Assembly: GCA_019914995.1 (NCBI GenBank)
Contig: CM034126.1
Location: 3,663,001-3,727,000, forward strand
Source: Acanthochlamys bracteata
Taxonomy: Eukaryota > Streptophyta > Magnoliopsida > Pandanales > Velloziaceae
DNA: 64,000 nt
Direction: 5' to 3'
In this document: positions 1 to 64,000 of the stretch, piece by piece
Position numbering within the stretch: position 1 is the first letter of the stretch
How the letters are laid out: each line of letters opens with the position of its first letter
Notes under the pieces: model-generated
The model's database searches: none
What the model saw: only the letters and a program-made list of their open reading frames with translations
Told to the model about the DNA's origin: nothing
Position numbers and translations under genes: made by a program

Positions 1-529
1 AAAAGAAACAAAATGAAATAATTTTTAGCTTTTTTTCCCAGGATTAAATGGAAGATCTGCGGTGTTTGCCCACTAATCCAATTAAGAGCATATTTCGAAT
101 ATAGATAATTATGTTTCGCAAGAAAAAAAATAAAAAGTAAATTATTTTAAAATAAATTAAAAAGTGACATTCAAATTATATATTTTAATTACTTTTTAAA
201 TAGTTGAAAAATAAAATATAATTTTATTATTTAATATAAATTTAAAGTAAAATATACTAATTTATATTATAATTTTAAATTTAATTTATATTTGAAATAT
301 ATGAACCGCTTAAAACGGTAATTTTGAAGGAAAAAACCGAACCACATTTGAAATACGCTGCAAATTGTAGAAACATTAATTTTCAGAATTGAGTTACACT
401 AATTAGTCATTTATCTATGCAATTTCATGTACTTATTTGTTTCACTCACTAAATTATTTCTTGAAGAAGATAATTAATCTCAAGCCGATTCTGCTTTTTT
501 TTAATCATTCTAAGCACATGGGCGTTTGA

Positions 530-746
530 AGTACTTCTACAATAAAATTTTTTTAAATAAAAAATATTTTTATTATTTTTAAAAAATAAATTTAATTTGT
601 TTGACTTAAAAAATAAAATAAAAATGTTACAAAGTAAATTGTTTTATATTTTTAAAAATTTTAAATAAATTTATAAAAAATATATTAAAAAATATAAATT
701 TAAATTTTAAAAAATCACGTTTTTTGAAAAGTTAAGTCAGACGCCC
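530..746. mobile_element. MITE-like element, about 217 bp
   Basis: The left end reads GGGCGTTTGA and the right end, read in reverse complement, GGGCGTCTGA. They enclose a very AT-rich interior with no coding capacity. Short GC-containing inverted ends around an AT core are typical of plant non-autonomous DNA elements. The family is inferred, and target-site duplications are not clear. Confidence 0.4.
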
Positions 747-1278
747 TAGAGTCTTGTGTTGTTGTATATATAATATACACCGTTGAGAAAATGAAAATAA
801 TTTGTAGTTTAAAGAGATGACTAAGCAAAAACTACTGTGGGTATTCTAATCATCAACGGCGCAAGACGCTCTTTAATTTTAAACATGTGGGAACACTTGC
901 TGTCGAGTGTTATCGTACACTAATAAGATTACAACGATACACAGCAAGACATATACATGAACTAAACATTGATCTTTCTAATTATAATAAGTTATAGACT
1001 ACACCATATTGTGCTCGTGTTGAGATAGATAATAATGTTTGTGAGTTCTTATATAATAAATCTTTCTTAAAGTAAGCTATATTTTTTAATTCAAAAATTA
1101 AAAAAATTAATAATAAAATCTTATCACATGTAATTTTTTATTTTTTAAAAATCTTATAAAATATTATTTAAAATTTATTATATATATATAATTAAAATAA
1201 AAGTTATTGAAATATACCGTCAGAAGGTGTTTTAAAATGTTGCTGCATGTCAAAGTTGAATGCGGTAAATGAAGTTTA

Positions 1279-1532
1279 GGGTATGTTTCAATTACTTTCT
1301 TAAGATTTTGAGTTTGATTATTTAAGTATTTTAGTTAAAATTCTGAATTTAACTTTCATTTTTGTATTCAACTATTTTAGTTGTACAAAAATTTTATTTT
1401 AAATTGATTTTATATATTTTAATTATTACTTCAAATTTTATATTCATCAAAATTTATTTTTTATTAAATTTTAGTTTTAAAAAATTTATTTATATAAAAC
1501 TTTTTAATTTTATATAATTGAAACACGCACTC
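1279..1532. mobile_element. MITE-like element (Tourist/PIF-Harbinger type?)
   Basis: The left end GGGTATGTTTCAATTA follows a TTA. The right end in reverse complement is GGAGTGCGTGTTTCAATTA. The interior is AT-rich and non-coding. The same terminal motif, roughly GNGCGTGTTTC, recurs in elements near 8.1, 20.3 and 23.3 kb. Confidence 0.4.
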
Positions 1533-2622
1533 CGGAATTTTATCCTTACGATTTGGAACTTACATGCGTTCTAACAATACTATCCTTAACATTATTTTTA
1601 TCTTACCTAGCTAGCATTTCAGTTTCTAACTTTCAATTTTTCCTTTAAAAAGAAGCATATAAGGTAAGAAACTTCACCACTTTTAGCGCCAAATTTTGTT
1701 GAAAACCAAACAACTTAGTTGTTATCATCTATCTATTTACCTAACCATGCGTGCATTATGCATGCAAAACTTCACCAAAATCAATTAACCAATATTTTGC
1801 AGTACTGCCGGTCAAACTTGGATTTATGATCCAAACTACCCTAATTAAACTTAATAGACAAATGTTGCTATGGATATGTTTTAATTTCACCAATTTTTTT
1901 ATTTTTCTACTAAAATTTGAATTCTACTATATTTCACATATTTTAATTATTATTTAAAATTTTATTTTTACTTTACATTGAACTTCATTTCTAAAAAAGT
2001 TTATAACAAATTCTACTTTATATATTATAATTATACTTTAAGTCAAATTATATTATTTATAAAATTTTATTTTTTAAAAACTTTTTCTAAAGCACCTTCT
2101 AATTTGACATTTTATTTCAAAATATTAATTTTAATTTTTATTCATATTATTTTATATATTTTTTAAAATTTTAAAATTTACTTAAATTTTAAAAATATAG
2201 AAAATTTTTACAAAATTTTTTCTACGTGTTAAAATATTTTATTAATTATTTTTTTATTTTTAATTAAAAAATTAGAATTTATTTTTTAAAAAATAAAAAT
2301 ATTTAAAAAAAGACTCTCAAATGCATTGATGACAAAATGGCAATTCAGTGGTGGGGTCCAGAAAGGCATTGTTTTCTTCTTCTTCTACTCCGCTCGTGCG
2401 GTCAGCGCATGGGAATCACAAAACTGTTTTTTTCTTTGTTTTCGTTTCTCTTTTTTCTTCTCTGCTCTGAAAAGAAAGATTGGATTACTTGGAAGACTAA
2501 CAAAACTATCTGCAGAATTCCTGGATGGAGAAATCCTCATTATTAATAAATAATAACACCATGTCACCTTAATTCAAGACAACCAATGTTTATTAGAATA
2601 ATAATAATTATAGTGGACCAAA

Positions 2623-2900
2623 TCAATCGATGGGCCTTCTGGCTTCAACTACACCCCTCCTAAGGAGCTCATCTCCGGAAAGTTTGTGTTGGTTTTCAGA
2701 TGAGAAACACTGGGGAAGTAGGTAGGGGTAGTCTTTATTGATTAAGAGTGAACTTGTAAATGTCTTGGGATAACGAACTTGAAACGCGGAGCCCGAGCGG
2801 CCGGCGAGCGAGTGGTTAGTGGCAAATAGCGCCCTAGTTGATGGCATTCCTCTCTGCGGCTGGCACTCGAGGAACCACGGGACACTCTATACAGAGCAAG
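2623..2900 (-). other. GC-rich island with a 74-codon open frame
   Basis: A GC-richer patch with sharp contrast to its AT-rich flanks. On the minus strand an ATG at 2847 opens 74 codons ending EARRPID-stop at 2623. I do not recognise the protein. The composition resembles plant organellar DNA more than the neighbouring nuclear DNA, so an organelle-to-nucleus insertion is possible. It lies downstream of CLPT and could also be part of a long 3' UTR or a separate small gene. Confidence 0.25.
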
Positions 2901-3034
2901 CAAGTCATTTGAATGAGAGTCCCAGATAAACAGTTATATTATATGAAGACCATACTTTTGATACATGGCATTTTGAAAACAACAAGATTTCAGAAACAAA
3001 GCTATGACTTTCAGTAAAAGTCAGAAGATAAAAT

Positions 3035-6000
3035 TTAAACAGAGCAAATGTGTTTTAAAATCATCTCTGGATCACCACTGAGAAATTCAACCGCAGATGG
3101 AGCCTACAAGGAAGTACTTTAAGAGAAAGAATCAAGGTGACAGTTCACAACTTACAGATTTTGCTAGTTCTGCAGCTTTCTCGTCATTGAAACCAAGGGC
3201 TGCCAATATTTTGTGTCCAGCAGAGTCTTTCTCTGACCAAATTCCAAGAAGCAAATGTGTGGTTGTTACTTCTCCATCAGCACCTACATTAAGAACAGGC
3301 ACCCCATCACGTATAGCAAAAGATATGGTCCACTAATTTAAGGTGGCCATGTCATCACCATCATAAAGTTCATTACAGAAAAAGGAAAGCTCCCAAAGCA
3401 CATCGTGGAGAAAAGATGCTAATTTGGTAACAACATTAGAGAGACTTAGTGCTTGACAATATGGAGATAAATATGCATCAGCAAGCACATCTTGAGTTCC
3501 TCGAGAAATTTAACACAAACTTCCGATATGTATAATGGAGAAAATCTTCGATATGAGAAGAAACTATCGAATTCTCTATTCTCTTAACTATTGGCCTGTG
3601 ACGTTCTTCAGGAGTCAATAATGGTGACTTCTGATCACAATTGAAAAGCAAGCTCCTCTGAGTTACCACTCGTCATGAATTTTTTTCATTACCACCTCAA
3701 TCAGTTATAGGTTGCTTCAGTGACATGACTTGCAAATTACAATCAAAATGTCACAGTGACCTGCAAGCTGGTCTGTTATCTTTAAAATAATTCCGTCTAT
3801 GATCACCGTTATATGAGGTTTGCAAAGTCCTGACGTGTAGTCTACCCGTCCCCAAGTATTATAAGTTGTAATCCAGAAGAACAGTGACATGGCAAGAGTT
3901 ATAACAGCTACCACTACACAAGAATCCAAGAACTACTCACGACGGACAGCATTGTCTTGTCAACTGTAGCAAATAGTAGAGGAGGGCAGAAGAAGAAAAA
4001 GTAAATTTTTTTACTGAGCCTCTACCTCACATTTACAGCCAGTAACTCTACATCGCTTACCAGATTTCAGTTTTTCTGCAACAGCCCAGTCAAGTGCCTT
4101 CTGTGCTGGTTCCGTCAAGGGTGGATGTTCAGGACTGAAATAATACATGTCTGACTTCCCTAGTAACTTGACTGTTTCTTCACGTACTTTAAAAAGTGTA
4201 ATTCCATTTGCACGTAGAAACCTTGCTGCTATGCTTGTTCCTGCAAGCAAAAAGTATCCAACAGATAAGCTAATCATCAAGGTTGTTCCTAGCAAAAAAT
4301 TTGTAGAAAAAAGTATGAGACAACAGTCAGTCTCCCCAAGAGTAAAGAGCATAATCTTGCATTATCACTTGCCAATGAAATGTCATCAATTAAACTATTA
4401 ATGCAATTTGCCTACAAAACCACTCAGGAGTTAATAGGTTACTCCAAAATTCTCACACGCCAGTTTCAAGAATACTTAAGGCTAAAAAGGCACATAAACA
4501 TAACATATTAACAACAAAAAGGGGGCGCAGAAAAGGTAGAACACAAAACAAATGCAACTACAGATATTGCTATAATTCTACCACAAAAAAAAGGAAAAAC
4601 AACTGATGAGAAGATAAATTGATAGTTTAACACATCGTCACAGACATCCATAAGAAACACATCAAAAGAGGGGCAAGGTCGTTTTATAAATAATTTTATT
4701 CACATCCACAAAAAATATCCACCGAGTTTCTCAAAGAGAAAGAATTGGAAAAGATATGCCTATAAATAAGTCAAAGAAAAAAAAATTCTACCAAAAGATA
4801 TAAAATGTGGAACTCCTCTCCGATCCACTCTTCCAACAAAAGAACCAAGTAAAATGTTACTTCTCCCAATACACATTTCCGCACATTTTGTCAACTCTTC
4901 CCAAATCAAGACTATTAAAATGGGTTTATAGAAGTAATAACCAAGAATGGGCCTAAAAAAGGATTATTAAACAACAGAGAAAGAATTGTGTTAGCCAACG
5001 GCAAAAGCTATCCAAAGCAACTGCAAATGCTATGTCAATGCAGCCTAACTATAAACACTGCAACAAACTCATTCCTTATATCTAACACTATTCTCAATAG
5101 CCTGAAGGTCGATACACATGCTACAATGTGTACCTCTAGCAAATCTTACCAAAAGATCCGATTAGGGCATCCGACATGATTGACGAATTACATCAATAAA
5201 AGCTGGATCCTGAGTGCACTCTACAACCACATTGTCAGCTTCATCTTTTCTTTCATAATCAGATTAGATTATGCAGAACTGGAATTGCAGATCATTTAAG
5301 TTGAATTTTGTGCATCTTCATAAACATTCAATCATAATCTTCTCAAACTTTGATTCGATTACCCTCTTAAGTTATTCCTTTAAGCTCTCCTATAGACAGG
5401 TCAAGATAAAATCTCTTGGTGCAAAAGGAAGAAAGTATGAGTTTTTAATGCAGAGTTACAAAAGAGAGAATTATTGTTAAGGAGAAACCTCTTTCCTTTG
5501 TTGTTGGATGAATGTTTCTAAGCAAGCATTCATCTACGTGCAGAGGCATTAAATTCATTGCATGTAATACATACATGTTCCTCAGACCCACTTGTATTGC
5601 CATCTTTCTTATCTTGACAACAAAACAAAACCCTTTACTTGTTAGTTGTATTTCTTTCTTTTTAAATGTTGGAATAGTAGCTTTAGGGGAGAACTTCAGG
5701 GGGCAAGCTCCCCCACTGAATTTTGGAGATTCAATATGTGTATAAGACCCCTTTATCTATTGCAACCACATAAAGGGTCCAAATATACCACTGTTATATC
5801 GAAAGTGGAACTCCTAATGGATTTGTATTTTGCTACCTCTCCTGGAATATTGATGATTGTTTGAATTGTTACTCGCTCATGTAAATTGTGTTAGAAATAT
5901 ACTTCGATTTTTGTCAAGAACTTTTCTAGGCATTAATACCAATAAAAACATCAACCGTAATGCTAACATATATACTTTTGCCCCCCTAAGAAAATTTTCT

Positions 6001-7822
6001 TTAACTACAAAGCTTAATGACTTTCTTGCTGCAGTTGAAGTCTGACTTGAAACTTCGCAGTCTTCTTTTTTAGCTGGTTGCATTGACTAGAAATTACAAA
6101 TTAATGATTTCAAAAATTTATTAAGGCACCACTTCATCAAGATGTTGTTAGTAAAGGAGAAATCAAGCCGGAATTCATCAGTACGCATGACCGGCCTGTT
6201 GACATCCTTGCTAAAACAATCTCTAAGGGGAAGTTTGAAAAGTTTAAAGCATAGAAAATTAGAAATTGTTGGGAGTTTGTTAACATTCATAATTGTAATT
6301 TTCTAATCAGTGATGCTGGCCACAAATAGAAGATTACAGGGTCAGAAACCAACCCTCAGTGATAGCAAAAAAATAATTAAGAAAAATGATAGAATGCAAC
6401 AAAGAACCAAGGGGTTTTGTTGTTAGGATAAGAAATACATCACCAAAAGCGTTTTGAGGTTCGCACATGTATCAAATGCAATGAATGTAATGCCTTTCCA
6501 TGGAAATGACTATTTGCTTAGGAACATTCATAACAGCAAAGAAAAAGAAAGTATCTTATTTAATGTTATGCCAAGCTTCTCTTGTTAACAATACTTCCCT
6601 CTTGATACTTGTATTTCAGAACCATAAGTTATTCCGTTTGTGCCAACAAAATACTTATTCAAATAGTTTGCTCCCTCTTGTCATCTTGCTATTTTTATTA
6701 TTTACCGTTTACTTTACCAGAAAAATTCCTTCTGAGGGAGGATAACATGATAGAAAATTGAAAGATATCATCCTGATCAAACAGCTTCAAAGACCCCCTT
6801 TCAACTGTTTGGAGGCAAATCAGAGTCTTCTCAGTTACGTCATACTCAAAAAGATAAAAAAGATAATAAGAAATGAAACTACAATGACTATTTCCTAATG
6901 CTTCAAATTCGACATCCTTTTTCATCAATATGGTGGCCACTGAAATTTAATTATCTAGAGGACTTATGAAAAACTTAATCTTCAAAAAACCAACATAATT
7001 CAATATGAAGAGATAGAGATCATTATAGATCAGCTAAAGTAGAATCATGAACTTGGCCACGGAATTGGATGCAATTTTTCCCTCATAAACATGTCTATCA
7101 AGTTGCATTAGGTAATCACTTGTTTTTGTAACTATTCCATCTCTGTATTGAACAATCAGAACCTCCTTCTCCAAATGTGTATAGCCAAATTTTCTAAACC
7201 AAATAGAGCCAAAAGGCTTGTTTCCACCGAGATTTTGCAACATATGATAAGCACTGACCTTCAACCAAGATGCCCATGAGTAGAGCCTCCGTCCCTGTAT
7301 TCGGGTACTTAAGCTTCCTTGCCTCCAGCTCCGCCATAGCAAACGACTTGATCGACCTCGCAGACCACCTACTTCCGCTTCATAAACACATTAACCAAAT
7401 AAGTCCATTACCGAACAACAATCCATTATCAATCATCACGATGACACAGTTGACACACAAAAACCAACAAAATTCAAGCATTACTCAACTCACTTCGGCA
7501 AATTGTTAGCTGTAGATCTCTCAGCGTCCCTATAAAACGAAAAACCAGCTTCAAAAACAGATTACACGCAAAACCCAGATTGCAAATCAACCCAATTGTT
7601 GAAAAAAGATTAAAAACATTACGCTGTGGGAAGCATAGAGATGACAGCCATGGATATACTCCTGCTGCTACGCTTTGATGATAATCGAAGGGTCGACTTT
7701 GAAGTTTGAATAAGGGAAGATTTCAAGAACGGGATCCGGAGACTCATACCGGGTTTGTTGTTGGAGGGGAGAAGGACGAGGAAGGGTGAAGGTGATAGCG
7801 AAGAGAAAGCTCGAGCGGCCAT
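3035..7822 (-). CDS. CLPT: CLPT, plastid Clp protease accessory subunit (Clp-N-like)
   Basis: The encoded protein is a small stromal subunit resembling the N-domain of Clp chaperones; in Arabidopsis CLPT1/CLPT2 bind and stabilise the ClpPR core. Exons on the minus strand: 7822-7623, 7529-7494, 7368-7259, 4240-4061, 3283-3156, and a less certain last exon 3103-3035. All joins keep frame at GT/AG sites. Total about 240 aa, close to the Arabidopsis CLPT length as I recall it. Residues 1 to about 70 are Ser/Arg-rich, like a chloroplast transit peptide. Family blocks follow: KSFAMAELEARKLKYPNTG, FLRANGITLFKVREETVKLL, KSDMYYFSPEHPPLTE, TTTHLLLGIWSEKDSAGHKI and LGFNDEKAAELAKS. The ATG at 7822 is chosen because the frame upstream has only TTG. 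Intron 3 is about 3 kb and contains a copia relic. CLPT1 versus CLPT2 is not resolved, and the last 22 residues are tentative. Confidence 0.9.
6128..6290 (+). mobile_element. Ty1/copia retrotransposon relic (3' end of pol)
   Basis: Inside CLPT intron 3, opposite to the gene. The plus strand encodes the characteristic copia pol C-terminus, including EFISTHDRPVDILAKTIS, and ends at a stop at 6252-6254. The start of the match is split by a frame change. Just after the stop comes TGTTGGGAGTTTGTTAAC, the kind of TGTTGGGA start seen in copia LTRs. No complete LTR or upstream domains were found. It is a decayed fragment and not active. Confidence 0.75.
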
Positions 7823-8071
7823 TGTTCTGAAGATTGAACTCAAAAAAGAGTTACAGAGAGGACTCAAGGAGTTGTTTATCCAACTTGTTCACTGGAGTCA
7901 GGTTAGTTGCTTTTATGTTTAAAAACAAACCAACAAATTGTTAAATATTTTTGTTTTTATTTTATTTTAGGTTCAAGTAATTATTTATTAGAATAATTGT
8001 ATTAATATACTACAAATGTTTGGTTTGGCAAAAGCTTTAATGTTTTAGAAAATCTCATGAATTTTCATTAA

Positions 8072-8335
8072 GAGTTTGTTTCAAATAATATGAATTATAC
8101 TTTCTTCTTCCAAATTTTAATTTCAGTCACATCACGATTTCAATTGTTATTCTCAACTTCACTTCTACTTTCACATCGAATATTTATTTTTATTAAAATT
8201 TAATTTTAAGTTCTATTTTACTTGTTTTAAATGTCACTCCGAATATATTTTTACTGAACTCTAATTCTTACCAACTCTATTTTTACAAAATTTAGTTTCG
8301 CGAAACTCAGTTATACGCATTTAAAACACGCTTTC
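8072..8335. mobile_element. MITE-like element between CLPT and the H2C2 gene
   Basis: The left end GAGTTTGTTTCAAATAAT follows TTAA. The right end in reverse complement is GCGTGTTTTAAATGCG. The interior is AT-rich and non-coding. It sits in the roughly 1-kb divergent promoter region between CLPT (-) and the 674-aa gene (+). The rest of 7823-8836 shows no gene. Confidence 0.4.
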
Positions 8336-8836
8336 AGAAATTTTTTTAAAATGTCCAAATTAATACATTCAGCTAAATATGAAGTATATAAAAATATATT
8401 ATTAGATGTATCATGTTATTTACATGAGTATCGTGATATGATAAATGGTCGCTACAAATAAAAATTGTCAATAAATATTTTAAATAAAGTTCATCCGGTC
8501 TAAGCTCTTATTTAGAAATTTTAATTCGATACAACTATTGTGAATGAGTTTGGAACTTCATTACTTCACATAATCTCATCTTGCTATTAAGTCCAAAAAA
8601 ATACAAAACAGGAATTTTAATGTTTGGATAAAACTGATTTAGAGTGATTTCAACAATGGATGTTTGGATAAAATAGGTCCATTGCTAATAGGAATACTGG
8701 AAGATTAAAACTACGAAATATTCGAAAGCGAATTCAATCCAACTTCACTCGTTCAGACCGAAACCAATCGTGTGCGCAGGCGTGTGAGGGAGGTGGGAAT
8801 CGAGTCCTGTGAATCGAGACCGATCGAATCCCCCCC

Positions 8837-10861
8837 ATGCCGAAATCTTCCTCACCCCCTTCTCCCACAATTACTCCGATGAACCCTTCCAAACCACCAC
8901 CGCCGGCGATTCACCAACACAATCAAACCGTGATTTCTTCAATCCCCGACGGCTCTCTCTTCAATCTCCACCATCAATCCCTTCTCCTCATCGACAACGA
9001 CAACGACAACGATCATCCAAATCCAAACCCTAACGGCACCGACATCTTGTACGACGAAGAGGAAGACGAAGACGAAGAAGATATCCCCGAAGCGGACGTG
9101 GATAAGAAGCCTAACACGAATTCCGAGGAGAATTTGAACTCAGGTGATAAAGTTTTGGCCGTCGATCGGCCGTATGTGGACCCCGCTCCGCATATATCGT
9201 CTCAGTTCTACACGTTCAATTCGGAGTCGCATGCTCTTATGGTTCGTTGTATACTTGAAGGACGCTTGGCTACCCCTGATGAAATCCGTGCAGCGACGCC
9301 GAGGCCGGTGCTTCGATCATGGCGGTCGGTTTGGAAGGATCGGAATGAAGACACAGCTTATTTAACGGCGTGGAAACGAATTCAGGACAAGCTCAGTGCT
9401 CAGTTGATTGATAATGGTGCTGTTGCAGCTCTTCATTTCAAATCTAACCCTGCTCAGCGTGTTTCACATGTTGATCAGTGGCATGATATTGTTGCTGCTG
9501 CGCATGCTGATGCTGATTTGCGGCATCTCGGGCTTAAGGACACTGTGGATCGAATTAAGCAGAGCTGGACTGTTGGAGCCAAGTTTTATGGTATTCCTGA
9601 ATCGTTTATTCGTGTCTGTGTTGCTTCTTGTCCTATTTGTGTGAATGGTGATACTGGGGGTGGAGAGGGGATTTCATCAGTTGGTGGCAAGCCAAAGAGA
9701 AGACGGTTTGAGTATACGGAATCATTTGATGTCCCAGCTAGGGATGTTCAGCGGAGATTGCAGCAGCTCGCTGCAAAGCACAAGGTTGTACTCTGCATAA
9801 GGCAGAAGTATATTAGGTATAAGCCCTTCATGGCGGAGGTGAAGGATTATGCATGTCACCGTGCTGGTGAACCAATTTCAGCTTCAAATTCTTCAAAGAA
9901 GTCAAGGGCGTTGAAGAGGGAGCCTTATGCTTCGAAGAGGTGTGGATGTGGGTTTCGAATTCGGGCAATTGTTCCCATTGCCAATTACAATGAAAAGGAA
10001 AAAACTTTTGTGTACATGGAGGAGGGTACTGCAGTTTTCAAGTTATACGCGGTGCATTCAGGGCACGAACCAGGACCCCTTGATGGGAATGCCAGGATTA
10101 TCCACAGATTGGTTGGACATAAAGGCGGTTTTGAAGAGGATGTGGAGGTTTATGGAGTGAAGGAGGATCTAGAACCCGAGTCGTACCTTAGTCTTATGGG
10201 GAAAGATGACATCAGTGATCATCAATGTACAGTTTTACAACAGGTGCAAGACCTCCGGACTGAGGTTGGGTTGCTGGAGGGGAAGATCAGCAAATTGCCA
10301 CAGGAGCAGCTGGCATTGCTATCCCATGAGCTGTCTGATATCTTGAACAGGATTAGGCGTTTGGGCGACCAGCATCATCCAGAGGAACCGCTGCGACTCG
10401 ATAATGGTGAGGCTGGCCATTGGGGTCAGGGAAGTAGTGAACACCAGCATGACAGGGATGACAGGATATTTGGAAAGGACGTGGAGATAATTGAACAAGA
10501 TAATGACTTTGACAGGTCCCTTGAATGCATTGTTCAATGGGACAGAATGGCGACAGATTGCCAGGAAAGTAAGCTGCTTATGAGGGAGACTTGCAAGTCT
10601 GATAAATGGTTATTGAAAGAGGACTGTGGGGATTTTGATGAGAGGAGCATTCTTAATTGTGGCCAGGATGATGAAGCTGAGGACTCCAAATTGATTAAGC
10701 CTATACAGCATGATGGGATAATGATGACTAGTTCAAGTCTAGTAGCAATGCAGGTGGATGGATTCTACAACGACAACCCTAAGTGGTTTGATTCTCCCAG
10801 TGGCTTGGATCCTGGTGGGGATTCAGGCGATGGGGCATTCAGGAATGGAGGGATTGTTTAG
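8837..10861 (+). CDS. Nuclear protein with integrase-type H2C2 finger and FAR1-like zinc finger
   Basis: Intronless, 674 aa. The ATG at 8837 is used; a second in-frame ATG lies 14 codons on. Residues 1-105 are disordered, with a poly-Asp/Asn run and an acidic stretch at 73-87. Residues 223-268 fit an integrase H2C2 finger: His223, His230, then Cys265 and Cys268, with the HLGLKDTVDRIKQSW core. A basic KPKRRR (285-290) looks like a nuclear signal. Residues 338-410 resemble the FAR1/WRKY-GCM1 finger: Cys340 in DYACHRAG, KRCGCGFRIRAI with Cys369 and Cys371, and His407/His410 in HSGHEPG. Residues about 463-510 could form a coiled coil, and the tail is acidic. I recall similar uncharacterised plant proteins but cannot name one. 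A DNA-binding role, domesticated from mobile-element domains, is inferred. Confidence 0.8.
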   Translation: MPKSSSPPSPTITPMNPSKPPPPAIHQHNQTVISSIPDGSLFNLHHQSLLLIDNDNDNDHPNPNPNGTDILYDEEEDEDEEDIPEADVDKKPNTNSEENLNSGDKVLAVDRPYVDPAPHISSQFYTFNSESHALMVRCILEGRLATPDEIRAATPRPVLRSWRSVWKDRNEDTAYLTAWKRIQDKLSAQLIDNGAVAALHFKSNPAQRVSHVDQWHDIVAAAHADADLRHLGLKDTVDRIKQSWTVGAKFYGIPESFIRVCVASCPICVNGDTGGGEGISSVGGKPKRRRFEYTESFDVPARDVQRRLQQLAAKHKVVLCIRQKYIRYKPFMAEVKDYACHRAGEPISASNSSKKSRALKREPYASKRCGCGFRIRAIVPIANYNEKEKTFVYMEEGTAVFKLYAVHSGHEPGPLDGNARIIHRLVGHKGGFEEDVEVYGVKEDLEPESYLSLMGKDDISDHQCTVLQQVQDLRTEVGLLEGKISKLPQEQLALLSHELSDILNRIRRLGDQHHPEEPLRLDNGEAGHWGQGSSEHQHDRDDRIFGKDVEIIEQDNDFDRSLECIVQWDRMATDCQESKLLMRETCKSDKWLLKEDCGDFDERSILNCGQDDEAEDSKLIKPIQHDGIMMTSSSLVAMQVDGFYNDNPKWFDSPSGLDPGGDSGDGAFRNGGIV

Positions 10862-10902
10862 AAGGCAGTTGCTTTCCTAGGGTGTGAGTTGAAGTGTCTT
10901 TT

Positions 10903-10906
<4 letters not shown>

Positions 10907-10939
<33 letters not shown>
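10907..10939. repeat. (TC)n microsatellite in the 3' UTR
   Basis: An uninterrupted CT dinucleotide run about 45 bp after the stop of the 674-aa gene, followed by a T-rich stretch. A simple-sequence repeat. Confidence 0.95.
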
Positions 10940-10942
<3 letters not shown>

Positions 10943-13249
10943 GTTTTTTTAATATCCTGTATATTAAAAGAAAGATGGGAGTTGCTAATATAAATTAACT
11001 TGTTATCCACTTAGGTTCCTGGCAGGAATCATGTTGCCTTTATCAATTAAGTTAAGTTGTGCTTACGATAATGAATCATTTTTCGTATTTCTTCTCATAG
11101 TTATTTCCTACTATCTTCTTCAGTATTTTCTTGAAATGACTGACATGATTTAGCTAACGAATGATATTTAGAATGGTCCTCTGGATGATGGAATGCTGGG
11201 TACTGCAAGCTTTGGTGGGGGTTTTGTGCACTTTTACCCTTTGTGTTGAAAGGGATAATTGACTATCAAAATAAAGTCTTCTCCAGATTGGGATATTTCC
11301 TGTCACCCTAACTTCCTGTTCTTGGCGGCAGTTTAATGCCTACATTTTTTGTACTGTGAACTTTTTCTGAAAGTTCATACACTGTGTACACAATTTTTAA
11401 ATTTATAGGTGTAACTGAAGACAGCCTGAAGATAGGATTTGATAAGGCGAGGCTATCATAACCTTCTGCTCACTTTTCTGGTTTCTCTGCCTATTAATTG
11501 TAGATTGTCATAGTGTTGACTTCTTACTCTTTTAGAGATCACGATAACATTATAAAATATCTTTATACTGTGCACCTCATTCTCTAGTAATTAACATGTA
11601 GTTGTTTGTTGTTAATTTTGGAGTATGAACTTCCTAACTGAAATTTTGCCACATGTTACAACAGCAACAACATCCACCAAGCCCTAACACACTAAGGTCA
11701 TTACAAAGATGTGTGAAGTTTTTTTGTTAATATTTGAAGAGACGACTCATCAGTTATAACTCTGCATTTCATTGGCTGTTGTTCATCATGTTTGTGATTC
11801 TAAGATTTCACATTTACTTCTGGAAATGTGGCTGCTTTGTAAAGTGGAAATATTAGCATTTCTTAGATTGTTTCTTGCTTCTGATTGCAAAATTGGACAT
11901 GTTAGCCTTTGCATCTTTGTTAATCTGTTGACAGTTAATTGGTTGTGTAACTTATATTGACTGTTGGTTTTAGTTTACTGATGCATCTTTGTGAATGCTT
12001 CTTAGAACTTGCTTTTTTCATAAGTTGAATTTAAAGTTAAATATTCATCGATATAATTATTAAGCTTTTAGTTTCTGTTGAAATTGATCAACCTTACAGA
12101 TATTGATCAAGTCCATGGCACAGATGAGGGATCAACCAAGCTGCTGTTTGTACATTATCTGAACGCTTCATTGAACTGGAGTATGATGTATGTGATGGCT
12201 CCTTTGACAGTCATGAAAATGCTGCTTACCAGGTGAATGCTTTTGTTTGAGATGGATTTACCAGGTATGCTTACGTTTAGGTGAGTGCTTTTTGTTTGAG
12301 ATGGACTTACCAGGTATGCTTTATGTTTAATCCATGAAAGCCGTTTGTGGTTTCTTAAGATTGTCTGATCGCCTATTATTTTGATCAGCATTCTCTTTCA
12401 GAACTTTTTATATTAGACACGCTGATGGGAATGTTAGCACTGAAGGCTGAAGCCAAGCAACATCAAGTGACTCAATGCTTCAAAGCTGCCGTTGGTCTGG
12501 AATCAGCGAGGTTCCCTACAACGCTTACTATTTATAGGATACTAAAAGTTACAACTCAATCAATCCTGGGTGGCATGGTTGTAGGAAACTGTGCATTTAG
12601 GATTTTGGGGTTGAGTTCTTACATAAATGTTTGTTAAAATTGTAAAATTCATCTTGTAAATGAAAGTATTAATATGCAAATTATAAATAGTAACCTCTTT
12701 GTGAATTACTGAAGTCGTCCTATGATTAATGCATGGAACAAATTTTATGAAAATAGCTGTTACATTCTGTACACATGTATTTATTTCTTATAAAATAAGG
12801 GCAATCATCTTGAGCAAAGGCAATATCAAGCTGCAGGGAAAATGAAAATGAGATAGTCAAATATTAGCGACTAGTATTCACAGTCTTTCTATGTACAAGG
12901 TATGTGTGTTATATTAACATGTTAGCTTTTTCCTACTTGTCAACCAGCTTCACCACCGCGCACGCAACAATCTTAATCCTTCTCCTAAAATTCCTAATAA
13001 TCCTTTTCTTCTTTGATTTTCTAATCTACTACTACTACTACTACTATGTACAAGGATTTGTTTGACAGCAGCCTCTAGTCTTCTTCTTCCTTTCCACACA
13101 AATTCTTCTTTCTTTCTTTCCCTTCACTATGAACACCACCGTATCCATTTCAATTTTCTACTTATGTACAAACCAACTCTCAATCCATATTGAAGCTATT
13201 TACAACTGCATGTACATGAAACTAAAAACCGTTAGTTTCAATCCAAGTC
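10940..13249. other. 3' flank between convergent genes, no coding gene seen
   Basis: Moderately AT-rich DNA between two genes that end toward each other. It may hold long or spliced 3' UTR of the upstream gene; there are several GT/AG-like sites near 12.1-12.4 kb. No conserved protein block was recognised. A short tandem duplication and an (ACT)n run at about 13026-13046 lie here. Confidence 0.5.
12232..12329. repeat. Tandem duplication, two units of about 49 bp
   Basis: The unit beginning GGTGAATGCTTTTGTTTGAG at 12232 is repeated, slightly diverged, from 12280 as GGTGAGTGCTTTTTGTTTGA. Both contain a TTACCAGGTATGCTT-like splice-donor motif. Confidence 0.8.
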
Positions 13250-15662
13250 TCAAGAACAGGACCTGATAAGCCCTAGACTGTATAAGTTCCTCTTCACGAG
13301 GCTTCCCAAAGAGAACAGCCCCATACCGCTGCCACTGCTCTCTGCTGCTGGCCTTTGACAGTACATCCATGGCCTGGGCTCTTCGCTAACCTTGAGCACT
13401 CCCGTACCGATCTTTTGTAACACTGCATCAATTGCCTTTGGGTCAGCGGGCTGGCCGGTAGCATCAGTCACATAAAACACATTGGTAGCTATAGGGCCTT
13501 TAGTCGAAACCTCTGCTCGGGTTACAGACAACCCATTCTCCCGGAATGTTCTTGTGACCTCTGCTAGCAGTCCTTTTCGGTCCGATGTGGTGAGCTCTAA
13601 CCTTGATCCCTGTTTCAGAAATTCGATGTTAATAATGTTGGTATAAATTTTGGCATGGGATTTGTAAGATAGAGAACAAGATGGAGGAAAAGCGTCTTCT
13701 ACCTCTGGTGCTCGACGTCGGATACCAGCTTGCAAGCACTGGAACAGACTCTGCCGCTCAGTTTCTGAACGGATTGGAGTCCCGTCTGAATGCCTCAAGT
13801 AGAACTCCTGAAAGGAATTAGCAAATGAATCAATTTGAATAAATTCCACAAGAACAATATGAGTGGCAAGACAAATCAAGGAGAAATGGAATAACAACTT
13901 GAATAAATCCAGAACCATGAGAATCAATTCCTTAATACTGGAACCAATAAAACTACAGAGATTAAGATTCCACTAGGGAATCTTAATAAAAGAGAGAATC
14001 AACTATTAAGGGTTAGAAACGAGAGGTATAAGAAGTTATTTCAGAGGATTAGGTACCAGAGGAATCTGCTATGAGATTGCTCAAAAGTTATTCAAAAAAC
14101 TCTTCCAGCAAACTAGATGATGGAATCAGGATCACTTTGCTAAAATTGAAAAAAAAAAAAAAAAAACAGTGATACTGCAAAAACTCAAACACAAAACAAC
14201 AGCAAATTCATGTAAAGATAAGGAAAAGTAAGAAATTTTACCAGGTAAGCTTGATCTAAGTCTGTATCAACAGTTCCATGGAAAACAACATATCCCAACT
14301 CGGTAAGCGTGCAAACAACATCAAAGAAAAGCTTTGGCCTGTCTGAACACTGCAGGCAGACAACCGAATAACCTTCAGACTTCCGGTTATTCGGTACTTC
14401 ACAGCTCTGCACAGACAAGGAAGCATCCGTCGGAGGCCGTGCTCCTTCATAATCTCTGTCTTCCAACATCAACCTATGTAGCCTTCTATCAGCCTGGGAC
14501 AATTCAGAAAGTTCCGAGACCCGCACAGTCGCCCCTCTCTCATCATGGTCTCTCTTCAGGAGGTGCCGCAAGCGTGACTCCATAAACCGAAGCTTCTGCT
14601 GGTCTTCAACGAGGGAACCTGTTTCAGAATCTTTCAGGAAAATTATTGATGCCATTCTCCCATTATGTGTCCAAAGCTTCGCATCAACAACACTGCAGTG
14701 TAGATCAGATAACACAGCGGAGATTTCTGAGAACAAACCCGGCCGGTCTGTTCCCGTTAGCTCGAGAGCCGTAACGTCACGGTTAACGGTGCTTGAAGGT
14801 TTTAGAGTGGTAATTAGAGACAGTGAATGTTCAACAAGGGAGATGAACTCGTCGGTAAGCTTACGGCCGTAACGGTCTGTAACATGGAAGACGTCCATGA
14901 ACCAACGCCCATCATAGGAAATGTAAGCTTTCCTAACGGAGAGATTTAACTCCGTTAAAACTTCGACGACGTCAAGAAAAACACGGTGGTTCTGTGAACT
15001 GATGACCTTGACGATTGTAGTTGTGGGACAAACGCCGCCATCTACGGCAACCCTGCCGGTGAAAAAACAAAAAATTTCAATTAATTAAATTAAATTAAAA
15101 CCTAAAGTCAGAAACATGGAATGTTTCCACGCCAGATCTAGAGATTTGGAACGAAAATTGAATTGAAAATGTAGACAAAATTGAACTTTGAACGAGTCAT
15201 AGACCGTGGAGAAGAATTTCGGTGAAGAAAATATTAAAAAAAGAGGTCTGTGAAAGAGAAAGGTTTTAGTAAGAAAATTAGAGAGATCCAAAATTGAAAA
15301 TCTAGAGAAATATAAGTGAAAATGAAGAAAGATATACAGCTGGATTGTGGTGATTTCTACACGCAATCGAAGAGGGGAGGCATCAGAACAAAATGAGATC
15401 GACTCTCATCAGAAGAAGCTGATTGATTTCAAACATAGAAGAAGGGCAAAGTATCTCCAAACAAATCAAGCAACCCTTTCCACTCTCTAATCAGTAAAAA
15501 TTACAACAAAAGTTAACGCACACAAAAACAAAAAAGAAAAGAAAATCAAACTCATAATTATCCAATCAATTAAACAGAGAGATTGCAAGCAAAAAAAAAC
15601 TCAAACCTTGGATTATTCATCCGCATCACCAGCTGCTGATACTCATCCGGAAACTCCGCCAT
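13250..15662 (-). CDS. ACR8: ACT domain repeat protein, ACR8-like
   Basis: Protein with four ACT domains, a fold that in other proteins binds amino acids; plant ACR proteins are uridylyltransferase-like regulators without the catalytic domain. Exons: 15662-15607, 15052-14242, 13807-13703 and 13609-13250, all in frame at GT/AG junctions, giving 443 aa. The protein begins [22 protein letters not shown]1 follows to [18 protein letters not shown]2 is at [23 protein letters not shown]3 at [23 protein letters not shown]4 at [20 protein letters not shown]. The DRPGL/DRPKL signatures are intact. The 8-like assignment rests on length (ACR8 is about 440 aa) and on neighbouring TFB5, CNIH and hAT-like genes as in Arabidopsis At1g12380-12420 (from memory). 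The family is certain, the paralog number less so. Confidence 0.9.
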
Positions 15663-15663
15663 C

Positions 15664-15681
15664 TCCCTCTCTCTCTCTCTC
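15664..15681. repeat. CT/GA tract in the ACR 5' UTR
   Basis: A GA run on the sense (minus) strand directly before the ACR start codon. Similar tracts sit near the starts of CNIH and the gene at 37.9 kb. These are common in plant 5' leaders. Confidence 0.7.
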
Positions 15682-15972
15682 CCAAGTAATGAAAACCAAA
15701 TCAAACAACGACAACAGCAGCCCCTCAAAACCTTTTAGATTCAAATCCTGTTCTCTCCCCTTTCAATCTCTGCTTCTTTCAGAACAAAAACCAAGAAAGA
15801 AAACAATGGAAATAATTTAACCGCCGCTCAAACTGCAGAGTGCGAAACCAACGAAGAACTAATGCGCCCGTAACTCTTTTCTTTCTAAGATTAAGAAGAG
15901 AATCAAAAGAAAAGAAAAAAATAAAAACCACGCGCTTCAACAACAAGCGCTCCATCTCCTCCAGATAACCAG

Positions 15973-15985
15973 GGGAGAGTATATA
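15973..15985 (-). promoter_or_regulatory. Putative TATA box of the ACR gene
   Basis: The minus strand reads GGTATATATACTC about 310 nt upstream of the ATG. This fits a TATA element with a leader of roughly 280 nt. Position only; there is no transcript evidence. Confidence 0.4.
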
Positions 15986-18125
15986 TACCTCTTTTTTAAC
16001 CGCAGTGTTTTTCATAAGAAAAAAAAAAGGGTACAAAACTTAAACGGGTTGAGCCGTCACATGGATTGGTGGAGCCCGAGCTGACCAACTCCTTACCGGT
16101 CACAACAATCGACCCTGACCCAACCCAAAAACTCGTTAGTCAACTACCCATTTAGAAAGAAAACATTAAACCCACTGAATATTAGTTGCATGTTAGATCA
16201 CCATTGCATTTACTTACCTGCTCTTAGGGCGCGTAACCAACTCGAATTCCTCTCTCTATATTTAAATTTTTGTTTTTCTATATTTCAATTACTCTACTGA
16301 AATTTATTTATGTTTGCATCAAATTTTATTTTTATTAAATTTAGTTTACGTTCTATAATTATTATTTTAAAATATTTATTTCTCATTAAATTTTATTTCT
16401 AATTAAATTTTAAATTTATAAACTCAATTTTACGAGTATTTACCAACACTTCGATTTTATTTTATTTTTAACTCAATTTTAAATCAAAATTGATATAAAA
16501 ATTAAATTCAATTCTTTTGATAAAAAATTTTACTTTCAAATTTTAATTTTTAAAACTATAAATTTTATCTTTCAATTTACTTTTAATAATAAATAATATA
16601 CAAATTAGACGAACTCTCAACTTTATTTTAAATAATTTATTTTTAAAAAATTCGGAGCAAAAAACACCGTCTAAACTCATTAGAAGGCGTACTTAACTTC
16701 TTTGCTTCTGAATGAAGATTACAGAGAAAAAAGAAGAGAACTTATTTTATTGAGGCCAGTGGGCCTTAGGCTTGGGCCGCAAGCATTCCCTTTCTTCCTT
16801 AATTACCCAGTGGCAACTGGCCACGTTGATGTTGTCGGATTTTTGCATTTGCTAGCTGGTGTACGGACAAAAACTATCATGATTCATAATGTTTGCTTAT
16901 ATTCTTCAGGAGATCTGAAAGATTTTCATCGGATTGGTTAAAAACTCTCCTTTTCTATTTTGACAGGAATTTATTTTACTGTACTTCAAATTTTTTATAA
17001 AATTTTAAAAATAATTATATTATAAAGTTATTATATAATTTTATTTTCTAAAATTTAAAATAAAATTAATTTTTTAAGAAAACCTGTTCATTAGAAACTT
17101 TTATTTTAAACAATTTCAAAAGTGTCTCCTAAGCTTTTATTTCATTACCGAAAGCAGGTGTAATTACTCTGCAATGGTTTTGTAAGTGAATAAATTTTAA
17201 ATTAGAACAGAATCTATCGATCATCTCCAAATTGCAAATGGTACGTACATGTGAAACATGTCAGAGAACCACATGATCGAAACAGGCAGCAGGCTGCGTG
17301 AATCAAAAGAAAGCAAAGCATTTGAATTTGCTTCCATTGTTTGTTTTGCTTTATACGAAGAATTAGATGCCAGTTGTAGTTGTAGTTAAACTGTTGTTTC
17401 TTGCCAATCTGTAAAGAGCAAATCTAGATACTCACACATTAAAATCAGTAAATTCTTGATTAAATAATTAAGCTTAGCTTCGAAGTTTTAATCTCCACCG
17501 GTTCTTCTACTAACAACTTCGAATTAATTAATTATTAAATTTGTGAGTGAGTCATCCTGTTGAGTGGGAACGAGGAGTAAAGAAAGGAAAAGAATGAAAA
17601 CGAACATCGGCGGCGTGGGACGGCAGCTATGGGTACCACCAACCCTTTGATCTTAATATACGGCTGCGGTTCAACTGCCATTTGATCGACGGTTAAGATT
17701 GAGTAGAATAATAAAATGGGAGGGAAAAGTGTAGAAAGTAGTTTTCTTCTGGCGCCAATTTCGTCGAGAAGAAGAAGCACGAGAGCTGACGTGGATGAAC
17801 TAAATCTGGCTTTTGGACAACTCAAGCTTTACGGTACACGCGGCAAAACGGGAGCTGCGTACAAACAATCCATGCTCTTCTTTTTTACTTTCTTATTTCA
17901 TAAGCACGAAAAAGAAAACATCGGTTAATTAATGGTTATATAAATTTAATTACATTATGTCTATTTATAGTTAATAGCATACCTTGTGAATATTGCAGTG
18001 GATGTGTAGATGAATTAATAAAACTAGCAACAGTTTAATTATATAAAATTGAACCATTTTTTAAAATTTTAAAGAATTTATCTGAAATAGTTTGACTATT
18101 CAAATACATTTAACAGAAAGATAAT

Positions 18126-18650
18126 AGATATGCCAATTCAAATTTATGAATCGATTTTAAGTCAATTATTATAATAATCAAATTTAAATCGTTCAATCAT
18201 AATCTAATCTATTTAATTATTTTAATATAATATATTTAATAATTAAATTAAATTAGATCAATCTATTTAATTATTAAATGAAAATTATAAAAATTAATTT
18301 CTAACTATAATGTGAAAGTTGTTTATTATTATATATCTAATAATATATTAATTTTGATAAAATTTATTAATTAAATAAAAAATTAAATATATTAGATTAA
18401 GTTAAAAATATATATACAAATTAAATTAAAATTTTATATTACTATTTTAAATATTTTTAAATTATTAAATAATATTTTATATAATAATTATACGAATTAA
18501 ATGAATTAATATCAGATCAATCAAAACCTATTTATTTTTAGATCAACTTACATGTCGATTCAAAATTGCTCGGATGCGGTTAATATCTGATCCGAACTCG
18601 ATTTTATCGGATTGAGTTCGCTGGTCGGACAAAAATTTTGCCATCTCTAA
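18126..18650. mobile_element. Possible relic of a TGGCAA-ended DNA element
   Basis: The left side has GATATGCCAATTC. The right side in reverse complement is GAGATGGCAAAATTTTTG. The subterminal sequence is rich in ATCGA/GATCTGAT-like motifs, as in the element at 61.6-62.4 kb. The ends are diverged, so this is tentative. Confidence 0.3.
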
Positions 18651-20316
18651 AAGATAAGTGGTTTAAAAATTTTTTGAAAAGATTTAGTTGTTATTAGTAT
18701 TCACATGATATCGTAATATCATTTAAGTATTAGATTGGGTGGATATTTATGAGATCTTAACATCTCCTTTTTTATAATTTTTTTTATAAAATTTCTAAAA
18801 TAGTTTTACATAATTTTTTTAAAAATTTAAAAAATACAAAAATTATACGTCGTGAGAATTATTATTACTTATTTTATTTTTTTGAAATAAAAAATAAAAA
18901 TTATTTTTAAAAAATTTTTAAAATATATTCTTTTTCAAAAAACATTCATTTGAGTAAGCACTCTCAAATATTCTGAGTTTTACATCCAACTTTCTACTTC
19001 CACTTTGGGCATATTTATCTATATTCACACTTCATTTATTTTAAAAAATTTTACTTTAATTCAATTTTAATAAAAATTAAATACGAAAATTAAATTTAGT
19101 TTAATAATTATATTTAAAATTAAAATTTGCTGATTTTATTTTTTTATTTTATATTTTTTAATATATCTTTTATAAGTATATAGAATTTTTTTAAAAATTT
19201 ACATGGAAGATCTTTTTATTACTTATTTTAATTATTTTTAAAATAAAACTTAAAATTTATTTAAAAAATAAAAATATTCTTATTTCAAAATATTTCTATT
19301 TTACGTACCCTAAAAGCAAAGTAAATATGCTTCTTGCAAACTTTTTTACACGTGTTTAATTGGGTAGGCAAGAGAAAAAAATCTTCAAAACAGTGTGCAT
19401 ATTTAATTTGGTAGTTGCTTTCTATTGATTCACATATGACGGATGAAATCTTTTGCATGACTTTTTGTCAAAAACAAGCTTAGAATTATGATTCGGGTGA
19501 CTTATAAGAAGAATTCTTCGCAGCGAAAACTTTGAAAACAAGGATTTTGAGTTTCCACTTTTTTCTCCTTTCCGATTTTTTAGAGAACAGTTGTTGTTCT
19601 TTTCACACAATAACAAGTATCTACTTCTCCATGTTTGATTAACTATCATTATCACAGTATGAATTTTCAATGCCCAACATAACAAGAATTCGGAAAAACT
19701 TTTTGATCAAGTTAAGACTATGGTTTAATTGAATTTTAAATCAATAATTTGGTTACATTTATTTCATGATAAGGAACGTATGTTTGTTAATTTCCTGATG
19801 CATGCATGATAATAAGATTTACGATGAAAGAGTTGGCGTGGTTTAGAAATATATGTTACGGAAAAGCTGAGCAGCAACTAATAATAGAGGAGGGCATGTT
19901 TCGAGAATGTTTGCAAAAGTAAAATATTTTAATATTTTGATGAAAAAAAGATAAACATAAAAAATTAGCGACAACGTCTACATCAATTATAAAATATAAA
20001 TGAAAGTCTATTGGTTAGGCGTAATATATATATTAACTGTTAGGAACAATTTTTTTTTGTTACTCTTAAGTCATGTACTACATAAATATATGTCATTATT
20101 ATTTCGATCTAAATTTTTTTTTAATTACTTAAAATAAAATATTTAAAAATTTTAAAATGAATTTCTTTAGTTCAAAATAGTAAATAAATATGACAATTTT
20201 ATTAAAGAAATTATTTATTGTTTTTTAACTATTTTTTATAAAAACTTTATAATAAAGTTATCAAAAATAATAATAGAGATAAAAAACACTTAAAGTCAGG
20301 CACCAACACCACCAAA

Positions 20317-20607
20317 CATGTTTCAAATGCTCGTAATTTCATTTTTTCGTCAGATTTTGAGTTCCGAACAGTTCATATGTTTCGATTACATAAAAAATTT
20401 AGAATTCCACTTTCATATACGGAATTTCGATTCTAACTTTTTTATTTACATACATTCTAATATAATTATATCTTTCAATTTTTGAAATATTTTTAAAAAT
20501 TATTGAAACACAAACACTAAATTTCACTTTCATTTTATTTTTTAAAAATTTTATTTCTTATCTTTTATTTTCACGAAACTCAATTACGGACATTTGAAAC
20601 ACGCTCT
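20317..20607. mobile_element. MITE, 291 bp (Tourist/PIF-Harbinger type?)
   Basis: The left end is ATGTTTCAAATGCTCGTAAT. The right end in reverse complement is GAGCGTGTTTCAAATGTCCG, followed by TAATTGAGTTTCG. The outer side at the right is TTA. The interior matches, in opposite orientation, the element at 23.26 kb, including a GAGTTCCGAA block. Non-coding. Confidence 0.6.
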
Positions 20608-23257
20608 TATAGACTTATAATCTGCATATAAAATGATCTTCAGCATCAGTTATTCCCTCAGCAAATAATCTCCATTATTGACTGTATCTACTAACATGCA
20701 CGTTAAACAACTGTATTACAAGTCGTTGCACATACATATTATATGTACCGTGTTTCTCATTGGTTTAACGAACTCGAACCAATCATAAGAGCATTAATTG
20801 TTAGCTACAAATATTGCATGCAAATAAAATTGTCTCTGAAAAGGTCATCACTACGTTGATGGCCAAATTAAGGCCATCGAAGAGATGATGAAAATGGACT
20901 TATGAGCGAGTGAAGGCCGTCCCCATTCGCTTTATTTCTATTGCTGCAAGTTTTTGACTCAAAAAAAAAAAAGGCTGAGCAGTCTCTTTCGGTTGTGAAG
21001 TAAGCAAAATTAAGTTGCAATGAAGAAATATTATTTTTGTTCATCGTTCACTTGACAGAGTGCTGAATGCTTGATGCATGCAACGTATTCAAGAAAGAAA
21101 GTGCGCAGTCACAAAATGAATTTTTCTGTGAAGCAATTCACCAAACACTTTGTATGCATAGAATTATGCACCTACTCCTGCCATTCCAAAACAACATTTG
21201 TTACGTTGTAATTCCGAATTGCGGACTTATCTCAGGGCGTGTTTTAGTTTTACCAAAATAGTTTCGCAAACTAAGCTGCTTAATAGTTTCAATCGCCACC
21301 AAAAAAAATTTTTCAAAATTTTAAATGTGATATTTTATATTTTTAATTATTATTTCGAATTTTATTTTTATTGAATTTTATTTTTTATTAAATTCTACTT
21401 TTATAAAACTTATTTTATAAAATTCAAACAAGCTCTAAGTGGTTTGGGAGTCGAATCCATTTGCTCCGAAGCAACTGAAACAATTTTTGTCAAATTCTGA
21501 CCAAAAAAAAATAAAGTTTCGTCAAATTAAAACACCAAGTTAGAGAAGAGAATTCAGGGAACTATAAACATCTATCTGTACATTGTCGTTTTCATGTTTT
21601 GTAAGACTTCCCAACAAGTCAGGAGCACTCGTATTATATTTCAATCATAGAGCAAAACGATCGAAGCATTCCATAAAGAACTGAACTATCAGTATCAACT
21701 ATCAACTTCACAATAGAAAGTAACTTACTTGAGGTTGCCTTCTTTTGCATACCGAAATTATTTATTAAAAAATTATATTTAATTTATTTTTTATTATAAA
21801 AAATATAAAAATTATTTTAATTTATTTTTTAATACAAAAAATAAATTATTTTTAAAAATATTATTTTTAATAATTTATTTTCAAGAACTCATTTTAAAAA
21901 AATTTATTTTCAAAACAAAAAAAAGCACCCTTAAATGGCCGTCCCGGAATTTATTTTTTGCGATTATATCATGTTTCATCGTATACTTAATTTTTGCTTA
22001 CAATATCATGTATATCCATCTCTCCATTATAAGGATGATGATATCAATCTCATAGCTAGTATCTTTGTAAACAATGCCATATTAATTCTACATATGTACC
22101 TACTAAGAACGTTATAACTAAACACCTGTATGGCAGGTTGTTGCATTTGTGTATTGTATCCTTATTGGCTTAACAAATATGATCCAACAATTAGGATATG
22201 TACATATTGCGCACGGCTATATGTACATCATCTCTTAAATAAACTTCAGTACATGAAAGCTTTAACTTCGACTCAACTATTAAATATGAATAATTATGAA
22301 TTAAATCATGCATCAATTTTTATTTAATTATTTAATCAAAATAAAAATTTTTTTTAGAGTATTATATTATTTTTATCATCTTAATTAAAAAATATAATAA
22401 ATATTAATTCGTGATTCAATTAAATTAAAATTTTATTAATATATTCTTAACTTATTGTTTTTATATCCAATATTAGAGTTCGAATCTAAAATTTTGTATC
22501 TATGAAATTGTGCTAATGTCTATTTAAAAATAATGTACATATGTATACTCACCCGTATATATTTGTTTTTTGGTATCAATATCACTACGATGATGACCAA
22601 CGGCCAAACGGGGACTTAGAATCTAAGTGATGGTCTTCCATCTCCGTTATTACTATTGGTGCATGAACTTCTTCTACTCAAGTCAATGTCTTTAAATCAA
22701 AACGAAAGCAAGTAGTAGTCATTTTCAGCTGTTATGCAAGCAAAACAAAAAAAGAATACAAAAATTCTTCTCTACGAATGTCCAAGTGACATTTATTTCC
22801 TCAAAGCAACGTTTCATGAGGTAATGGTTGTTGTATCTTCTAAATCTGGTTAAATCTTTAAATACGTAGCGTGTTAAGTGAATATTCGCTTTTCGAATAT
22901 TCTTCATAAGTTGATACGAAACCAGCGGGCAACTTAGATATTCCCCATCAAGTGCTCGATGAAAGCATGAGAAAATTTCCGCCACACTTTTTTTTTTATT
23001 TTTTGATTTGGGACGCATGCATACCTGGACAAGTTACCCTGTTTTTTTCCCTTAGATCTGGAAATAACATTTGGTAGTTACACTGATAAGGTTTGAACCC
23101 AAACATGTTGTCACTCCCTTCCATAAACATCTCATGTATAGTCAGTCAATCCACGACTAGTTTAGTAGTTCGTAGAAGATTTATTAGAAAATATAAAATA
23201 TTTATTAGAAATGGCTTACCGTTTGGCATTTGAAAAGTAATGCCAAATGTTTTCTAA

Positions 23258-23555
23258 GAGCGTGTTCAGATGACCATAACTGAATTTCGTAAAGTGAAAA
23301 GTAGGAAGTAAAATTTTTGAAAAAATAAAGTGAAATTGAAGTTCAGTATTTATATTTCAATAGGTTTTGAAAGTGTGTTAAAAATTAAAAAATATAATTA
23401 TATTAGAAAATATACAAATAAAAAAATTTAAACTGAAGTTCTGTATGTGGAAGTAGAATTCTGAGTTACTTGTGTAATTGAAATATATGAATTATTCGGA
23501 ACTCAAAATCTGCTCAAAAAAGATGGAGTTACGGGCGTTTGAAATACGCCCTAAG
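23258..23555. mobile_element. MITE, 298 bp, second copy of the same family
   Basis: The left end GAGCGTGTTCAGATGACCAT is preceded by TAA. The right end in reverse complement is GGGCGTATTTCAAACGCCCG and is also flanked by TAA. A TAA target duplication with GGGCGTRTT ends fits the PIF/Harbinger (Tourist) group. The interior matches the 20.3-kb copy inverted. Confidence 0.6.
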
Positions 23556-24078
23556 TGGATCTATTTCTGGTAAGAGTGTAAATTTTGCCTCCTCGTATTT
23601 AGCATCTATATGCTTGATTGTTGTTATATTATTGTTTGTAGAAAAAAAAAAAAAAAACATGTTACTTACTTTTATAGCAAGGATGTGTTTATTTTAAAAT
23701 AAACTTATTTTTCTGAAGGTGAATTTTAAAAGTTACACTAAAAGTAAAAAATTTTAAAATAAACTTATTTTAATTATAACTTTTAAAAATACATTTTAAA
23801 AAAAAGATGATAGAAAAATTTATATATTTATTTATTTTATATAAAAAATAAGTTAAAAAAAATTAAAATTTAGGTGATACATAGTAAAATTTAGGTGATA
23901 CATAGACGGTCCTAAATATAAACATCGCTTTTACAGACCTCCCCTCAGTCGTCAAAGAAACGGCATAACTTTTTGTTGTGATTTCCATGAAAACCTATAA
24001 ATGAATTGACTTTAAATAAAATTTACTGCTCCGAAATTTAATTGGATATAACCACAGTGTGCAATCTAGTACAAAAAT

Positions 24079-24323
24079 GGTCCGTTTAGAATTGCTTATA
24101 AAATAAAAATTTTTTAAAATAAAAAATATTTTTATTTTTTTTAAAATCGAACTCTATTTTTTTTAATTTCAAAAAAATAATAAGAAGTTTTTATTACGTA
24201 AAATTTTTCTACACTATCTAAATTTTTAAATAAATTTTTTAAATACTTATAAAATATGTATTAAAAAATATAAAATAAAAAAAAATTGAAAAGCAACGAT
24301 TTAGTATGCACTACCAAACGCAC
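24079..24323. mobile_element. MITE-like element, about 245 bp
   Basis: The left end GTCCGTTTAGAATTGCTTAT pairs with the right end in reverse complement, GTGCGTTTGGTAGTGCATAC. The interior is AT-rich. It is a different family from the GGGCGTGTTTC elements. Confidence 0.45.
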
Positions 24324-25794
24324 TATAGCATTTTCATTACTTACCGTTAGCTTAAGGTTGTCGGAAAAGCCCAACGTTCCTTGTGCTGTAACAAAGCATC
24401 AATTAACCACGAAAGCCCAATCTACTTGTTTGTACGTTGGGCCTTAGATGGGTCCTAAGTAGCCCTCTATTATCATCAAGGTGACATTTTCCAGAGGATC
24501 TACTCTCTATGAAGTAGGACAGGTTTACTTGTCCGTAATGTGATAACAAATCTTTATGAAAATGATTTTAATTTTAAAAAATAAGTTCATAAATAAAATT
24601 TTAAATACAAAAAATCATATGAAAATAATTTTTTATAAGACTACTAAAAGTTAATCTGATGATTAATTTAATCTGATTTGATCTGAACAAACAGGTCTAC
24701 GAAATTGAAACGGTTCGAAGCAAATTAAAGCGGATCAATTTTATAGATAATTTTATTATTAATTTAGACCGATTCACATTCCGAATCCGAATTGATATAA
24801 GAGGCCGATCCAATTTTTACAATTATGATCAAAATATGTGCTAAAACTTAATCTTATAATTTTTTTGGAATGTTCGAAAGTACTTATAAAAAAAAATTTT
24901 AAATAAAATATTTTAGAGATATTATAAAATAAGGTTTGTCTTTTTACTAAAAAATCAGTTATAGTAATATTTTATGACATATAATTTTTTTATATTTTTT
25001 AAAAATATGAATAAATTTTATACAATATTATGTAAAATTAATTGAAAAGTATAAGTTGAAATGAAAACGGAATTCAAATGCACTGCCAAAAGTAATTTAC
25101 TTTTATTCAATTATGGGACCTTCAAGAAATGAGATCAGTTCAACATCATGTTACTTACGCAGAAACTGACACTTGCATAAGATACGCTCTTTTTTCTCTA
25201 TCTTGAGAAAGTGCCAGATCTTTTCAGCAACTTTTGATTAGTTAACTTGAGCTTGAAAGTTGTTGAATCATCTAGAGAGAATCAGGAATCCATGCTAATC
25301 ACGAAGCAAACTTAGCTTTACACAGTGACTTTATCTTGTGCAGCACAAGACAAAGATTCTTGCGACAACAAACACATCCTCCAGAGATGCCCAAATGCTT
25401 GTTATCTCTTGTCCTTTGCTAAAATTAATCTCAAGCTCAAAGACAGCTGGTTATTCCATCTAAAGGAGTTCATTGTTGGTTCCGTTCTTTGTTTATATAG
25501 TGTTGCAACAGCTACTCCGGTTGTAGGTTTAACTAGAAGAATGTACTTGTGGCATAGATTTACATTGTTTTTTTCATGCGAGATTGAACCAAATGAAGTT
25601 TTCATGCAAAACTTCAATCAATTACCACAAGCACTTCAACATGCCGGAAAGTGTTTACAAAATACAATAGCTGAGACTCTTGCAACGAAACTCCTACATT
25701 CTTTTTCTCTTTTTGTGGTTCATGGTGAGTGGAATTTCTATTTTCTTGATAGTTCATTAGCATGGCAAATGTCCCTGATTCAACTAATGTTTCT

Positions 25795-26232
25795 TCAGGC
25801 TTTCAAAGAAAATCTTAGCATCTGACTCTCAGCCCGCCACACTCTGTTCATCTTCTCGATGAACTCCTCTGCTCTCTTTTTCAGCTCATCGTTCCCTTCC
25901 ACAAGTTCTCCTTCACTCCATTCACCAACATCTCCTTCATTTTCTTGATGATTTTCTTCAACGAGCTCTTCTGCGTAACAGCCTTCATCCTCTTTGACAT
26001 GTCCTTCTTCTTCTCCGGGAGCCACCTCAATATCTTCCTCATTGTCCTTTACGAAATTTTCTTCTGTTATATCCATTTGCACAGGCTCAACATAGCTGTA
26101 CATTTCAACTGACCTGCCTGAATTCGCTGCGGCAGCGGTGCTGCTAAAGAGAAGGATAGCAATGATCAGGTGGCAAACACAGAATGCCAGAACAGAGTTC
26201 GGAGTTGAAGGCAAAAACAATATAACTTCCAT
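25795..26232 (-). CDS. DUF761-type small membrane-anchored protein
   Basis: Intronless. From ATG 26232 it encodes about 145 aa; an alternative in-frame ATG lies 5 codons upstream at 26247. Residues about 12-33 form one hydrophobic segment (LAFCVCHLIIAILLFSS), read as a signal anchor. The middle is strongly acidic with repeated EEN/EGE runs. The C-terminus LKKRAEEFIEKMNRVWRAES is the DUF761 signature found in many small plant proteins of cotton-fibre-protein type. No enzyme motif is present and its function is unknown. A TATA-like ATTATAAAAGC lies about 125 nt upstream on the same strand, supporting an independent gene. Confidence 0.8.
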   Translation of the reverse strand: MEVILFLPSTPNSVLAFCVCHLIIAILLFSSTAAAANSGRSVEMYSYVEPVQMDITEENFVKDNEEDIEVAPGEEEGHVKEDEGCYAEELVEENHQENEGDVGEWSEGELVEGNDELKKRAEEFIEKMNRVWRAESQMLRFSLKA

Positions 26233-26351
26233 GTTGTACTGCAGCATTGCTTCAGAGATTTCTCTAGCTAGTAGCTTGTCAGCAATTCCTTTAATATGCG
26301 AGGAATTTTTTTGCCCTTGTGAGTTCTGAGAAGAGAAGTTTGTATTTGGGG

Positions 26352-26363
26352 AGCTTTTATAAT
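26352..26363 (-). promoter_or_regulatory. Putative TATA box of the DUF761 gene
   Basis: The minus strand reads ATTATAAAAGCTC, a good TATA match, about 120-130 nt before the ATG at 26232. Confidence 0.55.
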
Positions 26364-26645
26364 TGGGGACCGCGGGAGCAATCCTGATTCAAGTGTGCTG
26401 AGGAAGATTGTTGTTATTAGTTTAAGCTGGACAAAAGATATATAATAGTATTTATTAATTACACTAGAATCGGAATAACTTATCAGTCTTGGAGTGGAAG
26501 CTGAAGCAGTTGTGAGTCAACTACAAAGCAATTTTACAAGATTAGACTCTAATGATCACCATTTTGTTTTTTCAATAAAGAACCTGATAGGTTCTGAAAT
26601 TGCCAAACCAAACTTATATGGAATCCAGCCGATGCGTTCAAGGGC

Positions 26646-27214
26646 TTATTTTGCCAACCTGCCTATGTTTTGGAATTGAGTTGATGTATTTCTCAGCACC
26701 GGTCTATGGAGGGAATCACAAGCCAGAGGAAATGGAGAAGGAACATGAAAAGCGGTCATTCCACGAGAAGGAATCCTAAAAAGACCATAGCTTCTAGTAT
26801 TGTATTCTTCGAGAGGCAACAAATTCCATGCCAGGTTTTGCCCTAAGAATGCCTGAGGAGAAAAAAGAGCTGAACCACGTAGAAGCTAACCAGACATAAG
26901 CAGCACTTGGATAGAATTTCGCAGGTAAACTTCCACTCACAAGTCTGTACTGATTTAACTGAACATCTGAATTACCATAACTGTACTCCCATGTAATGAC
27001 AGACAAAACCGTAAAACGCAAATCCATTCTTGAGTTATCAGACCTAACTTGCATCCTGATATTACATTTGATGCTTTCCATTCTTGCTTCGATTGACTGT
27101 TGATGTCAAGGCTTGCAGGATTGCAGCAGGACTTCAACCAAGGCCTATACTAGCTTGCTCCTTCCATGGAGCATCAGCCTTAATCCGAGGGGATCTAAGA
27201 ACACAAGAGTCCAT
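26646..27214 (-). CDS. Putative small protein (86 aa), unknown
   Basis: The ATG at 27214 begins MDSCVLRSPRIKADAPWKEQ; an in-frame TGA just upstream fixes it as the first possible start. A donor (A|GTATAG at 27150) can join to an acceptor (TTCTTAG| before 26842) in frame, continuing NLAWNLLPLEEYNTRSYGLF and ending at 26646 after FQNIGRLAK. The joined frame reads as coherent protein and is not low-complexity. I do not recognise the family. Upstream on the same strand are spliced, apparently non-coding exons. The alternative is that this is a non-coding RNA gene. Moderate to low confidence. Confidence 0.4.
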
Positions 27215-28090
27215 ATTAAACTGCCTCCTGAAAAAATTGAATCACTTTACACGGCTCAGGTCCTTGTTGATCTGCAGGGTACACATATATACACATGCCA
27301 CTGATAAGATCCGAGAATTACCAAACACAAACAGTGCTGGCTACTTAAGAACTACAAGAGCCAGATGCCAAATATTTTGACTGGTAGCTAAAAGCCAACA
27401 TCTATAGTTAAACCACGAATCATTTCCAGTAGCTCGCTTAAAATTAAATATGTGATGATCGAAAATATCAGTTGAAGTAATATAAAGGACATAAAAACAG
27501 CAGCATTGGCTCGATGCTGGAGCTTGCAGATCTCAGTATTAGAAAACAACTATTAAGTCAAATATGTGACCATAAAGATGACATTTTTAGAGACTACATC
27601 AACACAGACTTGCGAGTTATCACCAACGTCTCAAAGCAGCACTTCAAAACCAGATAACAATATGCAATCCGTGCATCGGTATTTAATCAGTCAAACAAAT
27701 AATAACAAAAAAAAAAATTACCTTAGTGTGCGGCTTCTATGAACTCTAGAGTGGAAATCGATATTCACATTCGGATTCCCAGAACCAAATACACCTGCCC
27801 AATTATAAACACTTATGAACCCAAACCAAGGACAACAACCGCAGAAGAAATGAGATCAAGAGAAAGCTCACACCTGCAGATTGGGACTTCAATCTCACGA
27901 AAATCTTGCTTATGAAACTGAAAAATTCAAATTCTTTTGACCAGATAGAGAAAGAGAACTGATTAATCAGTAGTATCACTTACCTAAGAGAAGTTTTGGG
28001 ATTCGTGAAATCTAATGCAAGTACGAAGCTGTGCGTGGAGAGGCCACCATGGTTTTCAACAACTTGTTTTCTCCTTTCTTTTGGTGTGGA
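27215..28090 (-). other. Putative spliced 5' leader exons of the 86-aa gene
   Basis: Three exon-like blocks on the minus strand with good splice signals: one ending at 27984 (TCTTAG|GTAAGTG), then 27917-27874, then 27794-27722, followed by the coding exon from 27271. One frame stays open across the three blocks but has no ATG and meets a TGA at once in the next exon, so I read them as 5' UTR. A short upstream frame, MVASPRTASYLH, starts in the first block. Confidence 0.35.
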
Positions 28091-28552
28091 TAGAGAGACT
28101 TATTAATTAGCCTGAGCTCGCGCGGTACATGTTTGGAATTTGATTTCTCAATTAGGCTTTAATCATTGTTGGCATTGTTTGGTTTCACCATGTACCCAAA
28201 CTGTTGGTAATTGGCTAGTTAAGTTTGACAATATAGGGAAATGAATTAATTAGCTAGTTGTACAAAATTAGACAGAGATACAAGGAGAAGAACAAAGATA
28301 TTTCAACAATGTACCAACAGATAGGAATGGATCAAATAGAATCCTGGAATCAAAATAGCTCTTGAAAATTGGTACTGACTTTATGATAATTCAACAATGG
28401 GCCAATGGCAAAGAATAGCTACTTCAGACTTAACACTTCATTTCTCAAGAGCAACAGAAAATATAGTCACAATAGCTCGTCCAGATACACAAGGCCTTGT
28501 GATCAAGCTTGAAAATCTCCAGAATGATGTGTATGATCAAGGTGTATGACTG

Positions 28553-28894
28553 TTATGCTGGCTTTTCATAGGAGTTCTGGTCTCTGAATTCTGCAATTTT
28601 GCTCTTGATCATTTCACCTACATGAGGATTCACGAACATATGGGTGCTGTCAACCATTTGGATGATAAACTTCTGATTTTGAGGCAGGGAATCATTCAAG
28701 CTGACAATGAATTGTGCCATCGGGACATCACTGCAAATAACAGCAGTACCTTGAAGGCTTAATTGATGAAAGTTTTGCAGATACCAACAAAGGAAAAGAA
28801 CATCACACAACACTACAATGTTACAAGTTAGGAGAAGAAACATTAGACACTCAACTTACCAGGTGATGAATAGCCCTTTAATTGCATTGACCAT
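28553..28894 (-). CDS. TFB5: TFB5, smallest subunit of general transcription factor TFIIH
   Basis: TFB5 (GTF2H5/TTDA in human) stabilises TFIIH, which opens promoters and acts in nucleotide-excision repair. Exon 1 is 28894-28860, encoding MVNAIKGLFIT plus two bases. Exon 2 is 28730-28553, beginning with the T that completes Cys12 (TTTGCAG|T). The result is 70 aa, the usual length. Family blocks are clear: DVPMAQFIVSLNDS, QKFIIQMVDSTHMFV and the C-terminal EFRDQNSYEKPA. A splice acceptor (CTCGCAG|GTTTAG) lies just upstream of the ATG near 28921, so a 5'-UTR intron is likely. The first non-coding exon was not placed. Arm A of the cornichon inverted repeat starts about 500 bp upstream. Confidence 0.95.
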
Positions 28895-29400
28895 CTTGAA
28901 TCCTTAATGAGCTCTAAACCTGCGAGGTATGTGCGTTACGAAGTTCCAATGAGCAATAGAAATTCAGTAAGCAAAATGAAAAAAATTGTCATATATTATC
29001 AGGAAAATCTAAGACCACATAAGAACTTGCAGAAAAGAATATAGAAATATTGCTGGTTAACTTCATGGTTAGCGAGAAAATTATCAGGCAATTCTAATAT
29101 GAACTAGAGGAGATGCCAAGATGGCTTCGTTGGAAGTTCATGAAATAACGGGCAAAGAACTTATTAGTCTTAAATATCAGCAGTTTAATGGCATTATGCA
29201 GAAGATGTTGGTTTTGAATGGGAGTGTGAGTGGATCAAAGGTTTCTACAAAACAATTATTAGTAATAATTCAGTAAGCATGGACCTTATTTTATAACCAT
29301 CCAGCTAGAAGAGCAGTATAACAATGGCCGGTGAACATAAAATAGTTCCAAGGGTATTATGCTTTGCAAATTATGTGAAGCTCTAAAACAAGCTTCAACC

Positions 29401-30601
29401 AGCGTCCCTCACCCTCGGAATGGCCTTTGTGTCAAACCACAAAACAGGTTTAATATTGTGTTAGTCAACAAGAATGCTTTGCGCCCCAACTTTGTACATG
29501 ATTTTGGCACAACACAAGCTGAACATTCCCATGCTCAAGTTGAGCTTTACCTGGCTAAGTTGAACTTGTGCATGGGAGTTCCACTTGGGACGAGTTAAAA
29601 ATTTAACTCCAGCCTTGTAAAAGGTTTTATGGTCCTCTAGCATTACTTATCAACAATATAAGTAACCTAGAGAATTTCATATGACACCGTAATTTCATCT
29701 AAAGCCAGTATGATTCAAAGTAGATGCATTTACAATATACTTCAATTCCAAGTAGATAAAATTACTGCAATCCAACTTCACAATCTCGTTGCTCGTATGA
29801 TGGTCAAATTGCAGTAACTACATTGCGCAAGCTTGTTTTCATGACAATAAGTTGTAGTAGATCCCTAACCAACATGGATGAAGTTGTCTTTTCAATCTCA
29901 TATTTCTTACACTTTAATGAATATCCTAACTTTTCAAGAAAGAATTCCTTGGAAGTCCTAACCTTCAAACACATTATACAGCTTAGGTTCTTTCTCAATG
30001 AAAGAATACATACTTATTTCTTTTCTCTTTCCTTTAACCAAGTAACACATGAGAGGAATAGAAAGATGGGCAAACAAATGCTCAGGTGAAGAATGCGGTC
30101 AATGGTTGTCGATGGTTGCAGTGGCTATACATCAGCATAAATGCAAAACAGAAAATTTTTGTGATGTCTAGTGATAAAAGCATTAGAACAGTAAACAGAG
30201 AGACATAAATGCTCCAACAGAGCGAATCGAGCTAACCAGTACTACTAATCTCACGAGAGCAATGCGCAGCTCGCCAGGTGACTGATTGTAGACAACAAAC
30301 TTTTTGCCAAACAAAAGATTAATAACTACTTAAAAAAAAAATTCTATTTTAAGCATAAAAGTTTCAGGAGCTCTATACTTGATTCACCATCCAGGCATTG
30401 ACTGAGGAATTTCCTCAAACACCTTGACCGCATATAACGCTTATCATCGCATAGTCGAATCAGGCTAAATATTCAGTTTAAATAGATGTCGAATCTTCTC
30501 CGTCATTGTCTGATCTGATTTAATTTTCTACAGCTTATGTCATTGTCTGATCTGGAGTCAAACTTCATTAATGTTTATAACTTGGCTTCGCAAGTGAATC
30601 G
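29401..30601 (+). repeat. Arm A of a 1.2-kb inverted repeat (cornichon-derived)
   Basis: Matches the reverse complement of 31175-32381 over its whole length with few differences, about 95% by eye. The inner end (30534-30601) is a copy of the first 68 nt of cornichon exon 2 on the plus strand, with two mismatches. Positions 30471-30503 carry a minus-strand copy of 33 nt of exon 3. The outer boundary is at AGCGTCCCTC. It lies between the cornichon stop and TFB5. Confidence 0.95.
29521..29585 (+). repeat. Short imperfect hairpin inside arm A
   Basis: CCCATGCTCAAGTTGAGCTT is followed after a few bases by an imperfect inverted copy (AAGTTGAACTTGTGCATGGG). It forms a stem of about 22-28 bp with few mismatches and a small loop. 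The same structure is present in arm B near 32200-32265. Confidence 0.6.
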
Positions 30602-30630
30602 GTGAATGATAATGTGCACCGTCAAGGTGA

Positions 30631-33368
30631 TCAAATGGTGTACAACGACTCGCTGACAATATGCGAGTTGCCAGATGAGTGCCCGATTATGCTGGAAAAC
30701 GGGTAAGCTTGTTAGCATCAAAAAAATTAAAGATTAGCATTGTTTATCAAAATAGGAAGGATCCTAATTTTTACCCAAGCAAAGTAATGGAGAGCAGGAT
30801 GACCAAATAATTCAGTTTAAATAGACGTCGACTCTTCTCTGTCTTGAGGAGGTTAAAGATCTCAGTTATATCTATCAGATGTTGGCGGCAAAAGAATCTG
30901 TGGACAATAGCAAGCAATGAGAATTCATTTACAATCTTGGCATAAAAAGAAGCATGATTTCCAGTTCCTAACATTAATCAATCCTCTGACTCACTCACTG
31001 CTCACAAATATGTAAAATTAAGTGAACATGCTTGAAGAGATATGAGAAAAGAGCACTTACAATTTCAGATCATAGCAAAAAGTGGTAGCAGAGAAAACAA
31101 AGATCAACCAGTTTCCCGAAAAGAGATATACTATACTTAAGATTGCTTGTAGAGCGTATTCAGGTAAAATTAGGCGATTCACTTGCGAAGCCAAGTCATA
31201 AACATTAATGAAGTCTGACTCCAGATCAGACAATGACATAAGCTGCAACAAATTAAATCAGATCAGACAATGACAATAACAGAGAAGATTCGACGTCTAT
31301 TTAAACTGAATATTTAGCCTGATTCGACTATGCGATGATAAGCGTTATATGAGGACAAGGTGTTTGAGGAAATTCCTCAGTCAATGCCTAGATGGTAAAT
31401 CAAGTATAGAGCTCCTGAAACTTTTATGCTTAAAATAGGAAATTTTTTTTAAGTAATTATTAATCTTCTGCTTGGCAAAAATTTTGTTGTCTACAATCAG
31501 TCACCTGGCGAGCTGCGCATTGCTCTCATGAGATAAGTAGTACTGGTTAGCTCGATTCGTTCTGTTGGAGCATTTATGTCTCTCTGTTTGCTGTTCTAAT
31601 GCTTCTATCACTAGGCATCACAAAAATCTTCTGTTTTTGGCATTTATGCTGATGTATAGCCACTGCAACCATCGATTGCATTCTTCAACAAGAAACCTAA
31701 GCATTTGTTTGCCCATCTTTCTATTCCTCTCATGTGTTACTTGGTTAAAGGAAAGAGAAAAGAAATAAGTATGTATTCTTTCATTGAGAAAGAATCTAAG
31801 CTGTATAATGTGTTTCAAGGTTAGGGACTTCCAAGGAATTCTTTCTTGAAAAGTTAGGATATTCATTAAAGTGTAAGAAATACAAAATTGAAAAGACAAC
31901 TTCATCCATGTTGGTTAGGGATCTACTACAACTTAATGTCATGAAAACAAGCTTGCGCAATGTAGTTACTGCAATTTGACCATCATACGAACAACGAGGT
32001 TGTGAAGTTGGATTGCAGTAATTCCATCTACTTGGAATTGAAGTACATTGTAAATGCATCTATTTTGAATCATACTGGCTTCAGATGAAATCACGTGCCA
32101 TATGAAATTCTCTAGGATACTTATCTTGTTGATAAGTAATGCTAGAGAACCATAAAACCTTTACAAGGCTGGAGTTGAATTTTTAACTCGTCCCAAGCGG
32201 AACTCCCCATGCACAAGTTCAACTTAGCCATGTAAAGCTCAACTTGAGCATGGGAATGTTCAGCTTGTGTTGTGCCAAAATCATGTACAAAGTTGGGGCG
32301 CAAAGCATTCTTGTTGACTAATACAATATTAAACATGTTCTGTGGTTTGACACAAAGGCCATTCCGAGGGCGAGGGACGCTCAACTTCAGCCGCTAGGCT
32401 AGCTAGCATAAGAAGGTTGATCTGAGTTAAACTATGGCATGCAATATAGTGCCTTAAAGATGCTGAATATAGACAAAAAGTGAACCATGACCAGCGTAGA
32501 AAACTATCATCACAGGAACAAACAAACTCTAAACATTACCACCATGTTCATTTAATATTGCAAATGATTAAATAACCATGGTTCACTACTACAATCATGC
32601 TTGTAGATACGCAAGCATAATTGTTCTAGTTCTTTGGTCCTATTAGAGCATCAGTCTTCTACCAAGCGGGATACTACCCCAAAGTGCTGAGTTTCCTGCT
32701 ACTGATTTTAAAAGGAGAATAAACATATAGCTACATTTGTTTGAATTGCAACAATATGCATGAAGCCTGAGGGTGTTTGCTCATTTGTTATTCAAATTCT
32801 GCAAATTAAATTGTTAAACTTTCTAAACCTGTAAAACGTCTCGCAATTTATAATCCAAAGTTTCTCAACTATATTACAGTCAGTAATTTGTAGGCGATGC
32901 TAAGCATCTCGACAACATTCTAATGATTAATCATCAAGGCTTCATTCTTAAATAAACTGCTAAGAAGTAGCAAAATACAATTTTACATTTGGCTAATCGA
33001 TGAAGAAAAAGTCATACAAGTTTTGTGTTTGGGGATGCTTATCTAGCTAGCATACACAAAAGGGTTTCTATACAGTTCTGCGAACAAGAAAGTTGACAAA
33101 TTTCATTTCTCACCAGAAACTTAACAATTTCAATCATAAGTCATCGATACAAAACCAAAAGAGTAGAAGAGTTCCAGGATCAAAACCCAAAAAACTGCAA
33201 AATTCAATTCAAGAGGAAAAAAAAAACACAAACATATTCCCAAAATCTTACGTCGTTGTTCGAAAAAAGCATGGATGTCCGCAGGAAATATACCTGGAAA
33301 GCAAGAAGTATTCCGATTCCAATGGCGATGAAGAATGCCGCAATCAACAAGATCATCACCGAGCTCAT
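30631..33368 (-). CDS. CNIH: Cornichon homolog, ER export cargo receptor
   Basis: Cornichon proteins are small ER membrane cargo receptors working with COPII vesicles. Exon 1 (33368-33294) encodes MSSVMILLIAAFFIAIGIGI and LLAFQ, the first membrane segment. Exon 2 (31242-31061) carries the family block SLSDLESDFINVYDLASQVN and the next hydrophobic segments. Exon 3 (from 30897) has RQHLIDITEIFNLL and EKSRRLFKLNYLV. All joins keep frame. Exon 3 either stops at 30771 (127 aa) or is spliced at 30775 to a short exon 30691-30631 (TTTTCCAG acceptor, 146 aa, nearer the usual plant length). An in-frame TAA precedes the ATG. Intron 1 (about 2 kb) is largely one arm of an inverted repeat, whose partner begins 30 nt beyond the exon-4 stop. 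The identity is secure; the C-terminus is not. Confidence 0.88.
31175..32381 (-). repeat. Arm B of the inverted repeat (CNIH intron 1 and start of exon 2)
   Basis: Partner of 29401-30601 in opposite orientation. It contains the last 1.14 kb of CNIH intron 1, its splice acceptor, and the first 68 nt of exon 2. Positions 31279-31311 on the plus strand copy 33 nt of CNIH exon 3 with one mismatch. The 573-bp spacer (30602-31174) holds the rest of exon 2, exon 3 and the possible exon 4. Confidence 0.95.
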
Positions 33369-33402
33369 GCGCTCAATTACTTACAACACAACGGTTCCAA
33401 AC

Positions 33403-33426
33403 CCTCTCTCTCTCTCTCTCTCTCTC
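33403..33426. repeat. (CT)n tract in the CNIH 5' UTR
   Basis: A dinucleotide run (GA on the CNIH sense strand) about 35-58 nt upstream of the CNIH start codon. The interval 33369-34153 otherwise holds the CNIH leader and promoter and the 3' flank of the next gene, and I see nothing else in it. Confidence 0.9.
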
Positions 33427-34153
33427 CGAGAAGGAAGGCTTCAGAAGGAAGGAGCGCCGCTAGGGTTGAGACAGAGAGAGACGGTGAGAAGTGAAGCAAA
33501 GCTAAATAGGGTCAACGAGCGTAACAAACTACTAACTAAAACCAAGTAAACAACTAACGGCCGAACCGAAGCGGAACACGCACCACCGCAGTGGCCTGAA
33601 GACTAGGGGTTGTTTGTTAAGTAATTGTTTATTTTTGGCTAGGCTAACAATTTAACAAACAGGCGCGCCCATTTCCTCGTCTTTTGGTTCTGTATCTACA
33701 TATATGTTAGAGGTTTTAGGGAGAAATCAGTTACAATTCCGATTGCTTATTCAATATCAGTTTTGAAATCCTAATTTATTAAATAAAAAAAAATTTTAGT
33801 GCATGTTAATAGCTGCTTTCCGTATCAATCTTAAGGTTTTGATTCTGATCTCGTAGCTTGTTAAGCCTAAGTTCACCTTGGGAACATCAACAGACCTGCT
33901 TCGTATGATTTTCATAGCTCTATAAGTGCACCATGAAAATAGTGAGGATTACTTATGCTGTAAATATAATGTATAATCTGTACATGTATTAGTCCCCTCG
34001 TTCAATAATGGGTGCTTGAAATCTGGCTATTTTACCAACTGTACATCAATTCATTTCTAAGTAAAGTTCACCAATGAACAACCAGTAATCCAGCAAGTGT
34101 TTTGAAGGACATTTCAGTTTTCTGAAAGCCCCCCAGTGGCTCACTCCAGTAAG

Positions 34154-37100
34154 TCATCCGCATGCTATGCATATTACAACCTTCCATAGCTTCTTTGTCC
34201 TCCTCTCGAGCTTCTTAAATCTTTTCTCCAAGAAGGAAAAAACTAGTTGTACAGGGAGAATTGCTGGAGTGCTAGAATTCATAACTTCAAGGACCCTGCC
34301 TTCTGCTGATGCATCACACTCTTCATTTCCTATGCTGAAGTCAGTAATGCCACTGGTTTTTCGAAGATAGAAGCTCCTTCCTCCAACCTCACCAATTTTG
34401 TCACTCTTGTTTAAGCCTGTAACGAAGAATAACTCTTCAAATTTACAAAAACCCATTGAAATGTTGTTAGCCTTTCAATTTAATCTGTTGAGAGTAGCAG
34501 TTGTAAAGAACACAAAAAAAATCAACAAGTAAACTTATATGCAAAAAGTACCACAAATATCAACTAAAGCAGAACCTAGTGAATATTGTCAACTAAAATA
34601 GCAACAAATTTAAATACAACAACGTTGAACAGTTCCACATAATGTAGGATGCTTTTAATTATCAAATTAACTACCCGTTGGTATCACAAAATGAAGAGTA
34701 CAAACTATAGTACACCACATATCAATGATGCAACATGTTGATCCATCACATTGAAGTATAAGAAGGCTCTCTAGACCATCTACATCTTAGCAGCTGTCAG
34801 ATAGTTAATGAAGATTTTACTAATTCGATGAAAAGTAAAAGCATGCTGCAGATAAAGTAATTTGTGCACATGCATCCGTTCTTTCTAAAGAGCCAAAAAC
34901 AGTTTGAGCAATCACTGTGCTTGCTGACAAGAAAAAGGCATATTACGTTAACCTAATCAAATTAACTTTAAACATGCTACATATCCAAAAACATGTAAGT
35001 TCATATCATTATTCATGAGTATTCACACCCGAAGCAGGAAAAATCTTCAGAAGTTGCTACTCTACCAACAGAGCAAATAATTATGTAGACATGATGCCTA
35101 GAATTGTTTGTTTCTTTTCTTTCACATTCCACATACTGGAAAGAAGGAGGAAAGATTCATGATACCTAGTTCAAACTCTCTATGCAAGTAAATTTAGCTG
35201 ATATCTGAATGCAAAATTCTCTCATTGCCCCAGCTAAGCTTACAAGAAATATGGAACACTCTGTGTGCAGGGATTAGCTAAAACGAAACACATTCACAGA
35301 CCACTGGACCTCAGAGATACAAGATTATCTTGACGTGATGGAATCAGATGGGTCTCTTTGTAACAACTTTGCAACGATTGGGGTGATCTCCAAAATGCTT
35401 TTAAAGAATACTTGCTCTGGAAAAACACGAATGGAAAAGGACTGTTCTGGAACATAATATGCCAAATGGTTTGTTTGACCATTCCACAATGTACAAAGAG
35501 ACATGTGCGGTAAAAAATAAAACTGGGAAACTCCATTACATGGTATATGGAACACCTAGGTGAGCTGTGTTTCAAAGCAGTACAGCCAAGTGTCATTTAA
35601 AGAGCGAAGTTGAGTTGCTTTAAATACAACTTTGGGATCTAAAAATGAGAGAGAACCTCCAAAGTGCATACTAAAATCTGCTATTCAACATATATAGTTT
35701 GAAGGCATTTCTGTATACCATCAAGCTACAACAACTAATCTCATCCTACTATATGGGGGTGGTTATACCGTAAAGACTCTCAGCCTCAAATCTAAAAATT
35801 GGCACTTTTCTAAGACAGGAAAAACACCATGGATGTTTGAAACAGATTAAGAAGTCCACAGAGAGCACTTGATTATTAAAATCAAATAGAAACATCAGTT
35901 GGATTTTTCATTTAGTGTGATATGTGATGGCTTTAACATCCACAAGAGCTTTTAATGTGAGTTATTTCCTAGAAGCTTCATTTGCCACTTTCAGACCCTA
36001 TTATCCCCAATCAGTAGAAAAATCCAAGAAGATAGTACATATAAGGTGCTGCATCAAATGGATGCTTGTCAGTTAGTCATTATTTGAGTTTCTCTCCTAA
36101 AATTTACACCATATAGCATTCAACTATCTAACAATATATATGTGTGTGCCCTGAACAACTATGCAAAAGAATTGCTCTCACCATTCACAGAGAAGATTCT
36201 ATATTTTGGATATGTCTCCTTGTCTAGGATTTAGACATCACGGAAAAAGAAATTCATGTCAATACTAAAAGGATTAGTTAAAAGAAACTGTTTTTACTCT
36301 ATTCTAAAAATAATTCTAACATGAAGTTTGTAGTTGCAATAAACTAAAGAAAACCGGGCACCATCCAAGCATTCTTGATAAAGATAAGTTATTTGACATG
36401 GAAAATTAGCTAGTGGGACACGTAGAAGCTTGTTCTTCCATCATCTCAACTCCATTCACTACAGGAATAAACTACCAACTATGTCCTGTCAAAGTAGTCA
36501 ATGACGAATTTATATTCAACAAAGGTAAATGCTAGATCAGCAAGTGTACTCAGAAATATTTCTTACTCTCAAGGGTGAAATGTGAATGGTGGAGCTGGAA
36601 CGATCCCATGAGGTCCAACTTTGGGCTGCGCCCTTCTCTGCTATACTTATCAACAATCATGCCGATGGCTTCCCGCACAGTGGTACTAAGTGGCATCATT
36701 GCCTGCACTGGCCCGGGGCTTCCCTCCACAGACACACTTACCACCACCTTTGCTTCCTGCAAATAAACAACCATTCAACCTCAAGCCAAAAACTCCAAGC
36801 TCCAGAACCCAAAAAAATTAGGAAGGCAAGACAAAAAAAAATTTTGTGCTATGCTCGACAAAGCTAGAATCTCATAGATTTGAATAATTTAATTCAATTC
36901 AATAAAAACCAATCAATACAATCTCTATGTCAAGCCTGCCTCAGTGGAAGAAAAAAACAATGTCAACGGCGTAACGAAACAATTAAGCACCATTAAACAA
37001 TTGAAACTTCAAAACAAAAAGTAACTCAATATATTGGAAGTCAATAAAAAAAAAACCCTAACCTCGATTGAAGAACATATCGACGACCGCGGTGATCGTG

Positions 37101-37404
37101 TAGGCGACCTAAGAAATCCAGATGACAGAGCATCTGTCCACGTCTGCGGTCTTGGTAGAAGCATCGATTCACTACTAAACCCGCTGCTTCCTGCGCTCGA
37201 CACACTGCTGCTACTGTGATCATCTCGAGATACAAAACTAACGGTCCAGAGTACCGGCTCAGATGCGCACCGTGGAACGGTCCTGGTTGGTTTTGGGTTA
37301 CTCTTGGTATTACTAGCCTTGTTACGACGAAGTGTACTCCGGTGAAAGGCGGGAGAAGCAGGTGATCTCGGAACACGCGTTGGAAGCCTGATTCTCTCTG
37401 GCAT
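34154..37404 (-). CDS. At4g22758-like protein (DUF7054-type ubiquitin-like domain)
   Basis: 264 aa from three exons: 37404-37063, 36756-36567 and 34416-34154, joined in frame at GAG|GTTAGG/CAG|GAAGC and A|GTAAGA/ACAG|GC. The start at 37404 is the first ATG; the open frame further upstream has only TTG. Residues 1-114 are Ser/Arg/Pro-rich and probably disordered. The conserved part follows: [64 protein letters not shown], and a basic/aromatic end [19 protein letters not shown]. This matches Arabidopsis At4g22758 as I recall it, a protein of unknown function. Intron 2 is 2.15 kb. The gene is head-to-head with the one at 37900. Confidence 0.85.
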
Positions 37405-37899
37405 CACAAGAACAGAACAGAAATCGTAGAACAAAAGAGTAAAGAAGAAGAAGGAATAAAGAAAGCAAAGAATGAAGAGAAGTAGAGTCGGAGAGAAGGA
37501 AAGGTTTCTTCTTTTTTTGCGTGGAAAATGGAAGAATTTAATAGTAGTGTTTCTCAAACGGTCGCTTGTCGCGAAATGCTACGTGGTGTGAGTTGCGGTA
37601 GTTAAAACAATAACCCAGATGTGATTATAATTGCGAAAATGCCAGTATGTTTCAGTGCTGTATAAACGTGCGGTGACGTGTCAATGTGTTACTGGTAGGA
37701 CGGTTGGGATTCTTCAAAACTTTTGTAATCAGAGACATTCACTTTACACTGTTGCAGTTCAGTATACGGGGACATGGACCGGATTGTTAATTTGCGGCCT
37801 ATTTTGACTAGACTAAAAAAAAAGATTAGATCCTCGCCCACGGGTTGATGCGTGAATTTAAATTTGGTCAATCAGAAATCTTAACGCAGTGTTCCTTCG
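37405..37899. promoter_or_regulatory. Divergent (bidirectional) promoter region
   Basis: 495 bp separate the start codons of the At4g22758-like gene (-) and the putative gene at 37900 (+). The region must hold both leaders and promoters. No certain TATA box is seen for either gene. Confidence 0.4.
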
Positions 37900-40800
37900 A
37901 TGGATCTTTCCTCCGGTTCCGGCAATAACACCGACGCCTCTCTCTCAAGGTACGACACTTCTTCCCCTCAGCTCTCTCTCTCTCTCTCTCTCTCGTGTCC
38001 ATTTTCAATTAGTAAAACTTTGATAGATTTGCGTCTATTAGGTTTGGTTATAAGATATAATCAATTCGTCTTTTGATCCCCATGAAATTTAGGAAAAGAA
38101 CTTTCGTTTTTCCTTAGAAGCTAGGAACTTTGCTCCTTGCTGTGTAGTTGTGATATGTCTTTAATTCACATGGTAATGATTATGTGTTGTACAATATGGA
38201 GTAACAAATTCCTAATGTCGAATGGAGTTGAAGTAGGAAGTGCAGCACCATAGTTCAACTGTTTTACTAGGCAACGCACATTTGGTACCGCATGACACAA
38301 GGTTCAACTAGGTCATGGACTCATTGGAATACTTGCCAGATAGCTACGATGAAGTTAAGAAAGGAAAAGAAAACGTTTCTCGTTTACTGGTTGTCACGTT
38401 CAACACTTTACTTTACAACACTAAGGACTTTGTCTAATTATTAACATTGATGTTACATTGATTCCATGAAATTGGTTCACCTTTATTTTTACTTTTATTA
38501 TTTTATAGAAGCAAACTGCTGCAGATACAGCAGGATAGTATCCAGTTTACATGTACGTCTAAATTCATGTAAGATTTCGTTTACATTTTCCAATTTCAGG
38601 TTTGGGATCATACAAGGAAATGATTCTCCTAGAATTGCTAAGGTTCGTTTTCTTGTATTAATCTTTTCACTACATGAAGCACATGGACAAGCAAAGACAA
38701 CAGATTCATCAGGGTACTATGATAGTTACTGTATCAACAGAGCAATCTTGTAACTTACCGTCAACTGAACTGGACACTTGGTTGTTAAAAAATTGTTGTT
38801 TTTCTAGTGTATCTGGAAAGTAGTAAAAAATGTCTCTCTTGATGTAGTAGCATTGGTCAAGGCTCATTGTTATAAACCTAGATAAATCAATGAGTTTGTT
38901 ACGATATCAAATAATGGTACTGCTATAAGCTAAGTAGATGATAGTACCTCAAGTTTTCTCATTTGTTGGGTTTTCTGCATACGTAAAAGCTGCACCTCAC
39001 AGAGTATTTCTTATATATATATAATTAGTAAATGTTTTTCTCCCTGCTTTTTCTTTTAAGTTTAACCAGGGGTTCTAATTCCAAATTCTTTTGTTCTTTT
39101 CATATGATAGGAGTGTTGCGGAAGGAATGAGACTTGAGCAGTCAGAAGTTTGTGCAAGGGACATAGAGGTCTCTGCCCTTTCTTAATCTTTTTTCTATAT
39201 TATGTATAGCTCTGATACAGTTGTTTATCCTTCAAGTGAAGGATAGACTGTCAATCCATGCTTATTGTAACATTTTTGTATTTAGATTAGTTCACAAAAT
39301 TACTGTTCCATTATGATGGACTATCACACTCACTCTGTTGCAATGTATGAAGCGATTCCCTCCAACTGTTGTGTATATCAGGTTTGATAGGTAAGCTTTC
39401 CCAAACACAGTGAAGGTTTGTCACAGGGTCTCTAGCTGTCTATGTCAAATTCCCGCTCTTTTGTTTTCTCTCTCAGTCACTGATAAGCAGAAAGAATTGA
39501 GGTAGGCATATATTTGGCTGACCTTGTTCTATCAATATTGTGATTCTCGGACTAGAAACTTGAGCTATAGACTTCTATTAGATCTTTTTGTTCATGGAAA
39601 TCTGGTGGGAAAATGTAATCCTTTGATGGTTAGAGTATGTGCTATAGTCTTTTGTCCCAATGTTAAGGGCATATGATACCTCAAAATCAACAAAGTATTT
39701 TCTTTCCATATAATGCCATAAATATTTTGGTATGCAGGCCCAGAATTTTTGTGATCCTTTTATGTTTCTTTGAGGAAGGCCACGGCCGTAGCAGACATGT
39801 TAGCCATCCAATTTTCATTACTTTATTCTTTAAGCATCATATAAACAACTGCTCCTACTTCTATCATATCATCGACATGATCGATGGACATCCTTCAAGG
39901 CAAAGGACCAGTCACTTGCATTTGGATTCAGAAATATTTAGACACCTCTAATGTAGTATAGTTTTACTGCAGCATCCATGTAAAAGCTCTGACCTTAATC
40001 GTGGAACATATTACCATTTTACATAAGAGGAGTTATTTGCAATCTAAAATTTCTAAAAGCATTCTAGGATCAATAAACTGAGGGAGTTTTTTTTCTTTAA
40101 TGAAGTACCTTGGTATTCTATTTATATACAACGTCTGAAACCCAAGGTCTTTGCAAGTTATCTGAAAGTATGTAAGATTTAAATGAAATACCTAGAATGT
40201 AATGGGTTTAATGTAACACCAAGTGCCAATGAAGATTAACTGCACTATTAGGTGATTAAATATCTGAAAGAGTTGTGGCATCTTACTGCAACAAGCATCC
40301 CTTGGAAACATTATGTAAAGATGTTAGTAGTCCTTCCAAAATATTTACTACTTCAGTAAAACCTATTCTAAGCTGGAAGATCCATTTATTCAGATAGCAG
40401 TATAAGAAGTTTTTTTGTTTGGCATCTTCAGGAATGCATCTTTCCTTATACTTAGCTATCTTGTTGGTGGGAAATATATTTTTAGGTCTTCCAAAAGGCT
40501 TTGAGTACTTGAGACTTTCTAAGCTCTACATTTCCAATAGCCTAATAGTCCACCACAAGTTCTGAAACACAGATGATGTTGTTCTCATCATTTTTATTGT
40601 ATCAAATGCCATATTTGTGATACTTCCCCATCTTGTAATTCTCTCTTAAGCACCATTGCTGATTGTTTTAGACATTATTTCCTTAATTGAAATGTTTTGA
40701 GAAGTAACACATCATTAGAACCTCTCACAGTTACATAATTCTTATACTTCATGATGTGCTCAACTTTTGGACCTTAATTGTTTGTGTTCATAACTGCTTT

Positions 40801-41017
40801 AAACATGAACCTCCACTTAGAGAGATCACAGTCATATAAATAGCATGAACTGATTATATTGGTCATTTGTATGATCTGGAAACTAGTCTTTCTCTTTGGT
40901 GAAACACCATCTCATGACATCATTGTCAAGGGCCTCCAGTTGAAGTGCTTTCACAATTCCTTGTCACAGGTAGATTATGGGTTTATTCCTGAGACTGAAG
41001 AATGTAAATCACGGTAG
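37900..41017 (+). CDS. Putative small multi-exon gene, unknown product
   Basis: The ATG at 37900 opens MDLSSGSGNNTDASLS. Exon-like blocks with GT/AG borders join in one frame: 37900-37949, 38509-38552, 38600-38642 and 39111-39168. They give SKLLQIQQDSIQFT, LGSYKEMILLELLR and SVAEGMRLEQSEVCARDIE, a coherent helical, Leu-rich protein. Four matching phases in a row are hard to get by chance. The end is uncertain: without further splicing it stops at 39186 (70 aa); an acceptor at 40969 would add VDYGFIPETEECKSR and stop at 41017 (80 aa). I do not recognise the family. A (CT)n tract lies in intron 1 at 37972-37994. Confidence 0.4.
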
Positions 41018-44000
41018 TCATGTTATCTACGTTATATTCTTAATCACAATATTCAAGAAAGTGGTTCTTTTCCTGATAAATTTCAAACTTGAATGATTTA
41101 AATCCTATCATGAAATGTTTCTTGAAAATGGAGACATAATTACCTACAGTTAGTTCAGTTTTGCTTTCTGGGTACTGTGTAGCTGACCTTATTTTCTGAA
41201 AATTCATTTGTCGAACACATGTCCACCCTTTTGTGGACTATTTATGTCTACTATGCCCAGTAGTATTTATGATGGCAGCTAGAAGTCCTTGCTACAAAAT
41301 GAACTATTTGAATGGCCATGTGAATGTCCCAAGATGAACTGTTTAACTGCCATATCAATGTCCTAGCTTTTGCAATAAGATCTGGTAGCTTGAGACTGTA
41401 AGAGTGTAGGAGTCATGTTCTTGTAGCTTCTATTAACATGCTAATGATTTATCTCACCACATCATTTTCTCATTGCTATTTTACTGATTTATCTGGGGTT
41501 GTACTTCTGCCCTTCTTTTTTAAAGCAATTTCATTTGAATGGTCTTTTTATTTCCTTAAGTTATAACTATGTGTATCAGCTCTTGTAAGGTTATATATCT
41601 TAGGAAAAAAGAAGTATTACAATCTGCACGATGATGAAGAGAGAGCAGATGAATCTTTATCCTTGTGAGGAGTTGTACTGATACAGCTATGCACAATTAC
41701 CCAGTGTTTGTTTGGAGTACAGGGAGCTGCTTACTGAAGATGTAAGAGCATAAAATGGGGTCTGAATGCTCGTGCCACAAAGTTCAGCAGAAGACATGAG
41801 AATTAGAGTGAATTAGTCGTAAGTACAGTTTACGGCTTCAGGGTGGTTGAGTAGATATTACTTTCGACCTAACTATTCCTGGCTCATTATAAATGTAGTC
41901 AACAGTATTTCAAAATCCAAAGCATTTAAACTCTTTCAACGTTTAGTGGCAGTGGAGACCTGTGAATTTTGTGTCAAGAGCTGGTTGCTTTTTACATGTA
42001 CTGACAACAAGGCCCTGGTACGAGCAAGAAGATGATCAGCTTCTCTTCTTCTATGAGAGATATTTGTGCTTTTTATTTTATGAACAACTAATCTAGCTAT
42101 TTGTTAGCTTAGACGATTAAGTTGCTTGCTTGCATTTCCTTTCAAATATTTATAGGAATACAAGCACTTCACCAAATGGATGGTTAATTGGGAACCATAA
42201 ACTTCTAGAGGTTATCAATTTCTGAATTGTATATTATCCACCTTCTCCATAAGGGTTAGAGCTTAATGTTTTTCAATGAGCATATAATTGTTGCTCGGGA
42301 GCTTTTCCCAGCACTGTCAGACGCTCATCGAGCACCATCCATATGCTGTAACAAAGTTTGTCTGGTTCCTGAGATTCAAGCCATATAGAATCCCAATATT
42401 TTTGGTCATCCTCTCTTATCAGACTATTGATGGTGGGTATAGCAGTAAACTTTTTCTCCTTTCTGGCAAATCTTCTGTTCGTCTTGATGCTAAATTAAGC
42501 TAGTTTTGTTGCTTTTAACAACTGAGACTTTGAATCCAAGAAATAGAGGTCTATACATTTTCTTATCAGTGATACAGGCTCTTATAATCATATATATGTA
42601 CTGCAAGCTCTTATAATCAGCGATAGAGGTACTAAAATGCTTCTGGTGCTCATTAGGGTTTGCACTAGCTATCTAACATCTTTTTCCTTATTTCCCTGTC
42701 TAAAGTTAATTTTAATTTTGAAGGAGCTGGAACGTAGAGCTTGTAATGCACACACTTTAACTGTTGGAGAGCAAGCCTTGAGCACAGAAAAGTAGAGAAC
42801 TCTTTTAGAAAACGTCCCCAGCTTGTTCCATCCCATGCAAGAGCTTGCCTCCCACCAAACGGGTCAGCACCCAAGAAACAGATGCCGACACCGAGATAAA
42901 AATTCAGTTCACCTTACGTCAATTTCTCTCTTTTGCTTTTCTCTTTTATTCGTGGGTTATTATGTTTAAGTGCAAGTTTGACGGTGCGGATAGAGATGCT
43001 ACTCCATTTGAAACGCAAAAAAATCACTTTTAATAATTTTTTTACAGTATTTAATAATAAATTACATATTATAAATTATATATAAATAAATATTTTTTTG
43101 GTAAAAATTTTAAATAAAACTTTTATTTTAAGCAATCTCAAACTATCTCCAAATGTTTTTGCCTTTTGTTTGATGTTGATTTTAGGGCACGAGCCCAAAG
43201 ATTTGCTGTTTGGACCACTAGGAGACGATCAATACAAGCTGCAGCGCCTCGCCATCAAAGATACCACAAATGGTTCATTATCCGTAGCAACAATGGAATT
43301 GCTACTCAATTCACGTAAAGCTTGGTAAAGCTTTCTTGTATTAGTAAACAGAAAACGATCTCCAATATTTTATCACCTCGAATACTACTGCAAAGTTAAA
43401 TCATCGGTATTCAACTTCTGGAAAGCAGCTTGTGAAAACGAGAGGCGGTTCAGAGAGGGAAGCGGTAACAATCATAGGTTTGTTATACCTCCGAGGATTA
43501 TTAATTTCTACATAGACACCCTTTGATGTTTGATGTGAAGGGTTTTCGAGTATTCAAATTACTGTAGCAGCAAACGCTGTCTATCATTTCAAAAAGAGAA
43601 TAATAGAGTGACAAAACCCAGATTCACTTTTTGCTGCCCTCTTTTTTTACAGGATTATTATCACTAGGGTGATGATAACTCCTGTCATATGCCATCATTT
43701 TTTAATGCATTATTGTTATTGAACAACCCTAATTAGTCTCGAGAATTGTGCTGAGTGTCTTCATAATAGTATGTTGGGGTCCCAGAATTTTCCTTTGGAT
43801 TCCAGAGGGTGGTGAGTGAATTTATTTTTAGAATTTCTTTTGAGTTCCTAGAGTTGGGGATTTGAGCTCTTTCATTCTCTCTCTTTTTGGTTAATGGTTA
43901 CAATTGCCCGTTAATTATCTCTCTCCTCTTTTCGTAACACATATTTATTTCACATGTTGTTGGCGTCAGTCCGCACCTCAACTTTTAACCTAGCTAGTTG

Positions 44001-44870
44001 AAGACTATTACTCTCTCTCTCTCTCTTCACTCTCTTCATGCATTGGATTGCATCGCACAGATAGACTTTTGTGAGAGCAGCAGAGCTTTTGGTTTTAGAA
44101 TAGTATTGGCTTTTTTGTTTTCGTGCAAGATCACTGTTGATAGAGAGGAAGGATTTTTCTCCTCCTGCTCCGTGTCTAACGCGTTCAAACAAATGGCTAC
44201 TTTTTACTCTTTTTAATTTAATATCTCCTGTTCTTAAATAGATCAAAATGAAATCGGTGGTGCTTTTGTTTAACATTAGTAGAGCTTGTTTGCGTTTTAC
44301 AGAAATCATGATGACTCTTCATGTTAAAAAGACATACGACTGATTTCGAATGATTTCTTGGCACGAAGTTAACTAATATGTTTTATCATTTTGCTGTTGA
44401 GCAGTACTGAACTCCTATCTGAGTAAGCAGCCCATTGGGCAAGTCGCTGTGGTTTTATATGAAGCAACAGCTTTTAGTCTGTCTCACATGTTATTTTGTT
44501 GACGTTGTTGCTGCATTGGCGTTGGTTGGTTGATTACAACGATGCATTTGGGTGTGTTAGGAAAGATACATTTAAGCAAACACAAAGTGTGGTTGGCAGA
44601 ACTGCAGGAGTTAGTTGCTGGTAATTAAATCTCAATCAGGCTATTTATTAGCTTTCCAGGAAAATTTGTACAATTAACAGGTTTAATGCCCCTTTACTTT
44701 GCTTGGAGAAACGAATACATTCTTCGACAGGTTTAGCTGATATATTCAGACAGACATTTATTACTGATTGACTCGTAGTAGTATCAGACATATTAAGTGA
44801 TGATACTAATGTGATCATTTATAATCTTGTTAGAAATGGAGTTGGGCTACATTTAGAGCCTCTAAGATTA

Positions 44871-45206
44871 GATTCTGTATGTTTATTGAGGTATACCCCA
44901 GCTTGGCTAAATCCAAACTAGTCCATATTAAATCTAGATTGCACCCAAGAGCCTAGGTCATGCACCGCCTACAGCAACTCCCAAAGATTTAATGCTGTAT
45001 ATCGGGTACTAGTTTTGGCGAAAAGTGCTACTTCAACGAGCAACCAATTGGATTCTGTATGTTTTTTGAGAGCTTGGCCGAATCCAAACCATTCCATTTT
45101 AAATCTGGATTGCACCCAAAAGCCTAGGTCATATATGCGCACTCCTAGTAGGAACTTTCAAAAATTTAATGCTGTATTTTGGGTATTAGTTTTAGCGGAT
45201 AGCAAC
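44871..45206. repeat. Tandem duplication, two units of about 160-180 bp
   Basis: Copy 1 starts at GATTCTGTATG (44871) and copy 2 at the same motif (45051). Both run through AAATC(T)AGATTGCACCCAA, AGCCTAGGTCAT and AATTTAATGCTGTAT, and end near AGTTTT(G/A)GCG. They are diverged at many positions, so the duplication is not recent. Confidence 0.8.
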
Positions 45207-48200
45207 ATTTTGGACATGTTTATAGTGCTTATCATTGTTTATTAAAACTTTATTTCAATTATTTATTTATAAAAAAATAATAATGTTTTATAAAATTTTT
45301 TGAAAAATATAGAACACACATGAATATTACATCCTAAAATCTTTATATATATAAATTTATTACTATTTTAATGTAAAAGATTCAAACTCATTTTAAAAAA
45401 AATTTAAAATTTTGTTTTTTTCATAAAAGCTTATTATTTTAAGTATTTGCAAACGTCCTCTTTAAATAACAGCTATCGTAAATAGTAGAATTTTGAACCT
45501 TATAGTATTTGGATGATATTTTAATTGTAGACTAATTACTGATAGATGATCTTTTCATTATTCAATGGTTAGTTATGATATTGAAATTTTAGCACTATTT
45601 TCACTAGAACATGTTAATAATACATCTCACTAAAACACCTAGAATGATTTTATTTATAACAGAGAAAGAGGTCTGGCCTTGGGCGGTCCTTAAATCTATA
45701 TAAAGCTTATGACTTTTTTTATTGAAAGCTTATTCAATTATGGCAAAACCCCTCCACTTAAAATTATGACCCTCTCATAAAAAAATTGGGTTGTTTTAAT
45801 TCGTTAGCTACTTGGATAGAAATGATATGCTAATCTTTATCATTGCCCTATGAATTGAGTCCTGAATACAGAACACAACTGTAAGCTAATATTAATCATA
45901 ACATGTACTCATAAACTTCTCTCTTTCTTTTTTCTTTATCTTCTCTTTGGGTTCTATTCAAAAGGAGAGAAAAATTATAAAAGAGAGCAAAGCAAGTTAA
46001 AGTTCAACTTTTTGGACCTGATAATAATTTTCTAAAAATATTAATTTTGTATAATTAAAAATTTTAGTTTTGAAAATTTTTCTCATTACAAAAAACGACC
46101 ACAAAAGAAAGAAAGAAGGCTATCCCCTGAAAAGAAATCAAGTCAAAATGAAAGAGTATCAATGGATTCTCTCTGGATTACAATTTCCACAAGTTAGTCA
46201 TCTACATTCTAAGAGGAAATTATTTTCTATGCAACTCTCTTATTAACTACTGTAGCAAACATAAGAAACTTTCTTTTCCTTTTTTTGTTTTTTGTTCTAC
46301 TTCTATAGAAAAGTTGTTACCATTATTAAGCTATTTATTCTTTTTACGATTTCAAACTAAAGAAGTTAAAATCAGAAACCGTTACTAAAACAACGTTATG
46401 TCTAATTAAATACATTTGTCTTTTGTAATCGATTACATTCAACTTCTTCATTTAAAATCCAGTAAACAAAACCAAAAACGTATTGAAGGTTTTAGTGTCA
46501 CCAGAGTGTTATCTTCACTTTGAACTCGAATGCACAACAACATAGCCATTAGTGTGAATCAAGAAAAAAGAAATGTTTATTTAAGGGACTTGAAATTGCC
46601 AAAAAATAATGACGGAGTCGTTAAATATAAAAACAATTGTAAGCATTAAGGAAGCTTTTAAAGTTACATTTCACTCCATTTCAAAATTTTATTTAATTTT
46701 ATATTTTATAATAATTTATTTAAAAATATAAAAACTATTTTATAACTTTATTATTTTCATTTTTAAAAATAAATAAAAAAATATCTTCTAATTTAAAAAA
46801 ATATATATATTATAAAATCACACGTCCCTTAAGTCCCACTTTTGAAGTTGAAACCACTACACCTAACGCTAATGGCGGCCTTAATAATCACTCAAGAGAT
46901 TATTGTCTTCCTTCACTTTATGCTATCAAAGATACGCTTCCGTATGCACATATATTTTCTTTCACATGTGTACATATGTTGCTCTTAGAAAATCTACACT
47001 TGTAATTTAAAGCAATACCAGAAAGGTGATTTTCCTTCAGATTTGCTTCCATTTATCATACATTTGAAAAAAAAAATAAATAATAATAGACTTTTTTTTT
47101 AATTTCTTTGATTTGATGAATCTATTAATTTCTCTCTTTTCTTTTCTTTTTTTTATATTTAACGTTTTCTTTTTAAAAAAATGCATACGCCCACTATCCC
47201 TTACTTTGATGTTGATGTATTATTATGTGACATTAACTTATTACTGTTAGCAGATTCTCTTCGTCGTTAAAAATAAATGCTTTAATTCAAACAGTCCATA
47301 ATAATATATATGCTTCCCAAATTTTAGATCATACTTAGACATAAATTTTTTAGCAGTTTTAAAAATTAAAAAAATTTTGTATATATTGTAGAATATTTTT
47401 TCAATAAATCGTACAAATATTTATAAAATTTTAAAAATCATTAGTTTTAGTTATTCCAAATACGAGCGCAATATTAAAGGATCTCTAAAATAAGTTTCAA
47501 TTAATATATTTCAATCATAAAAGGGTTGCCAATTGTACAAATGGTAATACTAAAAACATGAAGTGGTGTTCATTATATGCATTTTGAGGGATTGCTTACA
47601 AATAATTTATTTATTTTTAGTTTAAAAATATAAAAGTATATATATGTAAAAAAAAAAATTTAAATAAAAATGAAACTAAAAATGAAGCCAAATATCCCTG
47701 AGACGAGCACAATGTAGTACGATCGAAAGACATGGCCCCATTCTTATTCACCTACTCCTTTTTCTTACAGCAGAGCAAACAATTTGATTCTGATTCTTGT
47801 TTTAGTGGCCCAAAATTTCTTTACTGACACCTCCCTCTATTCAAAACGTAAAACTAGTCTAATTACTGGATTATAATTTAATTAAATAGTTGTACAAATG
47901 GTATGCTATAAGATGAACAGAAATAATAAAAATTGAAATAAAATAAAAAATAATAATAATGGTATATAGCTTGTAGGGCAGACCTCCCTACAAGAAGAAG
48001 GGTGTGGTCAACTTTGTTCTCAACTGCCGGTTAGAAAACTAAAACCAAAAACAAGAAAAAATAGAAATAGTTGGCAACGTTTTTCTTTTTCTTCTTCTTC
48101 TTTAAATAACAACTCTACCTTAACCAATCTCTTCCTTTGATTGATTCTTATACTTGCAACTTCCCCACTGCACGCCTTCCGTCCGTCTCTCTTCTCTTCT

Positions 48201-48481
48201 TCTCTTCAAGTTAAAAAAAGAACCAAACTCCTGTTCAAAACCCTGTTCTAAAACTGGTAGTAGTAGTAGTTATATAGTTTTGGTTGCAGAACAAAGAAAA
48301 GAAAGAAAGCAGAGAGAGTGAGTTGAGTGGGAGAAGACGAGAAGAAGAAAGAAGAAGGAAAGATTATCAGTTTAACTTCTCCAAAGCCATAGATTAATTT
48401 TATAATAACAATAACAATTCGTTTTCCGAGTCTCACAAGTGCTTCTTCTTCATCTTCTTTTGTTTTCTTAATCTCATTCTT

Positions 48482-48509
48482 CTTTTTTTTTTTTTTTTTT
48501 TTTTTTTTC
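48482..48509. repeat. Long poly-T tract in the leader region
   Basis: An almost pure run of T, about 28 nt, some 330 nt upstream of the hAT-like start codon, within a CT-rich leader. Probably transcribed. Confidence 0.9.
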
Positions 48510-48648
48510 ATTTTGTTTCGTTTCTTTTCGATCTTTTCCCGTCGCTCTCCTTGTCTACTACTGCTACTCTCTCTACTACGACCTTAACCACGCAACCAAA
48601 ACCCTTCAAAAGCCCATAACCCATTCCACCGCCATTCTCCGGCCATTC

Positions 48649-48758
48649 ATGGCCGTTCATTGCCGCCGTGGTTTTTCCTGGTTGATATAATGCTTCAATT
48701 TTTTCTCACATGGAAGAAGATGATACTGATTCTTGACTCACTCCTTCAATACAAGTAG
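48649..48758 (+). promoter_or_regulatory. Cluster of three upstream ORFs in the hAT-like gene leader
   Basis: uORF1 48649-48690 (MAVHCRRGFSWLI). uORF2 48690-48758 (22 codons); its ATG overlaps the uORF1 stop in TAATG. uORF3 48710-48736 (MEEDDTDS) lies in another frame inside uORF2. All end before the main ATG at 48837. Such clusters usually reduce translation of the main frame; the effect here is inferred. Confidence 0.5.
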
Positions 48759-48836
48759 CTCGAGAAGCAGAGGGAAGAACAAAGAGTTTCTGTTGTTGGG
48801 TTTGGTTAACTGATTTTAGTGGTGGGTGTTGGAGAA

Positions 48837-51266
48837 ATGGCGAACTCAAGCACGACAACGGAGACGGCAACGGTGGTTGGAGTGGGGACAGAAGGGAATT
48901 CAGGAACACAAACGGCGACGGTTAGTCTGGGTCCAACGGCAACGGCAGCGATGGAAGATGCAGCTGCGAAGGTAGCTCACAAGAGATATGAAGCTTTGTT
49001 GACGGTGAAGAGTAAGGCGATCAAGGGAAAGGGAGCTTGGTATTGGGCACACCTTGAACCAATACTTGTTCCCAGTACCGATACTGGCCTTCCGAAAGCC
49101 GTCAAGCTCCGGTGTGCTCTCTGTGACGCTGTTTTCTCTGCTTCCAATCCATCTCGCACTGCTTCTGAACACTATAAGCGAGGAGCTTGCCCAAACTTTT
49201 CTGCTGTTGCCGGCGCCAGTTGCAATCCGTCTTCTTCTTCTTCTCCTGCTAGTGCTGGACCAAAGCCGCTTGCTTCCATCGCTCCTTGTAGCAGTGTTCC
49301 ACCATCTGCTCACCATCATCACCATCCTCACGGGGGCCGCCACTCTTCAAGCGGCCGGAAACGTTGTTCTTCTTTGACCGCAACGCCATCTCCACCTTAC
49401 AACGTGGCACCGTTGGCTTTGCTAGATCCTTTTTCTTCTTCATGTACTCCGCCGCAGCTTCCTGCACCACCAACGCCGCACCAACAACAGCTTGTATTGT
49501 CTGGAGGTAAAGAAGATTTGGGAGCTCTCGCTATGTTGGAAGATAGTGTGAAGAAGTTGAAGAGTCCCAAAGCTTCTCCTGGGCCTGTGCTCAGCAAAGC
49601 ACAGGCGGAGTCGGCGCTGTCGTTGCTGTCCGAGTGGGTGTACGACAGCTGCGCCGCCGTGTCTTTATCAGCTTTATCTCACCCAAAGTTCCGATCTTTT
49701 CTAAATCAAGTTGGTGTTCTCTCGGTCGGAGGTTATCTTCAGCCAAGAGAACTCACAGGAACTCGTCTCGAACTCCGTTTTCGAGAAGCTCGGCTTGCCT
49801 CAGACGCTCGGCTCCGTGATACTGCTTTCTTTCAGCTTGCCTCCCATGGTTGGAACGATTGCTCACACTCGCAATCTCAACACTCTATCATCACCATTGC
49901 TGCTAATCTCCCCAACGGCACAACAGTGTTCAGGAAATCGTTCTTCTCTTCTACCAACTCACCTCCGTCGAAGTACGCCCAAGAGATTCTCTGGGACGCC
50001 GCCGTTTCTTCTTTCCCAGGCAGCCCTCAACGGTGCGTCGGTATCGTTGCTGACAGGTTCAAGTCGAAAGCTTTGAAAGATCTTGAAAGTCAACATCACT
50101 GGCTTGTTAATCTTCCATGTCAACTTCAAGCTCTTCACCGTTTGCTTAAAGATTTCTGCCGTGATCTTCCTATGATACGCTCCGCCGCCGCCGCTTGCTC
50201 TCGGTTTGTTTCATTCTTCAATTCCAACCCCCGTGCACGGTCCCTTCTCCAAAAGTACCAACTTCAAGAGCTTGATCACTCAAGCCTTCTCTTCTCCCCC
50301 TTTGATTCCACAGACTCTGACTTAAATCCTGACACTGTATTCGCAATGCTTGATGACTTCTTGGGCAATGCCCGGCCGCTGCAGCTTGTCGCTCATGATG
50401 AAACATGTAACCTTCCACCCTTCGATGAGCCCAATGCGAGGGCAATAGCTGACCGGATTCGTGATGTTGGGTTTTGGACTGAGCTTGAGTCGGTCCACTC
50501 GTTGTTCAAGCTGCTAAGTTCCGTGGCCCGAGAGCTTGAGGCAGAACGGCCATTGGTTGGGCAATGCTTGCCATTGTGGGAGGACCTTCGTGCTAAGATC
50601 AGGGATTGGTGCAATAAGTACGATGTCGATCATGGTGCTGTGGAGATGGTCATTGATCGAAGGTTCAAGAAAAATTATCACCCTGCGTGGTCGGCTGCTT
50701 TCATTCTTGATCCTTTGTATTTAATCAAGGATTCCAGTGGCAAGTATCTACCGCCATTTAAGCTTCTTACGGTTGAGCAGCAGAAGGATGTTGACAACCT
50801 GGTTATGCGGCTTGTATCGCCAGAAGAAGCCCACATTGCTCTCAATGAGCTATTGAGGTGGAGGTCAGAAGGTCTAGACCCTGTGTACGCCCAAGCAGTT
50901 CAGGTGAAGCAGCTTGATCCTGCCACCGGCAAATTGAGGATTGCTAACCCACAAAGCAGTCGGCTTGTATGGGAAACTTGCTTGAGCGAATTCAAGTCAT
51001 TGGGGAAGGTAGCAGTGCGGTTAATTTTTCTACATGCTACTTCATGCGGGTTCAAGTGTAATAGTTCCCTACTTCGGTGGGTGACTGCACAGGGTCGGTC
51101 ACGTACAGCAGTGGACAGAGCTCAGAAGATTGTGTTTATTGCTGCACAGGCTAAGTTAGACCAGAGAGATTTCTCCAATGAAGAGGAGAAGGATGCAGAG
51201 CTGCTCGCAAACGAGGATGATGATGTGCTCACTACCGAGGCATTTGGAGACGCCCCATCAGTGTAA
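48837..51266 (+). CDS. hAT-transposase-derived BED-finger protein (At1g12380/At1g62870-like)
   Basis: Intronless, 809 aa from the first ATG at 48837; the open frame extends 6 codons further up but only to GTG. Residues about 45-120 form a BED-type finger: Cys93-x2-Cys96, His112 and Cys118, with AWYWAHL before it. Residues 121 to about 250 are Ser/Pro/His-rich, including a His run. The rest follows the hAT RNase-H-like fold: LLSEWVYDSCAAVSLSALSH, GTTVFRKSFFSS, then GIVADRFKSKALKDL, where the Asp aligns with a hAT catalytic Asp. The following PCxxHCL motif of active hAT proteins is changed to PCQLQALHRLLKDF. The tail is acidic. No terminal inverted repeats were noticed around it. It looks like a domesticated, probably non-transposing nuclear protein similar, from memory, to At1g12380. 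Confidence 0.85.
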   Translation: MANSSTTTETATVVGVGTEGNSGTQTATVSLGPTATAAMEDAAAKVAHKRYEALLTVKSKAIKGKGAWYWAHLEPILVPSTDTGLPKAVKLRCALCDAVFSASNPSRTASEHYKRGACPNFSAVAGASCNPSSSSSPASAGPKPLASIAPCSSVPPSAHHHHHPHGGRHSSSGRKRCSSLTATPSPPYNVAPLALLDPFSSSCTPPQLPAPPTPHQQQLVLSGGKEDLGALAMLEDSVKKLKSPKASPGPVLSKAQAESALSLLSEWVYDSCAAVSLSALSHPKFRSFLNQVGVLSVGGYLQPRELTGTRLELRFREARLASDARLRDTAFFQLASHGWNDCSHSQSQHSIITIAANLPNGTTVFRKSFFSSTNSPPSKYAQEILWDAAVSSFPGSPQRCVGIVADRFKSKALKDLESQHHWLVNLPCQLQALHRLLKDFCRDLPMIRSAAAACSRFVSFFNSNPRARSLLQKYQLQELDHSSLLFSPFDSTDSDLNPDTVFAMLDDFLGNARPLQLVAHDETCNLPPFDEPNARAIADRIRDVGFWTELESVHSLFKLLSSVARELEAERPLVGQCLPLWEDLRAKIRDWCNKYDVDHGAVEMVIDRRFKKNYHPAWSAAFILDPLYLIKDSSGKYLPPFKLLTVEQQKDVDNLVMRLVSPEEAHIALNELLRWRSEGLDPVYAQAVQVKQLDPATGKLRIANPQSSRLVWETCLSEFKSLGKVAVRLIFLHATSCGFKCNSSLLRWVTAQGRSRTAVDRAQKIVFIAAQAKLDQRDFSNEEEKDAELLANEDDDVLTTEAFGDAPSV

Positions 51267-54200
51267 CTCTTTTTAATTTGGATTTCATTTTAGATAAATC
51301 CTTGCCCTTGCTGTAGAATTAATTTTGTAGGATTGTCATGATTCTTTCTGCAAGTTCTTTGTGCCATTGTTATTGTTCTTAGTTCTTACTGGCTGTGGGA
51401 TCTTCTCTCTTGGAGGGGGTAGGGTGCTGAAGAATGGTAGGTTCATCTTATGAAAGAAATTAGCTCCTTTTTGTCCTCATTAAGCTTTTCATTTCAGAGG
51501 TGTTATTGAGCTTTTGCTGAAAAATTTGGGTCTTCTTGTTCATAGGATAGAATTGATTGAGGCAACAGAAACAAGAAGAACAATGTAACTTTTGTGTTCT
51601 TAGGGAAATAATATAATATATGAAGATGATATTTGTCTTGATTCTTTCTTGTTAATTGATCCCTTATTTCTTGAACTATAAAACTGAAAAGCATCATTCG
51701 TTCTTGTACATTGCATTACTTTTGCTTTTGTTAAATTGAATCATTTGTTGCAAGTAATGATAGAACTGATGATTATGTAGCTTGCAGTTTAAACAAAAAA
51801 CAAAAAAAGCAAAAGAAAAGAAGCTGCTCTCCCCATACATCATATTTGTGCGGACCATTTGACTATTCTATTCAAATGCACAACGCTTAGTATACAATTA
51901 TTGACTATATGCAATTTAATTACTTCTACGAGCAGGTAAATGCTTTGTGAACTTGTCAGATGGTTCTTGTGATAACAGGTAAGTTTTGTTGAATCTATGG
52001 TCTCTCATGACTGAACCCATTACTATGCTTTTGAAGCTTAGAGCTAGGAAGAGCTTGCTTATTAGTTGAGGGAATTTTCAAAAGTTGTGGTTAGGTAGTG
52101 TACCAAATAGAAGACTCTTTTGCTTTAAGTTTTAGATCCTGTTGTGCTTTATTTGTGTTTAGGCTACATTTTGAAGGACAGCTAATTTCAGTTATTTGTC
52201 ATGCTAAAAAAAGGATTTATATGCGTTCGTTCTTTTTCCCTGTTGGCCAAGTCTACAACAAGGTAAGTACTAGCGTTACTCTCACAAGAACGTGATGATC
52301 ATAACACAAGCTAAGTCATGACAACAGCATGAACCGATCGTCGTCTCCATTCCTGCTTAACAAGTTGGATTTGATGATACACAAATCAGGTATCTCTCAC
52401 TCTGATGATCAAGACATCTCGCCGAATGCTTTGTTTGTGCAAAATTTGCCATCAAGTATGGAGCTATTCGGAAATCTTTCAGACAACATAAGCTGTCCTC
52501 GAACCTTTTATCCGCTTCAAAAGGTACAACTCCATGCCCTCCAAAATTTATTCATTGGCATGGGCAGCTATTCATTTCACTTGAATGATCGATATTGACC
52601 AACGCTTCAAAAATCTCAATCTATTTCAGATTCTTATCTATAACAAGACCCTGCTGGTTAGTAGATTTGAACTCTTATGCTTTCCCTGCCGGTACTTAAC
52701 CAATCATTATCAAATTCTTTCATCGTCAGATTACGAAAGTCTTCATTCTTTGCTGACTTAAATTAAGTACTCAGATTTGCGTCGGTTGCATAAACGACTC
52801 TGATTATGTTTATGTTCTTGGTCGCATCCCCGTGTATATATATAGCTATTTGGTCCCCCAATAACTGAGCTTTCATTAACAAGTCCAAAACTGAAAGTTT
52901 CTCAAAAGTAAATCAAACAAATGCAAATGTTGTTATATATCTCTAGAAAATCAAACATTTTGCTGATTATGAGAATAGAGTTCCTAAATAAAAGGAGATT
53001 GCTGGTAAAATCTTAATCAGGTCTTCATTATCAAAGAGTTTTCTTTCCCAACTCAATCAAATCGCAGACCAACATGAATAAGAGTCAACTTCATATCACA
53101 TAAACAAATAAAGCAAGGATAAGGCATTTGTAGCAAGAGTTAGTTTTGTTAGTTTGTTGGTGTGGCATTTTGAATTCAAAATTTTGAACTATTTTAAGTA
53201 TCAAATAATTCTTCTATTCTACTTCAACTTATGACAGCAAGGTTTTATTTTAAATTTTTTTGTGCTTCGTTCATTCCAATCAAGTTATCAACACCTTGCT
53301 GGTTTAATAATAAAGGAGTTTATTTTTCATATTCTTAAAATCTACGAGGTTTAAGGCGATCTGTAGGGGTTTAAAAATAAAAAAAGAAAAATTAGCTTTT
53401 GCCATGATTATTGGACGAATCATTTTTCTGAGCGTCAAGGTTTCATTCTTCTCCAGAGGTCCCATAGCTTGTGAAATTGTCGGAAAAATTTGATACCTAC
53501 ACAGCTGTGCGCATCGTATCACGGTTTAGAAAGGGTCATGAGTTTGAATTCTGTAATTAAATACTCTAGGCTTCTAATTTATTAGACAAACTGTGCTATG
53601 TCTATTATATTTTTTCATAATCGTCAAAAATTTTGTTCTTGAATGATACATTAGTTATTGCTAAGTTTTCCATATCACTGGTATCCATTTATTAGTTAAT
53701 CCATCCATCAATGGAAAGAAAAGAATGGTTTTATTATTGATCATTCAAATGTTTAAGAGAAAGTTTTTGGATTGATTCCTATTATGGAAAACCCAACTTC
53801 TCCTTTCATTCTGCAAAAGAATGAAATTGCTTTTTAGTGTGAATGATAGGCTCAACAACAGGCATCATGTCTTCCTATCTTATCAAAGGCAATCTTTTTA
53901 CTTTTTTACTTTTACCATGAAATCAATACCTTGGTTAAAAATAAAAAAGTAGAAACCATTCCTTCTTTTTCATATTATTATTGAGTGTGATGATTGTTGT
54001 ATAGTAGTTTGATCGTATGTTTATTTTTCTTTTACTAAATTCATTTGTCGGCAAGAATTTCCTAAAATTTTTATTATAGTATATAAAACTTTTATAATTT
54101 AAAAATGCTGAAGAATTATTAAATAAATAAATTTATATCATTATCATTATTTGTTTTTTACTTTTTTAAGATGAAAAATAAAACTTATTAAATTTAAACA

Positions 54201-57200
54201 TATAATCAAATAAAAATGTTATTTCATAAATATTTTTATTTTGCTGTAATATGTCAGCTACCAAATTGAATAACTTTGCATTTTTGGGTAGAAATGCATG
54301 TATAATAAAGACGAGATTTTGTTCCCACTCAAATAGGTCATGCATGATTTCTTCAGTTTGTTTTATGACCACCCAGAATAAGTTATAACAGATGAAATTA
54401 AAATATCTTAAATGGCTATAAAGTAAAGAACCTAAAAATATTAATAATGCTTGAATAAAACATCACTCAAAATGTTTTTTTTTTTAAATTTTTTTCCAAT
54501 GAGGAATCAACATGAGATAATCATGAATTGCTGTGTGAGAATTGAGAAAAACACAAAAGTTATAAAATAAAAAAAAGTATATATAATTATAATAACAATT
54601 ATTATTAAGAACAGCAAAAGAAAGTGCATGCTTTTTCTACTAGCCAAACTTAATAGATACAATCATACAAGAATCTCAACGTCTAAACCTACTCATAGTG
54701 GAACCTTTTTTTCCTTTGAAATTTCTTTCTCGTGATTTATATTTTAACTTACTCCCCTTCCTCATACGTAGAAAAATAAATAAATGAAAAGCTAATTGTA
54801 ATCTTTGTTTAAAGTAGAAGTATTTGTCTTTTATCGCCTGTCTTTAAATCTTAATAGTCAAATAGGTCATCGTAAGCCTTAGACCTTAAACCATTATATA
54901 AAAATGTAATTACATCAATTATATATAACAAATACATATACATCAACTTATGCAAGCGTTATATCACCTTAAATATATGCCAAAGAATTGCCACACTCCT
55001 TTTATAAAGACCGTTGCATTCTTCAACTTAATCGTCAGATCAAGCGATCACAATTTATTTTTAAAAAATATAACATATTTATTGTTAGGGTCGTTTGATT
55101 AAATTAACTATTTGATTGGACAATTTTAAAATGCATTTGAGTATTTATAAGGTGGAATATATATATATATATAGTGATTTTTAAATCTAATATTTATAAT
55201 TAGATATAAAAATTATAAGTTAAAAATATATTGATAAAATTTCAGATCAATCGAATCATAAATTAATTTTTATCCAGTTATTTGATAAAAATAAAAATAA
55301 AAAATATTTTAAAAGTATATATATTATTTTATGTCATTTAAATCAAATGATCGAATGAAAATCGATTCGATGATTCATGTCCGATCAAATTAAAACTTTC
55401 AGTATACTTTTAAATCAAAATCTTTTTATCAAACTGTAGAGATAGAAAATTTGAAAGCCACCTCGATTATAAACGAAAAATAAGTGTGCAAAAATACTCT
55501 GCAAAAAAAGTATATAAATAGTTGTGGTTGTTGTTTGTTGGATGCCTTCGATGTCAAAGAAGAAAAAAAATCTAGTATTTGACAAATACATGTATATGAA
55601 AAATGTATCATTTTCAAACCGTATGGGTATTAATTTTCTATACCATATTTTTTTTGGGAAGTCATTCTTCAAAATGCTACTTTGACATTATCTGTTCATA
55701 CATGTACCACATTAACATATTTATTCACCTAATAAATAATCTTAGCCAAATCGTGTTTCGAGTAAATGCTATATATACGTGTGTATAGTCTTCACCGCAA
55801 ATATCTTAACTAGTAAGAGTTAAAATGTTTCTTACCTTTTTTTGCCATAGAAGTAAGGTGTGTTTGAAAACTACTTACAATAAAACACTTTGCTAAATAC
55901 AAATATTTTATATTTTAAAAAATAAGTCTTTTTTACCTATGATAACTAAATAAATTATACATATGATAATAAATCACCTATATTTTTTAATTTTAGAAAA
56001 AACTTTATTTAAAATATGATAATTTATAAAAAAAATAAAAAGTAATCGTATAAACGCTCCAAACATCCTCGTGTTTGATTATATCGCACATCATCTAACA
56101 TCATTATGTCAATAATATACTTCGCTATTGGTGTTAAAAAGAGGTTTTTTAAGCAATGACTGAAGTGACTTATTAATTCATTATAGAAAAACTTAATCAT
56201 GACTAATTATCACATCTTCACTGCAATCCATTTTATGTAAACAAAAGATTTACATAATATTCTTATAACAACTAATTATTCACAATCCAACACTCGTTGC
56301 TAATAAGCTGCTCCCTCAAATAAAAAACATATTAATTATTCCGCAGATAGGGCCCACATGAAACGCAAATAGTGTTGCTGCATGCCCGAAAGAAACAGCA
56401 GCATCAGCAACAGTGAGGCCCAGATTCATTCAGGAGCCCATTTTTAATAACCACAACTGGCCTTCTATCTACAGTCTAACATAGGGCCTACTATTTTCCT
56501 CAGTCCGTACGTATATGGGCCCCACTTTCTGACCTCTTTAAGCCAATCAGGACCCGACGATTTAAAAATCTTCTTTTTTGAAAGGGGGCCCATTAATTAT
56601 ATAATGCGGGATTGCACGTTTTTTGAAAGTTGTACGGATAATGACTGAGCCCGCTCTGTGCGCCCGTTTCGGTCCTTCCGATGCCGGCCGTCGCAGAGAA
56701 ACACTGTGCAACACTTCACCGGAAATCCGGTCGTTGTTTATATTTTTAAATAACCGAATGAAGACGAACCGTTGGATTGATGATTGAAGATCAGACGGTT
56801 GTGAGAGAGCAGGTTTTGTCAAATTGGTGTGGGTCTGGAAATCTGGAGCGGTTGGGATACGGCGGGACAGTGATGACGCGTTCATAGTGCTAATGCTAGT
56901 ATTTAAGATATTATTTCAGAAGTAATGGAAATTTTAATTAAGAAATAATTTAAAATATTTTGTGTTATAGAACGAAAACTAGTAAGTGCAACATTTTTTT
57001 GACATTTATAGTTATATGATCGTTGAACTAACACTTTATTATTATTTCAAAAGCGATACGTGGCGACTCGGTTAAGCTACAATTAGTGTTGATTTATTTG
57101 ATTCTTAATGAACAAATAAAGCAAGCAACACGTCACAAAGCAAATGATAGCAAATCTAAACGAAACAGAAAACAAATTATTTTTCAATAATTCATCAGGT

Positions 57201-57870
57201 GCTGTGATTCCAATAGTTTCTTTTATTTTCAAATTTCAATATAATTCTGTAGTTTCAAAGTTCAGCGAAATCTATTGCGATAAAAGTTTTTTAAAAAAAA
57301 AACATAAAAGACATGCTCTATTATAATGAATATTAGTATTCTTAGAATGACGCATATTTGAGTGCCACCAAATTCTAGTTATCTTTTGAATTTAGAGTTC
57401 AGCTCTCTTCATTACATGTCAAATTATATTAATATATTTATACTTAATTTTATTTTTACTAAATTTTCAATTAAAATTTATTTTATATTTTTTAATTATT
57501 ATTTAAAACTTCATTTTTATCAAATTTTTATTTCTTATACTACTCTATTTTTAAAAATTTTACTTTCGTAAAATTCAATTTACATAATCAAAACACGTAC
57601 TCTGAATCAAGTGCTACAGTAACACCCTTCGTTGGTATGTTTTTCAACATTAGAACGTTGAGTTAGGAAATGGCCTATACATAACAAACTCAGTGAACAT
57701 TGCATGCACCGGAGACTAAACAAGCAATCAAATGATCAAATTGCAAGAAATGAAATGTCTAACAACAACCAACTTAGTGTTGAAACACATCTAACAAGTC
57801 AATTTCCAGAGTAATCCGCTCAACGTATAGAGACAGCTTAACCAATAACTCCTGCTGCTTTCTTCCCAGA
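51267..57870. other. Intergenic region, mostly AT-rich, no confident gene
   Basis: The first about 400 bp are the probable 3' UTR of the hAT-like gene. The rest has no recognisable protein. It includes a MITE-like element at 55857-56068, a TA run near 55158-55174, a GC-rich patch at 56560-56890, and at 57349-57604 another diverged fragment ending in the ACACG(T/C) motif shared with the MITEs. Confidence 0.5.
55857..56068. mobile_element. MITE-like element, about 212 bp
   Basis: The left end is GGTGTGTTTGAAAACTACTT. The right end in reverse complement is GGATGTTTGGAGCGTTTATA. The interior is AT-rich and non-coding. It resembles the 24.08-kb element in its ends (GTGTTTG then CTTA). Confidence 0.4.
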
Positions 57871-60800
57871 ATCATAATAGCTACTGCTTAAGCATGCCTT
57901 AGGCCGGCAACCATAAGTCTCAACTGTGACGTAGCCTCATTATTCCGTACTGGAAATCTTAGAAGCTCCCTAAAGAAAGCAGCAGTTCTTTCTGGTCTGG
58001 TTTTTAACATTTGATTACAACAATCAAAGCTAAACAGGCAAAGACTTGAATGAACTCCGAACCCTAGACAATATTTGGCATTGCTTCTCACCACCTATTT
58101 CATCTCATTTTTTATTTTTTGTTTTACGTGTGCAAGGCAATCAGAAGACTGTAATTCAAGATTTACCGCTGAAGCACATATTACTATTCGCTGGAGCAAA
58201 CAGACCAAAGCGATTCAATGACTATCCAGAGAAGAGCAGGCAGTGGTCCAACAAAACACAAATCGAGAGATTCAGCTTCTCAACGTATCTAAAATGGTGG
58301 AATTTCCCAATAACAGGTGCAATAAAAACTGCTAAGGCACAACCATCTGAAGCACCACAAGCAAGTTATTGTAGTCACTGTTCTCAGCTACACATTCACT
58401 AGTCCCTCCCTGGTGTTATTAACTCCTGTGAAGGATTTTTTTTTTTGCCTCACACGAACAATCTTGTTCCTTTATAGGCGCTATAAGGATTCTTTCAATC
58501 ACATAAGCCAAGGAAATGCAATGGACCCATATCAATACCCTGATTTCAATAGGGCACGAATTCAGCTAAAAAAACACACACTGAAAGCGATGATTCGGTG
58601 TGCCATAGTCTTTACTGTATGCTGGTTTCTCAAAATATGGAACGGGGAAACCACCCAGAGTTCAAATCTAGAGCAGATATACCTGGGAAATAAAATCATA
58701 CACAAGGCACAAAGACAGCAGATTCCCTTGCTACCTGACGTACGGTAGAAATAAATCAAACTTTAAGCCAATAGGAATGCATTGAAGCAGTCAGCCCACT
58801 AGCAGAAATACCGAGGAAATAATTCATACGCCAGGCCCAGTCAAACACTGCAGATGATTTACTACCACATTGTACCATAAGAAAAAGGAATTGATTCCAA
58901 GTCTAGCCAATCAAGATTAAAAAGGTACTACTAGTAGCTTAGAAATTAAGAAAATAATACAAGGGCTTATTAAGCATCTCCGTGTTTCAAGGATCTCCAC
59001 ACAGTTTTATACAGTTTAGGCGTACTCGATTTTGTGAAGATTAACAGTAAGAGATTTGATTAACCATGGGGCCAACACAAAGGAAATGACTTCAATTAAC
59101 GTTGGTTCCCTCTGAGATTCTTGTGTCCTGATAATCTTAGCGGATATTTATGAATCATATGAAATAAAATTTTAAAAATAAAAAACTTCTAAAAATATTT
59201 TAAATAATTTTTATTTAAAAATTAGAATAAATAAAAATAAAATTATATGACGTAATTCTAATTTTTAAATTAAAAAATGATAATATTGTAAAAAAATTAT
59301 TAGAAATTATGAAATAAAAAACTGTAAGTTTCAAAAACTTCTAAATATTTTCTTTTAGACCAAAGGGTGCTTATTTCTTGAAGAAAAAAAGTTATTACAA
59401 TAAGACACTTTTTCTAAACTGAGAAATTTTAGCTGAATATTGCAATAAGAGATTTACTTCATAAGTTTGCTTGAATAAGTTTTAAAGTAAATTGAGAATG
59501 ATATTTTGATAAATAAGTACTTATAAGTTGAAGAAGAGTATAAGTAACTGAATACTCTTTAGCATATAATAAGTAAGCTGTGCTAAATTATGGTCCAATT
59601 TAATGTATTTAGTTTTTTTACTTTTATGTACATATATTCAATATGTAAACTTTTTAATAAAGATATTATAACCATTAACTTGTGATTAAAGCAATAGTTT
59701 TCTAATTTTAAATAAAATTAATAATAGGTATGAATATAAAACATTATATAATTTTGTAAAGTTTTCAGTAAATAAGTTAATTTTATTTAATTATTTATCT
59801 AAATATTAAAAAAATTAATTTTTAAAAAAATTAGGGTTAAAAATTAATTTCATAAATATCTCAACTAATAAACAACTCATTTTGGTGAGTAAGAAATGCC
59901 TCAACTTTGAAAGTAAATTTACATAATTTTAAATTTTAACAAAACATTCCCTAAACTGTAAATTGTACTATCTATATATAATTTTTATAATTTTTTATAT
60001 AAAAAAATTAACTTGCAGTTAAAGTCTTAAAAATAAACTCCATCCTAAAAAAAGTACTCGTACCACTCTTAGGCATCTCCAGTTATCGCAAACGATCAAA
60101 GCTAACGATCTGTTTCATACTTCAAAAAACGGTCGTCTTCTCATGATGACAACAGCTGGCACCACAAAATCAATGCATAAAGAAAAAAAGCAAGCATCAG
60201 AGAACCTCCTACCACTACGGAGCGCCAGATAAAATGACCTTGTCCCATAATACTTGTCCTTCGTTCAAATGACAAGAAGTTCAAATCACCTGACCAACTG
60301 AAACAACTAGAAGATAAATGACCTCAACTACGCTGCTAAACCATACTACATAAAAGGCTGAAAGTAGACAGTAAAAGCACACAAAACAAACCCCAATACT
60401 ACTTGATAAGAAATCAAAAGCTCTTTGTCATCTATAAAGCAGGAATATTTCACATTCGCAATGGTCTTATGACGTCCAACACACTAAAATACGTCCATGA
60501 AAAACAGTCAGTTCTAAAACTGAAGAACTTTATGCTTCAAAGCACGCAAACAAATCACCTTCAACGTATTTTAATGCAGTACATGTTCGTAAATAAACAT
60601 GATACAGTAATGATGTAGTACTAATTGCATACGAGATTAAAATGCAGGGAACATGTGAAGATTGCTTTACGGAAGAAACTGTACACTCACGGCTACTATT
60701 CTGTAGAGCAACAGAGGCAATCTTAAGCCTCAACATTACACATTCGGCGCTGTAAATTTATCCCTGCCTCGAAACTTGCTCAGTATCTGCACCAGTCTTC

Positions 60801-61042
60801 AAGAGAATGTGCATCTGTCCGCCAAAAAAAAAAAAAGAAAATCCAAAACAGCGGATTTGGTATCGTCAGCTACTTTATTACAATTACCTATCCTATATGT
60901 CTTAGATGGTTAATTATGCTGCATACCAAATGCTGCCTATTTGTCCAGACATCTATAAGTTCAAAGAGCACAAACACTCCTGTAAAATGCAACAGCACTT
61001 CAGGCATGAGCAGACGAATGGAGACTATCAGTGTCACATTAC
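57871..61042. other. 3' flank of the WD40 gene, no confident gene
   Basis: A minus-strand stretch at about 57841-57925 after an acceptor-like GTCACAG stays open and reads YYDSGKKAAGVIG-stop, but no partner exon could be found upstream. The AT-rich block at 59150-60060 has no coding signal. The part next to 61042 is probably WD40 3' UTR. Confidence 0.4.
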
Positions 61043-63955
61043 CTATAAAGGTTGGAGCTCTGGGGTTGACCAAAGCTTGACTTTCTTGTCAACACCAGCA
61101 GTGCCTAGAACAAATGCAGGTTCACCCCCTGTGGAAACAATTAGTGAGAAGAAATTGTTAAACACAAGCACAAGAAGGTACAACAGCGCCAGATGCATGG
61201 TAAAAACACTTGCCAAATAGTATGTCATTGAATTTTCTTATTACCTAGCTTCAGATGCATGGTAAAAACACTTGCTCAATAGTATGTCATTGAATTTTCT
61301 TATTACCTAGCTTCAGATGCACTGTAAAAATTTGCTCAATAGTACATCATTGAATTCTCTCATCCCTGCCTAGTTCTTTGTGTTCCATTCACTTCAAATG
61401 TTTACTAAATTGTGTTAAGTGGTATGATCTGTAGAATTATCAGTTTATGCCAGAGTTAGTCATTTTTTCTATTTCTTGAGAATTGTCAGTACAACAGTCT
61501 CCAACTTTTTTCTTTATAACTACTGATATTTCAAACGGTAGCCTCCGAGACCTTAAGAATGTAAAATGCACAACAGAAAGCAGCCCACCACATCTCATTT
61601 ATGTAGAGGTGGCAATTTGAATTGTTGGACCAATTTCGGATCGAACCATTTAATAACCGAATCAAGTTCGTTCAACTATAACCCAACCTATAAATTTATA
61701 CCTGTCAAAATTGTCAATCATATTCAACCTATTAATAACCGAATCAAATTCGAATCGACCCATCTAATAATTAAATTAATTTTTAATTCTATATTTTAAA
61801 GCTTCAACGAATTTATAATATCAAATTGTAATAAAAATGGACGATGTTCTTAAAATAAATACCCATAACAAATGTGCTTTCTTTAATATCTTTATCGGTC
61901 CTTAAGATATTAAAAAAAATTATTTTTATTTTTTGAAAAAGTGTGTTAACAGTTGAAATTTTATAATATATATATATATACTAGTAATTTCGATAAAAAT
62001 TTTGATAAATATAACTATCTAACAAAATTTTGATAAAAATATTTATACAAAATTCAAATTCTTCATTACAGAAACACCTACATAGTAATACTTTCGATAA
62101 TATTATAACTCTCATCTTACACTATTTTACTAAGATATAAAAATAACGATTAATTATAAATACCATATAATTTAATAATTTATAAATTATTTTTATCGAT
62201 TATTTGTATTGCTAATATTTTAATAAACGGAAAGAAAAATCAAATATTATTTCTTCAAAAAATGACACTTCGGATTAGTGCGTCAATTTCGAATTAACAC
62301 GAATCGACCCATTTAATAACCGGATCAAATTCGCTCAACCCTAACCCAACCCATATATTTATACATGTCAACTCTTAACCCTAATTAGATAGATCGGTTT
62401 CGGATTGTGTTTTCGTATCAGATCATATATTGCCACTCATGGGTGCCAAGTGTCAATTTTGTTCAGAGAAATCACGATCTATGTCATTGTAAACAGAGGG
62501 GTCCAATAAAATAGAATCGTGAATAGAAATAACAAATGATTACGTTGATAACCCATTGGTATGCAGTTGGGTGTCCAAGCAATGCCAGTAATGTCACCTG
62601 TATAACAACGATAATTAGTCTCAAAATAGTTTATTTCATCATGATTTGGGAAGAGGGATCAAACCTTCATGTGCTTTATCAGCAGTATCCAAGACACTCC
62701 CAGTTTCGGTGCACAACCATTGCAATGTAGAACCAGATACAGCTGCCAAAACTTTCCCATCTGGAGAGATGCTGAGATGGTCATATTGCATAGCAGAGCC
62801 TCTTGCATCAAGAAGTGGAATCTGGAAGACTTTTAAGGTCTTAGGGTCCTCATCAAGATGGTAACGAACTGATGGAAACAAGACGACCAAAATAAAACTC
62901 AGATATTAAACCCGTCAATATTGTGTGGAAATGTGAGTAATTTAATAGCGACACTGTAATTAAAAGCCTGGTGCAATAATGATGAATAAAGTAGTCAGCC
63001 AAACTGTCATATGACGGAGTATGGGTTGTGAAAGACATTCACCACAAACTACTATGATAGTATGTTAAGATCCTAGTACAGACTATGGAAGTTTGACTTA
63101 TAACCAGCACACAGGTTAACTACTGTAAGAATTGTAGATGACCTTTATGAGATGGTAGGACATTCACTATGACTAAAGCTGCTGCAAGATCTCTCCCAAA
63201 TTTCCTGGCACTACATTTCTTCAACATCAACCCTAGCATGAAAAGTTGCAGCAGAACTGCCGCTATGACAATTAAGTAGGCAAGGCAAAAGAAAATTTAT
63301 TGCGGTGTCATGGAAAGGAAATCTTTAGAATTGTAGCGACTAGCCTATCAACATCATATTCTATAAAAGCCACGATCGCAGAAAAAAAGAGGTAAAACAG
63401 TCGCTTAACAAAGTTGCATGAATTAGGAAAGGAACTATAAGTTGCACAGAATTATGAAAGGAACTATAAATACATGGAGTACTAGATAACTGCCATGTTA
63501 CATTAGAAGATACTATTGAAAAGCATGTAAGTTCACAATCACATAACAGGATGGGACTATTTCATTGATAATATTTTCTTCATCCGTACTCAAACATGCA
63601 TTTCTATAAGCTGTAAGAAGGAATCAAAGTGTCCCTTGTGACAGGCTATACTGGTCTAAAATTATGACCACTTTTAGTCCATGAGTTTTTTACAATTATA
63701 TGCATCAACAAAAACCTACCACATAACAAAAATCGTTTTAAGAAGAGCAGGCAGAAATAAAGAAAAATCCTGATGACCAAAGTTCTAGCAGTATACTAAT
63801 CTGAGAGGACGAATAAGATAGAATGAAGCCTTGCCGTATATATAACTTATTTATTAGTACTTACCCTTGATATTCCAAATGCGAATTGAACCATCTTTGG
63901 ATGCTGTAATGACCTGCTCTGAGTTGGGCAAGAAGCATAATGAAGTAACTGCACT
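61043..63955 (-). CDS. WD40 (TBL2-type) protein, C-terminal part only
   Basis: The partial gene runs off the right edge. Exons on the minus strand: 63955-63865, 62868-62665, 62597-62553 and 61128-61043, all phase-compatible with GT/AG borders. Exon 1 of this set reads AVTSLCFLPNSEQVITASKD then GSIRIWNIK, a WD40 blade. The second reads YDHLSISPDGKVLAAVSGST then LQWLCTETGSVLDTADKAHE. The last reads VLGTAGVDKKVKLW and stops after STPELQPL at 61043. The set gives 141 residues. The order of blades and the DTADKAH and AGVDKKVKLW blocks fit plant transducin-beta-like (TBL2) proteins; those are probably ER-associated, but the N-terminus that would show this is outside the window. Confidence 0.85.
61191..61373. 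repeat. Tandem repeat, three units of about 62 bp, in a WD40 intron
   Basis: Units start with AGATGCA(T/C)GGTAAAAA at 61191, 61253 and 61315. The first two are nearly identical; the third has a small deletion and substitutions. The array begins about 60 bp from the last coding exon. Confidence 0.95.
61605..62440. mobile_element. DNA element, about 836 bp, with TGGCAAT ends
   Basis: The left end is AGAGGTGGCAATTTGAATTG. The right end in reverse complement is ATGAGTGGCAATATATGATC. Subterminal repeats of CGACCCATYTAATAA and CCGRATCAAATTCG occur on both sides. There is no coding capacity. This type of GGTGGCAAT element is widespread in plants. It lies in the last intron of the WD40 gene. Confidence 0.5.
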
Positions 63956-64000
63956 CTGAAAGCCAAGAGAGCGTCAGGAAAACAAATCCAATAACATCAA

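Follow-up and report, generated by a model that had tools for sequence, protein, structure and literature searches.

An inverted copy of its own intron and exon behind a cornichon gene of Acanthochlamys bracteata: a candidate source of small RNAs

Gene-derived inverted duplications are a proposed origin of new small-RNA loci. Proto-MIRNA loci reportedly arise by inverted duplication of coding genes (an account attributed to Allen et al. 2004), and sirtrons are said to have been described by Chen et al. 2011. The latter are intronic regions rich in siRNAs, according to PMC5260113. Among inverted repeats near Arabidopsis genes, about 486 of 634 make 24-nt siRNAs, as summarised in a review (PMC12595863); for the gene-near repeats of Arce et al. 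2023, as related there, 24-nt siRNAs and an effect on chromatin are expected, and some 68% are said to be TE-derived. The VIM4-VIM2 and PAI4-PAI1 inverted repeats also produce siRNAs; in VIM4-VIM2 of Arabidopsis Cvi-0 two homologous genes, separated by 50 bp, form the arms, transcription crosses the repeat, and the siRNAs act on the genes in cis and also target VIM1 in trans (PMC13213937). Mu killer in maize is a partial inverted gene duplication, covering about 1.3 kb of mudrA, with a proposed foldback RNA, and acts in trans to silence a transposon; the paper on it reports antisense read-through out of neighbouring genes to be disproved and finds short antisense transcripts along with silencing (PMC3440606). 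IR71 forms an intramolecular duplex of about 3 kb that is cut by DCL2, DCL3 and DCL4, with DCL1 contributing; the pertinent part of the source does not place it within an active coding gene (PMC12825306).

The locus described here lies in a window of 64,000 nucleotides (the whole stretch of DNA that was analysed). With VIM4-VIM2 this cornichon (CNIH) locus shares inverted protein-coding sequence and a short spacer; transcription across the repeat and siRNAs acting on the gene would be further parallels. At CNIH both arms consist of the intron and exon start of a single gene, whose other exons lie in the loop, and none of the paralogs is close enough in sequence. Like the gene-near Arabidopsis repeats, this one lies beside and within a gene, but it is built from the gene itself. 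A partial inverted gene duplication is common to CNIH and Mu killer, whose short antisense transcripts are a caution for the reading of CNIH given here, and a long intramolecular duplex, predicted for CNIH, is the likeness to IR71. The resemblance to proto-MIRNA loci is that of a young inverted gene duplication with near-perfect arms, except that intron sequence makes up most of the CNIH arms and that the loop contains the source gene itself. As in sirtrons, the intron of the host gene would be a source of siRNAs, arm B being mostly intron; arm A, in contrast, is not intronic but lies past the stop codon. Whereas the comparison examples are gene pairs or transposons, the CNIH locus is one intact gene. 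The end of its intron, the splice site and the beginning of the exon have been copied behind its own stop codon, so that a single transcript would be source, target and precursor at once.

The two arms (Table 1) are 93.56% identical over 1212 BLAST columns. Their global alignment comprises 1189 aligned bases with 51 substitutions (38 transitions and 13 transversions; K2P 0.044) and 30 gap columns, and includes 19 perfect runs of at least 21 nt, totalling 784 nt. At assumed rates of 7e-9 to 1.5e-9, the K2P distance corresponds to an age of 3-15 million years. The arm coordinates proposed in the initial annotation are confirmed to the base; it had also placed most of exon 2, exon 3 and a possible exon 4 in the loop; 114 nt of exon 2 and the whole of exons 3 and 4 are indeed there. 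Its description of arm B as intron 1 plus the start of exon 2 is accurate for the exon (68 of 182 nt), but intron 1 is represented only in part (1139 of 2051 nt). Arm A, said to lie immediately past the stop, nearly does so, with 29 nt in between. The arm A copy of exon 2 differs from the exon by two D-to-N changes, both at positions where every one of the five CNIH genes has D.

Table 1. Features of the CNIH locus (positions within the window)
Feature	Position	Strand	Remarks
Arm A	29401..30601	+	Inverted copy of arm B; begins 29 nt past CNIH stop
Copy of first 68 nt of exon 2, in arm A	30534..30601	+	Antisense to exon 2 if read as CNIH 3' UTR
Loop, 573 nt	30602..31174	-	Remaining exon 2, intron 2 (163 nt), exon 3, intron 3 (83 nt), exon 4, 29 nt after stop
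CNIH exon 4, including stop	30631..30691	-	C-terminus unlike the short LIWSVLEDD end of C3/C5
CNIH exon 3	30775..30897	-	123 nt
CNIH exon 2	31061..31242	-	182 nt; Pfam Cornichon
Arm B	31175..32381	-	Last 1139 nt of intron 1 (31243-32381) and first 68 nt of exon 2 (31175-31242); intron 1 acceptor inside
17-nt direct duplicate of exon 2 (31222-31238), within intron 1	31259..31275	-	
Exon 3-antisense fragment in intron 1 (arm B)	31279..31315	+	Arm A counterpart 30467-30508; source exon 3 30805-30842
CNIH exon 1	33294..33368	-	75 nt, ends CAG|GT; junction matched in 4/4 paralogs

The CNIH gene is intact on the minus strand, with four exons, 146 codons and three GT-AG introns. Its product matches the Cornichon profile PF03311 with 107.6 bits (cut-off 29.2) over positions 2-121 of 122. 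The exon 1-2 and 2-3 junctions are the same in all four paralogs (C3, C5, C19 and C20), and the exon 3-4 junction is the same in the two modelled to the end (C3 and C5). The fourth exon, previously only a possible one, thus has the junction of the C3/C5 exon 4, while the C-terminus that it codes differs. A tblastn match to exon 4 (L016:5414-5461) was rejected as a paralog exon 4 and attributed to chance, since in C3 and C5 an exon with the end LIWSVLEDD lies 75-77 nt beyond exon 3. Of the five cornichon loci found, this one has diverged most, with 37-44% identity to the other four, and the designation 'housekeeping gene' given to it earlier is unproven. Against all four paralogs synonymous sites are saturated, and pN (0.34-0.38) is lower than pS (0.74-0.86).

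The inverted repeat at 29401-32381 is far beyond chance. In 264 kb (20 random 10-kb loci and the window), surveyed by BLAST at E 1e-5 with spacers below 9 kb, no other inverted pair of at least 300 bp was found; the next-best pairs span 293 columns (79.5%) and 290 columns (73.4%), the second of them self-overlapping. In a search of the 195.5-Mb genome that skips very common words, neither arm has a further copy, and the only other matches are the gene's own exon 3 and one 94-bp piece at 78% (C2:8380208), which corresponds to about 100 bp close to the outer arm ends. The window has no Rfam match at gathering thresholds.

The arms might be copies of one mobile element (a TE or MITE) in opposite orientation, as the lone match near the outer arm ends could indicate. 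The intronic part of arm B also lacks the strand skew of intron 1, and for this reason part of the arm may have entered the intron late. In G-C skew, all ten 900-nt arm B windows fall below all 131 paralog windows, with a narrow margin against C3. A whole-element account is disfavoured, however, because the arms hold the start of exon 2 together with its acceptor. Nor did the genome search, with its skipping of very common words, bring up a multi-copy family; the nine of 15 listed open frames that were scanned have no Pfam match above the curated cut-off (weak ones, far below it, are Wzz, E 0.069, and YecU, E 0.025), and a by-eye look at the sequence and junctions found no evident target-site duplication at the arm ends. 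We regard a pair of mobile elements as very unlikely. An artefact, namely an inverted chimera of reads or haplotypes, has in its favour that inverted repeats are classic assembly traps, but it appears less credible still: 51 scattered substitutions and several indels separate the arms, the similarity stops on all four sides, as it would not in a simple inverted chimera, and the region has no second copy elsewhere in the genome. We consider that a local inverted duplication, with the divergent cornichon gene itself as its source, would have put the 3' part of intron 1 and the first 68 nt of exon 2 behind the stop.

As arm A begins so close to the stop, the 3' UTR of CNIH very likely enters it and little read-through would be needed; CNIH transcripts thus very likely run into the inverted copy. 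Since the 3' UTR would enter arm A, the spliced mRNA can form a 68-nt duplex between exon 2 and the 3' UTR, in which all 68 bases are predicted to pair, with two G.U pairs and no mismatches. The 68/68 pairing is retained for assumed transcript ends at 30525, 30480, 30400 and 30200; an assumed end at 30560 leaves 42 of 68 paired, the whole copy then present. In the unspliced RNA, RNAfold pairs 1164 of the 1207 arm B bases with arm A, including the intron 1 acceptor, which bears out as a prediction the roughly 1.2-kb duplex anticipated for a read-through primary transcript. On the cornichon strand, AATAAA is absent from 28401-30660; ATTAAA occurs at 30524, 29918, 29454, 29189 and 28882, and is uninformative on polyadenylation.

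Between the arms of an inverted repeat, transitions that keep a G.U pair and transitions that break pairing are expected in equal numbers (50:50) as long as the two strands are equivalent; this strand-symmetry test can be applied to any inverted repeat, using only its sequence, to ask whether it was ever transcribed or kept paired. In cornichon-sense RNA, 28 transitions keep a G.U pair and 10 break pairing (p=0.005 against the 50:50 null), a bias noticed post hoc at one locus. Of six alignment settings, four gave 28:10, one 30:12 and one 27:10 (p 0.0051-0.0079), removal of the exonic part gave p 0.011, and one of 12 control inverted pairs had p<0.05. If C-to-T changes are assumed to dominate, the bias per arm is 17:6 (p 0.035) and 11:4 (p 0.12). 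The bias suggests, indirectly, that both arms are transcribed on the cornichon strand; mutation linked to transcription accounts for it no less well than selection.

Our leading reading, held tentatively, is that a young, gene-derived inverted duplication feeds Dicer-like enzymes in cis. The locus has the long, near-perfect arms (1.2 kb) and the short spacer (573-bp loop) of an endogenous inverted-repeat siRNA locus. Transcripts running into the inverted copy could carry the 68-nt duplex in the spliced mRNA, and intron-retaining RNA crossing arm A could form a near-perfect hairpin of about 1.2 kb that buries the intron 1 acceptor. As the most likely consequence, part of this RNA would be diced by DCL enzymes into 21-24-nt siRNAs, by which CNIH would be dampened or methylated in cis. 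We infer the transcript ends, the dicing, the siRNAs and any effect on expression. It is also possible, though on balance doubtful, that the repeat is a structural relic with no regulatory effect: intron 1 would be spliced before arm A is made, the long hairpin would be rare and the 68-nt stem tolerated, while the gene works, or decays from other causes. In keeping with this, the acceptor is transcribed 642 nt ahead of the start of arm A, which leaves time for splicing, the frame and splice sites are still intact after the duplication, and CNIH is the most diverged of the cornichon loci. Nor is there a significant methylation footprint: C-to-T type differences between the arms are not significantly enriched in CG (5/46) or CHG (6/63), with 27/344 in CHH (p 0.57 and 0.43), an indirect measure of low power, and hence give no trace of heavy methylation. 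CpG observed/expected in the arms (0.57 and 0.53) resembles that in the loop (0.57) and in the rest of intron 1 (0.55), and is lower than in the whole window (0.67). Unless the 3' UTR is very short, however, the spliced mRNA too carries the antisense stretch, and the 28:10 bias suggests sustained transcription over both arms, although alone it is compatible with no effect.

Pairing might instead affect splicing rather than silencing, with the acceptor masked or exon 2 looped out; the outcomes would be intron retention, skipping of exon 2 or a circular RNA made when exons 2-3 are back-spliced. The acceptor sits in the predicted stem, and in a fold without arm A the exon 3-antisense fragment of intron 1 pairs with exon 3 over 36 of 37 nt, looping out exon 2. 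Circularisation is reportedly promoted by complementary flanking sequence (PMC6769675, PMC8516420). At CNIH, though, arm A follows the last exon rather than lying in a flanking intron, and an acceptor within the stem would be hidden. This effect on splicing seems unlikely to us.

A bolder reading, which we consider improbable, is that of a self-limiting gene, in which every transcript is a substrate for its own silencing and the timing of intron 1 splicing against arm A synthesis decides the outcome. Prompt splicing would yield an mRNA with only the 68-nt stem, and slow splicing would bury the acceptor and leave a Dicer substrate of 1.2 kb. In that case, the bias towards changes that keep G.U pairs would reflect selection to retain pairing in the cornichon-strand RNA. 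Action in trans on paralogs, raised by the initial annotation, is not borne out by the four modelled paralog coding sequences (C3 and C5 to the end, C19 and C20 for exons 1-3). On either strand, the longest exact match of the arms is 11 nt to C3 and C5 and 10 nt to C19 and C20; to CNIH itself it is 71 nt.

The inverted repeat that the initial annotation had placed around the cornichon exons was recovered at identical coordinates, as arms A and B of the table below. The two arms are 93.56% identical over 1212 columns in a BLAST alignment; in a global alignment, there are 51 substitutions (38 transitions and 13 transversions) among 1189 aligned bases, with 30 gap columns, and the K2P distance is 0.044. 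The differences are scattered along the length of the arms and similarity stops on all four arm sides, observations that weigh against a chimeric assembly. As far as the assembly can be trusted, the geometry of the repeat is certain.

Features of the cornichon locus and of the surrounding window
Feature	Position	Strand	Remarks
Second inverted pair, more diverged	20321–20609 and 23255–23544		293 columns, 79.5%
TFB5 (TFIIH subunit)	28553–28894	minus	Pfam 72.1 bits; ATG at 28894
Arm A	29401–30601		
Arm A counterpart of antisense exon 3 piece	30467–30508		
Cornichon exon 4	30691–30631	minus	
Cornichon exon 3	30897–30775	minus	
Cornichon exon 2	31242–31061	minus	
Arm B	31175–32381		
Direct repeat of exon 2	31259–31275		17 nt, in intron 1
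Piece antisense to exon 3	31279–31315		about 37 nt, in intron 1
Stretch with internal partial palindromes	32214–32310		about 100 bp
Cornichon exon 1	33368–33294	minus	
Open frame	48810–51266	plus	818 aa
Tandem array	61190–61360		62-bp unit, 2.8 copies, 90% matches

The genome searched for further arm copies comprises 195.5 Mb in 557 contigs (the window is C1 3663001–3727000); very common words were skipped and the best candidates alone were scored. From its gene content, the genome is probably that of a plant; ACT-domain families with plant names, for example, were matched weakly. Apart from each other, the arms matched only a stretch of 94 bp on contig C2, at 78%, and 38 bp within exon 3 of the cornichon gene itself. 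The partially palindromic stretch near the outer end of arm B, for which one other genomic match was found (G000:C2:8380208, 78%), is perhaps the relic of an old element. In a survey of inverted pairs (BLAST E 1e-5, spacer below 9 kb) over 264 kb, namely the window and 20 random 10-kb loci, no other pair of at least 300 bp was found; to obtain these loci, 100 stretches were drawn on six contigs of known length and the first 20 were kept, which lie on five of the contigs. The next-longest pairs are the second one in the window and one of 290 columns at 73.4%, which overlaps itself.

The cornichon gene itself has 146 codons plus stop and GT-AG borders in all three introns. Its Pfam Cornichon match scores 107.6 bits (cut-off 29.2); the solved relatives closest to it in sequence, with the query one residue short, were yeast ERV14 at 65.9 bits and, at 29.7 bits, cornichon homolog 1. 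A family search (9 matched stretches) gave five cornichon loci in the genome. This gene is the most diverged, with 37–44% identity to the others, which form two 90% identical pairs (C3/C5 and C19/C20); synonymous sites are saturated in these comparisons, and pN is below pS. The exon 1-2 and 2-3 junctions are common to all four paralogs, and the exon 3-4 junction is the same in both paralogs with complete models, C3 and C5. The C-terminus, encoded by exon 4, is longer than and unlike the LIWSVLEDD end of C3 and C5, and intron 2 measures 163 nt, against 1194–2757 nt in the four paralogs.

Arm B consists of the last 1139 nt of the 2051-nt intron 1 and the first 68 nt of exon 2, and thus contains the intron 1 acceptor, while arm A starts 29 nt past the stop codon. 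Two D-to-N changes in the exonic part of arm A hit aspartates common to all five genes, which suggests that arm A is the derived copy there. Head-to-tail behind the repeat, TFB5 follows as the neighbouring gene on the minus strand; it is the sole TFB5 match found in the genome, and its ATG lies 506 nt from arm A. From the cornichon stop to the TFB5 ATG there are 1736 nt, of which 535 nt would remain if arm A were absent; arm A therefore probably displaced the former 3' end of the cornichon gene.

Just before exon 2, intron 1 carries the piece antisense to exon 3, present in both arms, and next to it the direct repeat of exon 2; this patchwork could be the trace of copying with template jumps. 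On the sense strand, the intronic part of arm B (31243–32381) has skews of −0.010 (T over A) and −0.052 (G over C); the corresponding ranges are +0.118 to +0.150 and +0.079 to +0.162 for intron 1 in the four paralogs and for the 5' part of intron 1 in this gene. In a comparison of heavily overlapping windows, each of the ten 900-nt ones from arm B is lower in both skews than every one of the 131 from intron 1 of the paralogs, the G-over-C gap being narrow for C3 (top arm-B window −0.027, bottom C3 window −0.024). Since the intron 1 skew is missing from this part of arm B, the greater part of the arm may have come into the intron late, before being duplicated.

RNA folding was assessed by minimum-energy prediction only. 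In unspliced RNA running through arm A, 1164 of 1207 arm-B bases are predicted to pair with arm A, and the intron 1 acceptor would lie inside the stem. For the spliced mRNA, the 3' ends were assumed and the 5' UTR was guessed at 72 nt; with ends at 30525, 30480, 30400 or 30200, all 68 arm bases of exon 2 are predicted to pair with the 3' UTR, and with an end at 30560, 42 of 68, which is all of the copy then present. The isolated 68-nt duplex folds in the model without an unpaired base, its two differences forming G.U pairs. In a predicted fold without arm A, 36 of the 37 nt of the antisense piece pair with exon 3, looping out exon 2. The arms have 19 perfect runs of at least 21 nt in common, together 784 nt.

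If the arms started identical, each base on a given strand of one arm is matched by its complement on that strand in the other, and strand-symmetric mutation should give, for one strand's RNA, as many transitions that keep pairing as G.U as transitions that break it. For cornichon-sense RNA, 28 keep pairing and 10 break it (p = 0.0051), in a test devised after the counts were seen. The split was 28:10 in four of six alignment settings and 30:12 and 27:10 in the other two (p at most 0.0079), and 26:10 without the exonic part (p 0.011). The controls, 12 hand-picked from 30 surveyed inverted-pair rows (self-overlapping rows excluded, some sharing an arm), are shorter and more diverged than the cornichon arms. 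One of the 12 reached p < 0.05 (9:1, p 0.021), followed by 6:15 (p 0.078); their pooled count is 82:80, a sum of little weight in itself, the choice of strand being arbitrary for every pair. In both arms, the bias singles out the cornichon strand as special. It is predicted alike by selection for pairing and by transcription-linked mutation (sense-strand C to T and A to G), and hence does not establish selection. Transcription-linked asymmetry is plausible here, because T and G are in excess in intron 1 of the four paralogs and in the 5' part of this gene's intron 1; in the paralogs' intron 2, the T excess is present and the G excess is small (−0.039 to +0.037).

Silencing finds no support in base composition: differences of C-to-T type between the arms are not significantly enriched at CG (5/46) or CHG (6/63) relative to CHH (27/344), and the observed/expected ratios of CpG for the arms, 0.57 and 0.53, compare with 0.57 for the loop, 0.55 for the remainder of intron 1 and 0.67 for the window as a whole. 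The initial annotation had also envisaged action in trans on paralogs; the longest exact match of the arms to the modelled paralogs is 11 nt, with no target among them, and such effects seem unlikely. In our judgement, transcription of both arms is reasonably likely, the chances of siRNAs arising from the locus are about even, and a regulatory effect on the cornichon gene is doubtful. The TFB5 promoter could be reached by methylation spread or by read-through.

Inverted gene duplications that feed siRNAs are an already known kind. Natural examples are VIM4-VIM2 and PAI4-PAI1, both in Arabidopsis Cvi-0 (PMC13213937); IR71 is cut by DCL2, DCL3 and DCL4 (PMC12825306); and of the 634 gene-near inverted repeats in Arabidopsis, a review counts about 486 as sources of 24-nt siRNAs (PMC12595863). 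An explanation once proposed for Mu killer, antisense read-through out of the genes on either side, was later reported disproved (PMC3440606). No example in which the end of an intron, its acceptor and the start of the following exon lie inverted past the stop codon of the same gene, with the gene's other exons as the loop, came up in a non-exhaustive literature search. Elsewhere in the window lie the short tandem array and the long open frame, the latter without a Pfam match at E 0.001.
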